Assembly: GCA_937124585.1 (NCBI GenBank)
Contig: CAKZKT010000124.1
Coordinates: forward strand, 10,001 to 53,117
From: an uncultured Anaerolineae bacterium
GTDB lineage: Bacteria; Chloroflexota; Anaerolineae; CG2-30-64-16
DNA length: 43,117 nt
Reading direction: 5' to 3'
Shown piece by piece: positions 1 through 43,117 of the stretch; the stretch's first letter is position 1; each line of letters opens with the position of its first letter. The notes beneath the pieces are model-generated. The model had not been told where the DNA came from. It was given only the letters and a program-made list of their open reading frames with translations, and searched no databases. A program made the translations under genes and the position numbers.

Positions 1-17
1 CGGCGCAACGAGAGCCG

Positions 18-46
18 AATTTATCACAGTCTCGTGAAGTTGTCAA
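18..46 (-). promoter_or_regulatory. Tandem promoter copy 1 (leftmost)
   Basis: Read on the minus strand this is TTGACA, 17 nt, TAAATT, a near-consensus sigma70 promoter. The -35 complement lies at 41-46 and the -10 complement at 18-23. It is followed by a GC-rich stretch and GTTGCGCC at the window edge. It is the third of three promoters with identical boxes and spacing, all pointing off the left end. The target is not in the window; a stable-RNA operon such as rRNA is the inference. Confidence 0.75.
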
Positions 47-136
47 ATTTGAGGGAGTCTGCTCTGCGGCACCCGATCACCGCCTTCGCATTTCTGGCCT
101 CCGACCGGTCGCCCGCCTCAGGCACAACGAGGGCCG

Positions 137-165
137 AATTTACCATATCTCGCCCACGCTGTCAA
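137..165 (-). promoter_or_regulatory. Tandem promoter copy 2
   Basis: On the minus strand: TTGACA (complement at 160-165), 17 nt, TAAATT (complement at 137-142). It lies 119 bp from copy 1. The bases after the -10 (CGGCCCTCGTTGTGCC) nearly match copy 1, while the 17-nt spacer does not. This suggests selection on the boxes and the initially transcribed region. Confidence 0.75.
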
Positions 166-272
166 ATCAAAGCCCCTGTGCTCTGTGAAACCCCGTTGAC
201 CCCTGCGGCCATTTGCACCGCCGGCCCATCCGTTCGACCGGCTCCCCCTTGTTCGGGGCGCAACGGTCGGCA

Positions 273-301
273 AATTTACCACAGGTGATCCGACCTGTCA
301 A
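273..301 (-). promoter_or_regulatory. Tandem promoter copy 3, directly after recR
   Basis: On the minus strand: TTGACA (complement at 296-301), 17 nt, TAAATT (complement at 273-278), followed by a CGTTGCGCC element shared with the other copies. The -35 box starts about 20 bp beyond the recR stop codon. I see no terminator between them, so dnaX-operon transcripts may read through. Apart from the three promoters, positions 1-321 hold no gene I can support. Confidence 0.75.
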
Positions 302-321
302 ATTCGCGCCCCCCGACCGCA

Positions 322-924
322 TCACATCGGCCGCCGCCCCTCCAGCGCTCGCGCCAGCGTCACCTCGTCCGTGTACTCGAGATCGCCGCCCACCGGCAGG
401 CCGCGCGCCAGCCGCGTTACGTTGACCCCGGTCAGCAGCAGCTGCTGGTGGATGTAGGCCGCGGTGTTCTCTCCCTCCAGGCTCGGATTGGTCGCCAAAA
501 TCACTTCGCGCGGGTGTGTCGTGCGCACGCGTTCGATCAGGTCGGCGATGCGCAGTTTCTCCGGATACACGCCGTCAATCGGCGAGAGCGCGCCGTGGAG
601 GACATGGTAGACCCCACGAAAGACGCCGGATCGCTCTACCGCCAGCACGTCGAGCGGCTCTTCGACCACACAGATGAGCCGCTGATCGCGATCCGGATCC
701 GCACAGATCGCACACGGACTGGTCTCCGCGATGTTGTGACAGCGCTCGCATTCGACCGTGCCCGCGCGCAGCGCGCGCAGGGCATCGGCCAGGGCAAGCG
801 CCAGCCCGTTCTCCTCGCGCAGTAGATAGAAGGTGAGACGAGAGGCCGTCTTCGGCCCGATGCCGGGCAAACGAGAGAAGGCCGCGATCAAGTCGCTGAC
901 CGGTTTCGCAAGGTTCTGCGCCAC
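322..924 (-). CDS. recR: Recombination protein RecR
   Basis: RecR acts with RecF/RecO to load RecA at gapped DNA in the cytoplasm. The 200-aa product has the family's usual length and order. A helix-hairpin-helix lies around residues 18-30 (RLPGIGPKTASRL), a four-cysteine zinc site follows at C59, C62, C71 and C74, and a Toprim domain starts near residue 82 (LICVVEEPLDVLAV). The start is GTG at 924, chosen because GGAGAG lies just upstream and the protein then begins as the family does. It is the last gene of the dnaX-ybaB-recR cluster, an arrangement conserved in many bacteria. Tandem promoters for something else begin about 20 bp after its stop. Confidence 0.95.
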   Translation of the reverse strand: MAQNLAKPVSDLIAAFSRLPGIGPKTASRLTFYLLREENGLALALADALRALRAGTVECERCHNIAETSPCAICADPDRDQRLICVVEEPLDVLAVERSGVFRGVYHVLHGALSPIDGVYPEKLRIADLIERVRTTHPREVILATNPSLEGENTAAYIHQQLLLTGVNVTRLARGLPVGGDLEYTDEVTLARALEGRRPM

Positions 925-978
925 GACATCTCTCCTGCATGCAGCCGACTCTGGCCCTGCTGCCGCTGGCCGTCGGCC

Positions 979-1338
979 TCACGTCAGCCCGGGGATCTTC
1001 AGGCCGCTGGTCAGCGCGCCCATCCGCTCGGTGGCGAGGGCCTGCGAGCGCTCGACGGCCTCGTTGACCGCAGCCACGATCATGTCCTGCAACATCTCGA
1101 TATCATCGGGGTCAACCGCTTCGGGCGCAATCGTGATCGAAATCAGTTTCTGATGGCCGGTCATCACAGCCTTCACCATGCCGCCGCCGACCGTCACTTC
1201 GACCGTCTCTTCGCCCAGCTTTTCCTGCGCTCTGGCCATCTCGTCTTGAAGTTTCTGCAGCTGCGCCATCATGTTGCCGCCGCCACCCCCACCGGGCCGC
1301 GGCTGGCCGTACATCGGCCGGGGTTTGATCTTCGCCAT
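979..1338 (-). CDS. ybaB: YbaB/EbfC family nucleoid-associated protein
   Basis: A small DNA-binding protein of the YbaB/EbfC family, normally a dimer, encoded between dnaX and recR in many genomes. The 119-aa product has the usual family core (MAQLQKLQDEMARAQEKL, then EVTVGGGMVKAVMTG). A Gly-rich N-terminal stretch (PGGGGGGNM) precedes the first helix. It sits 22 bp after dnaX and 54 bp before recR on the same strand, consistent with one operon. The identification rests on both sequence and context. Its exact role in recombination or nucleoid structure is not settled for the family. Confidence 0.92.
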   Translation of the reverse strand: MAKIKPRPMYGQPRPGGGGGGNMMAQLQKLQDEMARAQEKLGEETVEVTVGGGMVKAVMTGHQKLISITIAPEAVDPDDIEMLQDMIVAAVNEAVERSQALATERMGALTSGLKIPGLT

Positions 1339-1360
1339 ACATGCCTCCCCAAAAACTGCT

Positions 1361-3007
1361 TCAGCCCAACCTGGTCACCACGGCGCCCAGGTTGCGGGCA
1401 TCGTTGAGAAAAAGCTCGTCGTCGCTCGGCGGCCTGGCCGCAGCCTGGCCAGAGGTCGCGCCGGTCGGCGCCAGCGCCTCGCCCAGCAGCGCGCAACGCA
1501 CCGGCGCCCGCGTTTTCAGCATCTCTTCCCAGAGCGCCTCGACCTGGCTGCGGTTTTCCGCCTGATTGACCAGATCGCGCGCAAACGCGTGGGAAAAGCG
1601 CAAGACAATCGTATCGCCGACGACGTCGAGCTCCTTGACCGAGCGCAACGCCGCCTGCACTTTCACGCCGCAGCGCTTGCCCGCCGCCGCCACGAAACGC
1701 TCCCAGTGCGCCTGGACGGCCTGGCGCAACCCGACTTCGCCCGGGCCGGCGGCCGGCTGATGCGGCGCTGCGGCCGGCGGCCCGCTCTGCGCAACGGCCG
1801 GGGCAGCGGCCGGCTGATGCGCCGGCCGTGCGACGCTCTTGTCGGCAGCAGGAGCCGCTGCAGCCACCGCGGCGGGCTGAACGACCGGCTCCGACCGGGC
1901 GCTTTGTGCATCTGCTGTGCCGGCCGCCGACCGCAGGAATGCCAGTTCGATGGGCAGCTGCGGCACGCCGGGAATCTGATCGCGCAGCGCGTTGCGCGCC
2001 TCGGTGAACTCCTGGAGCGCGTGGAGCAAGCCGGCCGGCGACCAACCGGCCGCCTGCCGGGCAACCGTTTGGGCCACGTCCTGGGGCAGATCGAGCAGTT
2101 CCGGCGCATGCGCCAGGCGCGCGAACAGGACCGCGCGCAGGTAGGCGATGATCTGATCCACCAGCTGGCCCAGCTCCACACCCTCGGCCACCAGACGGTT
2201 GAGCAGGGTCAGACCGCCGGCGGCATCGTTCCGGGCCAGGCAATCCACCAGCTGGCCGATGGCCTGGGCGTCCACCAGGCCCAGAACGCTTTCGACGCGC
2301 TGCAGGGTCAGAACCTCGTCGCCGTAGGAGAGGAGCTGGTCGAGCAGGCTCACGGCATCGCGCATGCTGCCCGTGGCGCGACGGGCGATCGCCGTCAGCG
2401 CCTCCGGTTCGGCCCGGCTGCCCTCTCGGGCCAGGATCTCCGCCAGGTGCGCCGCGATCTCCGCGGTCGGAATGCGCCGGAAATCGAAGCGCTGGCAGCG
2501 CGAGCGCACCGTCTCGGGCACCCGATCCGGTTCGGTCGTGGCCAGGACGAAGACCGCATGGGGCGGCGGCTCTTCGAGCGTCTTCAGCAAGGCGTTGAAG
2601 GCCTCCTTGGTCAGCATGTGCACTTCGTCAATGATGTAGACTTTAAAGCGCGCTTCGGTGGGACGAAAGCCGATCTTCTCGCGCAGATCGCGGATTTCGT
2701 CAATGCCGCGATTGGACGCCGCGTCTATCTCGATCAGGTCGAGCTGGCGGCCCTCGGTGATCGCCACACAGATGCGGCAGGCATTGCACGGCCGCGCGGC
2801 CGGATCTGCGGCCAGGCAGTTGATCGCTTTGGCCAGAATGCGCGCCATGCTGGTCTTGCCCGTGCCGCGCGGGCCGGTAAACAGGTAGGCATGCGATATG
2901 TGGCCATCACGCAGGGCATTGCGCAGGGTGAGCGCCACATGCTCCTGTCCCACGACCTCCTCGAATGTCTGGGAACGCCATTTTCGGTAGAGTGCCTGGG
3001 CTGTCAT
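1361..3007 (-). CDS. dnaX: DNA polymerase III gamma/tau subunit
   Basis: The clamp-loader ATPase of the replicative polymerase. The start at 3007 (MTAQALYRKWR) matches the conserved N-terminus and has GGAG five bases upstream. The 548-aa protein shows Walker A GPRGTGKT at residues 45-52, zinc-binding cysteines C64, C74, C77 and C80, Walker B DEVH near 127-130, and an SRC arginine finger near residue 169. An Ala/Pro-rich linker follows at about residues 360-430, then a C-terminal domain. I found no A-rich slippery heptamer of the kind used for programmed frameshifting, so a single product is likely. It heads the dnaX-ybaB-recR operon. A YYGATTTG repeat pair lies 15 bp before the start codon. 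Confidence 0.96.
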   Translation of the reverse strand: MTAQALYRKWRSQTFEEVVGQEHVALTLRNALRDGHISHAYLFTGPRGTGKTSMARILAKAINCLAADPAARPCNACRICVAITEGRQLDLIEIDAASNRGIDEIRDLREKIGFRPTEARFKVYIIDEVHMLTKEAFNALLKTLEEPPPHAVFVLATTEPDRVPETVRSRCQRFDFRRIPTAEIAAHLAEILAREGSRAEPEALTAIARRATGSMRDAVSLLDQLLSYGDEVLTLQRVESVLGLVDAQAIGQLVDCLARNDAAGGLTLLNRLVAEGVELGQLVDQIIAYLRAVLFARLAHAPELLDLPQDVAQTVARQAAGWSPAGLLHALQEFTEARNALRDQIPGVPQLPIELAFLRSAAGTADAQSARSEPVVQPAAVAAAAPAADKSVARPAHQPAAAPAVAQSGPPAAAPHQPAAGPGEVGLRQAVQAHWERFVAAAGKRCGVKVQAALRSVKELDVVGDTIVLRFSHAFARDLVNQAENRSQVEALWEEMLKTRAPVRCALLGEALAPTGATSGQAAARPPSDDELFLNDARNLGAVVTRLG

Positions 3008-3021
3008 GGGGGCTCCGAGCC

Positions 3022-3039
3022 GGCAAATCAACAAATCGG
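3022..3039 (-). repeat. Octamer repeat pair upstream of dnaX
   Basis: Read on the minus strand this is CCGATTTG followed directly by TTGATTTG and CC, ending 15 bp before the dnaX start codon. The same octamer family occurs three times at 37458-37481, just before rsmD, again in the sense direction of the gene. Function unknown. Confidence 0.5.
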
Positions 3040-3077
3040 CCAATGATGTTTTACGACGTCTAACGCTCGACTTTCGC

Positions 3078-3107
3078 AGTGTACCACATACGACAGCGAA
3101 CTGCCAA
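3078..3107 (-). promoter_or_regulatory. Promoter of dnaX-ybaB-recR
   Basis: On the minus strand TTGGCA (complement at 3102-3107) is followed by 18 nt and TACACT (complement at 3078-3083). This predicts transcription starting near 3071 and a leader of about 64 nt before dnaX. It lies back to back with the promoter of the gene starting at 3145. Confidence 0.5.
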
Positions 3108-3108
3108 C

Positions 3109-3137
3109 TTCCGTCTTGCGCGGAGATATGTTATAAT
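3109..3137 (+). promoter_or_regulatory. Promoter with consensus -10 just before the gene at 3145
   Basis: TATAAT at 3132-3137 is a perfect -10 box, with a weak -35 (TTCCGT, 3109-3114) at 17-nt spacing. Only seven bases separate the -10 from an in-frame GTG at 3145, so the mRNA is predicted to be leaderless if that GTG is used. Confidence 0.6.
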
Positions 3138-3144
3138 ATCGCGC

Positions 3145-4692
3145 GTGACTTCGCAAGGCAAGATTTTGACCGGCTTGATGGAACGACGGGCGCTTGAGGC
3201 GGCGTTCGACGCGCTGGCCCAGGCGACCGACCCGGTCGAGATAGCTCAGCGCGCGCGTGTGATCGCCGACTTCGGAGAAGCGGCGCTGGCCGGCCTGTTG
3301 GCGCGGCTCCACACGGAAGACCCCAAAGTGCGCGGCGGACTCGGCCTGGTGGCACAACTGCTGGACCGCGATCTGGTGGTACCGGCGCTCAGGGCCGCCG
3401 TGCGGGCGCGCGACCGCAGCGACCAGACCCGTGTGACCGCGCTGACGTTGCTCGACCGGTATCTCCATGAGCCGACGGATGATGGATTGCTGACGGCAGT
3501 GCAGAATCCGGCCGGGGTGGCGCGACAATCGCTGCGCGAGCTGATTACGGCCATGGATGAGAGCCCGACGGCGCTCATCGAATACCTGACTCAGCTCGCC
3601 GAGCAACCGGCCGATGCGCCCGGCCTGCTGATGCAGGCGCTGCCCGAGCTGCTGCCACATCCGCATCTGATCGCGTTGCTGCGCATGTTCGCCCAGGGCG
3701 AGGATCCCGCGCTGGCGCACCAGGCCATCGAGATGCTCGGCCGCACGCGCACCGCAGAGGCGTTTCTGGCATTGACCAGCCTGACGGCAACCCTGCCGCC
3801 CGAACGCAGCGTCCTCGCCGAACGTGGAGCGCGCAAGCTGCGCCTCAGCGGGGTGCAGGCAACGCCGGATGCCGCACCGGCCGACTGGCGCGCGCTGCTC
3901 TCGCCGATAGACGGCAGCGGCGCACAATTGATCTGGTTCATATGCCGACAGTCGGCCGAACGGCCGGTGGCGCTCTCGATCATCAACAGGGACGGCGCCG
4001 GCATCCTGGCTGCCGCAGATGTCGGCCACCTGTCCGCCGACGAGATCCCGCCGGATGTACCGGAGGGCGAGATCTTGTCGCTGCCGCAGCCGGGCACGAA
4101 CCGGCCATTGATGCTGTTGAGCGTGTCGTTCGACGAAGGGCGACGGGCGGTTCATCAGGCCGTGCAGCAGAACTGGCACAACGGCCAGCCGCCGCCGCTG
4201 TCTTATCGTTTTCTCAGCGCGCAGATCTGGCAATACGGGCCAGTGTCCCGTGAGGAGGACGCCGATGCGGCCGACGAAGCCGCATTGGCAGCCCGTTACG
4301 GCGAGCTGACCGCGACGTTGCTGGATCATCCGGCGTTTACGGATTGGTTCTGGCACGCGGCGGCCGTGGTGGAGGTCGCAGAACGGCTCGGCCTGCGCCA
4401 TGCTAGGGCGGCCCGCCAGCAAGCGGTGACGGCGCTGGCGGAGAACGCTTTTGGCCCGGCCGACGCGGCCAGCTATCAGCGGCGGTTGCGCGGCATGGCG
4501 CGATGGTTGCAGCTGGCGCGCCAGCCCGCCATCGCGGAACTGGCTCGCGCGGCGGCTGCGCAGCTGGCCGCCGGCGCGGCGGGCGAGCTTCTCTTCGTCC
4601 GGCGACTGATCGGCATCGGCCTGGACGTTGCGACGCTCAACCTGCGCGGGGCCGCGGGCCGACGCCGCGTCCCGTCACAACGGGGCATTTGA
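3145..4692 (+). CDS. Hypothetical protein with HEAT-like helical repeats
   Basis: A protein of about 515 aa whose function I do not recognise. The first 250 or so residues are Ala/Leu-rich amphipathic helices resembling HEAT/ARM repeats. A mixed region follows (about 255-360, containing LIWFICRQSAERPVALSIINRDG), then another helical part. There is no signal peptide or membrane segment, so it is probably cytoplasmic. The start is uncertain. GTG at 3145 fits a leaderless transcript from the TATAAT at 3132-3137; ATG at 3178 (MERRALEAAF) is in the same frame but has no clear ribosome-binding site. It is divergent from dnaX, with tatA 88 bp downstream under its own promoter. A scaffold or protein-interaction role is only a guess from the helical repeats. 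Confidence 0.8.
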   Translation: MTSQGKILTGLMERRALEAAFDALAQATDPVEIAQRARVIADFGEAALAGLLARLHTEDPKVRGGLGLVAQLLDRDLVVPALRAAVRARDRSDQTRVTALTLLDRYLHEPTDDGLLTAVQNPAGVARQSLRELITAMDESPTALIEYLTQLAEQPADAPGLLMQALPELLPHPHLIALLRMFAQGEDPALAHQAIEMLGRTRTAEAFLALTSLTATLPPERSVLAERGARKLRLSGVQATPDAAPADWRALLSPIDGSGAQLIWFICRQSAERPVALSIINRDGAGILAAADVGHLSADEIPPDVPEGEILSLPQPGTNRPLMLLSVSFDEGRRAVHQAVQQNWHNGQPPPLSYRFLSAQIWQYGPVSREEDADAADEAALAARYGELTATLLDHPAFTDWFWHAAAVVEVAERLGLRHARAARQQAVTALAENAFGPADAASYQRRLRGMARWLQLARQPAIAELARAAAAQLAAGAAGELLFVRRLIGIGLDVATLNLRGAAGRRRVPSQRGI

Positions 4693-4728
4693 TCACGAAT
4701 TCGCTTCGATCGGCGGCACTCATCGCGT

Positions 4729-4756
4729 TTGCGGACGCCGATGAATGCCGTACACT
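4729..4756 (+). promoter_or_regulatory. Promoter of tatA
   Basis: TTGCGG (4729-4734), 16 nt, TACACT (4751-4756). A strong ribosome-binding site (GAGAGGAG) follows before the ATG at 4781. Confidence 0.45.
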
Positions 4757-4780
4757 GAAAATATCGAGAGGAGTTGCACT

Positions 4781-4978
4781 ATGCCAACCATTGGCCCGAC
4801 AGAACTGATCATCATCCTGGTGATCGTCCTGATCATCTTCGGCGTCGGTCGCCTGCCCGAGATCGGCGGCGCCATCGGCAGAAGCATTCGCGAGTTCCGC
4901 GAAGCTTCCAAAGAGCCCGGAGGCGAGAAACCCAAAGAAGCCCAGGATGCGACCGCGCAGGAGCAGCCGAAGGCCTGA
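4781..4978 (+). CDS. tatA: Sec-independent translocase protein TatA/TatE
   Basis: A pore-forming component of the twin-arginine translocation system in the cytoplasmic membrane. The 65-aa product has the classic layout: a short N-terminal transmembrane helix ([20 protein letters not shown]), the Gly hinge, an amphipathic helix ([17 protein letters not shown]) and a charged Pro/Gln-rich tail. The ATG at 4781 follows GAGAGGAG by eight bases. There is no tatC nearby, so the rest of the translocase must be encoded elsewhere. The length and the [10 protein letters not shown] hinge fit TatA/TatE better than TatB. Confidence 0.92.
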
Positions 4979-5122
4979 TTTCGGCTCCGCAGCGAACAGG
5001 GGCGCGCACAGCGCGCGGCGCGAGCGCGACGGGCGCTGTGCATTGCAGCCGTAAATGCGGCGACGTCAACCGCCCCATGTCTCTATTTGCAGCCGGCCAT
5101 GCGCGGCGCAAGCGAGGGCGGC

Positions 5123-6307
5123 ATGTCCACGTCCGGCCCTGGCAGCAGTCCCATCCCTCCAGATCGGATCGCGAGCTGGCAGCAGGCTCGGCGCGTCCAG
5201 GAACTGGTCGCGCTCCACGCAGTCTCGACAGCCATGAATCAAGCACCGACAGAGCAGGAGGCGCTCAATCAGGCGCTGGCGCGCGTGCTGGAAGTGCTTC
5301 AGCTGGATGCAGGCAAGATCTATCTGCTCAATCCCCAGACCGGCCAGCTGGATCTGGCCGCGGTGCAGGGCAATGCCCAGCTCATAGATCCCGGCGAAGC
5401 CACCATTGCCCCGGGCGAATGCCTGTGCGGCATGGCCATTCGGGACGGCAATGTCCTCCAATCCCTGGCGCCCGGCCAGGACGCGCGCGTGGCGCGTGCG
5501 GGCTGCCGACAGTTGACCGAACACGCCTGCGCTGTCGTTCCCCTGCTGGCCAAAGAGCGCTCGTTAGGGGTGCTGCATGTGCTGGCGCAGCGCAAGGCCC
5601 CCTTCAATACGGCGGAGATCGCGCTGCTGCGTTCCCTGGCCGCGCACATCGGCATCGCCGTCGAGAATATGCGCCTGCGCGAAGAGGCCCGTCGCGCTGA
5701 GGCGCTGCAAATCCTCATCCAGGAGATGCACCACCGCATCAAAAACAACTTGCAGACGGTAGCCGATCTGCTGAGCCTGGAGCTTTCGGCCAGCACCAGC
5801 CCCGAAGCGCGCCACAGTCTGCGCGATTCGATCGGCCGCATCAAGAGCATTGCTGCGGTTCATCAGCTCCTGTCGCTGGAACACCTGCGACTGACAGACA
5901 TCACCGAGCTGGCGCGACAGGTGTGCGACATCTCGCTGCGCCAGCTCACGCGGCCCGATCGCCTGATTGCGGCCACCGTCATCGGGCCGCCTATCTATTT
6001 GCCCTCCAAGCAGGCCACCGCGCTGGCGCTCGTGATGAACGAGCTGATCTCGAACGCGCTCGAGCACGCCTTCGAGGATGGCCGGCCGGGCCATCTCCTC
6101 ATCAGCCTGGAGCAGGACGGCCCGCGCGTGACGGTCACCGTTACGGACGACGGCCGCGGCCTGCCGGCAGATTTTGACCTCGATCGCAACGGCGGCCTCG
6201 GCCTGCAGATCGCGCGCACGCTGGTGGAAAAGGACCTGGTCGGCACGTTAGAGATCAAGCGACGGCCGACCGGAGGCAGCGAGGCCGCCCTGACCTTTTA
6301 CCGATGA
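5123..6307 (+). CDS. GAF-domain sensor histidine kinase (HisKA_2 type)
   Basis: A cytoplasmic kinase of about 394 aa with no transmembrane helix. A GAF sensor domain covers roughly residues 30-180. The dimerisation and phosphoacceptor segment MHHRIKNNLQ follows, with H203/H204, the signature of the HisKA_2 (HWE-like) class. A HATPase domain then carries NELISNALEHA and DDGRGLPADF. The start at 5123 is preferred because GAGGG precedes it; in-frame TTG at 5087 and ATG at 5099 are possible. The stop overlaps the next gene as ATGA, so the two are translationally coupled. Together they resemble the PdtaS/PdtaR pair of mycobacteria, in which a GAF/HisKA_2 kinase phosphorylates an ANTAR regulator. 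The ligand cannot be told from sequence. Confidence 0.9.
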   Translation: MSTSGPGSSPIPPDRIASWQQARRVQELVALHAVSTAMNQAPTEQEALNQALARVLEVLQLDAGKIYLLNPQTGQLDLAAVQGNAQLIDPGEATIAPGECLCGMAIRDGNVLQSLAPGQDARVARAGCRQLTEHACAVVPLLAKERSLGVLHVLAQRKAPFNTAEIALLRSLAAHIGIAVENMRLREEARRAEALQILIQEMHHRIKNNLQTVADLLSLELSASTSPEARHSLRDSIGRIKSIAAVHQLLSLEHLRLTDITELARQVCDISLRQLTRPDRLIAATVIGPPIYLPSKQATALALVMNELISNALEHAFEDGRPGHLLISLEQDGPRVTVTVTDDGRGLPADFDLDRNGGLGLQIARTLVEKDLVGTLEIKRRPTGGSEAALTFYR

Positions 6308-6885
6308 TGGAACCCCTGCGCATCCTGATTGCAGACGACGAAAGCATCCGGTTAATGAGCCTGCGCAAGCAGCTGGCTGCGTTGGGTCATCGCGTGGTCG
6401 CCGAGGCCACCAACGGCGCCGAGGCGGTGGCGCTGGCAGCAACAATCCGGCCAGATCTGGCAATTCTGGATATCAAGATGCCAGGCATGGATGGGATCGA
6501 GGCCGCGCAGCAGATTACTCGTGAGCGGCCGATTCCCATCATCTTGTTGACCGCCTACAACGAGACCGAGCTGGTCGAGCGCGCGGTCCAGGCCAACATT
6601 TCGGCCTATCTCATGAAGCCGGTGGCCGAAGAGGACCTGCTGCCGGCGATCACACTGGCGCTGATCCGCTTCCGGCAGTTCGAGGCGTTGCGGCAGGAAG
6701 TGAACGATCTGCGCGAGGCGCTGGAAACCCGCAAACTGATCGAGCGCGCCAAAGGCATCCTGATGCGACGGCTCAATCTCTCCGAAGAAGAGGCGTTTCG
6801 TCGGCTACAGCGGCAAAGCCAGGACACCAACCGCAAGCTGGCCCAGGTGGCCGAAGCGATCATCATGGCCGATCAGATGTTGTAA
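6304..6885 (+). CDS. Response regulator with ANTAR RNA-binding output domain
   Basis: A 193-aa two-domain regulator. The receiver domain has acidic residues in IADDES and the phosphoacceptor D56 (AILDIKMPGMDG), plus the conserved Lys in AYLMKPV. The C-terminal ANTAR domain (RKLIERAKGILMRRLNLSEEEAFRRLQ) is the AmiR/NasR type, which binds twin hairpins in nascent RNA to prevent transcription termination. It starts inside the kinase stop codon (ATGA overlap). The likely output is therefore antitermination at RNA targets rather than DNA binding. I did not identify a convincing double-hairpin target nearby. An alternative start at the next ATG (6307) would change only one residue. Confidence 0.93.
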   Translation: MMEPLRILIADDESIRLMSLRKQLAALGHRVVAEATNGAEAVALAATIRPDLAILDIKMPGMDGIEAAQQITRERPIPIILLTAYNETELVERAVQANISAYLMKPVAEEDLLPAITLALIRFRQFEALRQEVNDLREALETRKLIERAKGILMRRLNLSEEEAFRRLQRQSQDTNRKLAQVAEAIIMADQML

Positions 6886-6927
6886 TGGATCACTGGCGTG
6901 CGGAACATATTTCAGGAGAACGGTGTA

Positions 6928-7797
6928 ATGGAAAATCTCATTCCCCACTTCGTCGAATTGATTCGCCGCGCTGCGACCGATCTGCCGGCAGATGTCGAGG
7001 CGGCACTGCGTCGCGCCCATGATCAGGAGGAACCCGGCTCGGCCGGCCAGGGCGCGCTGGCCGTGATCCTCGAAAACGTGCGCATGTCGCGCGCCTCCTC
7101 GACGCCGATTTGTCAGGACACCGGCACGCCCATCTTCTACGTGTACTATCCGGCGGGCTGGTCTACCCTCGCCCTGAAGAAACAGATCCGCGAGGCGGTT
7201 GCCGAGGCGACGGCGAAAGCCTATCTGCGGCCGAATTCGGTGGAAACCCTCAGCGGCCGGAACACGGGCAACAACCTGGGCGACGATTTCCCCTACTTTC
7301 ACTTCGAGGAATGGGAAGAAGACTATCTGAAGGTAGATCTGATGCTCAAAGGCGGCGGCTGCGAGAACGTCGGCGCGCAATACAGCCTGCCCGACACGCG
7401 GCTAGACGCGGACCGTGACCTGGAGGGGGTGCGCCGCGCCGTGCTCGATGCCGTCCATCAGGCCCAGGGCTTGGGCTGCGCGCCGGCGGTCATCGGCGTG
7501 GCGGTGGGAGGCGATCGGGCATCGAGCTACATCAAGTCGAAAGAGCAATTCTACCGGCCGCTGGACGACATCAACCCGGATCCACGCCTTGCTGCGCTCG
7601 AAAAACGCCTGACCGAAGAAGCCAACATGCTCGGCATCGGCCCGATGGGCTTCGGCGGCAAGACGACGGTGCTCTCCGTCAAAATAGACTCGCTGGAACG
7701 CCTGCCGGCCAGCTATTTCGTCACCGCCTCGTACATGTGCTGGGCCGACCGGCGTCGTACACTGATCTATCGGGATGGCGCGGTGACGATCGAGTGA
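6928..7797 (+). CDS. Class I fumarate hydratase, alpha subunit
   Basis: The iron-sulfur half of a two-subunit fumarase (fumarate to malate, TCA cycle); tartrate dehydratase is the close alternative. The 289-aa protein has the three cysteines expected to hold the [4Fe-4S] cluster: C62 (PICQDTGTP), C145 (GGGCENVG) and C184 (GLGCAPAVIG). The ATG at 6928 follows CAGGAG at normal spacing. It lies 42 bp after the ANTAR regulator, and the beta subunit follows after 142 bp. In enterobacteria the two parts are fused as FumA. The cluster would be oxygen-sensitive, which may be relevant to the thiol-redox genes downstream. Confidence 0.93.
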   Translation: MENLIPHFVELIRRAATDLPADVEAALRRAHDQEEPGSAGQGALAVILENVRMSRASSTPICQDTGTPIFYVYYPAGWSTLALKKQIREAVAEATAKAYLRPNSVETLSGRNTGNNLGDDFPYFHFEEWEEDYLKVDLMLKGGGCENVGAQYSLPDTRLDADRDLEGVRRAVLDAVHQAQGLGCAPAVIGVAVGGDRASSYIKSKEQFYRPLDDINPDPRLAALEKRLTEEANMLGIGPMGFGGKTTVLSVKIDSLERLPASYFVTASYMCWADRRRTLIYRDGAVTIE

Positions 7798-7939
7798 GAC
7801 GTGATGCGTCCGCGGTCAGGCGTGAAACGCGATGCAGCAGCGCGCAAGTACGCGAATCTGTTCGCACATCCGCAATGATGCCTGACATCTGCCGTCCGGT
7901 ATATCACGTTTTACGCAACCCGTTCGACGGAGCAATCCC

Positions 7940-8572
7940 ATGCCCACATTCGACCTGCACGTTCCCATCAACGAAGCCGACATTCGGGCGCTGCACATCG
8001 GCGATCAGGTACGGCTATACGGCACCGTGATCACCGCGCGCGATGCGGCGCACAAATACATCATGGACACCTTCATCCATCCGCCGGCCATTCCCGAAAG
8101 CGAACGCGGCCTGTACGAGGAGCTGAAACGGCTGTGGCGCGGTGGGATAATCTACCATTGTGGCCCGGTGGTCAGCCGCGATGCCGAGGGGCGGTGGCAT
8201 TTCGTGGCGGCCGGCCCCACCACCAGCATCCGCGAGGAGCCCTACGAGGCCGATGTGATCGCCCATTTCGGGGTGCGCGGCGTGATCGGCAAGGGCGGCA
8301 TGGGGCCAAAGACGCTGGCCGCCTGTCAGCAACATGGAGCGGTCTACCTGCACGCCGTCGGCGGCGCGGCCACGCTCATCGCCAGCGCTGTCAAAGAAGT
8401 GCTGGCCGTCTTCAAAAAAGAGGAATTCGGCGTGCCCGAAGCATTCTGGGTCGTGCGCGTCGAAGCATTTCCTGCGGTCGTGACCATGGACGCCCACGGC
8501 CAGAGCCTGCACGAGACGATGCTCGCGGCCTCGGCGCAGCGGCTGGCAAAGTTGATCGGCCGCCATTCATAG
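7940..8572 (+). CDS. Class I fumarate hydratase, beta subunit
   Basis: The C-terminal half of the two-subunit class I hydro-lyase; 210 aa, normal for the family. Diagnostic segments are GDQVRLYGTVITARDAAH near the N-terminus, the substrate-loop region RDAEGRWHFVAAGPTTSIRE, and GVRGVIGKGGMGPKTL. The ATG at 7940 has GGAG six bases upstream. The 142-bp gap after the alpha subunit holds no further gene and no clear terminator, so the two are probably cotranscribed. Whether fumarate or tartrate is the substrate cannot be decided from sequence alone. Confidence 0.92.
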   Translation: MPTFDLHVPINEADIRALHIGDQVRLYGTVITARDAAHKYIMDTFIHPPAIPESERGLYEELKRLWRGGIIYHCGPVVSRDAEGRWHFVAAGPTTSIREEPYEADVIAHFGVRGVIGKGGMGPKTLAACQQHGAVYLHAVGGAATLIASAVKEVLAVFKKEEFGVPEAFWVVRVEAFPAVVTMDAHGQSLHETMLAASAQRLAKLIGRHS

Positions 8573-8580
8573 GGGCAGCG

Positions 8581-8625
8581 CCTCTGTGGCCGCCCCTTCC
8601 ATGCCCGCCTGGGCGGCTACAGAGG
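8581..8625. repeat. Long hairpin between convergent genes (REP-like or terminator)
   Basis: Arms CCTCTGTGGCCGCCC (8581-8595) and GGGCGGCTACAGAGG (8611-8625) pair over 15 positions with one G-T wobble around a 15-nt loop. There is no T-run on either strand. The position between convergent stop codons suits a bidirectional terminator, but the sequence also looks like a dispersed palindromic repeat. Confidence 0.6.
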
Positions 8626-8633
8626 GATCGTGC

Positions 8634-8825
8634 CTACAGCCCTGGCAGCCGATCGGGATCGCCGCAGTGACGGCGCTCGACTTCCTGCACGCGCTGGCGC
8701 AGACGCCGCGCAAAATCGAGCGCAGCGGCCGCATCCTCGTCCTGCACGATCATCTTCAGCTCCACGACCTCTTCCGGCGAGAGCGCAATGGCGATTTTCG
8801 GCGGCTTGATCAGATTCAGATTCAT
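8634..8825 (-). CDS. Small conserved-looking hypothetical protein (63 aa)
   Basis: A 63-aa acidic/basic mixed protein starting MNLNLIKPPKIAIALSPEE, with a predicted helix rich in charged residues (DAAAALDFARRLRQRVQEVE) and one cysteine near the end. The ATG at 8825 is chosen over upstream starts because AGAGG lies seven bases before it. It is convergent with the fumarase and divergent from the csoR-like gene, sharing a 140-bp intergenic region with it that contains the palindromic operator. I do not recognise a family. No membrane segment or secretion signal is visible. Coding status is supported by the ribosome-binding site and a plausible soluble composition. Confidence 0.6.
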   Translation of the reverse strand: MNLNLIKPPKIAIALSPEEVVELKMIVQDEDAAAALDFARRLRQRVQEVERRHCGDPDRLPGL

Positions 8826-8873
8826 CTCGCGCCTCTGATACTCCGGGCATCCCGACACCGACCGGCGCGCAAT

Positions 8874-8901
8874 TTGACGATGGCGTCGAGTGCGGTATAC
8901 T
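8874..8901 (+). promoter_or_regulatory. Promoter of the csoR-like operon
   Basis: TTGACG (8874-8879), 16 nt, TATACT (8896-8901). The -10 box is embedded in the left arm of the palindrome at 8896-8919, the standard arrangement for a repressor-controlled promoter. Confidence 0.65.
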
Positions 8902-8919
8902 ATACCCCAGTATAGTGTA
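8896..8919. promoter_or_regulatory. Palindromic operator, probably for the CsoR-like repressor
   Basis: ACTATAC (8899-8905) and GTATAGT (8910-8916) form a perfect inverted repeat around CCCA, extending to 10-bp arms with one mismatch. CsoR/RcnR/FrmR-family repressors usually bind AT-flanked palindromes with a C/G-rich centre. The site overlaps the -10 box of the operon that encodes such a repressor. Autoregulation is the inference. Confidence 0.65.
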
Positions 8920-8965
8920 GGGAGATGCGCCGTGTCAAATCGGCGCGCAAACGGAAAAGCCGAAA

Positions 8966-9235
8966 ATGCAAGCACGCTCGCCAGATGTCAAAAACGAGCT
9001 CACCGTTCGCCTGCGCCGGATCGAGGGCCAGGTGCGCGGGGTGTTGCGCATGGTCGAAGAGGATCGCGAGTGGCCGGAAATCCTGCAGCAGATGAACGCC
9101 GTCCGCGCCGCATTGCACCAGGCCAGCCTCGTGGCCGCGCGCGACTACGCCGGCCGTTGCCTGGAGGATGCCAGCCCCGAACAGCGCGAGGCCATCCTGG
9201 ACAATCTGATCGCGGCGTTGGGCAAGCTGGACTGA
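8966..9235 (+). CDS. CsoR/RcnR-family transcriptional repressor with unusual ligand set
   Basis: An 89-aa all-helical DNA-binding repressor of the DUF156 family, recognised by RLRRIEGQVRGVLRMVEED and the NAVRAAL helix. Numbering coincides with mycobacterial CsoR, in which C36, H61 and C65 bind Cu(I). Here these positions are W36, Y61 and C65, so only one ligand remains. A lone H51 is the nearest other candidate. Copper sensing by the classical site is therefore unlikely. A single-cysteine thiol or electrophile sensor, or another inducer, is inferred. The promoter and palindromic operator lie about 50-90 bp upstream. The SD for the next small gene overlaps its stop codon. Thioredoxin and an ECF sigma pair follow. 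Confidence 0.88.
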   Translation: MQARSPDVKNELTVRLRRIEGQVRGVLRMVEEDREWPEILQQMNAVRAALHQASLVAARDYAGRCLEDASPEQREAILDNLIAALGKLD

Positions 9236-9244
9236 GGGTACGCC

Positions 9245-9319
9245 ATGAGTCAGGCGGATCTATTGTTTGGCTTTCTGGTCATCTGGGGGCTGATCATGCT
9301 TTTCGGGCGAGGCAACTGA
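9245..9319 (+). CDS. 24-residue predicted membrane peptide
   Basis: A very short reading frame, MSQADLLFGFLVIWGLIMLF plus GRGN. It is almost entirely one hydrophobic helix with a charged/polar cap at each end. GAGG overlapping the csoR-like stop codon lies seven bases before the ATG, indicating translational coupling. It lies between the repressor and thioredoxin, all in the same direction. I do not recognise it. It could be a small membrane regulator or subunit, or a by-product. The good ribosome-binding site and the exact helix length support a real gene. Confidence 0.55.
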   Translation: MSQADLLFGFLVIWGLIMLFGRGN

Positions 9320-9403
9320 GCGGCGCAGAACACATGTCGGCCCCGTGCGGGTCGCACAAACGACGATGAGCCGGTCGAAGCCGGCGGAAAAGAGGAATAA
9401 CCG

Positions 9404-9787
9404 ATGGCATTGCTGAAAAACCTGTTCGGCGGGAAAAAAGACGCCGCCGAAGAAACGACCTCGGCGGTGGAACCACGCCACCTGACCGGCGAGGAATTCG
9501 ACGCGCTCCTGCGCGAGGCGACCGTGCCGGTCGTCGTGGACTTTTGGGCCGAATGGTGTGGGCCATGTCGCGCCATCGCGCCGGCGGTTGCAGCCCTGGC
9601 CACCGAATTCCAGGGGCGGGCGCTGGTCGGCAAACTGAACGCCGATGACTACCCGGAGATCCTGATGCGCTACGGCATCATGGGCATCCCCACCCTGATC
9701 TTCTTCAAAGGCGGAGAAGAAGTGGATCGCATCATCGGTTTCACCAGCTACGGTATGCTGAAAAGCAAACTCGAACGGCTCTTGTAA
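9404..9787 (+). CDS. Thioredoxin
   Basis: A 127-aa thioredoxin-fold disulfide reductase with active site WCGPC (C52, C55) after VVVDFWAE, and the cis-proline segment GIMGIPTLIFF. An extra N-terminal stretch of about 25 residues (MALLKNLFGGKKDAAEE) precedes the fold. It is basic/amphipathic and not a signal peptide, so the protein is probably cytoplasmic or loosely membrane-associated. The ATG at 9404 follows GAGGA. It lies between a cysteine-containing CsoR-like repressor and an ECF sigma/zinc anti-sigma pair, which suggests control by thiol-redox state. Confidence 0.94.
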   Translation: MALLKNLFGGKKDAAEETTSAVEPRHLTGEEFDALLREATVPVVVDFWAEWCGPCRAIAPAVAALATEFQGRALVGKLNADDYPEILMRYGIMGIPTLIFFKGGEEVDRIIGFTSYGMLKSKLERLL

Positions 9788-9836
9788 ACCGCCCGTGATC
9801 CTTCGTCTGTAACCCCGCAAGCGAACGGCGCATCCA

Positions 9837-10478
9837 ATGGAGCAAAAGCCCGGCGCACCCTATCCTACAGAGGCCGACCTGATCCGGGCGCTGCAAGCCC
9901 GCGATCAATCCGCCTATGCGGAGCTGGTGGAACGCTATTCGCCGACCATCTACAACCTCGCCCTGCGCATGATGAACGACCGCGAAGAGGCGGAAGAGGT
10001 CTTGCAGGAAACGTTCCTGAGCGCATTCCGGGCAGTACAGCGCTTCGAAGGCCGCAGCCAGCTGAGCACCTGGCTCTACCGCATCGCGTACAACGCGGCG
10101 CTGATGCGGCTGCGCAAGCGCCAGCTGCCCACCACGTCCATGGACGAACCGGCCCAGAACGAAGAGGGTGACATCATGCCCCGACAACTCGTGGACTGGA
10201 CGGGCCGGCCGGACGAGATGCTGCTCGCCAGCGAACTGCGGCGAGTGTTGGACGACGCTGTAGCCAGCCTGCCGGAGACATTGCGCAGCGTTTTCACCCT
10301 GCGCGACATCGAAGGGCTGTCCACGGCAGAAACCGCAGAGGTGCTGGGCCTCACCGAGACCAACGTCAAGGTGCGACTGCATCGGGCGCGGCTGGCGCTG
10401 CGCGAGCGACTCAGCAGCTACTTTGCTGCGGTAGATGCGGTCAGAGGGGCGCAGGCGGGGAGAGCCTATGTCGGTTGA
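9837..10478 (+). CDS. ECF sigma factor (RpoE-like)
   Basis: A 213-aa alternative sigma factor. Region 2 (YAELVERYSPTIYNLALRMM, then EEVLQETFLSAFRAV and STWLYRIAYNAALMRLRKR) and region 4 (LPETLRSVFTLRDIEGLS, then TETNVKVRLHRARLALRERL) are both complete. The ATG at 9837 has no strong ribosome-binding site, so translation may depend on thioredoxin upstream (49-bp gap). The next gene overlaps it by 11 bp, the usual sigma/anti-sigma arrangement. The promoter motif it recognises cannot be deduced here. Confidence 0.94.
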   Translation: MEQKPGAPYPTEADLIRALQARDQSAYAELVERYSPTIYNLALRMMNDREEAEEVLQETFLSAFRAVQRFEGRSQLSTWLYRIAYNAALMRLRKRQLPTTSMDEPAQNEEGDIMPRQLVDWTGRPDEMLLASELRRVLDDAVASLPETLRSVFTLRDIEGLSTAETAEVLGLTETNVKVRLHRARLALRERLSSYFAAVDAVRGAQAGRAYVG

Positions 10479-10725
10479 ATGCCACGAACATCTGGACTGC
10501 CTGTCTGACTACATAGACGGCGAACTCGACCCAACGTTGTGCGCGGAGATCGAGCACCACATGGCTGCCTGCGGCGACTGCCGCATCGTCGTGGACACCC
10601 TGCGCAAGACGGTGAGCCTCTATCGCAACTACGGCCACGAAGAAGTGCCCGAGGACGCGAAAGAGCGGCTATATGCCGTGCTGAAGCTGGCATACCGTGC
10701 GGACGACCAGGAGGCCAGCACCTGA
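10468..10725 (+). CDS. Soluble zinc-binding anti-sigma factor (ZAS/zf-HC2 type)
   Basis: An 85-aa protein with the ZAS signature HHMAACGDC (H31-x3-C35-x2-C38), plus further candidate ligands H6, H8 and C11. It contains five cysteines (C5, C11, C25, C35, C38) and no transmembrane helix, so it is a cytosolic anti-sigma like RsrA or ChrR rather than a membrane-bound one. It should bind and silence the sigma factor encoded immediately upstream (11-bp overlap). In RsrA, disulfide formation releases zinc and sigma, and thioredoxin resets the switch. The adjacent thioredoxin makes the same logic plausible here, though this is inference. Confidence 0.88.
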   Translation: MSVECHEHLDCLSDYIDGELDPTLCAEIEHHMAACGDCRIVVDTLRKTVSLYRNYGHEEVPEDAKERLYAVLKLAYRADDQEAST

Positions 10726-10766
10726 CCGCTCTGCTCGCTCTCGGCCCCTGATCTGCGGCCCGTAAT

Positions 10767-10795
10767 TTGCCAAAAACCCGCTTTTGCGCTATATT
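10767..10795 (+). promoter_or_regulatory. Promoter of tRNA-Val
   Basis: TTGCCA (10767-10772), 17 nt, TATATT (10790-10795), ending 12 bp before the mature tRNA 5' end. It lies in the 82-bp gap after the anti-sigma gene. Confidence 0.6.
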
Positions 10796-10807
10796 TAAAT
10801 TTGTTCA

Positions 10808-10881
10808 GGGCGGTTAGCTCAGCTGGCCAGAGCGCGGCGTTGACATCGCCGAGGTCAGAGGTTCAAACCCTCTACCGCCCA
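10808..10881 (+). tRNA. tRNA-Val (GAC)
   Basis: A complete cloverleaf: acceptor GGGCGGT/ACCGCCC, D-stem GCTC/GAGC, anticodon stem CGGCG/CGCCG around loop TTGACAT, and T-arm AGAGG/CCTCT with loop TTCAAAC. The anticodon GAC reads GUC valine codons. The discriminator is A and CCA is not encoded. It is expressed from its own promoter. Confidence 0.95.
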
Positions 10882-10900
10882 CTGACAACACAGCACAAAG

Positions 10901-11178
10901 CGTAGACTGGGACGAGTAGGCGGCGTACACGCGCCAGAGAGGGCAGGTCACCGGCTGTAAGCTTGCCTCGCCAACGGCCGTCGAAAACCCCCCAGGAGCG
11001 GACGCCTCAAATCGGTGCCACGGTCATGGCAATCATCGTCAACCGACCGCCGTTGCGCCGAGAGTATGGTGTCCCGGCCGGCCCCGTTACGGCCTCGTGA
11101 GATGATCCTGTTCTGCCGAGCGGGATCAATTTGGGTGGAACCGCGAGCTCTTCGCCCCAACAGGCGAAGAGCTTTTTT
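10901..11178 (+). promoter_or_regulatory. T-box riboswitch (threonyl) upstream of thrS
   Basis: The T-box antiterminator motif GGGTGGAACCGCG is at 11133-11145 and is followed by a terminator hairpin with arms AGCTCTTCGCC/GGCGAAGAGCT and a T-run ending at 11178. Stem I closes by CTGGG (10907-10911) with CCCAG (10991-10995). An AGTA element is near 10915 and AGAGAGG lies in the distal part. Within the 3' side, GAAA precedes ACC (10987-10989), a threonine codon and the likely specifier. Uncharged tRNA-Thr(GGU) would favour antitermination and thrS expression. Confidence 0.88.
11146..11178 (+). terminator. T-box terminator of thrS
   Basis: An 11-bp GC-rich hairpin (AGCTCTTCGCC / GGCGAAGAGCT) with a short loop (CCAACA) followed by six T. 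It competes with the antiterminator formed by the TGGAACCGCG bulge. Confidence 0.85.
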
Positions 11179-11179
11179 G

Positions 11180-11211
11180 TTGGATCGAAGAGGAGTTGGA
11201 TCGAAGAGGAG
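11180..11211 (+). repeat. Exact 16-bp tandem duplication carrying the thrS ribosome-binding site
   Basis: TTGGATCGAAGAGGAG occurs twice with no gap (11180-11195 and 11196-11211). Each copy ends in AGAGGAG, and the second continues into GGTGATC and the thrS ATG at 11218. It follows directly on the T-box terminator T-run. Confidence 0.9.
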
Positions 11212-11217
11212 GTGATC

Positions 11218-13032
11218 ATGTCCGAAAAACGTCAGGCAACAGCAGACGAATTCCTGCAACGGCTGCGCCACTCCGCGGCGCACGTGATGGCCGAGGCAGT
11301 ATTGCAGCTGTATCCGAATGCCAAAATCGCGATCGGCCCGGCGATTGATACGGGCTTCTACTACGACTTCGACCTCGGCACCGACGAACAGGGCCGCCCG
11401 CGCACCTTCACCGCCGAAGACCTGGCCGAGATCGAAAAGCGCATGCGCCAGATCATCGCCGACAAACACCCGTTCATCTATCGGCAGGTGAGCGCCGACG
11501 AAGCGCGCCAGATCTTCGCCGACCAGCCGTACAAGCTGGAGCTGATCGCCGGCCTCGACCAGGGCGGCCTGGACGAAGACGGCAACGTGACCGACGAGCG
11601 CGTGGTCATCAGCACCTATCGGCACAACACCTTCGAGGACCTGTGCCGCGGCCCGCACCTGGAGCACACCGGACAGATCCCGGCCGACGCGTTCAAGCTG
11701 ATGACCGTGGCCGGCGCGTATTGGCGCGGGGACGAGCACAACCCGATGCTCCAGCGCATCTACGGCACGGCCTGGCGCAACAAAGCCCAGCTCGACGCCT
11801 ATCTGCACAAGCTGGAAGAGGCCAAACGGCGCGATCATCGCCGACTGGGCAAAGATCTCGACCTGTTCAGCACCAATCCGGACGAGGTCGGCGGTGGCCT
11901 GGTACTCTGGCACCCGAAGGGTGGACTGATGCGCCATCTGGCCGAAGAATTCTGCAAACAGGAACACCTCGCCGCGGGCTACGACCTGGTCTACACACCG
12001 CACATCGGCCGGGCACTCTTGTGGGAGACGAGCGGGCATCTGGACTTCTACCGAGAAAACATGTACGCGCCCATTGAGATCGAAGGCCAGGAATTCTATC
12101 TGAAGCCGATGAACTGCCCGTTCCACATCCACATCTACAAAAGCCGCACGCGCTCCTATCGCGACCTGCCGATGCGCTACGCCGAGTGGGGCACGGTCTA
12201 TCGCTTCGAGCGCAGCGGCGTGCTGCACGGGCTGACGCGCGTGCGCGGCTTCACCCAGGACGACGCCCATCTCTTCTGCCGGCCCGATCAGATGCCGGGG
12301 GAGATAGATCGCGTGCTGCACTTCTGTCTGCACATTCTGGCCGGCTTCGGCTTCACCGAATTCCACGCCTATCTGAGCACGCGGCCCGAGAAACGCGTGG
12401 GCGAAGATGCGCGGTGGGAAGCGGCCGAACAGGCCCTGCGCGCAGCGCTCGAACGGGCCGGCATTCCCTTCGAGGTGGATGAGGGCGGCGGCGCGTTCTA
12501 CGGGCCGAAGATTGACCTGAAGATGCTGGATGCCCTCGACCGCGAATGGCAGCTGAGCACGATCCAGTTCGACTTCAACCTGCCCGACAAATTCGACCTG
12601 ACGTATGTCGGCGAGGATGGCCAGGAACATCGGCCGTACATGATCCATCGGGCACTGCTGGGCAGCATGGAGCGCTTCTTCGGCGTCCTGATCGAGCACT
12701 ATGGCGGCGCCTTCCCGGTCTGGATCTCGCCGATCCAGGCCACGATCATCCCGATCGCCGATCGCCATATCGAGGCCGCGCAGCAGGCCGCGCAGCAGCT
12801 CAAAGCGGCCGGGCTGCGCGTGGAAGTGGACGACAGCAACGAACGCATGAACGCGAAGATCCGCAACGCGCAGCTGCAAAAGATCCCCTACATGCTCGTG
12901 ATCGGCGACCGAGAAGCGGCAGAGGGCACGGTGAACGTTCGGCTGCGTACCGGCGAGCAGCGCGGCACGCTCCCGATCGGCGAATTCATCGCCTATGCCC
13001 AGGACGTGATCCGCAGGAAAACGCTCATCTGA
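11218..13032 (+). CDS. thrS: Threonyl-tRNA synthetase
   Basis: Charges tRNA-Thr and edits mischarged Ser-tRNA. The 604-aa protein begins directly with the editing domain (H18-x3-H22 in RHSAAHVMAEAV, later CRGPHLEH). It continues with the class II catalytic core (motif 2 YRFERSGVLHGLTRVRGF, with QDDAHLF following) and the C-terminal anticodon-binding domain (from about residue 510). The usual N-terminal TGS domain of about 60 residues is absent; the T-box terminator and duplicated ribosome-binding site leave no room for it. The ATG at 11218 follows AGAGGAGG. Expression is controlled by the upstream T-box. A strong terminator follows. Confidence 0.96.
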   Translation: MSEKRQATADEFLQRLRHSAAHVMAEAVLQLYPNAKIAIGPAIDTGFYYDFDLGTDEQGRPRTFTAEDLAEIEKRMRQIIADKHPFIYRQVSADEARQIFADQPYKLELIAGLDQGGLDEDGNVTDERVVISTYRHNTFEDLCRGPHLEHTGQIPADAFKLMTVAGAYWRGDEHNPMLQRIYGTAWRNKAQLDAYLHKLEEAKRRDHRRLGKDLDLFSTNPDEVGGGLVLWHPKGGLMRHLAEEFCKQEHLAAGYDLVYTPHIGRALLWETSGHLDFYRENMYAPIEIEGQEFYLKPMNCPFHIHIYKSRTRSYRDLPMRYAEWGTVYRFERSGVLHGLTRVRGFTQDDAHLFCRPDQMPGEIDRVLHFCLHILAGFGFTEFHAYLSTRPEKRVGEDARWEAAEQALRAALERAGIPFEVDEGGGAFYGPKIDLKMLDALDREWQLSTIQFDFNLPDKFDLTYVGEDGQEHRPYMIHRALLGSMERFFGVLIEHYGGAFPVWISPIQATIIPIADRHIEAAQQAAQQLKAAGLRVEVDDSNERMNAKIRNAQLQKIPYMLVIGDREAAEGTVNVRLRTGEQRGTLPIGEFIAYAQDVIRRKTLI

Positions 13033-13066
13033 CGCCCCGCGCGCGGGCCGGTCTCCGACCGTGCCC

Positions 13067-13104
13067 GCCGCAGGCGAAGCCATTTGCCCTGCGGCTGCTT
13101 TTTT
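13067..13104 (+). terminator. Terminator of thrS, overlapping the infC -35 box
   Basis: GCCGCAGG (13067-13074) pairs with CCTGCGGC (13088-13095), followed by TGC and six T (13099-13104). The last two T are also the first bases of the next promoter. Confidence 0.75.
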
Positions 13105-13131
13105 GACACCAGATGCTCGTTATGATATAGT
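13103..13131 (+). promoter_or_regulatory. Promoter of infC-rpmI-rplT
   Basis: TTGACA (13103-13108), 17 nt, TATAGT (13126-13131), near consensus. Its -35 is formed partly by the T-run of the thrS terminator, so the two units are directly joined. Confidence 0.75.
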
Positions 13132-13143
13132 TGTAGTTGAATT

Positions 13144-13200
13144 CCGGCTGCCGATGGCCAAACAGCCGGCGACCATCAGAAAGATGCCTGTGGCCAGGCA
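13144..13200 (+). promoter_or_regulatory. Structured 5' leader of infC
   Basis: Two perfect stem-loops lie between the promoter and the GTG start: CCGGCTG/CAGCCGG (13144-13150 with 13163-13169) and TGCCTG/CAGGCA (13185-13190 with 13195-13200, loop TGGC). infC-rpmI-rplT leaders are often autoregulated by L20 or by attenuation. Which applies here cannot be told. Confidence 0.45.
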
Positions 13201-13221
13201 ATCATCCTGAGAAAGAGGCTA

Positions 13222-13749
13222 GTGAGCACAACTACCGCCGCGAAAAGTACTCGCGTCAATGAAATGATCCGCGTACGTGAAGTGCGCGTCATAGACGAAG
13301 AAGGCCAGCAGCTCGGCATCATGCCCACCTACGAGGCGCTGCGACTCGCTCAAGAGCGTGGCCTCGACCTGGTCGAAGTAGCGCCCAATGCCGTGCCGCC
13401 GGTCTGTCGGCTTCTGGACTTCGGCAAGTTCCAGTACGAACGGCAAAAGCGAGAACGTGAGGCGCGCCGGGCGCAAAAAATCATCGAGGTCAAAGAAATC
13501 CGGCTGCGGCCCCGAACGGGCGAGCACGACCTGGATGTAAAAGTCCGTCAGACGCTCGCCTTTCTCGAAGAAGGTGCCAAAGTCCGGGTCACCGTGCGCT
13601 TTCGCGGTCGGGAGATCACACATCCGGAGATCGCGCGCGATCAACTGGCGGAATTCGCCCAGAAGGTCGGCGACGCGGCCATCATCGAGCAACAGCCGGC
13701 GATGGAAGGCTCCAACCTCTTCATGGTGTTGAGCCCGAGCAAAAAGTAA
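13222..13749 (+). CDS. infC: Translation initiation factor IF-3
   Basis: Binds the 30S subunit and proofreads initiation. The 175-aa product shows the N-domain (RVNEMIRVREVRVIDEEGQQLGIM, quoted in part as EVRVIDEEGQQLGIM), a basic linker (FQYERQKREREARRAQK) and the C-domain (KEIRLRPRTGEHDLDVKV, then RVTVRFRGREITHPE). GTG at 13222 with GAAAGAGG just upstream is the start that gives a complete N-domain. Unusual initiation codons are typical of infC because the factor represses its own translation. It is followed by rpmI and rplT in the normal order. Confidence 0.94.
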   Translation: MSTTTAAKSTRVNEMIRVREVRVIDEEGQQLGIMPTYEALRLAQERGLDLVEVAPNAVPPVCRLLDFGKFQYERQKREREARRAQKIIEVKEIRLRPRTGEHDLDVKVRQTLAFLEEGAKVRVTVRFRGREITHPEIARDQLAEFAQKVGDAAIIEQQPAMEGSNLFMVLSPSKK

Positions 13750-13782
13750 GCCAGCAGAGCAATGCTTTGCTGGGCTTGTGCC

Positions 13783-13824
13783 AGACGTAAAGCGTAGAGG
13801 CGTCACGGCTCACGCTTTACGTCT
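13783..13824 (+). terminator. Long hairpin between infC and rpmI (attenuator or processing site)
   Basis: Perfect 13-bp arms AGACGTAAAGCGT (13783-13795) and ACGCTTTACGTCT (13812-13824) with a 16-nt loop, followed by CATTTTG. It ends 23 bp before the rpmI start. The interrupted T-run makes it a weak terminator at best. It may tune expression of the ribosomal protein genes. Confidence 0.6.
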
Positions 13825-13847
13825 CATTTTGTGTAGGAGGGGTTACC

Positions 13848-14051
13848 GTGCCCAAGATCAAGACGCACAAGGCAACGGCGAAACGGTTCCGCCGCACCGG
13901 CACCGGCAAACTGGTGCGCCGGCATCAGGGACGCGGCCACCTGCGCCGCAACAAGTCGGCGCGGACGCTGATCGCCTATCGCAAGACCAAAGTCGTCGAA
14001 GCGCCGGCCGCCGAGAAGATCGTTTCTCGTCTGGCGCCCTATCTGGAATAG
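13848..14051 (+). CDS. rpmI: 50S ribosomal protein L35
   Basis: A 67-aa basic protein beginning MPKIKTHKATAKRFRRTGTG and continuing KLVRRHQGRGHLRRNK, the standard L35 sequence pattern. The start codon is GTG, with TAGGAGGGG upstream. It lies between infC and rplT as in most bacteria. The residues RHQGRGHLRRNKSAR replace the more usual KRAFTSHLLT-type stretch only mildly. The product assembles into the large ribosomal subunit. Confidence 0.95.
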   Translation: MPKIKTHKATAKRFRRTGTGKLVRRHQGRGHLRRNKSARTLIAYRKTKVVEAPAAEKIVSRLAPYLE

Positions 14052-14129
14052 CGCCCAATCCATCGGGTCTGTCACCGCTGCGCACGACTCGTCATCGCCG
14101 CGGATAAGCCCGAAGGATCTTAACCGAAA

Positions 14130-14168
14130 AATGGCCACCACGAAGTGCCGGCCGTGCCGGCCGCCATT
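14130..14168 (+). promoter_or_regulatory. Possible hairpin next to the rplT ribosome-binding site
   Basis: AATGGC (14130-14135) can pair with GCCATT (14163-14168), with an internal GCCGG/CCGGC stem. It ends two bases before the AAAGGAG ribosome-binding site of rplT. It is a candidate autoregulatory structure, supported only by complementarity and position. Confidence 0.35.
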
Positions 14169-14182
14169 GAAAGGAGCATGAC

Positions 14183-14533
14183 ATGCCACGGTCTAAAGGC
14201 GGGGTCGTCCTCCGCCGTCGTCACAACAAGGCTCTGAAGTTCACCAAAGGACAGCGGATGTCGCGGCATCTGCTGTGGCATCGCGCCAACGAGGCGATGC
14301 TGAAATCGCTGTTCTACGCCACACGCGATCGGCGCCAGCGCAAACGCGACCTGCGCGGGCTCTGGATCACTCGCATCAACGCAGCGGCCCGACAGAACAG
14401 CATCACCTACAGCCGGCTGATGCACGCCCTCAAGCAGGCCGACATCCGGCTCGACCGCAAGATCCTGGCCGATCTGGCCGTGCGCGATGCGCAGGCTTTC
14501 GCCCGCATCGTCGAAGCAGCCCGATCCGCCTGA
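14183..14533 (+). CDS. rplT: 50S ribosomal protein L20
   Basis: A 116-aa ribosomal protein, recognised by [36 protein letters not shown] and [16 protein letters not shown]. The N-terminal 30 residues ([20 protein letters not shown], then [20 protein letters not shown]) are more divergent from the usual MPRVKRG...KGYRGARSRLYR pattern. The ATG at 14183 follows AAAGGAG. In many bacteria L20 represses its own operon by binding the leader RNA. Structured segments lie upstream of infC, rpmI and rplT here. A strong terminator follows. Confidence 0.94.
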
Positions 14534-14560
14534 TCACATTCGACTGAGCGCCAGCGCCAG

Positions 14561-14591
14561 GAGAGTGGGGACCTCCCCGCTCTCTTTTTTT
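14561..14591 (+). terminator. Rho-independent terminator of infC-rpmI-rplT
   Basis: GAGAGTGGGGA (14561-14571) pairs with TCCCCGCTCTC (14574-14584), with one T-G pair and a two-base loop gap, followed by seven T. This is a textbook terminator. Confidence 0.9.
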
Positions 14592-14605
14592 GCCCTGTAG
14601 AAGGA

Positions 14606-14634
14606 TTGCGCAGAAGCTCAACCTGGTGTATCAT
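14606..14634 (+). promoter_or_regulatory. Promoter candidate for the PIN-TRAM gene
   Basis: TTGCGC (14606-14611), 17 nt, TATCAT (14629-14634). It would give a leader of about 185 nt before the ATG at 14826. That leader carries a perfect AAAGGAGGT (14748-14756) with no usable start codon at normal spacing, so it is otherwise unexplained. Confidence 0.4.
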
Positions 14635-14825
14635 AAAGCTGTAAAATCAGTTGGGCGCGTTCAAACCCGGTTGAACGTAGTCCCCCAGGTGCCCATACGC
14701 GGACGGCGGTTCGGGCGCGATCACGAAAAACCCGAAGGGTCTGGAGCAAAGGAGGTAATCGCGACAAACAAGGCTGCAGCAAATTCAAATTGCAAATGAC
14801 GATATCATAGAAAAGAGACAAACCC

Positions 14826-15893
14826 ATGAGTGCCAATGCCGTTTCTCGTATTCTCGGACTTATCATCTTCGCGATCATCGGCTGGCTCATCGGGACGATC
14901 TGGGCAGGCACCGCACAACTGACCGCGGAGACGCTGCGCATCATTTTGCCGCTGTCGGTCGTGGGAGGCATCATCGGCGCGCTGATCGCGCCCTGGATCA
15001 TTCTGCGTCCGGCGGGCTGGCTGCGCCGCAGCGTGCGCGAGCTCACCCTGAGTCAGATCCTGGCAGCCACGATCGGCCTGGTCATCGGCCTGCTGATCGC
15101 CGCGCTCGTCTCGATCCCTCTGTCGTCGCTGCCGTATCCTTTCGGCAATCTGTTGCCGACCCTGGCCGCGCTCATCCTGGGTTATCTCGGCGTCACGGTG
15201 ATGCTGCTGCGCCAGCAGGACATCTTCAGCCTCTTTCGCCGGCGCGGCGCCGCATTGCACAGCAACGTAGCCCTGGATGCCGCCGGCACCGAGCCGCAGA
15301 ACGATGTCGTCCTGCTTGACACCAGCGTCATCATTGACGGCCGCATCGCCGATATCATCACCACCGGTTTCATTCGCACGCCAGTGTGGGTGCCGCGGTT
15401 CGTGCTGAACGAACTGCAACACGTGGCCGACTCCTCCGACACCCTGCGCCGCAATCGCGGCCGCCGCGGCCTGGAGATGCTCAATCGGATGCAGAAAGAA
15501 GCGCCGGTGCCGGTGCGCATCGTGGACATGGAGATCGAGGGCGCCCGCCAGGTAGACGCCAAACTGGTGCAGCTGGCCCGCCAGCTCAACTGTCCGATCA
15601 TCACCAACGACTACAACCTGAACCGCGTGGCGGGCCTGCAGGGCGTTGTGGTGCTGAACGTCAACGAGCTGAGCAACGCCGTCAAGGCGGTTGTGCTGCC
15701 GGGCGAAACGCTGACCATTCGAGTCATCCAAGAAGGCAAAGAAGCCGGCCAGGGTGTCGGCTACCTGGACGACGGCACCATGGTCGTGGTGGAGAACGGT
15801 CGGCGCTACATAGACAACGAGATCGAGGTGGCGGTGACCAAAGTTTTGCAAACCAACGCCGGCCGCATGATCTTTGCGGCGCCGGTACGCTGA
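14826..15893 (+). CDS. Membrane-anchored PIN/TRAM-domain protein (YacL-like)
   Basis: A 355-aa protein with four predicted transmembrane helices in the first 135 residues (LGLIIFAIIGWLIGTIW, IILPLSVVGGIIGALIA, AATIGLVIGLLIAALVS, LPTLAALILGYLGVTVM). A cytoplasmic PIN nuclease domain follows (VVLLDTSVIIDGRIADI; CPIITNDYNLNRVA supplies further acidic residues), with a C-terminal TRAM domain (about 285-350). This layout matches B. subtilis YacL. PIN domains cleave RNA with bound metal, but the physiological substrate of the YacL group is not known to me. The ATG at 14826 has only a weak AAGAGA upstream. The cytidylate-kinase-like gene follows after 11 bp, suggesting cotranscription. Confidence 0.9.
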   Translation: MSANAVSRILGLIIFAIIGWLIGTIWAGTAQLTAETLRIILPLSVVGGIIGALIAPWIILRPAGWLRRSVRELTLSQILAATIGLVIGLLIAALVSIPLSSLPYPFGNLLPTLAALILGYLGVTVMLLRQQDIFSLFRRRGAALHSNVALDAAGTEPQNDVVLLDTSVIIDGRIADIITTGFIRTPVWVPRFVLNELQHVADSSDTLRRNRGRRGLEMLNRMQKEAPVPVRIVDMEIEGARQVDAKLVQLARQLNCPIITNDYNLNRVAGLQGVVVLNVNELSNAVKAVVLPGETLTIRVIQEGKEAGQGVGYLDDGTMVVVENGRRYIDNEIEVAVTKVLQTNAGRMIFAAPVR

Positions 15894-15904
15894 GGCCCTG
15901 GCCC

Positions 15905-16579
15905 ATGCTCATCACCCTGTCGCGCCAACTGGGCAGCCTGGGAGACGAGATCGCCGGTCGCGTGGCCGTCGCGCTCGACCTGCTGCTGGTGGACCGCGAG
16001 TTCATTCGCCTGGAGGCGCTGCGCGCCGGCATCACGCCGGACATCCTGGACCGCCTGATGTACGAGGAGCAGCGCAGCTTGGCCGCCGAGGTCGTCGAAT
16101 CATTGAGCAGCGCCTCCCGGCAGGTCGGTGGCACGCGCGCTGCAGCGCCTGGATCCAATCCGCTGAGCAACGTCTTCGCGCCGATCATGCAGTTACCGAG
16201 CGTGGGCCTGGAAGAGGGCGCCAGGGCCATCGCCGCCATCATCGTCGCTGTGGCCGCACGCGACCGCGCGCTTTTCCTCGGCCAGGGCAGCCAGATCCTG
16301 CTGCGCGATCGGCCGCTGACGCTCCACGTCCAGGTAGTGGCGCCGCTGGAGTTACGCGTGGCACGCGTGGCAGAACGCGAACACCTGAGCAGGCCAGCCG
16401 CCCTGCGCCGCGTGCGGCTCAGCGATGCCGCACGCGGCGACTACCTGGCGCGCTATCATGCCGCCAACTGGCTCGATCCGTTGCTCTACCATCTGGTCAT
16501 CAACACCGGCCTCTGTTCGGTGGCCGACAGCGTCGCGGTGATCGTGGAGGCTGCCCGTCGCCTCGAACACACAGTCTAG
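15905..16579 (+). CDS. Cytidylate-kinase-like family protein
   Basis: A 224-aa protein of the Cytidylate_kin2 type, judged from the N-terminus [20 protein letters not shown] and the later [19 protein letters not shown] and [19 protein letters not shown] segments. These correspond to the P-loop, LID-like and C-terminal parts of nucleoside monophosphate kinases. The P-loop-like stretch reads GSLGDEIA where the family usually has a GSGGREIA-type sequence, so nucleotide binding may be altered. True cytidylate kinase is probably encoded elsewhere. It lies 11 bp after the PIN-TRAM gene. The substrate is unknown. A small hairpin (GTTGC/GCAAC, 16586-16603) separates it from cysS. Confidence 0.8.
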
Positions 16580-16649
16580 CCCAAAGTTGCTTTCGCCAGC
16601 AACGTTATCGCCGATTTCACCGTACTGCCATATTTCGAGAGGATTAGCC

Positions 16650-18047
16650 ATGTCGCTGGTTGTGTACAACACCCTCACGCGCGAATACGAACCTTTTGTC
16701 ACCGTCGAACCGGGCAAAGTGCGCATGTACGTCTGCGGGCCGACGGTTTACGACGAAGCCCACGTCGGGCATGCCATGTCCTCCATCGTGTTTGACTTCA
16801 TCCGACGCTACCTGGAGTACAAAGGCTACGAAGTGCGCCACGTCATGAACTTCACCGATGTGGACGATAAGATCATCCAGCGTGCCCGTCGCACCGGCGA
16901 GGATCCGGCCGCCATTGCCGCCCGCTATGCGGAGAAGTATCAGAAGCAAATGGAGCAGCTGAACGTGCTGCGGCCAACCGTGTTGCCGCGCGTCTCGCAG
17001 ACCATCCCGGAGATCATCCAAATGGTGGCCGACCTGATCGAAAAGGGCCACGCCTATGTTACGCCGGCCGGCGATGTCTATTTTCGCGTGCGCACCGATC
17101 CGGACTACGGCAAGCTCTCCCGGCGGCGGCTCGAAGCGGCCGTTTCGGGTACGCGCGTGGCTACCAGCGAGGAAAAAGAAGACGAAGGCGATTTCGCCCT
17201 GTGGAAGGCCGCCAAACCCGGCGAGCCGAGCTGGGACAGCCCGTGGGGCAAGGGACGGCCCGGCTGGCACATCGAATGCTCGGCCATGAGCCTGCACCAC
17301 CTGGGCGACCAGATTGACATCCACGGCGGCGGCAACGACCTGATCTTCCCCCATCACGAGAACGAGATCGCCCAGACCGAATGCTACACCGGCAAGCCGT
17401 TCGCCCGCTACTGGCTGCACAACGGCATGTTGCAGCTTAAAGGCGAGAAGATGTCGAAGAGCCTGGGCAACCTGGTGACGATTGACGAGTTTCTGTCCCG
17501 ACACAGCGCCGATGTCCTGCGCGTGGTGATCGCCGGCAGCGGCTATCGCAAGCCCCTGGCCTTCAACGACGACGTCGTCGCGGACGGCGAACGCGCGGTC
17601 GAGCGCCTGCGCGGCGCCCTCCGCCCGCCCACGGGCAACCTCGTCAGCGGCCCGGCCGTGGACGCGCTAGCCAGCCAGACCGCGAAAGCTCGCGCCGACT
17701 TCGAAGCGGCCATGGACAACGACTTCAACACCGCCGGCGCGCTGGCCGCGCTCTTCGAGCTGGTGCGGGCAATCAACAGCGCGCGCGATGCAGGCGTGGG
17801 CGGCCAGCCCTTCGCCGAAGCACAGGCCACCTTCCGACAGCTGAGCAGCGTGCTCGGCCTGCAGCTGACGGCCCCGCGCGGAGAGGGGCAGTCCATTGCG
17901 CCCTTCGTGGATCTGCTGCTTGCCGTCCGGCAGGACCTGCGCAAGGCCAAACAGTGGGCGCTGGCCGATAAGATCCGGGATGAGCTGAAGGCGCTAGGCG
18001 TCATCGTGGAGGACACCCCGCAGGGCAGCACCTGGCGCCTGCAATAA
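16650..18047 (+). CDS. cysS: Cysteinyl-tRNA synthetase
   Basis: Charges tRNA-Cys; class I enzyme of 465 aa, normal length. The zinc ligand C29 lies in [17 protein letters not shown], with the HIGH-type signature HVGH at residues 38-41. Further zinc ligands are in HIECSAMS and HHENEIAQ, and the KMSKS loop reads EKMSKSLGN. The ATG at 16650 follows CGAGAGGA. The Cys supply makes this gene a thematic neighbour of the thiol-redox genes at 9-10.7 kb, but that is probably coincidence. rlmB follows after 15 bp, a common pairing. Confidence 0.96.
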
Positions 18048-18062
18048 AGCCGGGATATTGCA

Positions 18063-18914
18063 ATGGCCCGCCAGAATGCCGACAGACCCATTGCCGCCCC
18101 GCGCGCGATCGAGACCCTCTACGGCCGTCATGCCGTGCTCGAGGCGCTGCGCGCCGGCCGCCGCCACATCCGCCGCGTGCTCATCGGCCAGGGCGTGAAA
18201 CAGCAGGCCGACATCGTGCGCGAGATCATCGCGGCGGCCCGGCAGGCCGGCTGCCCGGTCAGCGAGGTCAGCCGCAGCGTTCTGGATGGGCTCGGCAATG
18301 TGAATCACCAGGGCCTCGCCGCCGAGGTGGGGCCCTACCCCTACGTCGCGCTGGATGAGGCGATCAGCGGGCCGGCGCCGGCGCTCTGTCTGGTGCTGGA
18401 TCACCTGCAGGATGTGCAAAACGTGGGCACGCTGCTGCGCACGGCCGAGGCAATGGCCGTCACGGGCGTCATCCTGCCCGGCCAGCGCGCGGCGGGCATC
18501 ACCCCGGCCGTCGTCAACGCCTCGGCTGGCGCGGTCGAGCACCTCCGCATTGCCCAGGTGACCAACCTGGTGCAGGCGCTGGCCCAGCTCAAACGCGCCG
18601 GATTCTGGATCGTCGGCCTGGACGCGTCGCCGGAGGCGATGCCGCTGGCCGAAGCCGATCTGACGGGGCCATTGGCTCTCGTCGTGGGCGCGGAAGGTGC
18701 CGGGCTGAGCCGGCTGGTGCGCAAAACGTGCGACTGGCTGGTCGCCATTCCGATGTACGGCCGGGTCGCGTCGCTCAACGCGGCGATAGCAGGCTCGGTG
18801 GTGCTCGTGGCGGCGCAGGCGGCCCGACGAAGCAACCTTGCCCGCACGCCGCACACCACATTTTCATCTGCCATCCCGCCGGGAGGCTCTGCGCCGGTGT
18901 CGCACCCGCCATGA
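18063..18914 (+). CDS. rlmB: SpoU/TrmH-family rRNA 2'-O-methyltransferase (RlmB-like)
   Basis: A 283-aa SPOUT methyltransferase. An N-terminal substrate-binding domain (YGRHAVLEALRAGRRHIRRV) is followed by the knotted catalytic domain with LVLDHLQDVQNVGTLLRTAE, LALVVGAEGAGLSR and IPMYGRVASLNAAIAGSV, the three signature motifs. The G2251 specificity in 23S rRNA is by family analogy. Beyond the last motif the protein has an unusual tail of about 30 residues rich in Ser, Pro and Thr (ARTPHTTFSSAIPPGG), which most homologues lack. It is cotranscribed with cysS. Confidence 0.92.
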   Translation: MARQNADRPIAAPRAIETLYGRHAVLEALRAGRRHIRRVLIGQGVKQQADIVREIIAAARQAGCPVSEVSRSVLDGLGNVNHQGLAAEVGPYPYVALDEAISGPAPALCLVLDHLQDVQNVGTLLRTAEAMAVTGVILPGQRAAGITPAVVNASAGAVEHLRIAQVTNLVQALAQLKRAGFWIVGLDASPEAMPLAEADLTGPLALVVGAEGAGLSRLVRKTCDWLVAIPMYGRVASLNAAIAGSVVLVAAQAARRSNLARTPHTTFSSAIPPGGSAPVSHPP

Positions 18915-18934
18915 ACACCTGTCCCGTCCAGATC

Positions 18935-19020
18935 ACATGTCCGTCTCGCAAGCCGCCGATGTGCAACCATCATCCCATCTGTCGCCGGCCGGCGGCTCGT
19001 ACGGCCCCCGACGGACATGT
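18935..19020. repeat. Widely spaced 11-bp inverted repeat between rlmB and cheR
   Basis: ACATGTCCGTC (18935-18945) and GACGGACATGT (19010-19020) are perfect complements separated by 64 bp that contain a GCCGGCCGGC core. A TCTTTTTT run lies about 14 bases beyond. It may form a branched terminator for cysS-rlmB or be an operator. The rest of this 195-bp gap holds the cheR promoter. Confidence 0.5.
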
Positions 19021-19074
19021 TTGTGCCGTATCGTCTTTTTTCTGCCCAAAAATCCTCGTCCACCCCAAAATGCC

Positions 19075-19103
19075 TTGTCGGAAATGCCAAAATCGTCTAT
19101 ACT
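19075..19103 (+). promoter_or_regulatory. Promoter of cheR predicting a leaderless mRNA
   Basis: TTGTCG (19075-19080), 17 nt, TATACT (19098-19103). The A of the ATG at 19110 is seven bases beyond the -10, the normal position of transcription start. No ribosome-binding site is possible. Confidence 0.7.
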
Positions 19104-19109
19104 ATAACT

Positions 19110-19952
19110 ATGGACCGGCTACTGGACGAACTCGTCAAAGCGATCGGCCAGGCGTGTGGCAGGGATATTTCTTGCCATGACGAGAAATTCCTGGCAAAAG
19201 CATTAGCGAAACGACTGGCCGAGCGTGACAACGAGAGCACAACCACCTATCTCGTCCGTCTGGCGAGAGATCATGTCGAGGCGGAGGCATTTTGTCGCTC
19301 GCTGATCGTGACCTGGAGCGAGTTCTTTCGCAATCCGCTCACCTGCGCACTCCTCGAAAAGATCGTCCTGCCGGGCCTGATCCAACACCAGCAGCGCACA
19401 GGGCGGCCGGCCATCCGTATCTGGTCGGCCGGTTGCGCGGCCGGAGAAGAAGCATATTCGATTGCCATCTTGCTTGACGAGCTGGCCGAGACGCTCGGCC
19501 GGCCGATTACGTACCATATCTTCGCCACCGATATCCTCGAAGCGGGGCTGGAAGCCGGCAGGCAGGGAATATATCGGCCGGAGGCCCTGCAGAACGTCCG
19601 CCTGCGCCACTGGCATCACTATTTCGAGCCATACGGAGACTCTTCCCGTGTCTGCGCCCGGCTGCGCAGCCAGGTGGACTTCTCCCATCACGATCTGCTG
19701 AGCCCGGACCGTCCCTGCCCTGCGGCCAGCATCTACGGTGACTTCGACCTGATCCTCTGCTGCAACGTCCTCCTCTACTATCGGGCCGATGTGCAGCGGG
19801 CGATCGTGGGCAGGTTGCGCACCTGTCTGGCCCCGGCGGGCTATCTCGTGACCGACGAGGCAGAACGGGCCATCCTCGAAAGGGACGGCAGCTTCACCCC
19901 GGTAATGCCGTCGGCGGTGATTTTCCAGCATACCTCGTCCAGGGAGAGATAA
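19110..19952 (+). CDS. CheR-type protein-glutamate methyltransferase
   Basis: A 280-aa SAM-dependent methyltransferase. It has the N-terminal helical CheR domain (residues 1-75), then the catalytic domain with TWSEFFRNPLTCALLEKIVL, the SAM motif RIWSAGCAAGEEAYSIAILL and FDLILCCNVLLYY. In chemotaxis CheR methylates receptor glutamates, but no receptor, CheB or CheA/CheW lies in the window. Instead it is four bases upstream of a membrane hybrid kinase whose periplasmic/HAMP part resembles a chemoreceptor, a plausible target. Translation appears leaderless. A scaffold or non-chemotaxis CheR role is the alternative. Confidence 0.9.
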   Translation: MDRLLDELVKAIGQACGRDISCHDEKFLAKALAKRLAERDNESTTTYLVRLARDHVEAEAFCRSLIVTWSEFFRNPLTCALLEKIVLPGLIQHQQRTGRPAIRIWSAGCAAGEEAYSIAILLDELAETLGRPITYHIFATDILEAGLEAGRQGIYRPEALQNVRLRHWHHYFEPYGDSSRVCARLRSQVDFSHHDLLSPDRPCPAASIYGDFDLILCCNVLLYYRADVQRAIVGRLRTCLAPAGYLVTDEAERAILERDGSFTPVMPSAVIFQHTSSRER

Positions 19953-19956
19953 GCCC

Positions 19957-22566
19957 ATGAAATGGCTCCCACTGATCCAACGTCTGCCGATTAGCCAGCA
20001 ACTCGGGCTGGGGCTGGGCATCATCCTGTTTCTGGTGATCCTGCTCGGCGTCGTAGCCGGCCAACAGGCCGAAAGCCTGTGGCAGGAAACACAGGGAATG
20101 TACGATCACCCCCTTCAGGTGCGCCGTGCTGTCGGCGAGATCCAGGCCGATATCCTGGCAATGTACCTGGCCATGCGCGAGGCCAGTGAAGCCGAAGATG
20201 AAGCCACGCTCATGCGGATGATCCAGCAAGCGGATCACTACGAGACAGATGCCCATCGCCAGTTCAGCATCCTCTACGAGCGCTATCTGGGGCCGCGCAG
20301 CGACATCGAGGTGGCCGAACGCACCTTCGTGGAGTGGAAGGCCATTCGCGATGAGATCATCCGGCTGACACGCGCCGACCAACGCGCGGAAGCCGCCCAG
20401 CTCGTCAAAACCACGGGCGCGGGCGGCCGCCACATCGAAAAAATGCTGGCGGCACTCCAGACCATAAGTCAGTTCTCGATCAATCGCGCTGACCGCTTTT
20501 ATGCCACAGCACAGGAAAAACACAATGCACTGCGGCAGCAATTGATAGTGGCACTCAGCGGCATCCTCGTGGTGGCCCTCGCTGTCAGCATCGGGCTTCT
20601 GCGCAATATCCTCGAGCCGCTCTATGAACTCACCGCGATCACAGACCGGTATCGCCGGGGCCAGTTCGATGCGCGCAGCCGCTTTGGCGGCCAACCCGGC
20701 AACGAGTTCGACCGGCTGGCAGCCGCGTTCAACGCGCTCGCCGACACGATACAGACGGAAATAGAAACACGGACGAACGCAACGCGCATCGCCAAAGCGA
20801 TGGTGCAGGAAGAGGAACTGGAAGGCTTCGGCCGGGCGCTGTTGACGGCGTTGGCCGAGCATACCGGTTCTCAGATGGCAGCGCTCTATCTGCGCAATCA
20901 GGCCAAAACCGCCTTCGAGCACTGTGTCTCCATCGGCATGGATGCGGCCGGCCGGGCCGCGTTTGACGCCGCAGCCCTGGAGGGCGAGTTCGGCCTGGCC
21001 CTGGCAACGCAGCGCATCCAACACATCGCGGACATCCCAGAGCAGACCCGCTTCACCTTCGCTGCGACCGGCGGCGATTTCCGGCCACAGGCACTCCTCA
21101 CCATCCCCATCCTGGCCGGACAAGAGGTCGTGGCGCTGATCTCCCTGGCCAGCCTGCGTCCCTATTCGGCCACCGCGCTTCAGCTGGTCAACGACATCTG
21201 GGATATGCTGAACGCCCGGCTGAACGGCGTGCTGGCCTTCCGGCAGATCCACGCCCTCTCCGACCAGCTCGAACGCCAGAATCACGAGCTGGAGGCGCAG
21301 ACCACCGAACTGACCGCGCAAGCCACGACGCTGGTTCAAATGAATGCCGAGCTGGAGCAGCAAAAACAGCAACTGGACGAAGCGAATCGGTTGAAAAACC
21401 GCTTCCTCTCAAACGTAAGCCACGAGCTGCGCACTCCGCTCAACTCGATCATTGCGCTCGCCGAGTTGCTGGGCCGGCGGCTGGCAAATGTGATCCCACC
21501 AGAAGAAGATGATTACCTGGGCGTGATCGAGCACAACGGCAAACTCCTCCTCGATCAGATCAACAGCCTCCTCGATCTGGCGCGCATCGAGTCCGGCCGC
21601 GAAGAAGTCACCCTGGCAGCCTTCTCGGTGCACGACCTGATCGCCGAAGTCGTCGAGATGATCGAACCGCAGGCGCGCGAACGGGGTATTGCACTGGTGA
21701 ACGAGGCGGCCGGCGACCTGCCCGTTATCACCAGTGACCGGGCCAAATGCCGCCATATCCTGCAAAATCTGATCGCGAACGCGGTCAAATTCACCGAAGT
21801 CGGTCAGGTGACGGTGGCAGCCACGGCCAACGCGGAGAGCATCCAGATCGCAGTGCGCGATACCGGCATCGGTATCGCGGCCGATCAGTTGCCTTTCATC
21901 TTCGATGAATTTCGCCAGGCCGACGAAGGAATCGCGCGGCGCTATGGCGGCGTCGGGCTGGGGCTGGCCATTGCGAAAAAGTACGCGATGATGTTGGGCG
22001 GCGATATCACGGTGGAAAGCGCGCCCGGCCGCGGCTCCACCTTCACGCTCATCCTGCCGCCGGCGACGAGGACAGCAGACGGGCCGGCTCCTGCACCGGA
22101 GGGACGCAGCGGGATTGCGGCGACCAGAGCACCAGGAGCAGCAGCCACACCGTCTCTGGCCGGTCGGCGCATCCTGCTGGTGGAGGACAACGAGGTGGCC
22201 ATCGCCCAGATGCAGGATATCTTGCTGGGCGAAGGCTACCAGGTCACGGTGGCGCGCAACGGTCGCGAGGCGTTGACGCAGATCGCACTGGCGCCGCCCG
22301 ACGCGATGATCCTCGATTTGGTGATGCCGGAAGTGGACGGCTTCACCACGCTGCAAACGATTCGCAACAATCCGGACATGGCCCGCCTGCCGGTGCTGAT
22401 CCTGACTGCCAAACACCTGACCCAGGAGGAACTGGGGTTCTTGAAGAGCAATCACATTCAGCAACTGATCCGCAAAGGCGATGTGCGGCGGGCCGAGTTG
22501 CTGGCGGCCGTTGCTGCCTGCCTGACCGGCCCAGAAAGCGGGCTTGCCGAGACACAAGAATGCTGA
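19957..22566 (+). CDS. Membrane hybrid sensor histidine kinase (4HB-HAMP-GAF-HisKA-HATPase-REC)
   Basis: An 869-aa kinase. TM1 is at about residues 17-38, followed by a helical extracytoplasmic sensor of the four-helix-bundle type (40-190), TM2 (about 192-214), HAMP (215-265), GAF (280-430) and a Gln/Glu-rich coiled coil (430-475). HisKA follows with H489 (NVSHELRTPLN), then HATPase (RDTGIGIAADQLPFIFDEF, GGVGLGLAIAKK) and a C-terminal receiver with D787 (MILDLVMPEVDG). It is four bases after cheR, so the receptor-like sensor may be methylated by that enzyme. No Hpt domain is present, so phosphate must pass to another protein. The kinase at 38054 carries one. Confidence 0.93.
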   Translation: MKWLPLIQRLPISQQLGLGLGIILFLVILLGVVAGQQAESLWQETQGMYDHPLQVRRAVGEIQADILAMYLAMREASEAEDEATLMRMIQQADHYETDAHRQFSILYERYLGPRSDIEVAERTFVEWKAIRDEIIRLTRADQRAEAAQLVKTTGAGGRHIEKMLAALQTISQFSINRADRFYATAQEKHNALRQQLIVALSGILVVALAVSIGLLRNILEPLYELTAITDRYRRGQFDARSRFGGQPGNEFDRLAAAFNALADTIQTEIETRTNATRIAKAMVQEEELEGFGRALLTALAEHTGSQMAALYLRNQAKTAFEHCVSIGMDAAGRAAFDAAALEGEFGLALATQRIQHIADIPEQTRFTFAATGGDFRPQALLTIPILAGQEVVALISLASLRPYSATALQLVNDIWDMLNARLNGVLAFRQIHALSDQLERQNHELEAQTTELTAQATTLVQMNAELEQQKQQLDEANRLKNRFLSNVSHELRTPLNSIIALAELLGRRLANVIPPEEDDYLGVIEHNGKLLLDQINSLLDLARIESGREEVTLAAFSVHDLIAEVVEMIEPQARERGIALVNEAAGDLPVITSDRAKCRHILQNLIANAVKFTEVGQVTVAATANAESIQIAVRDTGIGIAADQLPFIFDEFRQADEGIARRYGGVGLGLAIAKKYAMMLGGDITVESAPGRGSTFTLILPPATRTADGPAPAPEGRSGIAATRAPGAAATPSLAGRRILLVEDNEVAIAQMQDILLGEGYQVTVARNGREALTQIALAPPDAMILDLVMPEVDGFTTLQTIRNNPDMARLPVLILTAKHLTQEELGFLKSNHIQQLIRKGDVRRAELLAAVAACLTGPESGLAETQEC

Positions 22567-22708
22567 AGGCACCTGCGTCGGTCTCACACAGAGATATCCA
22601 GATGGCATTTTTCATCTACCGCGGTGTCGGCTGCGGGATAGGACACCTGACCCGAAAATCGCCGCATGAGCGTCGGTTCTGGAAGCTTCTGTCATCATGG
22701 AGGGTATG

Positions 22709-25700
22709 ATGACCAACAACGGCCTGAAGATCTTGGCGATAGACGACAACGCAGACAATCTGCTCACCCTTAAAGCCGTCATTCGAGATGCGTTGCCTGG
22801 CGCCATCGTGATCTCTGCGCTCAGCGGTGCGCAGGGGCTGGTTCTGGCGCAAGCCGAGGACCCCGACGTGATCCTTCTCGACATCGTGATGCCGGGCATG
22901 GATGGCTTTGCCGTCTGCCGGGCGCTGAAAGCCGACCCGCGCACCCAGCATATCCCGGTGGTCTTCCTCACCGCCCTGCGCGCCGACCGGGAAAGCCGCC
23001 TCAAGGCGCTGGAAGCAGGCGGAGAAGGATTCCTGGGCAAGCCATTGGACGCGGTGGAACTCACCGCGCAGATCCGGGTCATGGCCAAGATCAAAGCGGC
23101 CAACGTGCGCGCCCGCCAGGAGCAGACGCGACTGACCGCCCTGGTAGCCGAACGCACTGCGGCACTGGAACGAGAGCTGACCACACGCCGCCACATCGAG
23201 GCGGCCGAGCAACGCCATTCGGCATTGCTCCAGGGCATTTACCGGGCCGCACCGATTGGGATCGGCATGGCCGTCAACCGGGTGATTCAGGAAGCCAACG
23301 AGGCGCTGTGCCGGATGACCGGTTACACGCGCGCGGAATTGCTCGATCAGAGCGCGCGCATGCTCTATCCCACCGATGAAGATTACGAGTTCGTCGGCCG
23401 CGAGAAATATCGCCAGATCGCCGAACGCGGCTCCGGATCGGTGGAGACGCGCTGGCGCCGCAAAGATGGCACCGTCCTGGATATCCTGCTCAGCTCGACG
23501 GCGCTCGATCCGACTGACTGGACCGCCGGCGTCGTCTTCACCGCGCTGGATATCACCGAACAGAAACTGGCCACAGAAGCGCTCCGACATCGCGAAGAGC
23601 TGACCCGACGCCAGAACGAAGTCCTGCTGCGCCTGATGCAGCACGGGGTGCTCTTCCAGGGTGACCTGGCAGCGGCCCTGGCTGAGATCACCGAAGCCAG
23701 CGCCGAGATCATCGGCACCGAACGAGTCAGCATATGGCGCTACAGCGAGAACTACTCGACCATTCACTGCATCGAGCTGTACGAACTCAGCAAACGGCGA
23801 CACAGCGCCGGCGAGGAGCTAGGCAGCGCGGACTTCCCCACCTACATGGCATGTCACCGCCGCGGCGAAATCATTGCGGCGACCGACGTGCGCACCGACC
23901 CGCGCACGCGCGAGATCCCGGCTGCCTACTGGGACGCCCACGACATCTACTCGTTGGTAGATGCGCCGGTGTGGTTACACGATCGGATGGGTGGCCTGAT
24001 CAGCTTCGAGCAGGTCGGCGCGCCGCGCACCTGGTCGCCCGAAGACGAACGATTCTGCACAACCATCGCCACCTTCGTCTCCCTCTGTTTCGAGGCGGCC
24101 GAACGGACCCAGGCTGAAAAGTCATTGCGCGAAAGCGAGGAGCGTTATCGCCAGCTGGTCGAAATGTCGCCCGACGGCATCGGCATGATCACCCTCGACG
24201 GCCGCCTGCTGCTGGCAAATCGCCAGGTGGCCGCGCTCTTCGGCTACGACGACCCGGCCGAGATGCGCGATGTCAGCCTGCTCGACTGGTTCGCGCCGGA
24301 AGAGCGCGAGCGGGCGCGCGAGCGCTTTTTCTCGTTCCTGCACACCGGCTTTGCCCGCGAGGCCGAGTACCTGCTGGTGCGTCGCAACGGCGAGCGCTTC
24401 TACGGCGCCATCAGCGCCACGGTGCTACGAGACGCAAACGGCGTGCCGTATGCTGCAATTGGCCTGGTGCGCGACATCACCGAGCGGGTACAGACAGAAC
24501 AAAAGCTTCAGCGCCAGAGCCAGCTCCAGAATCTGCTGCTCAAACTGTCGGCCGAGTTTATCAATCTGCCGCTGGATCGGATTGATGCCGCCATTCAGAA
24601 CGCGCTGCAGGAGATGGGAACTTTCGTCGCGGCCGACCGCGCCTACGTGTTCGACTATGATTTCCGGGCCAATATCGCCATCAACACGTTCGAATGGTGC
24701 GCGCCGGGCATCACGCCACAGATCGAGGCGCTGCAAGCAGTCCCGCTGGAGGGCATCCCTGAATGGACGAGCCCACACCTGCGCGGAGAAGACCTGATCA
24801 TTCCCGACGTTAGCACGCTGCCGCCGGGGCCGCTGCGGGAGATCCTGGAGCCGCAGGAGATCAAAAGCCTGGTGACGCTACCGATGATCGGCAAAGAAGG
24901 GCTCATCGGCTTCGCCGGCTTCGATTCCGTGCGCTGTCACCGGATCTACAACGAAGATGAGCTGATGCTGCTGCGCATCTTCTGCCAGATGCTGGTGAAC
25001 GTCACCGAGCGCAAACGCGCCGAAGAGGCAGCCATCCTGCGCGCCCGCCAGCAGGCCCTCGTCGCCGAACTGGGCCAGCTGGCGCTGAGCACCACGAACC
25101 TGCAAACGCTGTTCGATGCCGCGGTTACCCGCCTGGCAGAAACGCTCGGAGTCGAATACTGCAAAGTGCTGGAGCTATTGCCCGACGGTCAAACGCTGCG
25201 ACTCGTGGCCGGCGTGGGCTGGCAGCCCGGCCTCGTGGGCAGCGCAACCGTCTCCGCCGATCTGAACTCGCAGGCCGGCTACACATTGGCCGTCAACGAA
25301 CCGGTGATCGTCGAAGACCTGCGCACCGAGACGCGCTTCAGCGGGCCGGCATTGCTGCGCGAACACGGCGTTGTCAGCGGCATGAGCACGATAATTGCGG
25401 GCATGGATCACTCGTTCGGAGTGCTGGGAGTCCACACACGGCGCCATCGAGTGTTCTCGGCCGATGACGTTCATTGCCTCCAGGCCGTGGCCAACATTCT
25501 GGCCGAGGCCATCCAGCGCGAACGCGTCAGACAGGCTCTGGTCACCGAGCGCGCGCTCCTGCGCACCATGGTGGACCACCTGCCCACATCCGTGTACGTG
25601 AAGGACCTGGAGGGTCGCAAGACCCTGGCCAATCAGGTCTGCCTGAGCCACATGGGGGTCTCCTCTGAAGCCGAGGCGCTCGGCAAAACCGACTTCGAGG

Positions 25701-26626
25701 TCTATCCCCCCGAGCTGGCCGCTGCCTTCGCGGCCGACGATCACTTCGTGCTCAGCACCGGCCAGCCTATCTTCAATCGCGAAGAGCGCATCACCCGGTC
25801 CGACGGCACTCTTGGCTGGCAGTTCACCTCTAAAGTGCCCCTGCATGACAGCAACGGCCGGATCATCGGCCTGGTGGGCATCGGCTACGACATCACCGAA
25901 CGTCGCCAGATGGAGGATCAGCTTCGCCAGACCCTCGCCGACCTGCAACGCGCCAACGCCGACCTCGAGCGTTTCGCCTATGTGGCCTCCCACGACCTGC
26001 AGGAGCCGCTGCGGATGATCGCCTCCTATGCGCAGCTCCTGGAGCAGCGATATCGTGGCCGGCTCGACGCGGACGCCGACGAGTTTCTCGCTTTCATCGT
26101 CGAAGGGGCCAGCCGTATGCAACAGCTCATCTTTGATCTGCTTGCATACTCGCGCCTCGGCGCCACCCGTCCTGCCAGCCAGTCTACCGATGCCAGTATT
26201 TCCTGCCAGCTCGCGCTCATCAACCTCCAAGATGCGATTGCCCAGGCTCAAGCGACCATCATCTGCGACCCGCTGCCCACCGTGAAGGCCGAGCCGACCC
26301 AGCTCACTCTGCTTTTCCAGCATCTGATCGCCAACGCCATAAAATTCCGCGGGCCTGAACCACCGATCGTCCATGTCTCGGCCGTTGCCGACTCTTCCTC
26401 TTCCTTCGTATTCTCCGTGCGCGACAATGGCATCGGCATCGAGCCGCAGTATTTCGAGCGCATCTTCGTCATTTTCCAGCGCCTGCACAAGCGCCGCGAG
26501 TATCCCGGCAACGGCATTGGCCTGGCCCTGTGCAAACGCATCGTCGAGCTTCACGGCGGCCGCATTTGGGTCGAGTCCACGCCTGGCCAGGGCAGCACGT
26601 TCTTCTTCACCCTGCCCGCCGCCTGA
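22709..26626 (+). CDS. Very large soluble multi-sensor histidine kinase (REC-PAS-GAF-PAS-GAF-GAF-PAS-HisKA-HATPase)
   Basis: About 1305 aa with no membrane helix. An N-terminal receiver (ILAIDDNADN, VILLDIVMPGMDG) is joined by a coiled coil to PAS (about 170-295), GAF (300-445), PAS (450-575), GAF (590-770), GAF (780-930) and PAS (940-1070) sensors. A phytochrome-like kinase core follows, with H1095 (AYVASHDLQEPLRMIASYAQ) and HATPase (SVRDNGIGIEPQYFERIFVI). The start at 22709 has GGAGGG four bases upstream; ATGs at 22697 and 22706 are in frame. The receiver at the N-terminus means it can be switched by an upstream kinase, perhaps the one encoded just before it. No chromophore cysteine context for a bilin is evident, so light sensing is unsupported. 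Confidence 0.92.
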   Translation: MTNNGLKILAIDDNADNLLTLKAVIRDALPGAIVISALSGAQGLVLAQAEDPDVILLDIVMPGMDGFAVCRALKADPRTQHIPVVFLTALRADRESRLKALEAGGEGFLGKPLDAVELTAQIRVMAKIKAANVRARQEQTRLTALVAERTAALERELTTRRHIEAAEQRHSALLQGIYRAAPIGIGMAVNRVIQEANEALCRMTGYTRAELLDQSARMLYPTDEDYEFVGREKYRQIAERGSGSVETRWRRKDGTVLDILLSSTALDPTDWTAGVVFTALDITEQKLATEALRHREELTRRQNEVLLRLMQHGVLFQGDLAAALAEITEASAEIIGTERVSIWRYSENYSTIHCIELYELSKRRHSAGEELGSADFPTYMACHRRGEIIAATDVRTDPRTREIPAAYWDAHDIYSLVDAPVWLHDRMGGLISFEQVGAPRTWSPEDERFCTTIATFVSLCFEAAERTQAEKSLRESEERYRQLVEMSPDGIGMITLDGRLLLANRQVAALFGYDDPAEMRDVSLLDWFAPEERERARERFFSFLHTGFAREAEYLLVRRNGERFYGAISATVLRDANGVPYAAIGLVRDITERVQTEQKLQRQSQLQNLLLKLSAEFINLPLDRIDAAIQNALQEMGTFVAADRAYVFDYDFRANIAINTFEWCAPGITPQIEALQAVPLEGIPEWTSPHLRGEDLIIPDVSTLPPGPLREILEPQEIKSLVTLPMIGKEGLIGFAGFDSVRCHRIYNEDELMLLRIFCQMLVNVTERKRAEEAAILRARQQALVAELGQLALSTTNLQTLFDAAVTRLAETLGVEYCKVLELLPDGQTLRLVAGVGWQPGLVGSATVSADLNSQAGYTLAVNEPVIVEDLRTETRFSGPALLREHGVVSGMSTIIAGMDHSFGVLGVHTRRHRVFSADDVHCLQAVANILAEAIQRERVRQALVTERALLRTMVDHLPTSVYVKDLEGRKTLANQVCLSHMGVSSEAEALGKTDFEVYPPELAAAFAADDHFVLSTGQPIFNREERITRSDGTLGWQFTSKVPLHDSNGRIIGLVGIGYDITERRQMEDQLRQTLADLQRANADLERFAYVASHDLQEPLRMIASYAQLLEQRYRGRLDADADEFLAFIVEGASRMQQLIFDLLAYSRLGATRPASQSTDASISCQLALINLQDAIAQAQATIICDPLPTVKAEPTQLTLLFQHLIANAIKFRGPEPPIVHVSAVADSSSSFVFSVRDNGIGIEPQYFERIFVIFQRLHKRREYPGNGIGLALCKRIVELHGGRIWVESTPGQGSTFFFTLPAA

Positions 26627-26654
26627 ATTTGCAAACGGGTTCGCCAGCCGGCCC

Positions 26655-26675
26655 GCTCCAGACCGGCTGTGGAGC
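26655..26675. repeat. Small hairpin after the large kinase gene
   Basis: GCTCCA (26655-26660) and TGGAGC (26670-26675) are perfect complements with a nine-base loop. There is no T-run. It may be a weak terminator or a regulatory site before the promoter at 26692. Confidence 0.3.
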
Positions 26676-26691
26676 GAGACCCACCGCCCAT

Positions 26692-26720
26692 TTCCTGACT
26701 GCAACGATCGGCGGTAAAAT
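26692..26720 (+). promoter_or_regulatory. Promoter of the Sua5-type gene predicting a leaderless mRNA
   Basis: TTCCTG (26692-26697), 17 nt, TAAAAT (26715-26720). The ATG at 26727 starts seven bases past the -10. This is the same geometry as upstream of cheR. Confidence 0.6.
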
Positions 26721-26726
26721 GGAGAC

Positions 26727-27749
26727 ATGGAGACTCGACTGCTGCCTGCTATCCCTGAAAACATTGCCCTGGCCGCCGAAACGATCAAAGCCGGCGGTCT
26801 GGTCGCGTTTCCCACCGAAACCGTCTATGGCCTGGGCGCGAATGCCCTGGACGCAGACGCCGTAGCACGCATTTTCGCAGCCAAAGAACGGCCCACCGCC
26901 GATCCGTTGATCGTTCACCTGAGCGGCCTGGACCAGTTGTCGCGCGTGGCTCGCAGCGTACCGACCACCGCACAGAGGTTGGCCGAAACGTTCTGGCCCG
27001 GCCCGCTGACGCTGGTGCTGTCCAAGCAGCCGCACGTGCCGGCCCTGGTCACCTCTGGCCTCGACACGGTGGCCGTGCGCGTGCCCGATCATGCGGTGGC
27101 GCTGGCGCTGCTTCGCGCCGCGAACCTGCCCATCGCCGCGCCATCGGCCAACCGCTTCGGTCACGTCAGCCCTACCACCGCGCAGCACGTCTGGCACGAT
27201 CTGCACGGCCGCATCGAGATCATCCTGGACGGTGGGGCCACAGCCGTCGGGGTGGAATCCACGGTGCTGGACGTCTCGACCAGCCCGCCGGCCATTCTGC
27301 GACCGGGCGGGATTCCGGCCGAGATGCTGGAGGCGGTCATCGGCCCGGTGGCGGTGCTGAGGCGCAGCCTGCCGCTCGACCAGGGCCTGCCGTCCCCCGG
27401 TCTGCTGGAGAAGCATTACGCGCCGCGCGCGGCGCTGATCTTCTTCATCGGCCCGACCGGCCGCGAGGCGCTGATGGCGCACCTGGCCGCGACGCGCGCG
27501 GCAGGCCGGCGGGCCGGTGTGCTGGCGATGGATGAAGACGCTCCCGCGTTGGCACGCGGCGGCGCCGTGGTCTATCGCCTGGGCGCCGATCTGAACAGCG
27601 TGGCCCGGCATCTGTACGCGGGCCTGCGCTGGCTGGACGCCCAGGGCGTGGATGTGATCCTGTGCCGCGATTTCGGCACCGGCGGCCTGGGCCTGGCCAT
27701 CCGCGATCGATTGACGCGTGCAGCGGCCCGGGTCGTCGAGACAACATGA
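26727..27749 (+). CDS. L-threonylcarbamoyladenylate synthase (Sua5/YrdC/YwlC family)
   Basis: Makes threonylcarbamoyl-AMP from threonine, bicarbonate and ATP for the t6A modification of ANN-decoding tRNAs. The 340-aa product is the long Sua5 form: a YrdC domain (residues 8-205, with GGLVAFPTETVYGLGANA, FAAKERPTADPLIVHL and APSANRFGHVSPT) and a C-terminal Sua5 domain (about 225-340). The linker segment SPGLLEKHYAPRAAL matches the PGM(K/R)YxHYAP pattern. The ATG has no ribosome-binding site and coincides with the predicted transcription start. The PspC gene follows after 10 bp. Confidence 0.94.
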   Translation: METRLLPAIPENIALAAETIKAGGLVAFPTETVYGLGANALDADAVARIFAAKERPTADPLIVHLSGLDQLSRVARSVPTTAQRLAETFWPGPLTLVLSKQPHVPALVTSGLDTVAVRVPDHAVALALLRAANLPIAAPSANRFGHVSPTTAQHVWHDLHGRIEIILDGGATAVGVESTVLDVSTSPPAILRPGGIPAEMLEAVIGPVAVLRRSLPLDQGLPSPGLLEKHYAPRAALIFFIGPTGREALMAHLAATRAAGRRAGVLAMDEDAPALARGGAVVYRLGADLNSVARHLYAGLRWLDAQGVDVILCRDFGTGGLGLAIRDRLTRAAARVVETT

Positions 27750-27759
27750 AAGGAAAACG

Positions 27760-28215
27760 ATGGAGACAAGCCTGTATCGCAGTCAGACGGATCGCCTGAT
27801 CGGCGGGGTGTGCGGAGGGATCGCCGAGTATCTGCGCATCAGCGCGACGCCGGTGCGCGTCTATTTTCTGCTGCTGGCTTTCACCACGGGCATCGGCTGG
27901 CTTCTCTATCTGATCTTGTGGGCCGCTCTGCCATATCCGGGCGAAGGCACTTTCGGCTCTCCCGGCGCCGTCCGCCAGGGGATCGGCGAGATTGCGGGGA
28001 AAGCACGGGATCTGGGCGATGATGTGCGCCGCGCCGTGCGTCAGCCCGATCCGCAGATCGGCGTGGCGCTGGGCGTGGCGCTGATGCTGATCGGCACGCT
28101 GGCGCTGCTGCGCAATCTGGGCATCCCGGGCCTCGGCTGGCTGAACGAGGGCCTGGTCTGGCCTTTGCTGCTGCTGATCGGAGGGATTGTCCTGATCTGG
28201 CGCCTGCCCCGGTAA
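27760..28215 (+). CDS. PspC-domain membrane protein
   Basis: A 151-aa protein. The N-terminal PspC domain (LYRSQTDRLIGGVCGGIAEY, then LRISATPVRVYFLLLAFTTG with GIGWLLYLILWAALP) contains the amphipathic and transmembrane segments of the family. A soluble linker (60-100) and two further hydrophobic segments follow (VALGVALMLIGTLALLRNLG, WPLLLLIGGIVLIWRL), resembling LiaF/DUF5668-type tails. In other bacteria PspC-like proteins sense envelope stress. No other psp gene is near. The ATG at 27760 follows AAAGGA. It is cotranscribed with the Sua5-type gene and convergent with dnaK. Confidence 0.88.
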   Translation: METSLYRSQTDRLIGGVCGGIAEYLRISATPVRVYFLLLAFTTGIGWLLYLILWAALPYPGEGTFGSPGAVRQGIGEIAGKARDLGDDVRRAVRQPDPQIGVALGVALMLIGTLALLRNLGIPGLGWLNEGLVWPLLLLIGGIVLIWRLPR

Positions 28216-28216
28216 T

Positions 28217-28257
28217 GAAAAACAACGCGCCAGGCCCCTCGGGAAGGCGCCTGGCGC
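28217..28257 (-). terminator. Terminator of hrcA-grpE-dnaK
   Basis: Perfect 9-bp arms GCGCCAGGC (28227-28235) and GCCTGGCGC (28249-28257). Read on the minus strand they are followed by GTTGTTTTTC. It lies between the convergent PspC and dnaK genes and may also stop transcription from the left. Confidence 0.8.
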
Positions 28258-28281
28258 AAGAATCCACTCACCCGGCGACGT

Positions 28282-30177
28282 CTACATCTTCCGGTATTCG
28301 CCCTCAACGACGTCCTCGCCACCATCGCCGGACGGCCCGGCCGTGCCCGGAGGCGGGGTCTGTGGTCCGGCCTGCTGGTACATCTTCGCGCCGACCTTCT
28401 GCCATTCGTCCATCAGCTTATCGGTCAGGCGTTCCAGTTCGCTGGCGCCGGCGTTGCGATCCAGCGCGCTCTTGACCGCGTCCATCGCCTCTTGCAGCGT
28501 CTTCTTGTCGGCGTCTGCCAGCTTATCGCCGCTGTCCTGCAGGAACTTCTGCACCTGATAGTGCGCGTTGTCTGCCCGATTGCGGGCCTCCACTTCGGCC
28601 TTGCGCTTGCGGTCCTCCTCCGCGTGCTTCTCCGCCTCTTTCACCATTTGCTCGATCTGGTCTTTGGAGAGGCCGCTCGAGGCCGTGATCTTGATGCTCT
28701 GTTCGCGGCCGGTGGCTTTGTCGCGCGCGCTCACGTGCAGGATGCCGTCGGCGTCAATGTCGAACGTCACTTCGATCTGCGGGACGCCGCGCGGCGCGGG
28801 CGGGATGCCGGTCAGTCGGAAGTTGCCCAGCAATTTGTTGTCGCGCGCCATGGGCCGCTCGCCCTGCGTCACTACGATCTCCACCTCGGTCTGCATGTCG
28901 GACGCGGTGGAGAAGATCTGCGTCTTCTTGGTCGGGATCGTGCTGTTGCGCTCGATCATCGGCGTGGCCACACCGCCCAGCGTCTCGATAGATAGGGTCA
29001 GCGGCGTCACGTCGAGCAGCAAGATGTCCTTGACCTGGCCGCCCAGCACGCCCGCCTGAATCGCGGCGCCGATGGCCACCACCTCGTCCGGGTTAACGCC
29101 CTTGTGCGGCTCGCGGCCGAAGAATTTGCGGACCGCTTCCTGCACTGCGGGCATACGGGTCATGCCGCCCACCAGCACGACCTCGGCGATGTCGTTGACG
29201 GTGAGTTTGGCATCGGCCAGGGCCTGCTTGCACGGCTCGATCGTGCGCTGGATCAGGTCGCCGGTGAGCTGTTCCAGTTTGGCGCGTGTCAGCTTCATCT
29301 GCAGATGCTTCGGCCCGCTGGCATCCGCGGTGATGAACGGCAGGTTGATCTCGGTCTCCAGGACGCTGGAGAGCTCGATCTTCGCCCGTTCCGCTGCCTC
29401 TTTGAGGCGCTGCAACGCCATGCGGTCGCTGCGCAGGTCAATCCCTTCTTCGCGCTTGAATTCGTCCGCGATCCAGTTGATGATGCGCTGGTCGAAGTCG
29501 TCGCCGCCCAGGAAAGTATCGCCGTTCGTGCTCAGCACCTGGAAGACCCCCTCGCCGACATCCAGGATCGAGATGTCGAACGTGCCGCCGCCCAGGTCGT
29601 AGACGGCGATCTTCTGGTCAATCTTCTTGTCCAGGCCATAGGCGAGCGCGCTGGCGGTCGGCTCGTTGATGATGCGCAGCACATCCAGCCCGGCGATCTT
29701 GCCCGCATCCTTCGTCGCCTGGCGCTGGCTATCGTTGAAATAGGCCGGCACGGTGATCACCGCCTGGGTCACCGGTTCGCCCAGATACGCCTCGGCGTCG
29801 GTTTTGATCTTCTGCAGGATCATCGCCGAGATTTCGGGCGGCGAATAGTTGCGGCCGCCCAGCGTGACCCAGGCATCGCCGTTGCTGTTCTCGATGATTT
29901 TGTACGGCAGCACTTTGCGCGCCTTGGTCACTTCCGGGTCATTGAAGCGCCGGCCCATCAGCCGTTTTACCGAGAAAATCGTGTTATCGGGATTGGTGAT
30001 CGCCTGCCGGCGGGCGACCTGGCCCACCATGCGCTCGCCGGTCTTCGCGTTGACGGCAACGACGGACGGGAACAACCGCGAACCCTCGGCGCTCGGGATG
30101 ACGACCGGCTCGCTGCCTTCCATGACAGCCACCACCGAGTTGGTCGTACCGAGATCAATGCCCACGATCTTGCCCAT
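28282..30177 (-). CDS. dnaK: Molecular chaperone DnaK (Hsp70)
   Basis: A 631-aa Hsp70. The ATPase domain starts [20 protein letters not shown] and includes [19 protein letters not shown] and [15 protein letters not shown]. The substrate-binding domain contains [17 protein letters not shown]. The helical lid ends in a Gly/Pro-rich tail ([19 protein letters not shown]) and EGEYRKM. It is the last gene of hrcA-grpE-dnaK, 91 bp after grpE, and is controlled by heat through the CIRCE site before hrcA. dnaJ is not adjacent in the window. Confidence 0.97.
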
Positions 30178-30268
30178 GGATCAATTTCTCCTTCTCGCTC
30201 GCTGAATGCACACCATAGCGGGCAACCGGCAAAGGCGCCTGAGCGCCTGCTGGCGGCATCCGCTCACT

Positions 30269-30814
30269 TCACTTTGCCACCCGCACTAGGCTGGGCCGCA
30301 GCACCCGCTCGCCCAACATGTAGCCGCGGGCCACTTCGCCGATGATCTGGCCGGTCGTATAGCCTGCAACCTCTTCGTGCGTCACTGCGTGATGCAACGC
30401 CGGATCGAACATCTGGCCGTCGGTAGGAATCGCGGTAACGCCCTCGCTCTCCAACAGCTGATCGAATTTGCGCGCGATCAGACGAAAGCCGTTCACCCAA
30501 TCACTCTCCGCCTGATCGGCCGGCAGGTTCTCGAAAGCGCGCCGGATATCGTCGCTGATCGGCAGCAGCTTTTCGAGCACGCGCACGGCAGCGGTCGCCC
30601 GCTGCTCTTCGGCCTCGCGCAACAGGCGCTTGCGGGCATTGCTGAAGTCGGCCGTGGCCCGGCGCCAGCTGTCGAGATATGCTGCGGCTTGCGCCTGCGC
30701 CTGCGCCAGTTGTTGACGCAGCACCTCGACATCGTTCACTTCGACCGGCGGCGCCGACTGTTCGCCGTTCGGCGCGGCCGTCTGTTCCATAGTCAGTTCA
30801 TTTTCCTGGCTCAT
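30269..30814 (-). CDS. grpE: Nucleotide exchange factor GrpE
   Basis: Releases ADP from DnaK. The 181-aa protein has a long N-terminal coiled coil (VEVLRQQLAQAQAQAAAYLD, then WRRATADFSNARKR) and the C-terminal beta domain (MFDPALHHAVTHEEVAGYTT, GYMLGERVLRPSLVRV). The ATG at 30814 is preferred over one seven codons upstream because AGGA lies eight bases before it. The 111-bp gap to hrcA contains a 6-bp hairpin (CGTCTC/GAGACG, near 30871-30891) that may be an mRNA-processing site. Confidence 0.95.
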   Translation of the reverse strand: MSQENELTMEQTAAPNGEQSAPPVEVNDVEVLRQQLAQAQAQAAAYLDSWRRATADFSNARKRLLREAEEQRATAAVRVLEKLLPISDDIRRAFENLPADQAESDWVNGFRLIARKFDQLLESEGVTAIPTDGQMFDPALHHAVTHEEVAGYTTGQIIGEVARGYMLGERVLRPSLVRVAK

Positions 30815-30925
30815 CGTTCCGATCCTGCTTCGCACTGGCTAAAAGTATGCCATTCAGACAGCGCTATCATGATATCGTCTCTCTATCAGCGAGACGTTAA
30901 CAGAGCGTTTGTTTTTCGTTAGCGG

Positions 30926-31993
30926 TCACCGGTCGCCGAGGGCCGGCCTGGGCCGGGAATCGCGCACATCGTACCAATCGCCCACTAGGTCGCTCATCAG
31001 CTGCGACACGTAGCGCACCGCGCCGATGGTGTAGTCATACGACATGCGCAGCGGCCCGACCACACCTAGCAACCCGCTGGCCCCACCCTCGATGCCGTAG
31101 CGAGACAAGACCAGGCTGAGCTCGGCGAAATCGCGCCAGCGGCCCTCGCCGCCGATCAACACCTGCACCGCGCCGATGCTCAGCGGCTCGGCCGCAGTCA
31201 TCACCACATCTACCAGCGTCGAGCCTTCGAGCATGTGCACCATCTGCCGCACTTGCTCGGCATCGGAAAACTCCGGCTCGGCCAGGATATGCGCCAGGCC
31301 ATCTCGATACACGGCTGCGGCCTGCTGACTATCTTCATCGCGCAGCGCCTGGGCCACCAGCTGGCCGATCTGACCACCCAGTCCATTGCTGGCAGCCAGA
31401 CGGGCGCCGATCTGGCTGCCGGTCAACCCCCGAAACCGTTCGTTGAGCTGATTGGAGAGGCGGCTGAGCGACTCTTGATCCATCGGCTGGTCCAGGGTGA
31501 GCACATGCTGCTTCACCATGCCGCCTTGCAGAACGAGGACCAGTAAGACCAGGGTGTCGCGCAGGCTGATCAGCTCCAGATGCTTGAATCTATTTTCGCG
31601 CGCCCGTGGGGGAGTTGCCACAGCGGCCTTGCGCGTGGTATGCGCCAGGACGGCCGCTGCCAGCCGCACCCACTGATCCAGTTCCAGCCGCGCCTGGTGG
31701 AACTGGTGACGGATCTTGAGCTGTTCTGGCAGCGGCAACTCCGTCTCGCCCAAAAGATGTTCGACGAAATAGCGATAGCCCTGCTCGGTCGGGATACGGC
31801 CGGCCGACGTGTGCGGGTGAGTCAGATAGCCCATCTCCTCCAACGCGGCCATCTCATTGCGCACCGTCGCCGCGCTGATCTCCAGCCCGTAGCCCTGGAC
31901 GAACGCTTTCGACCCGACCGGCTGTCCTTTTTCGATGTACGAACGGATCACCAGGCCCAGCACGGCCTGGCGCCGTGGCGTCATTTCAGGCAT
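30926..31993 (-). CDS. hrcA: Heat-inducible transcription repressor HrcA
   Basis: Represses chaperone genes by binding CIRCE. The 355-aa product begins with a winged-helix domain (RRQAVLGLVIRSYIEKGQPV, then ISAATVRNEMAALEEMGYL, HPHTSAGRIPTEQGYRYFV). GAF-like and dimerisation parts follow, ending IGAVRYVSQLMSDLVGDWYD. The ATG at 31993 is preceded by GAGGTGAG, which lies directly next to the CIRCE palindrome. First gene of hrcA-grpE-dnaK and autoregulated. Confidence 0.96.
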   Translation of the reverse strand: MPEMTPRRQAVLGLVIRSYIEKGQPVGSKAFVQGYGLEISAATVRNEMAALEEMGYLTHPHTSAGRIPTEQGYRYFVEHLLGETELPLPEQLKIRHQFHQARLELDQWVRLAAAVLAHTTRKAAVATPPRARENRFKHLELISLRDTLVLLVLVLQGGMVKQHVLTLDQPMDQESLSRLSNQLNERFRGLTGSQIGARLAASNGLGGQIGQLVAQALRDEDSQQAAAVYRDGLAHILAEPEFSDAEQVRQMVHMLEGSTLVDVVMTAAEPLSIGAVQVLIGGEGRWRDFAELSLVLSRYGIEGGASGLLGVVGPLRMSYDYTIGAVRYVSQLMSDLVGDWYDVRDSRPRPALGDR

Positions 31994-32006
31994 CTCTCAC
32001 CTCGCT

Positions 32007-32033
32007 TTAGCACTCTCGATGCGAGAGTGCTAA
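32007..32033. promoter_or_regulatory. CIRCE operator (HrcA binding site)
   Basis: A perfect TTAGCACTC-N9-GAGTGCTAA inverted repeat, the consensus CIRCE element. It lies between the predicted transcription start (near 32040) and the hrcA ATG at 31993, only 13 bp from the start codon. It could also mask the adjacent ribosome-binding site in the mRNA. Confidence 0.97.
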
Positions 32034-32046
32034 CACTGCAGGGCAA

Positions 32047-32075
32047 ATCATATCATGAAGCGGCAAAGGTGTCAA
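32047..32075 (-). promoter_or_regulatory. Promoter of hrcA-grpE-dnaK
   Basis: On the minus strand: TTGACA (complement at 32070-32075), 17 nt, TATGAT (complement at 32047-32052), a near-consensus vegetative promoter. The -35 is the end of a TTTTTTTGACA run, preceded by a small hairpin (32083-32105) that could end the transcript of the upstream gene. Confidence 0.85.
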
Positions 32076-32113
32076 AAAAACGCGGGATGGAGGTTGGGCG
32101 TCCCGGCCGCGCT

Positions 32114-33610
32114 TCAATAGGCGTTTTTGTCCGTAAACGCCTTGAACGCCGTGCGCAGGATGATGCGAAAATCCAACCAGAGCGACCAGTTCTCGATGTA
32201 CCAGAGGTCGTACTTGGTGCGCTCGGTGATCGAGGTATCCCCGCGCAGGCCGTTGACCTGCGCCCAGCCGGTGATGCCGGCCTTTTCCCGATGGCGCTCC
32301 ATGTAACGGGGGATGCTCTTGCGGAACTGCTCGACGTAGGCAGGTTGTTCGGGCCGCGGCCCCACCACGCTCATGTCGCCCATCAGCACGTTGATGAACT
32401 GTGGCAGCTCATCGAGCGAGGTCCTGCGCAGGAACGCGCCCACGCGAGTGCGCCGGGGATCGTCCTTCGTCGTCCAGCCTGGGCCGTTCGCCTCCGCATC
32501 CTGGCGCATCGAGCGAAACTTCAGCACCTTGAAGGGCTTCGCGTCGAGCCCCATGCGCTCCTGCACGAAGAAAACCGGCCCCGGCGAATCGAGCTTGATG
32601 GCCAGCGCCACCAGCAGCATGAACGGCGAGGCGAACAGCAGAAAAAGGCCGCTGAACACAACGTCCACGATCCGCTTCAGCGTCAGCTTCCAGCCGCGCA
32701 GCGCCACATCGCGGATCGTCAGCAGCGGCAGCCCGGCCAGGTCACTGATCGTCACCTCCGATGCCATGATCTGGAAGACATCGGGGAAGACGCGGATGCT
32801 AACCTTCTCCCGCTCGCACTGCGAGACGATGCCGACCAGCTCCTGATGACTGGCTTCAGGCAGCGCGATGATCACTTCCGCGATCCCCGCGCGCTCGATG
32901 ATCTGGGGCAGCTCGTCAATGCCGCCGAAGACGGGCAAGCCGAGCACGCGGGCCTGACTGGGATGAGGATCCACGAAGCCCACGACCTGATAGCCGAGGC
33001 CAGGCGTATGTTGGATCTTCTGCAGGATCATGCGGCCGACTTCGCCCGCGCCAATGATCAGCACCCGCTCGGCGCCGTGACCGCGGCGATGCAGCCAGCG
33101 CTGCACCCGGCTGTGCACCCAGCGGCCGATCGGGATCAACACCAGGCCGGCCACCCAGGCGAGCACGATCATCAGGCGCTGATATTCCAGCCCGCGCAGC
33201 ACAAAACCCAGGAAGGCGATCGTCAGCAGCGTCGCTACGGAAACGCCGCCGAACATCCGATAGACTTCGTCCAGCAGAATCGCCGCGTGACGGCGATGGT
33301 AGAATTTATAGAAGAAGAAGACGAGCAGGGTGTTGACCAGCTGGATGACGGCCAACACGAGGTAGTCTGAGAAAGGCCCGAGCTTGGGGCCGACCGTCGC
33401 AAAACGCACCAGATAGGCGACATAGAAGGCCAACAGGCTCATCGCTGCGTCGGTGACTATGAACGACGCGACGAAAAGCGCCCGAGCGCGTCGCGGCGGC
33501 GGTGCGAACGCCTGCTCCGGCCCGGCCGCGCCGTTTCGCCGGTCACCTGCGGGCTGCGTTTGCTCCGGCTCAATCACGCCTGAAGTCTGCAACGGCGCAT
33601 TTGAACTCAT
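32114..33610 (-). CDS. Polyprenyl-phosphate glycosylphosphotransferase (exopolysaccharide initiation)
   Basis: Transfers a sugar-1-phosphate to the lipid carrier to start a surface polysaccharide. The 498-aa protein has four or five transmembrane helices in residues 45-180, a Rossmann-like CoA_binding_3 domain (RVLIIGAGEVGRMILQKIQH), one more hydrophobic segment, and the C-terminal Bac_transf catalytic domain (VFFVQERMGLDAKPFKVLKF, DELPQFINVLMGDMSVVGPR, ITGWAQVNGLRGDTSI). The ATG at 33610 follows GGGAG. It is 19 bp after a glycosyltransferase on the same strand, forming a two-gene unit. The sugar specificity is unknown. Confidence 0.93.
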   Translation of the reverse strand: MSSNAPLQTSGVIEPEQTQPAGDRRNGAAGPEQAFAPPPRRARALFVASFIVTDAAMSLLAFYVAYLVRFATVGPKLGPFSDYLVLAVIQLVNTLLVFFFYKFYHRRHAAILLDEVYRMFGGVSVATLLTIAFLGFVLRGLEYQRLMIVLAWVAGLVLIPIGRWVHSRVQRWLHRRGHGAERVLIIGAGEVGRMILQKIQHTPGLGYQVVGFVDPHPSQARVLGLPVFGGIDELPQIIERAGIAEVIIALPEASHQELVGIVSQCEREKVSIRVFPDVFQIMASEVTISDLAGLPLLTIRDVALRGWKLTLKRIVDVVFSGLFLLFASPFMLLVALAIKLDSPGPVFFVQERMGLDAKPFKVLKFRSMRQDAEANGPGWTTKDDPRRTRVGAFLRRTSLDELPQFINVLMGDMSVVGPRPEQPAYVEQFRKSIPRYMERHREKAGITGWAQVNGLRGDTSITERTKYDLWYIENWSLWLDFRIILRTAFKAFTDKNAY

Positions 33611-33629
33611 CGGCTTGCTCCCGAACCGA

Positions 33630-34586
33630 TCACGAGCGGCCGGCAAGGGGCCCTTGCCCCCGCAGCCGCCGACCGAGCAGGTCAAGTTGTGCGAAGAAGA
33701 AAATGCCGCCCCGGATCAGCCAGTCCATCCAGCGCGAAGTCGTCGGCCGGTAGTGCTTGTCATAGAAGATGGTCAACGCCCGATAAAATTCGACCCGCGC
33801 CCGATAGGAGTGCCGGGAAGCGGCCTCCTTGATATGCGTGACGGTCACAGCCGGATTGTACCAGACTTCCCAGCCTGCGTCGGTGATGCGCTTGGCCCAA
33901 TCCAGGTCCTCGCCGTACATGAAGAAGGACTCGTCCAACAGGCCGACCTGCGCGATCGCTTCGCGGCGCACCAGCATGAACGCGCCCACAATGGCATCCA
34001 CGCGGGTGACCAGATCCGGATCGAGATAGCGCAGGTCGTAACGGGCAAAGCGCGGGCTGCGCGGAAAGAGGCGGTCCAGCCGGGCCAGATGATAGAACGA
34101 GCTCGCCGGGGTGGGAAAAGAACGCCGACAGGCGCGATCGATCGAGCCGTCCAGGCGCACCAGCTTCGGCCCGGCGGCGCCGGCCTGCGGATGCGCCTCC
34201 ATGAACGCGATCATGTCGGCCAGCGCGCGCGGCGAGAGCACCGTGTCCGGATTCAAGAGCAGGGCAAAGCGCGGCAACGCGGGTCCCGCTTCCGCAGGCA
34301 ACGCAAGCGGCCGATCGGAAAACCCGAAATAGCGCAACCCCTGATTATTGGCCCGCGGATAGCCCACATTCTCCGCGTTCGCGATCAGGTGCACTTGCGG
34401 AAACTCGGCGCGCACCATGGCCACGCTGTCGTCGGCCGAGGCGTTGTCCACCACGCAAACCCCACAAGAGAGGCCGCCCATCTCGCTGGCATAAAGCGAG
34501 CGCAAACAATCGCGCAACAGCGCGCTCGTGTTGTAATTAACGATGATGATCGCCAGATCCAGGGATACTGCCGGTGTATCGTTCAT
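33630..34586 (-). CDS. Family 2 glycosyltransferase (rhamnosyltransferase-like)
   Basis: A 318-aa GT-A fold enzyme: LDLAIIIVNYNTSALLRDCL at the N-terminus, GVCVVDNASADDSVAMVRAE, FALLLNPDTVLSPRAL as the nucleotide-sugar region, and FFMYGEDLDWAKRITDAGWE as the acceptor/catalytic loop. It ends with an amphipathic hydrophobic stretch (RGGIFFFAQLDLLGRRLRG), suggesting membrane association. The ATG at 34586 lies 10 bases past a TATAAT box, so the leader is nearly absent. Cotranscribed with the lipid-linked sugar initiator, it probably extends the same polysaccharide. Confidence 0.9.
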   Translation of the reverse strand: MNDTPAVSLDLAIIIVNYNTSALLRDCLRSLYASEMGGLSCGVCVVDNASADDSVAMVRAEFPQVHLIANAENVGYPRANNQGLRYFGFSDRPLALPAEAGPALPRFALLLNPDTVLSPRALADMIAFMEAHPQAGAAGPKLVRLDGSIDRACRRSFPTPASSFYHLARLDRLFPRSPRFARYDLRYLDPDLVTRVDAIVGAFMLVRREAIAQVGLLDESFFMYGEDLDWAKRITDAGWEVWYNPAVTVTHIKEAASRHSYRARVEFYRALTIFYDKHYRPTTSRWMDWLIRGGIFFFAQLDLLGRRLRGQGPLAGRS

Positions 34587-34596
34587 AGACGTCAAG

Positions 34597-34625
34597 ATTA
34601 TAGCATCGGATGTCGCCTGGGTCAA
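34597..34625 (-). promoter_or_regulatory. Promoter of the glycosyltransferase operon
   Basis: On the minus strand: TTGACC (complement at 34620-34625), 17 nt, TATAAT (complement at 34597-34602). The start codon at 34586 is only 10 bases past the -10, so the leader would be about four bases. It abuts the divergent promoter with no gap. Confidence 0.75.
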
Positions 34626-34655
34626 TTGCTTTGCAGGCGCTCTTCATGTTAGAAT
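34626..34655 (+). promoter_or_regulatory. Promoter of the secreted duplicated-domain protein
   Basis: TTGCTT (34626-34631), 18 nt, TAGAAT (34650-34655). Its -35 box begins at the base after the -35 of the divergent operon, so the two promoters are back to back. Confidence 0.55.
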
Positions 34656-34694
34656 AGCATTGATCTCCGATCTGTCACGAAGGAAACGCATGCC

Positions 34695-36365
34695 ATGCAA
34701 CGACTCTGGAGCGTCTTCGGCCTGGTGAGCTTGATTATGCTGATCGGGCTGGCCGCCATAACCGGCCGAGCCGCCACCGTCGTGCGCGCGCAGGGCACCT
34801 GCACCGAGCTGGTCCAAAATGGCGGCTTCGAGACCGACGTCGCATGGCTCCTGGGCACAGCACCGCAGATGCCCGAATACGTCACCTATACCTATCACGG
34901 CGGCCGGCGCTCCCTGGCTTTGGGCATCACCAAAGGCGCCAGCCAGAAGAGCTACTCCTCAGCTCGCCAGACGGTCGTCATCCCGCCAACCGCCGCTACG
35001 GTCACCCTTTCCTTCTGGTTCAACGCCATGGTGAACGATCCGCTCCACGACCAGCACATGGCGCTCGTGCTGCTGGCGCCGAACGGCGCAGTTCTGGATC
35101 AGCCCTGGCGTTCACGCAATGACAGCCGCATCTGGAATCAATTAAGTTTCGATCTGACGCGCTGGCGCGGCCGCACGGTGCAGATCTACTTCAACGTCTA
35201 CAATGATGGTCGCGGGGGCACCGCCGGCATGTTCCTGGACGACGTCTCCCTGGTCGCGTGTTCCATCCCGCCGGCAACGCCGACCGCCGCGGCCACCCCC
35301 TCGCCGACCCGCACGCCGACCGCGACCATCCCGGTGTGGACGATGACTTTCACGCCCTACTACGTCACGCCCACGCGCACGCCCACCCCACCCACCGCCA
35401 CGCCGACCGCCACCCGCGCCTTCTGGACGCCCACCTCGCCGCCGGCCACGCACACGCCGATCATCGCCACGGTCATCCCCACCCCCGTAACCCCTGGGCC
35501 GGGGAATTGTCTCGATCTGGCAAAGAACGGCGGATTTGATCAGGGGCTGAGCGGCTGGCATCCCGCCATCAACGTGTTGCCGGCACAGCTGGTCGGCAGC
35601 CCGACGCACAGCCCGCCCTACGCGTTGCAGCTCGGCACACAAAGCCAGCAGGCGCGCAGCTACTCGTCGGTGCGGCAATACCTTCACCTGCCGGCTGCCA
35701 CACGGGCAACCCTGCAATTCTGGACCTGGACGTGGGCAGAGCCGAACGCCGGGGCCGATCGCCAGGAAGCGCTTCTTCTGGCGGCCGACAACAGCGTGCT
35801 CGCCGTGCTCTGGCGTGTCCTGGTCAACGAACAGGGCTGGCGCCAGGTGCGGGCCGATCTGAGTCCCTACGCCGGCCGGACGGTCGCCATTTACTTCAAC
35901 GTCGCCAATGACGGCACGGGCGGCCGGACGGCGCTCTTCCTGGACGATGTCCAGGTGCTCGTGTGCAGCGAGCCCACCGGCACGCCGATTCCGATCACGG
36001 TGCTGCCGCCGCTCATCCTCGGCGACGAGAGGGCGCTGCCCGAACTCCCCGAAGGCGCGGAGATGGCCCCCGACCGCACCAACGGCGTCGGCATCAATCC
36101 AGAACCGGTGATGACCCGAGTGGCTCTGGAAGGATTCGCCAGCGCGACACCGACGTCCATCGCGGCGACCACTACGCCGTCGCCCGCACCGTCGCCCGTA
36201 CCGACCGCTGCCCCGTCGCGCTCCCCGCTGGAGGAATGGGCGGAACAGGTCTCGGTATTGGGCTGTGTGGCTGGCCTGTTCCTCTTCGCGCTGATCGCCG
36301 TCTTGCTGATCTGGGGCATCCTCGTGCCGTGGATCGAACGCCAGCGCGGGCAGGGCCGGCCATAG
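34695..36365 (+). CDS. Secreted, membrane-anchored protein with two CBM-like domains and Thr-Pro linkers
   Basis: A 556-aa protein with an N-terminal signal or anchor helix (VFGLVSLIMLIGLAAITG). Two related domains of about 150 residues follow (about 34-190 and 273-430). Both start with a CxxLxxNGGF-like motif (CTELVQNGGFE, CLDLAKNGGFD) and share YSS.RQ, IYFNV.NDG and FLDDV segments, ending in a Cys. They look like jelly-roll carbohydrate-binding modules. A Thr/Pro-rich spacer (TPTAAATPSPTRTPTATIP and similar) separates them, and a second lies before a C-terminal transmembrane helix (GLFLFALIAVLLIWGILV) and a basic tail. Each domain has a Cys at both ends, suggesting a disulfide. No enzymatic domain is visible. 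Its divergent neighbours make surface polysaccharide, suggesting a binding or surface-display role. Confidence 0.85.
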   Translation: MQRLWSVFGLVSLIMLIGLAAITGRAATVVRAQGTCTELVQNGGFETDVAWLLGTAPQMPEYVTYTYHGGRRSLALGITKGASQKSYSSARQTVVIPPTAATVTLSFWFNAMVNDPLHDQHMALVLLAPNGAVLDQPWRSRNDSRIWNQLSFDLTRWRGRTVQIYFNVYNDGRGGTAGMFLDDVSLVACSIPPATPTAAATPSPTRTPTATIPVWTMTFTPYYVTPTRTPTPPTATPTATRAFWTPTSPPATHTPIIATVIPTPVTPGPGNCLDLAKNGGFDQGLSGWHPAINVLPAQLVGSPTHSPPYALQLGTQSQQARSYSSVRQYLHLPAATRATLQFWTWTWAEPNAGADRQEALLLAADNSVLAVLWRVLVNEQGWRQVRADLSPYAGRTVAIYFNVANDGTGGRTALFLDDVQVLVCSEPTGTPIPITVLPPLILGDERALPELPEGAEMAPDRTNGVGINPEPVMTRVALEGFASATPTSIAATTTPSPAPSPVPTAAPSRSPLEEWAEQVSVLGCVAGLFLFALIAVLLIWGILVPWIERQRGQGRP

Positions 36366-37436
36366 ATGCCGCATCATCACGAAAGGGGTTCATTCTTGGA
36401 ACTGACGCTTTATCCCGATGAGAGGGGCTTCGCGGCGCTGTGCGCCGAGTGGAACGATCTGCTGCGGCGCAGCCGTTTCGACACGATCTTTCTGACCTGG
36501 GAATGGCAGACGACCTGGTGGCGCTGCCTCGGTACGCCACGCGGCCCGCTCTTCCTGCTCGCCGTGCGCGAGGGCGGCCGGCTGATCGGCATCATACCGC
36601 TCTATCTCGGCCAGCACGACCGACGCAATGCCCTGCAGGTAGTGGGCTGCCTCGAAGTGGCCGACTATCTGGATTTTATCGTGGAAACCGGACAGGAGGA
36701 GGCCGTCTACGCCGCGTTCCTCGATTGGCTGGACGGCCCCACTGCGCCGGCCTGGGAGATGGTGGACCTGTGCAATCAGCCGTCTCGCTCGCTGGCCTAC
36801 ACCGTGTTGCCGCAAATGGCGCGCGCGCGCGGCTGGATGGCTGACGTGTTCCAGGAGGACGTATGTCCGGTGATCACCCTGCCGGCGCCCTCTGCCGAAC
36901 CGGGCTTCGACGGCTGGGAAGCCTATCTGGCCACCCTGGACAAAAAAGAGCGCCATGAGATCCGGCGCAAGCTGCGCCGGCTCATGCGCGAGGCGCCGGA
37001 CGCCACCGTGCGCTTCGTACGCGGGCTGACCGGCCTCGATGAGGCCATCAACACATTCATCACCCTGCACCGGCTCAGCCGGCGAGACAAAGACGCCTTC
37101 ATGGACGCTCAGATGCAGGGCTTCTTCCGCGAGATCGCGGCCACCCTGGCCCGGCAGGGCTGGCTCCAGCTCTCATTCCTGGAGGTCGAAGGCCAACCGA
37201 TTGCCAGCTATTTCTGTTTCGAGTACAATAACGAAGTGCAGGTCTACAATTCGGGCTACGACCCGGAAGCCTACCCCCAGTTCAGCCCGGGATGGGTCTT
37301 GCTGGCCCGGCTGATCGAAGACGCCATCCGCCAGGGTCGGGCGCGCTTCGACTTCCTGCAAGGAGACGAAGACTACAAACACCGCTTCGGCGGTGTGGAT
37401 GAACCGGTCTATCGCACCCTGCTCCGACGCGGCTGA
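36366..37436 (+). CDS. GNAT/FemAB-like acyltransferase (BioF2-like, CelD family)
   Basis: A protein of up to 356 aa of the Acetyltransf_6/CelD type. Typical parts are FLTWEWQTTWWRCLG near the N-terminus, LFLLAVREGGRLIGIIPLYL, the central KKERHEIRRKLRRLMREAPD, and the second GNAT fold (WLQLSFLEVEGQPIASYFCF, then EDYKHRFGG). The first ATG (36366) directly abuts the previous stop codon with no clear ribosome-binding site. TTG at 36396 has GAAAGGGG seven bases upstream and may be the true start (346 aa). Homologues act on polysaccharide or cell-envelope substrates, which suits the context. The substrate cannot be predicted. Confidence 0.85.
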   Translation: MPHHHERGSFLELTLYPDERGFAALCAEWNDLLRRSRFDTIFLTWEWQTTWWRCLGTPRGPLFLLAVREGGRLIGIIPLYLGQHDRRNALQVVGCLEVADYLDFIVETGQEEAVYAAFLDWLDGPTAPAWEMVDLCNQPSRSLAYTVLPQMARARGWMADVFQEDVCPVITLPAPSAEPGFDGWEAYLATLDKKERHEIRRKLRRLMREAPDATVRFVRGLTGLDEAINTFITLHRLSRRDKDAFMDAQMQGFFREIAATLARQGWLQLSFLEVEGQPIASYFCFEYNNEVQVYNSGYDPEAYPQFSPGWVLLARLIEDAIRQGRARFDFLQGDEDYKHRFGGVDEPVYRTLLRRG

Positions 37437-37457
37437 CCCGTTCTGCCATTTGCCGTG

Positions 37458-37481
37458 CCGATTTGCCGATTTGCTGATTTG
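37458..37481 (+). repeat. Three tandem octamers upstream of rsmD
   Basis: CCGATTTG, CCGATTTG and CTGATTTG in direct tandem, ending 10 bp before the rsmD ATG. An imperfect extra copy (CCATTTG) lies about 12 bp earlier. It matches the repeat pair found before dnaX (3022-3039, minus strand) in type, orientation and distance to the start codon. Confidence 0.6.
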
Positions 37482-37491
37482 CCCAGGTTCC

Positions 37492-38082
37492 ATGCGCGTC
37501 ATCTCTGGCTTTGCCAAAGGCCGTGAACTGCGTTCACCGTCCGGCAACACCACCCGGCCGATCACCGATCGGGTGAAATCGGCGCTGTTCAACATCCTCG
37601 CCGCCCAGGGGATGATCGCCGAACGTCGCTACCTCGACCTGTTCGGCGGCACGGGCGCGGTCGGCATCGAGGCGCTGAGCCGAGGCGCGGCCGAAGCCGT
37701 CTTCTGCGAGCGCGATCCGACGGTCGTGCAGGTCTTGCGTCACAACCTGGAGCTGACCGGCGTCGCCGCACGCGGTCGCGTGGTGGTCGGCGACGCCTTC
37801 GCCTACCTGGCCCGGCCCAACCTGGCGCCGTTCGATGTCATCTACATTGCGCCGCCGCAATATCAGGCCCTATGGCTCAAAGCGCTGCGCGCCGTAGACG
37901 CCCGGCCCGAGCTGCTGACCGCTGACGGACTGGTGATCGTGCAGATCTTCCCCAAAGAATGGATGGAACCGGTGCTCGCACAGCTCATCGTATGCGATCA
38001 TCGCCGCTATGGCAGCACGGCGCTCTATTTTTTTGAACGGTCTGGGAGACGACATGCCGAGGAACAAACCCAAGCGGCCTGA
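37492..38082 (+). CDS. rsmD: 16S rRNA guanine-N2 methyltransferase RsmD-like
   Basis: A 196-aa Rossmann-fold methyltransferase beginning MRVISGFAKGRELRSP, with RPITDRVKSALFNIL and the SAM motif YLDLFGGTGAVGIEALSRGA, all diagnostic of RsmD (16S G966 in E. coli). The catalytic motif, normally (D/N)PP(Y/F), reads IAPPQY, with Ala in place of the acidic/amide residue and an inserted Gln. This may be a lineage variant or alter activity. The start at 37492 is set by the conserved MRVISG. No good SD is visible; the octamer repeats occupy that position. The next gene overlaps the end by 29 bp. Confidence 0.88.
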   Translation: MRVISGFAKGRELRSPSGNTTRPITDRVKSALFNILAAQGMIAERRYLDLFGGTGAVGIEALSRGAAEAVFCERDPTVVQVLRHNLELTGVAARGRVVVGDAFAYLARPNLAPFDVIYIAPPQYQALWLKALRAVDARPELLTADGLVIVQIFPKEWMEPVLAQLIVCDHRRYGSTALYFFERSGRRHAEEQTQAA

Positions 38083-41000
38083 CGCGACCGACCAGGCCAC
38101 GGCCGACCTGGTGGCACGGCTGGCGACCGAAGCAGCTTTGCTACGTCAAAACGAATACCTCTCCGCACTCCACGAGACGACCCTGGGGCTGATGCACCGA
38201 CTGGACCTCGATGACCTGCTGGAGGCGATCGTCAAACGCGCCACGTATCTGCTGGGCGCTGCTTTCGGCTGGCTTTACCTGGTGGACGAAAAAACCAACA
38301 CCCTCGAGGTCAAATTTGGCTCTGCCCAATTCGATGAATACATCGGCAATCGCCTGGAGCCCGGCGAAGGCCTGGCCGGCCAGGTATGGGTGACGGGCCA
38401 GCCGATCGCGGTGGACGATTATGCGACCTGGCCCCACCGTTCCGCCAAATTCGCCGCCCACCTGATCCATGCCGCCGTCGGCGTTCCCCTCACCCTCGAT
38501 GATCAGATCATCGGCGTGCTCGGCGTCTCGCAGACAAAGCCGGGCGTGCCGTTCGACGCCGAAGAGGTGACGCTGCTCACCCGCTTCGGCCAGCTGGCCG
38601 CCGTCGCCATTGACAACGCGCAGCTCTACACCACGTCGCGGCGCCAGGCGCAGGAAATGGCGCTCCTGAATCAGGTGCGCACGGCGCTGGCCAGCGAACT
38701 CGACCTGTCCGCGCTGCTGCGCACCGTCGTCGAAGCCATCGCCAGCACCTTCGGCTACACCCTGGTCAGCCTCTACCTGCTGGAAAACGACGCGCTGGTG
38801 CTCCAGCATCAGGTCGGCTACGATCGCGTGCTATCCCGCATCCCCCTCACGCATGGGGTGATGGCGCGTGTCGTGCGCACCGGCCAGTCCGCGTTTCTGC
38901 CCGACGTCCACGCCGATCCCGACTTCCTGGAGGCGATCCCCGGCATCTGCTCAGAAGTGTGTGTGACGCTGCGCGATCGCGGGCAGATTGTTGGCGTGCT
39001 GAATGTCGAGAGCATCCACAACACCCGGCTGACCGAGGCCGACCTGCATCTGATGAGCGCGGTCGCCGAGCAGGTCAACGTCGCCATTGGCCGCGCGCGG
39101 CTCTACACCGCGGTGCGAGAGAGCGAACAACTCTACCGCTCTGTGGTCGAAAACGTCAAAGAGGTCTTTTTCCGCATTGACAAACATGGCAACTGGACCT
39201 TCCTGAATCCGGCCTGGACCGCTCTCACCGGCTTTACGGTGGCCGAGAGCCTGGGAAAATCGTTCATCGACTTCGTGGATGTGGAGGATCGCAGCACGCT
39301 GCGCGGCGATTTCGTCGCCCTCATCGCCATGAAGCAAAAAGAGTATCAGGCCGAGCTGCGCTACGTGGCCGCTGACGGCAGCAAACGCTGGGTCGAGGCG
39401 CGTGCCCAGCTGATCTATCGCGCAGAAGATGGCGGCTTCGACGGCGCGTTCGGCGTGCTCACCGACGTGAGCGAACGCCATCTGGCCGCCGAGGAACTAG
39501 CGCGGCAGCGCGACTTCGCGCTGCAGATCATGAACAACATGGCGCAGGGACTGACCGTCACGGATGCCGAAGGCTTCTTCGAATATGTCAACCCTGCTTT
39601 CGCGCGCATGCTGGGCGACGACGCCGAACTGCTGCTCGGCAAGCACCCGAAAGATTTCGCCCTGTCGGAGGACTGGCCAGCCCTGGAGGAAGCCTGGCAA
39701 CAAGTTCGCCAGGGGGTCTCGGCCGTACACGAGAGCCGTCTGCGCCGCCGGGATGGTGCCATCGTCTATGCCCTAAGCACCAGCGCGCCGCGGCTGCGAG
39801 ATGGCCTCGTCATCGGCGCGATCACGGTGGTGACCGACCTGACCGAGCGCAAACACATGGAAGAGGCGCTGGCCCAGGCGCGCGATCAAGCCCTGGAAGC
39901 CTCACGCCTCAAGTCCGAATTCCTGGCGACGATGAGCCATGAGATCCGCACGCCCATGAACAGCACCCTGGGCATGATCGAGCTCCTCCTCGACACAGAG
40001 CTGACCCCCGAACAGCGAGAGCTCGCCGAAGGCGCCCAGGAGGCTGCGCAATCGTTGCTGGCCATCATTGACGACATCCTCGACTTCTCCAAGATCGAGG
40101 CCGGCAAACTGGTCTTCGAGCATCTGGATTTCGAGGTTGCCGATGTCGTCCGCAAGGCAGCCGATCTGTTCATGCCGAAGGCGCGCGCCAAAAATCTCGA
40201 CCTGCGGGTGCTGATCGCGCCGGAAACGCCGCAATGGGTGCGGGGCGATCCCCATCGGCTGCGCCAGGTGCTGGTCAATTTGCTCAGCAACGCGGTGAAG
40301 TTTACGCAGCGCGGGGAAATCGTCGTCGAGGTGGCGCTGGAGAGCATGAGCGAGAAGCACATCAGCCTCTACTTCAGCGTCACCGATACCGGGATCGGCC
40401 TGTCTGAAACCGCGCGGCGCCGGCTGTTCCAGCCATTCACCCAGGCCGACGGCTCAACGACCCGGCGCTACGGCGGCACGGGCCTGGGCCTGGCCATCTG
40501 CAAACGCCTGGTGGAAATGATGGGCGGCGAGATCGGCGCCGACAGCACCGAGGGACATGGCTCGGTCTTCTGGTTCACGGCGCATTTCGCGTACGCGACC
40601 GAGCATCATCCGACCCAACCCGAAACGAAGCAACGTGAGGCCACAGCCTTGACCGCCGTACCGGTTGTGGCCGCCCATGTCCTCCTGGCCGAGGACAATC
40701 CGATGAATCAGCGCCTGGGCGTGCTTCAGCTGCAGAAGCTGGGCTTCCGGGTAACGCCGGTCAGCCACGGCAAGGCGGCACTCGAAACCTATTTGAAGCG
40801 GCCGCATGAGTACGACCTGGTCCTCATGGATTGCCAGATGCCGCAGATGGACGGCTTCGAGGCCAGTCGGGCAATTCGGAAAGCCGAGGCAAGCCTGGGA
40901 CGGCACGTGCCGATCATCGCCATGACCGCCAACGCGTTCCAGGGCGATCGCGAAGCCTGCATGGCGGCCGGCATGGACGACTACATCAGCAAGCCAGTGC

Positions 41001-41512
41001 GTTGGGCCGAACTGCGCGCCGTCCTGAACCGCTGGATCGTGGGCGCAGCGATGGAAGCCGAACCGATCGCCGACCTGACAGCCGGCGAGATGACGCCGAC
41101 GCGCGATGAGACTGCGACCGGGCCGCTTGATCCGACCGTCCTGCGCAGCCTCAAACGCCTGGCGCCTCCGGACAAGCCCCAGGCGCTGGTCGAGCTGATC
41201 GAGACCTTCCTGGAGAGCACGGCAGCCCGGCTGCCCGATCTGCAGGCGGCCGTGGCCCGCGGCGACAGCAAGATGGCCGCTCAGATCGCGCACAGCCTGA
41301 AAGGAAGCACGGGTAGCTTCGGAGCGCTCCGGCTCAGCGGCCTGCTCGGGCAACTGGAAGCACTCAGCAAAAGCGGTGCGCTCCAAAATGCCGGGGCGCA
41401 GCTGGCCGAAATCGAAGCGGAATACGAGCGGATGCGGCTGGCGTTCGAGCAAGAGCTGGCAGCATGCCGGACGTCTGACGCGTCAGCCCGCCAGGCCGGC
41501 TCGCTGTTGTAG
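38054..41512 (+). CDS. Soluble hybrid histidine kinase (GAF-GAF-PAS-PAS-HisKA-HATPase-REC-Hpt)
   Basis: A 1152-aa cytoplasmic phosphorelay protein. Two GAF domains (about 45-190 and 205-345) and two PAS domains (350-470, 485-610) precede HisKA with H629 ([20 protein letters not shown]), HATPase ([33 protein letters not shown]), a receiver with D926 ([18 protein letters not shown]) and an Hpt domain with H1080 ([16 protein letters not shown]). All four relay stations are present. The ATG at 38054 follows GGGAG and lies inside rsmD (29-bp overlap), indicating coupled translation. Unlike the kinases at 19957 and 22709 it can send phosphate onward to a separate receiver, whose identity is not seen. 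Confidence 0.95.
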
Positions 41513-41515
41513 CAC

Positions 41516-41540
41516 AAAATGGCGGCTTGCGCCGCATTTT
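41516..41540. terminator. Bidirectional terminator between convergent genes
   Basis: AAAATG/CATTTT and CGGC/GCCG arms (41516-41526 and 41531-41540, one bulged G) around a TTGC loop. It has an A-run on the left and a T-run on the right, so it works in both directions, between the kinase (plus) and the metallo-beta-lactamase (minus). Confidence 0.75.
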
Positions 41541-41594
41541 CACCCGCAGAGACCGCGCGCGAACAGTGGCGCCAACGATGATGCGATCGGCGTT

Positions 41595-43001
41595 CTAAAA
41601 CACAAAGCTCTGTCCGCGCTGCGGGACGGTCACTTTGGCCATCCCGCTTTCCTCCAGCCTGTCCGCCAGGATGGATTGGGCGACCGGCTCGCCGTGCACG
41701 ACGAACGTGTGTTGCAGCCGACGCCGATCGAACGACTGCGCCCAGGCCAACAATTCGGCCTGATCGGCGTGCGCGCTGAAGCCGTCAATGGCCACCACCT
41801 GCGCCCGCACCCTGAACTCCTCGCCCAGGATCTTGACCCGACTCTCGCGATCCACGATGCGGCGGCCGAGAGTGTGCTCGGCCTGAAAGCTGACGAACAG
41901 GATCGTGTTGTCGGGGTCCTCGATGCCGTTCTTCAGATGATGCAAGATGCGACCGTTCTCGGCCATGCCGCTGGCGCTGATGATCACGGCCGGCTCTGTC
42001 AGGTAGTTCAGCTGCTTGCTGCGAGTCTGCTCGCGCACATATTCGATCAGCGGCGAGTCGAACGGATTGGCCCGTTTCCCCTCAGTCAGGAAAGCCCGCA
42101 CCGTTTCATCCCATTCCTCCGGATGCATCCGAAAGACCTCGGTGGCGTTGACGGCCAGGGGGCTGTCCACGTAGATCGGGATGGCCGGAATGTCGCCATC
42201 GGCCGCCAGCTCGTTGAGCGCGAACACAATCTCCTGCGTGCGGCCCACGGCAAACGCCGGCACGATCACCCGGCCGCGGCGGCGCACCGTATCACGCACC
42301 ACCGCGCGCAGCTTTTTGTGGGCATCCTCGTATGTGCCGTGAAGCCGGTTGCCGTATGTGCTCTCCATGATCAGGATATCGGCGGCATCGAGCAGATCAG
42401 GCGATTTGACGATCGGGATCTCGGCCCGGCCGACATCGCCGCTGAAGACGACGCGCCATTTTTTGCCGGTCTCACGGTCGTGGATGTCCAATGCCACACA
42501 GCTCGAACCCAGAATATGGCCGGCGTAGTAGAAGGTCGCCTCGACGCCATCGGCCACAATGACGGGCCGATGGTAGCCCGCGCCGATGAAATGCCCCAGG
42601 CTGGCCTGGGCATCGGCCCGCGTGTAGATCGGCTCGATCAGGGGCTCGCCCTGCTGCGCCTTCTTCTTGTTGAGGTACGCCACATCGCTTTCCTGGATAT
42701 GGCCGCTGTCGAGCAGCATGTATGTGCACAGGTTGCGCGTAGCTGCCGTGCACCAGATGTGGCCTTGGAATCCTTGTTTGATCAGATTGGGCAGATTGCC
42801 GGAGTGATCAATGTGCGCGTGGCTGAGCACCACGGTGGTGATCGTGCGCGGGTCGAAAGGAAAGCGCAGGTTCCGGTCGTACGCATCGGCGCGACGGCCC
42901 TGATACAACCCGCAGTCGAGGAGGATACGCTGCCCGTTGACCTCGATGAGATGCATGGAGCCGGTGACTTCCTGCGCGGCCCCCCAAAACGTGATACGCA
43001 T
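41595..43001 (-). CDS. Beta-CASP metallo-beta-lactamase-fold RNA nuclease
   Basis: A 468-aa MBL-fold protein with HxHxDH ([14 protein letters not shown]), further metal motifs ([18 protein letters not shown]), the beta-CASP domain ([32 protein letters not shown]) and the C-terminal RMMBL part ([35 protein letters not shown]). This is the family of T. thermophilus TTHA0252 and archaeal CPSF-like ribonucleases. The ATG at 43001 follows GGAG. RNA processing or decay is the likely role. It is distinct from RNase J by its shorter length. The next gene upstream on the same strand ends 11 bp before it, so they may be cotranscribed. Confidence 0.93.
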
Positions 43002-43012
43002 GGCGTCTCCGC

Positions 43013-43117
43013 TCAGTGCTGGATCAGAAGTCGATCTATGGCCGCGGTCAGCTCGGCCAGAGTGCTCACCTGGAGGATCGCGTCGCACAGCGGCGCGTAC
43101 TTCAGCATGTCGCTGTC
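43013..43117 (-). CDS. C-terminal fragment of an unidentified protein, cut by the window edge
   Basis: Thirty-four residues read on the minus strand to a TGA at 43013-43015, starting [20 protein letters not shown] and ending [10 protein letters not shown]. The frame is open to the edge of the window. Spacing to the MBL start (11 bp) suggests an operon. The fragment is helical and acidic; a P-loop or partition-type ATPase tail is possible but is not supported beyond a vague resemblance. Confidence 0.5.

What the first reader, a model, noticed from the sequence alone, without database searches (positions are those of the whole stretch)
18..301. Triple tandem promoter firing out of the left edge
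Three copies of TTGACA-N17-TAAATT on the minus strand at 18-46, 137-165 and 273-301 have identical boxes and identical spacing. Flanking initial-transcript motifs are conserved (CGTTGYGCC), while the 17-nt spacers differ. Conservation of only the functional bases means selection rather than recent duplication. GC-rich bases after the -10 are typical of stringently controlled stable-RNA promoters. An rRNA or other stable-RNA operon to the left is the inference.
Basis: partly seen in the sequence, partly recalled or inferred. Interest (0 to 1): 0.7.

Follow-up and report, generated by a model that had tools for sequence, protein, structure and literature searches.

The report
Tandem promoters of an rRNA operon
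Three near-identical promoters in a row drive what appears to be the only ribosomal RNA operon of an uncultured Chloroflexota bacterium; the arrangement is a known one, here with an unusually strict shared sequence at the presumed start of each transcript.

Summary
TTGACA-N17-TAAATT occurs three times at the stated places and nowhere else in the 4.83 Mb genome. The contig continues 10 kb to the left. On the same strand it holds 23S and 5S rRNA genes, separated from the promoters by a 2,500-base masked stretch where 16S should be. A genome of the same family has the complete order: recR, four promoters, a boxA-like element, 16S, tRNA-Ile, 23S, 5S. Across six genomes, 17 such promoters share RATTTGACA, a 17-base spacer ending in an extended -10, an 8-base GC-rich discriminator, and GTTGYGC from the ninth base after the -10. 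Discriminator and presumed start distance resemble E. coli rrnB P1. GTP start, stringent control and promoter activity itself are inferred, not measured. It is a new member of a known kind. The start-site motif, nearly confined to rRNA promoters, is the only unusual part.

The parts
273..301 (-). rRNA promoter, upstream copy: -35 TTGACA 301-296, 17-base spacer ending TGG, -10 TAAATT 278-273
257..272 (-). discriminator TGCCGACC (272-265) and presumed initial transcript GTTGCGCC (264-257); predicted +1 G at 264 (inferred)
137..165 (-). rRNA promoter, middle copy: -35 165-160, spacer ending TGG, -10 TAAATT 142-137
121..136 (-). discriminator CGGCCCTC (136-129) and presumed initial transcript GTTGTGCC (128-121); predicted +1 G at 128 (inferred)
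18..46 (-). rRNA promoter, downstream visible copy: -35 46-41, spacer ending TGA, -10 TAAATT 23-18
2..17 (-). discriminator CGGCTCTC (17-10) and presumed initial transcript GTTGCGCC (9-2); predicted +1 G at 9 (inferred). The rRNA operon continues beyond the window: mask L002:10000-7501, 23S L002:7513-3890, 5S L002:3763-3647, all minus strand
322..924 (-). recR, the gene immediately upstream of the promoters on the same strand
   Evidence: ORF; Pfam RecR domains
979..1338 (-). ybaB/ebfC, upstream neighbour of recR
1361..3043 (-). dnaX, upstream neighbour of ybaB (start codon uncertain)

Best explanation
Shown: three copies of one promoter type lie between recR and an rRNA operon on the same strand, and orthologous arrays lead into 16S-tRNA-Ile-23S-5S in a relative. 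Inferred: the housekeeping sigma-A RNA polymerase recognises TTGACA, TG-N and TAAATT at each copy and starts with GTP at the conserved G nine bases after the -10, behind a GC-rich 8-base discriminator. This gives unstable, fast-escaping open complexes sensitive to (p)ppGpp or GTP level, as at E. coli rrnB P1. Several copies in series raise polymerase loading on what appears to be the only rRNA operon. A further, different promoter and a boxA-like antitermination element probably lie in the masked leader, as in relatives.
For: Promoters unique to this place in the genome. 23S and 5S downstream on the same strand, the only 23S found in the genome. Complete orthologous locus in G009/L109; partial 16S after the array in L007 and L010. 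17 promoters of this class in six genomes, TTGACA exact in 16 of 17, always a 17-base spacer, GTTGYGC at a fixed offset. GC-rich discriminator against 54 other promoter-like sites, p = 1.7e-6 for the 17 copies. A GC-rich discriminator and a start nine bases after the -10 are described for rrnBP1 in PMC7822876.
Against: 16S itself is masked in this genome. There are no 5'-end or activity data. The RecR-closest relative L006 has no such promoters and no rRNA after recR, so the linkage is not universal. No long A/T-rich UP element is evident.
Confidence: 0.93

Rival explanations
1. The promoters are as described, but the starts are at the usual seven bases after the -10 (window 266, 130 and 11), and GTTGYGCC is conserved for a later role, such as a 5' stem-loop that protects or paces the leader RNA.
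For: A small hairpin can be drawn from GCGCC and the following bases in several copies; pooled shuffle test p = 0.004 over 16 related sequences.
Against: Only 4 of 16 copies are individually below p 0.05 and several have no better stem than shuffles. The sequences are related, so the pooled p value is optimistic. Starts on pyrimidines are usually disfavoured (general knowledge).
Confidence: 0.25
2. CGTTGYGCC is a binding site of a dedicated rRNA regulator overlapping the start site, and not part of initiation or of the transcript's function.
For: Conservation at a fixed offset and near restriction to rRNA promoters: 1 of 54 other promoter-like sites in this genome has GTTG at that offset.
Against: No dyad symmetry; a fixed offset fits a core promoter part equally well; no candidate protein was sought. 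Related starts occur before a SAM riboswitch in G009 and before another leader in a different family.
Confidence: 0.1
3. The copies are chance matches or a non-promoter repeat in an intergenic region.
For: None beyond the absence of experimental data.
Against: Zero expected by shuffles and zero elsewhere in the genome; the same design at the same locus in other genera while spacers diverge.
Confidence: 0.01

Closest known systems
E. coli rrn P1 promoters (rrnB P1)
   Same: Upstream member of a tandem series before 16S; 8-base GC-rich discriminator; purine (here G) nine bases after the -10 (PMC7822876 for rrnBP1; here).
   Different: Perfect -35 with 17-base spacer and extended -10, with a weaker -10 TAAATT; no clear long UP element; three or more copies of the same promoter; conserved GTTGYGCC. 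From memory, rrnB P1 has a 16-base spacer and starts with A.
Bacillus subtilis rrn tandem promoters (P1/P2, GTP-sensing)
   Same: Tandem promoters with a 17-base spacing and presumed G start; from memory, rrnA lies not far from recR in B. subtilis.
   Different: Discriminator and start offset here are more like rrnB P1; control by GTP not tested here.
Propionibacterium acnes and mycobacterial rrn operons with two promoters
   Same: More than one start site before 16S (PMC3848588; PMC10218544).
   Different: Different phylum; here three or more near-identical copies.

Membership tests
Bacterial rRNA operon promoter region | sigma-A-type promoters on the same strand upstream of rRNA genes | tested here: met
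   Promoters at 18-301 minus strand; 23S and 5S on the minus strand to the left
Bacterial rRNA operon promoter region | 16S rRNA is the first gene downstream | tested here: inconclusive
   Masked in this genome (L002:7501-10000); met in G009, L007/G006 and L010/G008
Bacterial rRNA operon promoter region | boxA-like antitermination element in the leader | tested here: inconclusive
   GGCACWTTAACAACTGAAGAGTGA found in five family genomes at this locus; not in the readable part of G000, where the leader is masked
rrnB P1-type stringently controlled promoter | GC-rich discriminator | tested here: met
   75-88% GC in the three copies; 46% in 54 background sites
rrnB P1-type stringently controlled promoter | transcription start nine bases after the -10 | not testable with these tools
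   G at that position in all 17 copies is consistent, but the class was partly defined by GTT there; no 5'-end data
rrnB P1-type stringently controlled promoter | A/T-rich UP element from -60 to -40 | tested here: not met
   Only a few A/T bases directly before the -35; the next ten bases upstream are mostly G/C in the 17 copies; bases further up were not profiled
rrnB P1-type stringently controlled promoter | repression by (p)ppGpp/DksA or falling GTP | not testable with these tools
   Needs experiment

The most novel reading that the evidence does not exclude
In this Chloroflexota family rRNA synthesis uses a dedicated initial-transcribed-sequence element, GTTGYGCC, placed exactly nine bases after the -10 of several duplicated promoters. 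It sets start choice, promoter escape or 5'-end structure and is kept by selection while spacers drift. Versions of it also sit at a few other transcripts.
Probability: 0.4. Interest if true: 0.45.

Novelty: new member of a known kind. Interest (0 to 1): 0.27.

Why it matters
It is a clean case of promoter multiplication in front of an apparently single rRNA operon, in a phylum for which the full-text searches here found no paper on rRNA promoters. It also offers a natural set of 17 promoters for asking how the discriminator and the first transcribed bases govern rRNA output outside Proteobacteria and Firmicutes.

Tried and rejected
Pairing of the start-site motif with 16S rRNA: CTCGTTGCG has one 9-base complement in 16S, but duplex energies of the leaders equal those of shuffled leaders, so rejected. 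Conserved 5' hairpin: pooled p = 0.004 but inconsistent between copies, left as weak. Motif as a general property of strong promoters in this genome: rejected, since only 1 of 54 extended -10 sites has GTTG at that offset. Family and order searches returned the same ten genomes, so breadth beyond the family rests on one class-level sample. Literature searches for rRNA promoters in Chloroflexi or Anaerolineae returned nothing; the library is partial.

Full report
What is there. Shuffles of the window give none. The whole genome, 4.83 Mb in 164 contigs, holds these three and no more, with none for the reversed control pattern. All three also carry an extended -10 (TGG, TGG, TGA before TAAATT), A/T bases before the -35, and CGTTGYGCC seven bases after the -10 hexamer. 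Pairwise, boxes and CGTTGYGCC are identical or nearly so, while the first 14 spacer bases match at only 3-5 of 14.

What lies to the left. The window is G000:C124:10001-53117, so 10 kb of the same contig lie beyond its left edge. That stretch (L002) has a 2,500-base mask at 7501-10000. Beyond the mask, all on the minus strand, are 23S rRNA (7513-3890) with a group I intron, and 5S rRNA (3763-3647). No other 23S was found in the genome. No 16S was found in the readable sequence, but that search also missed the partial 16S of G006, so it does not prove absence elsewhere. To the right of the promoters on the same strand are recR, ybaB and dnaX; the upstream promoter begins 20 bases after the recR stop.

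Relatives. RecR finds Anaerolineae/Chloroflexota MAGs as nearest relatives. In L007 and L010 recR is followed by three or four promoters and then 16S, cut by the contig end. In G009 the locus is complete: recR, four promoters (the last of another class), GGCACTTTAACAACTGAAGAGTGA (boxA-like), 16S, tRNA-Ile, a 23S about 0.8 kb longer than the Rfam model, 5S. The boxA-like sequence occurs once in each of five family genomes. The mask here would fit 16S plus a spacer as in G009 (2,010 nt from 16S start to 23S start), leaving roughly 500 nt of leader (my arithmetic). The linkage is not universal: L006, the closest by RecR (86%), has neither promoters nor rRNA after recR. More distant families have tRNA-Gln there instead.

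The promoter class. Among 26 promoter sites at this locus in seven genomes, 17 form one class, picked out by [CT]GTT at the fixed offset: RATTTGACA, N14, TGR, TAAANT, eight bases at 75% GC, then GTTGYGC. Because GTT was the criterion its invariance is by construction; the following G, the GC pair and the exact upstream string were not part of it and are still invariant. The promoter nearest 16S, where seen, lacks the motif; the nine unclassed sites have discriminators of about 42% GC. This recalls the E. coli division into a regulated upstream P1 and a steadier downstream P2 (general knowledge). In G000, 54 other sites of the form TTGACA-N14-TGN-TANNNT, against 0 in the control, show that this is the general strong promoter form of the organism. 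Their discriminators average 46% GC and only one has GTTG at that offset. The rRNA class is therefore set apart by TAAATT, the GC-rich discriminator and GTTGYGCC. In a sample of 396 genomes of the class, 30 have a match with up to one mismatch. One in another family (G144) has a promoter with GCGTTGCGG followed by a nearly identical boxA-like sequence.

How it probably works. E. coli rrnB P1 is described as having an A/T-rich UP element, a G+C-rich discriminator and a start nine bases after the -10 (PMC7822876). Here the discriminator is met, the ninth base is G in every copy, and a long UP element is not evident. I infer GTP-started, fast-escaping, starvation-sensitive initiation, and that promoter copies in series multiply loading on a single operon. 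None of this was measured.

Duplication and selection. In G005 two neighbouring units are 132/142 identical, i.e. recently duplicated, so arrays do grow by tandem duplication. In G000 only a faint similarity remains between the inter-promoter stretches.

Verdict. Observation confirmed, interpretation supported; a new member of a known kind, of modest interest. The open question worth testing is the role of GTTGYGCC.

Noticed in passing
L002:4868-5530 (minus strand, outside the window): Group I intron in the 23S rRNA gene with an ORF of 212 aa (L002:5532-4894) matching LAGLIDADG_1. The 23S of relative G009 is also about 0.8 kb longer than the model.
   Followed up: partly
L110 (G005:C406), 1868-2390: Recent tandem duplication of a promoter unit of about 147 bp, 132/142 identical: the promoter array is still turning over in this family.
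   Followed up: partly
L111:560-603 (G009:C215): Promoter of the same form with CCCGTTCCGCC at the presumed start, directly before a SAM riboswitch.
   Followed up: no
L112 (G000:C50:18170-18213, minus): TTGACA-N17-TAAAAT followed by CTCGTTATGGCCC and a possible hairpin, upstream of a membrane protein ORF beginning MYQMPLTAFETIAIYGVLVV; identity not checked.
   Followed up: no
L144, L145, L148 and others (family f38, genus g128): A conserved promoter followed by CACGTTGCGCCG (or a one-base variant) at the same offset in about ten genomes, with a long conserved leader and no Rfam match.
   Followed up: partly
L137 (minus strand; G201:C85:21441 downward): Promoter, then a CGTTGCGCCATAG...CTATGGCG hairpin and, about 200 nt on, a terminator-like GC hairpin with a T run: a possible small RNA without Rfam match.
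   Followed up: no
L011-L018, after recR: In other Anaerolineae families recR is followed by tRNA-Gln, with promoter-like TTGCCA/TTGAAT...TGNTAA sites just before it in several.
   Followed up: no
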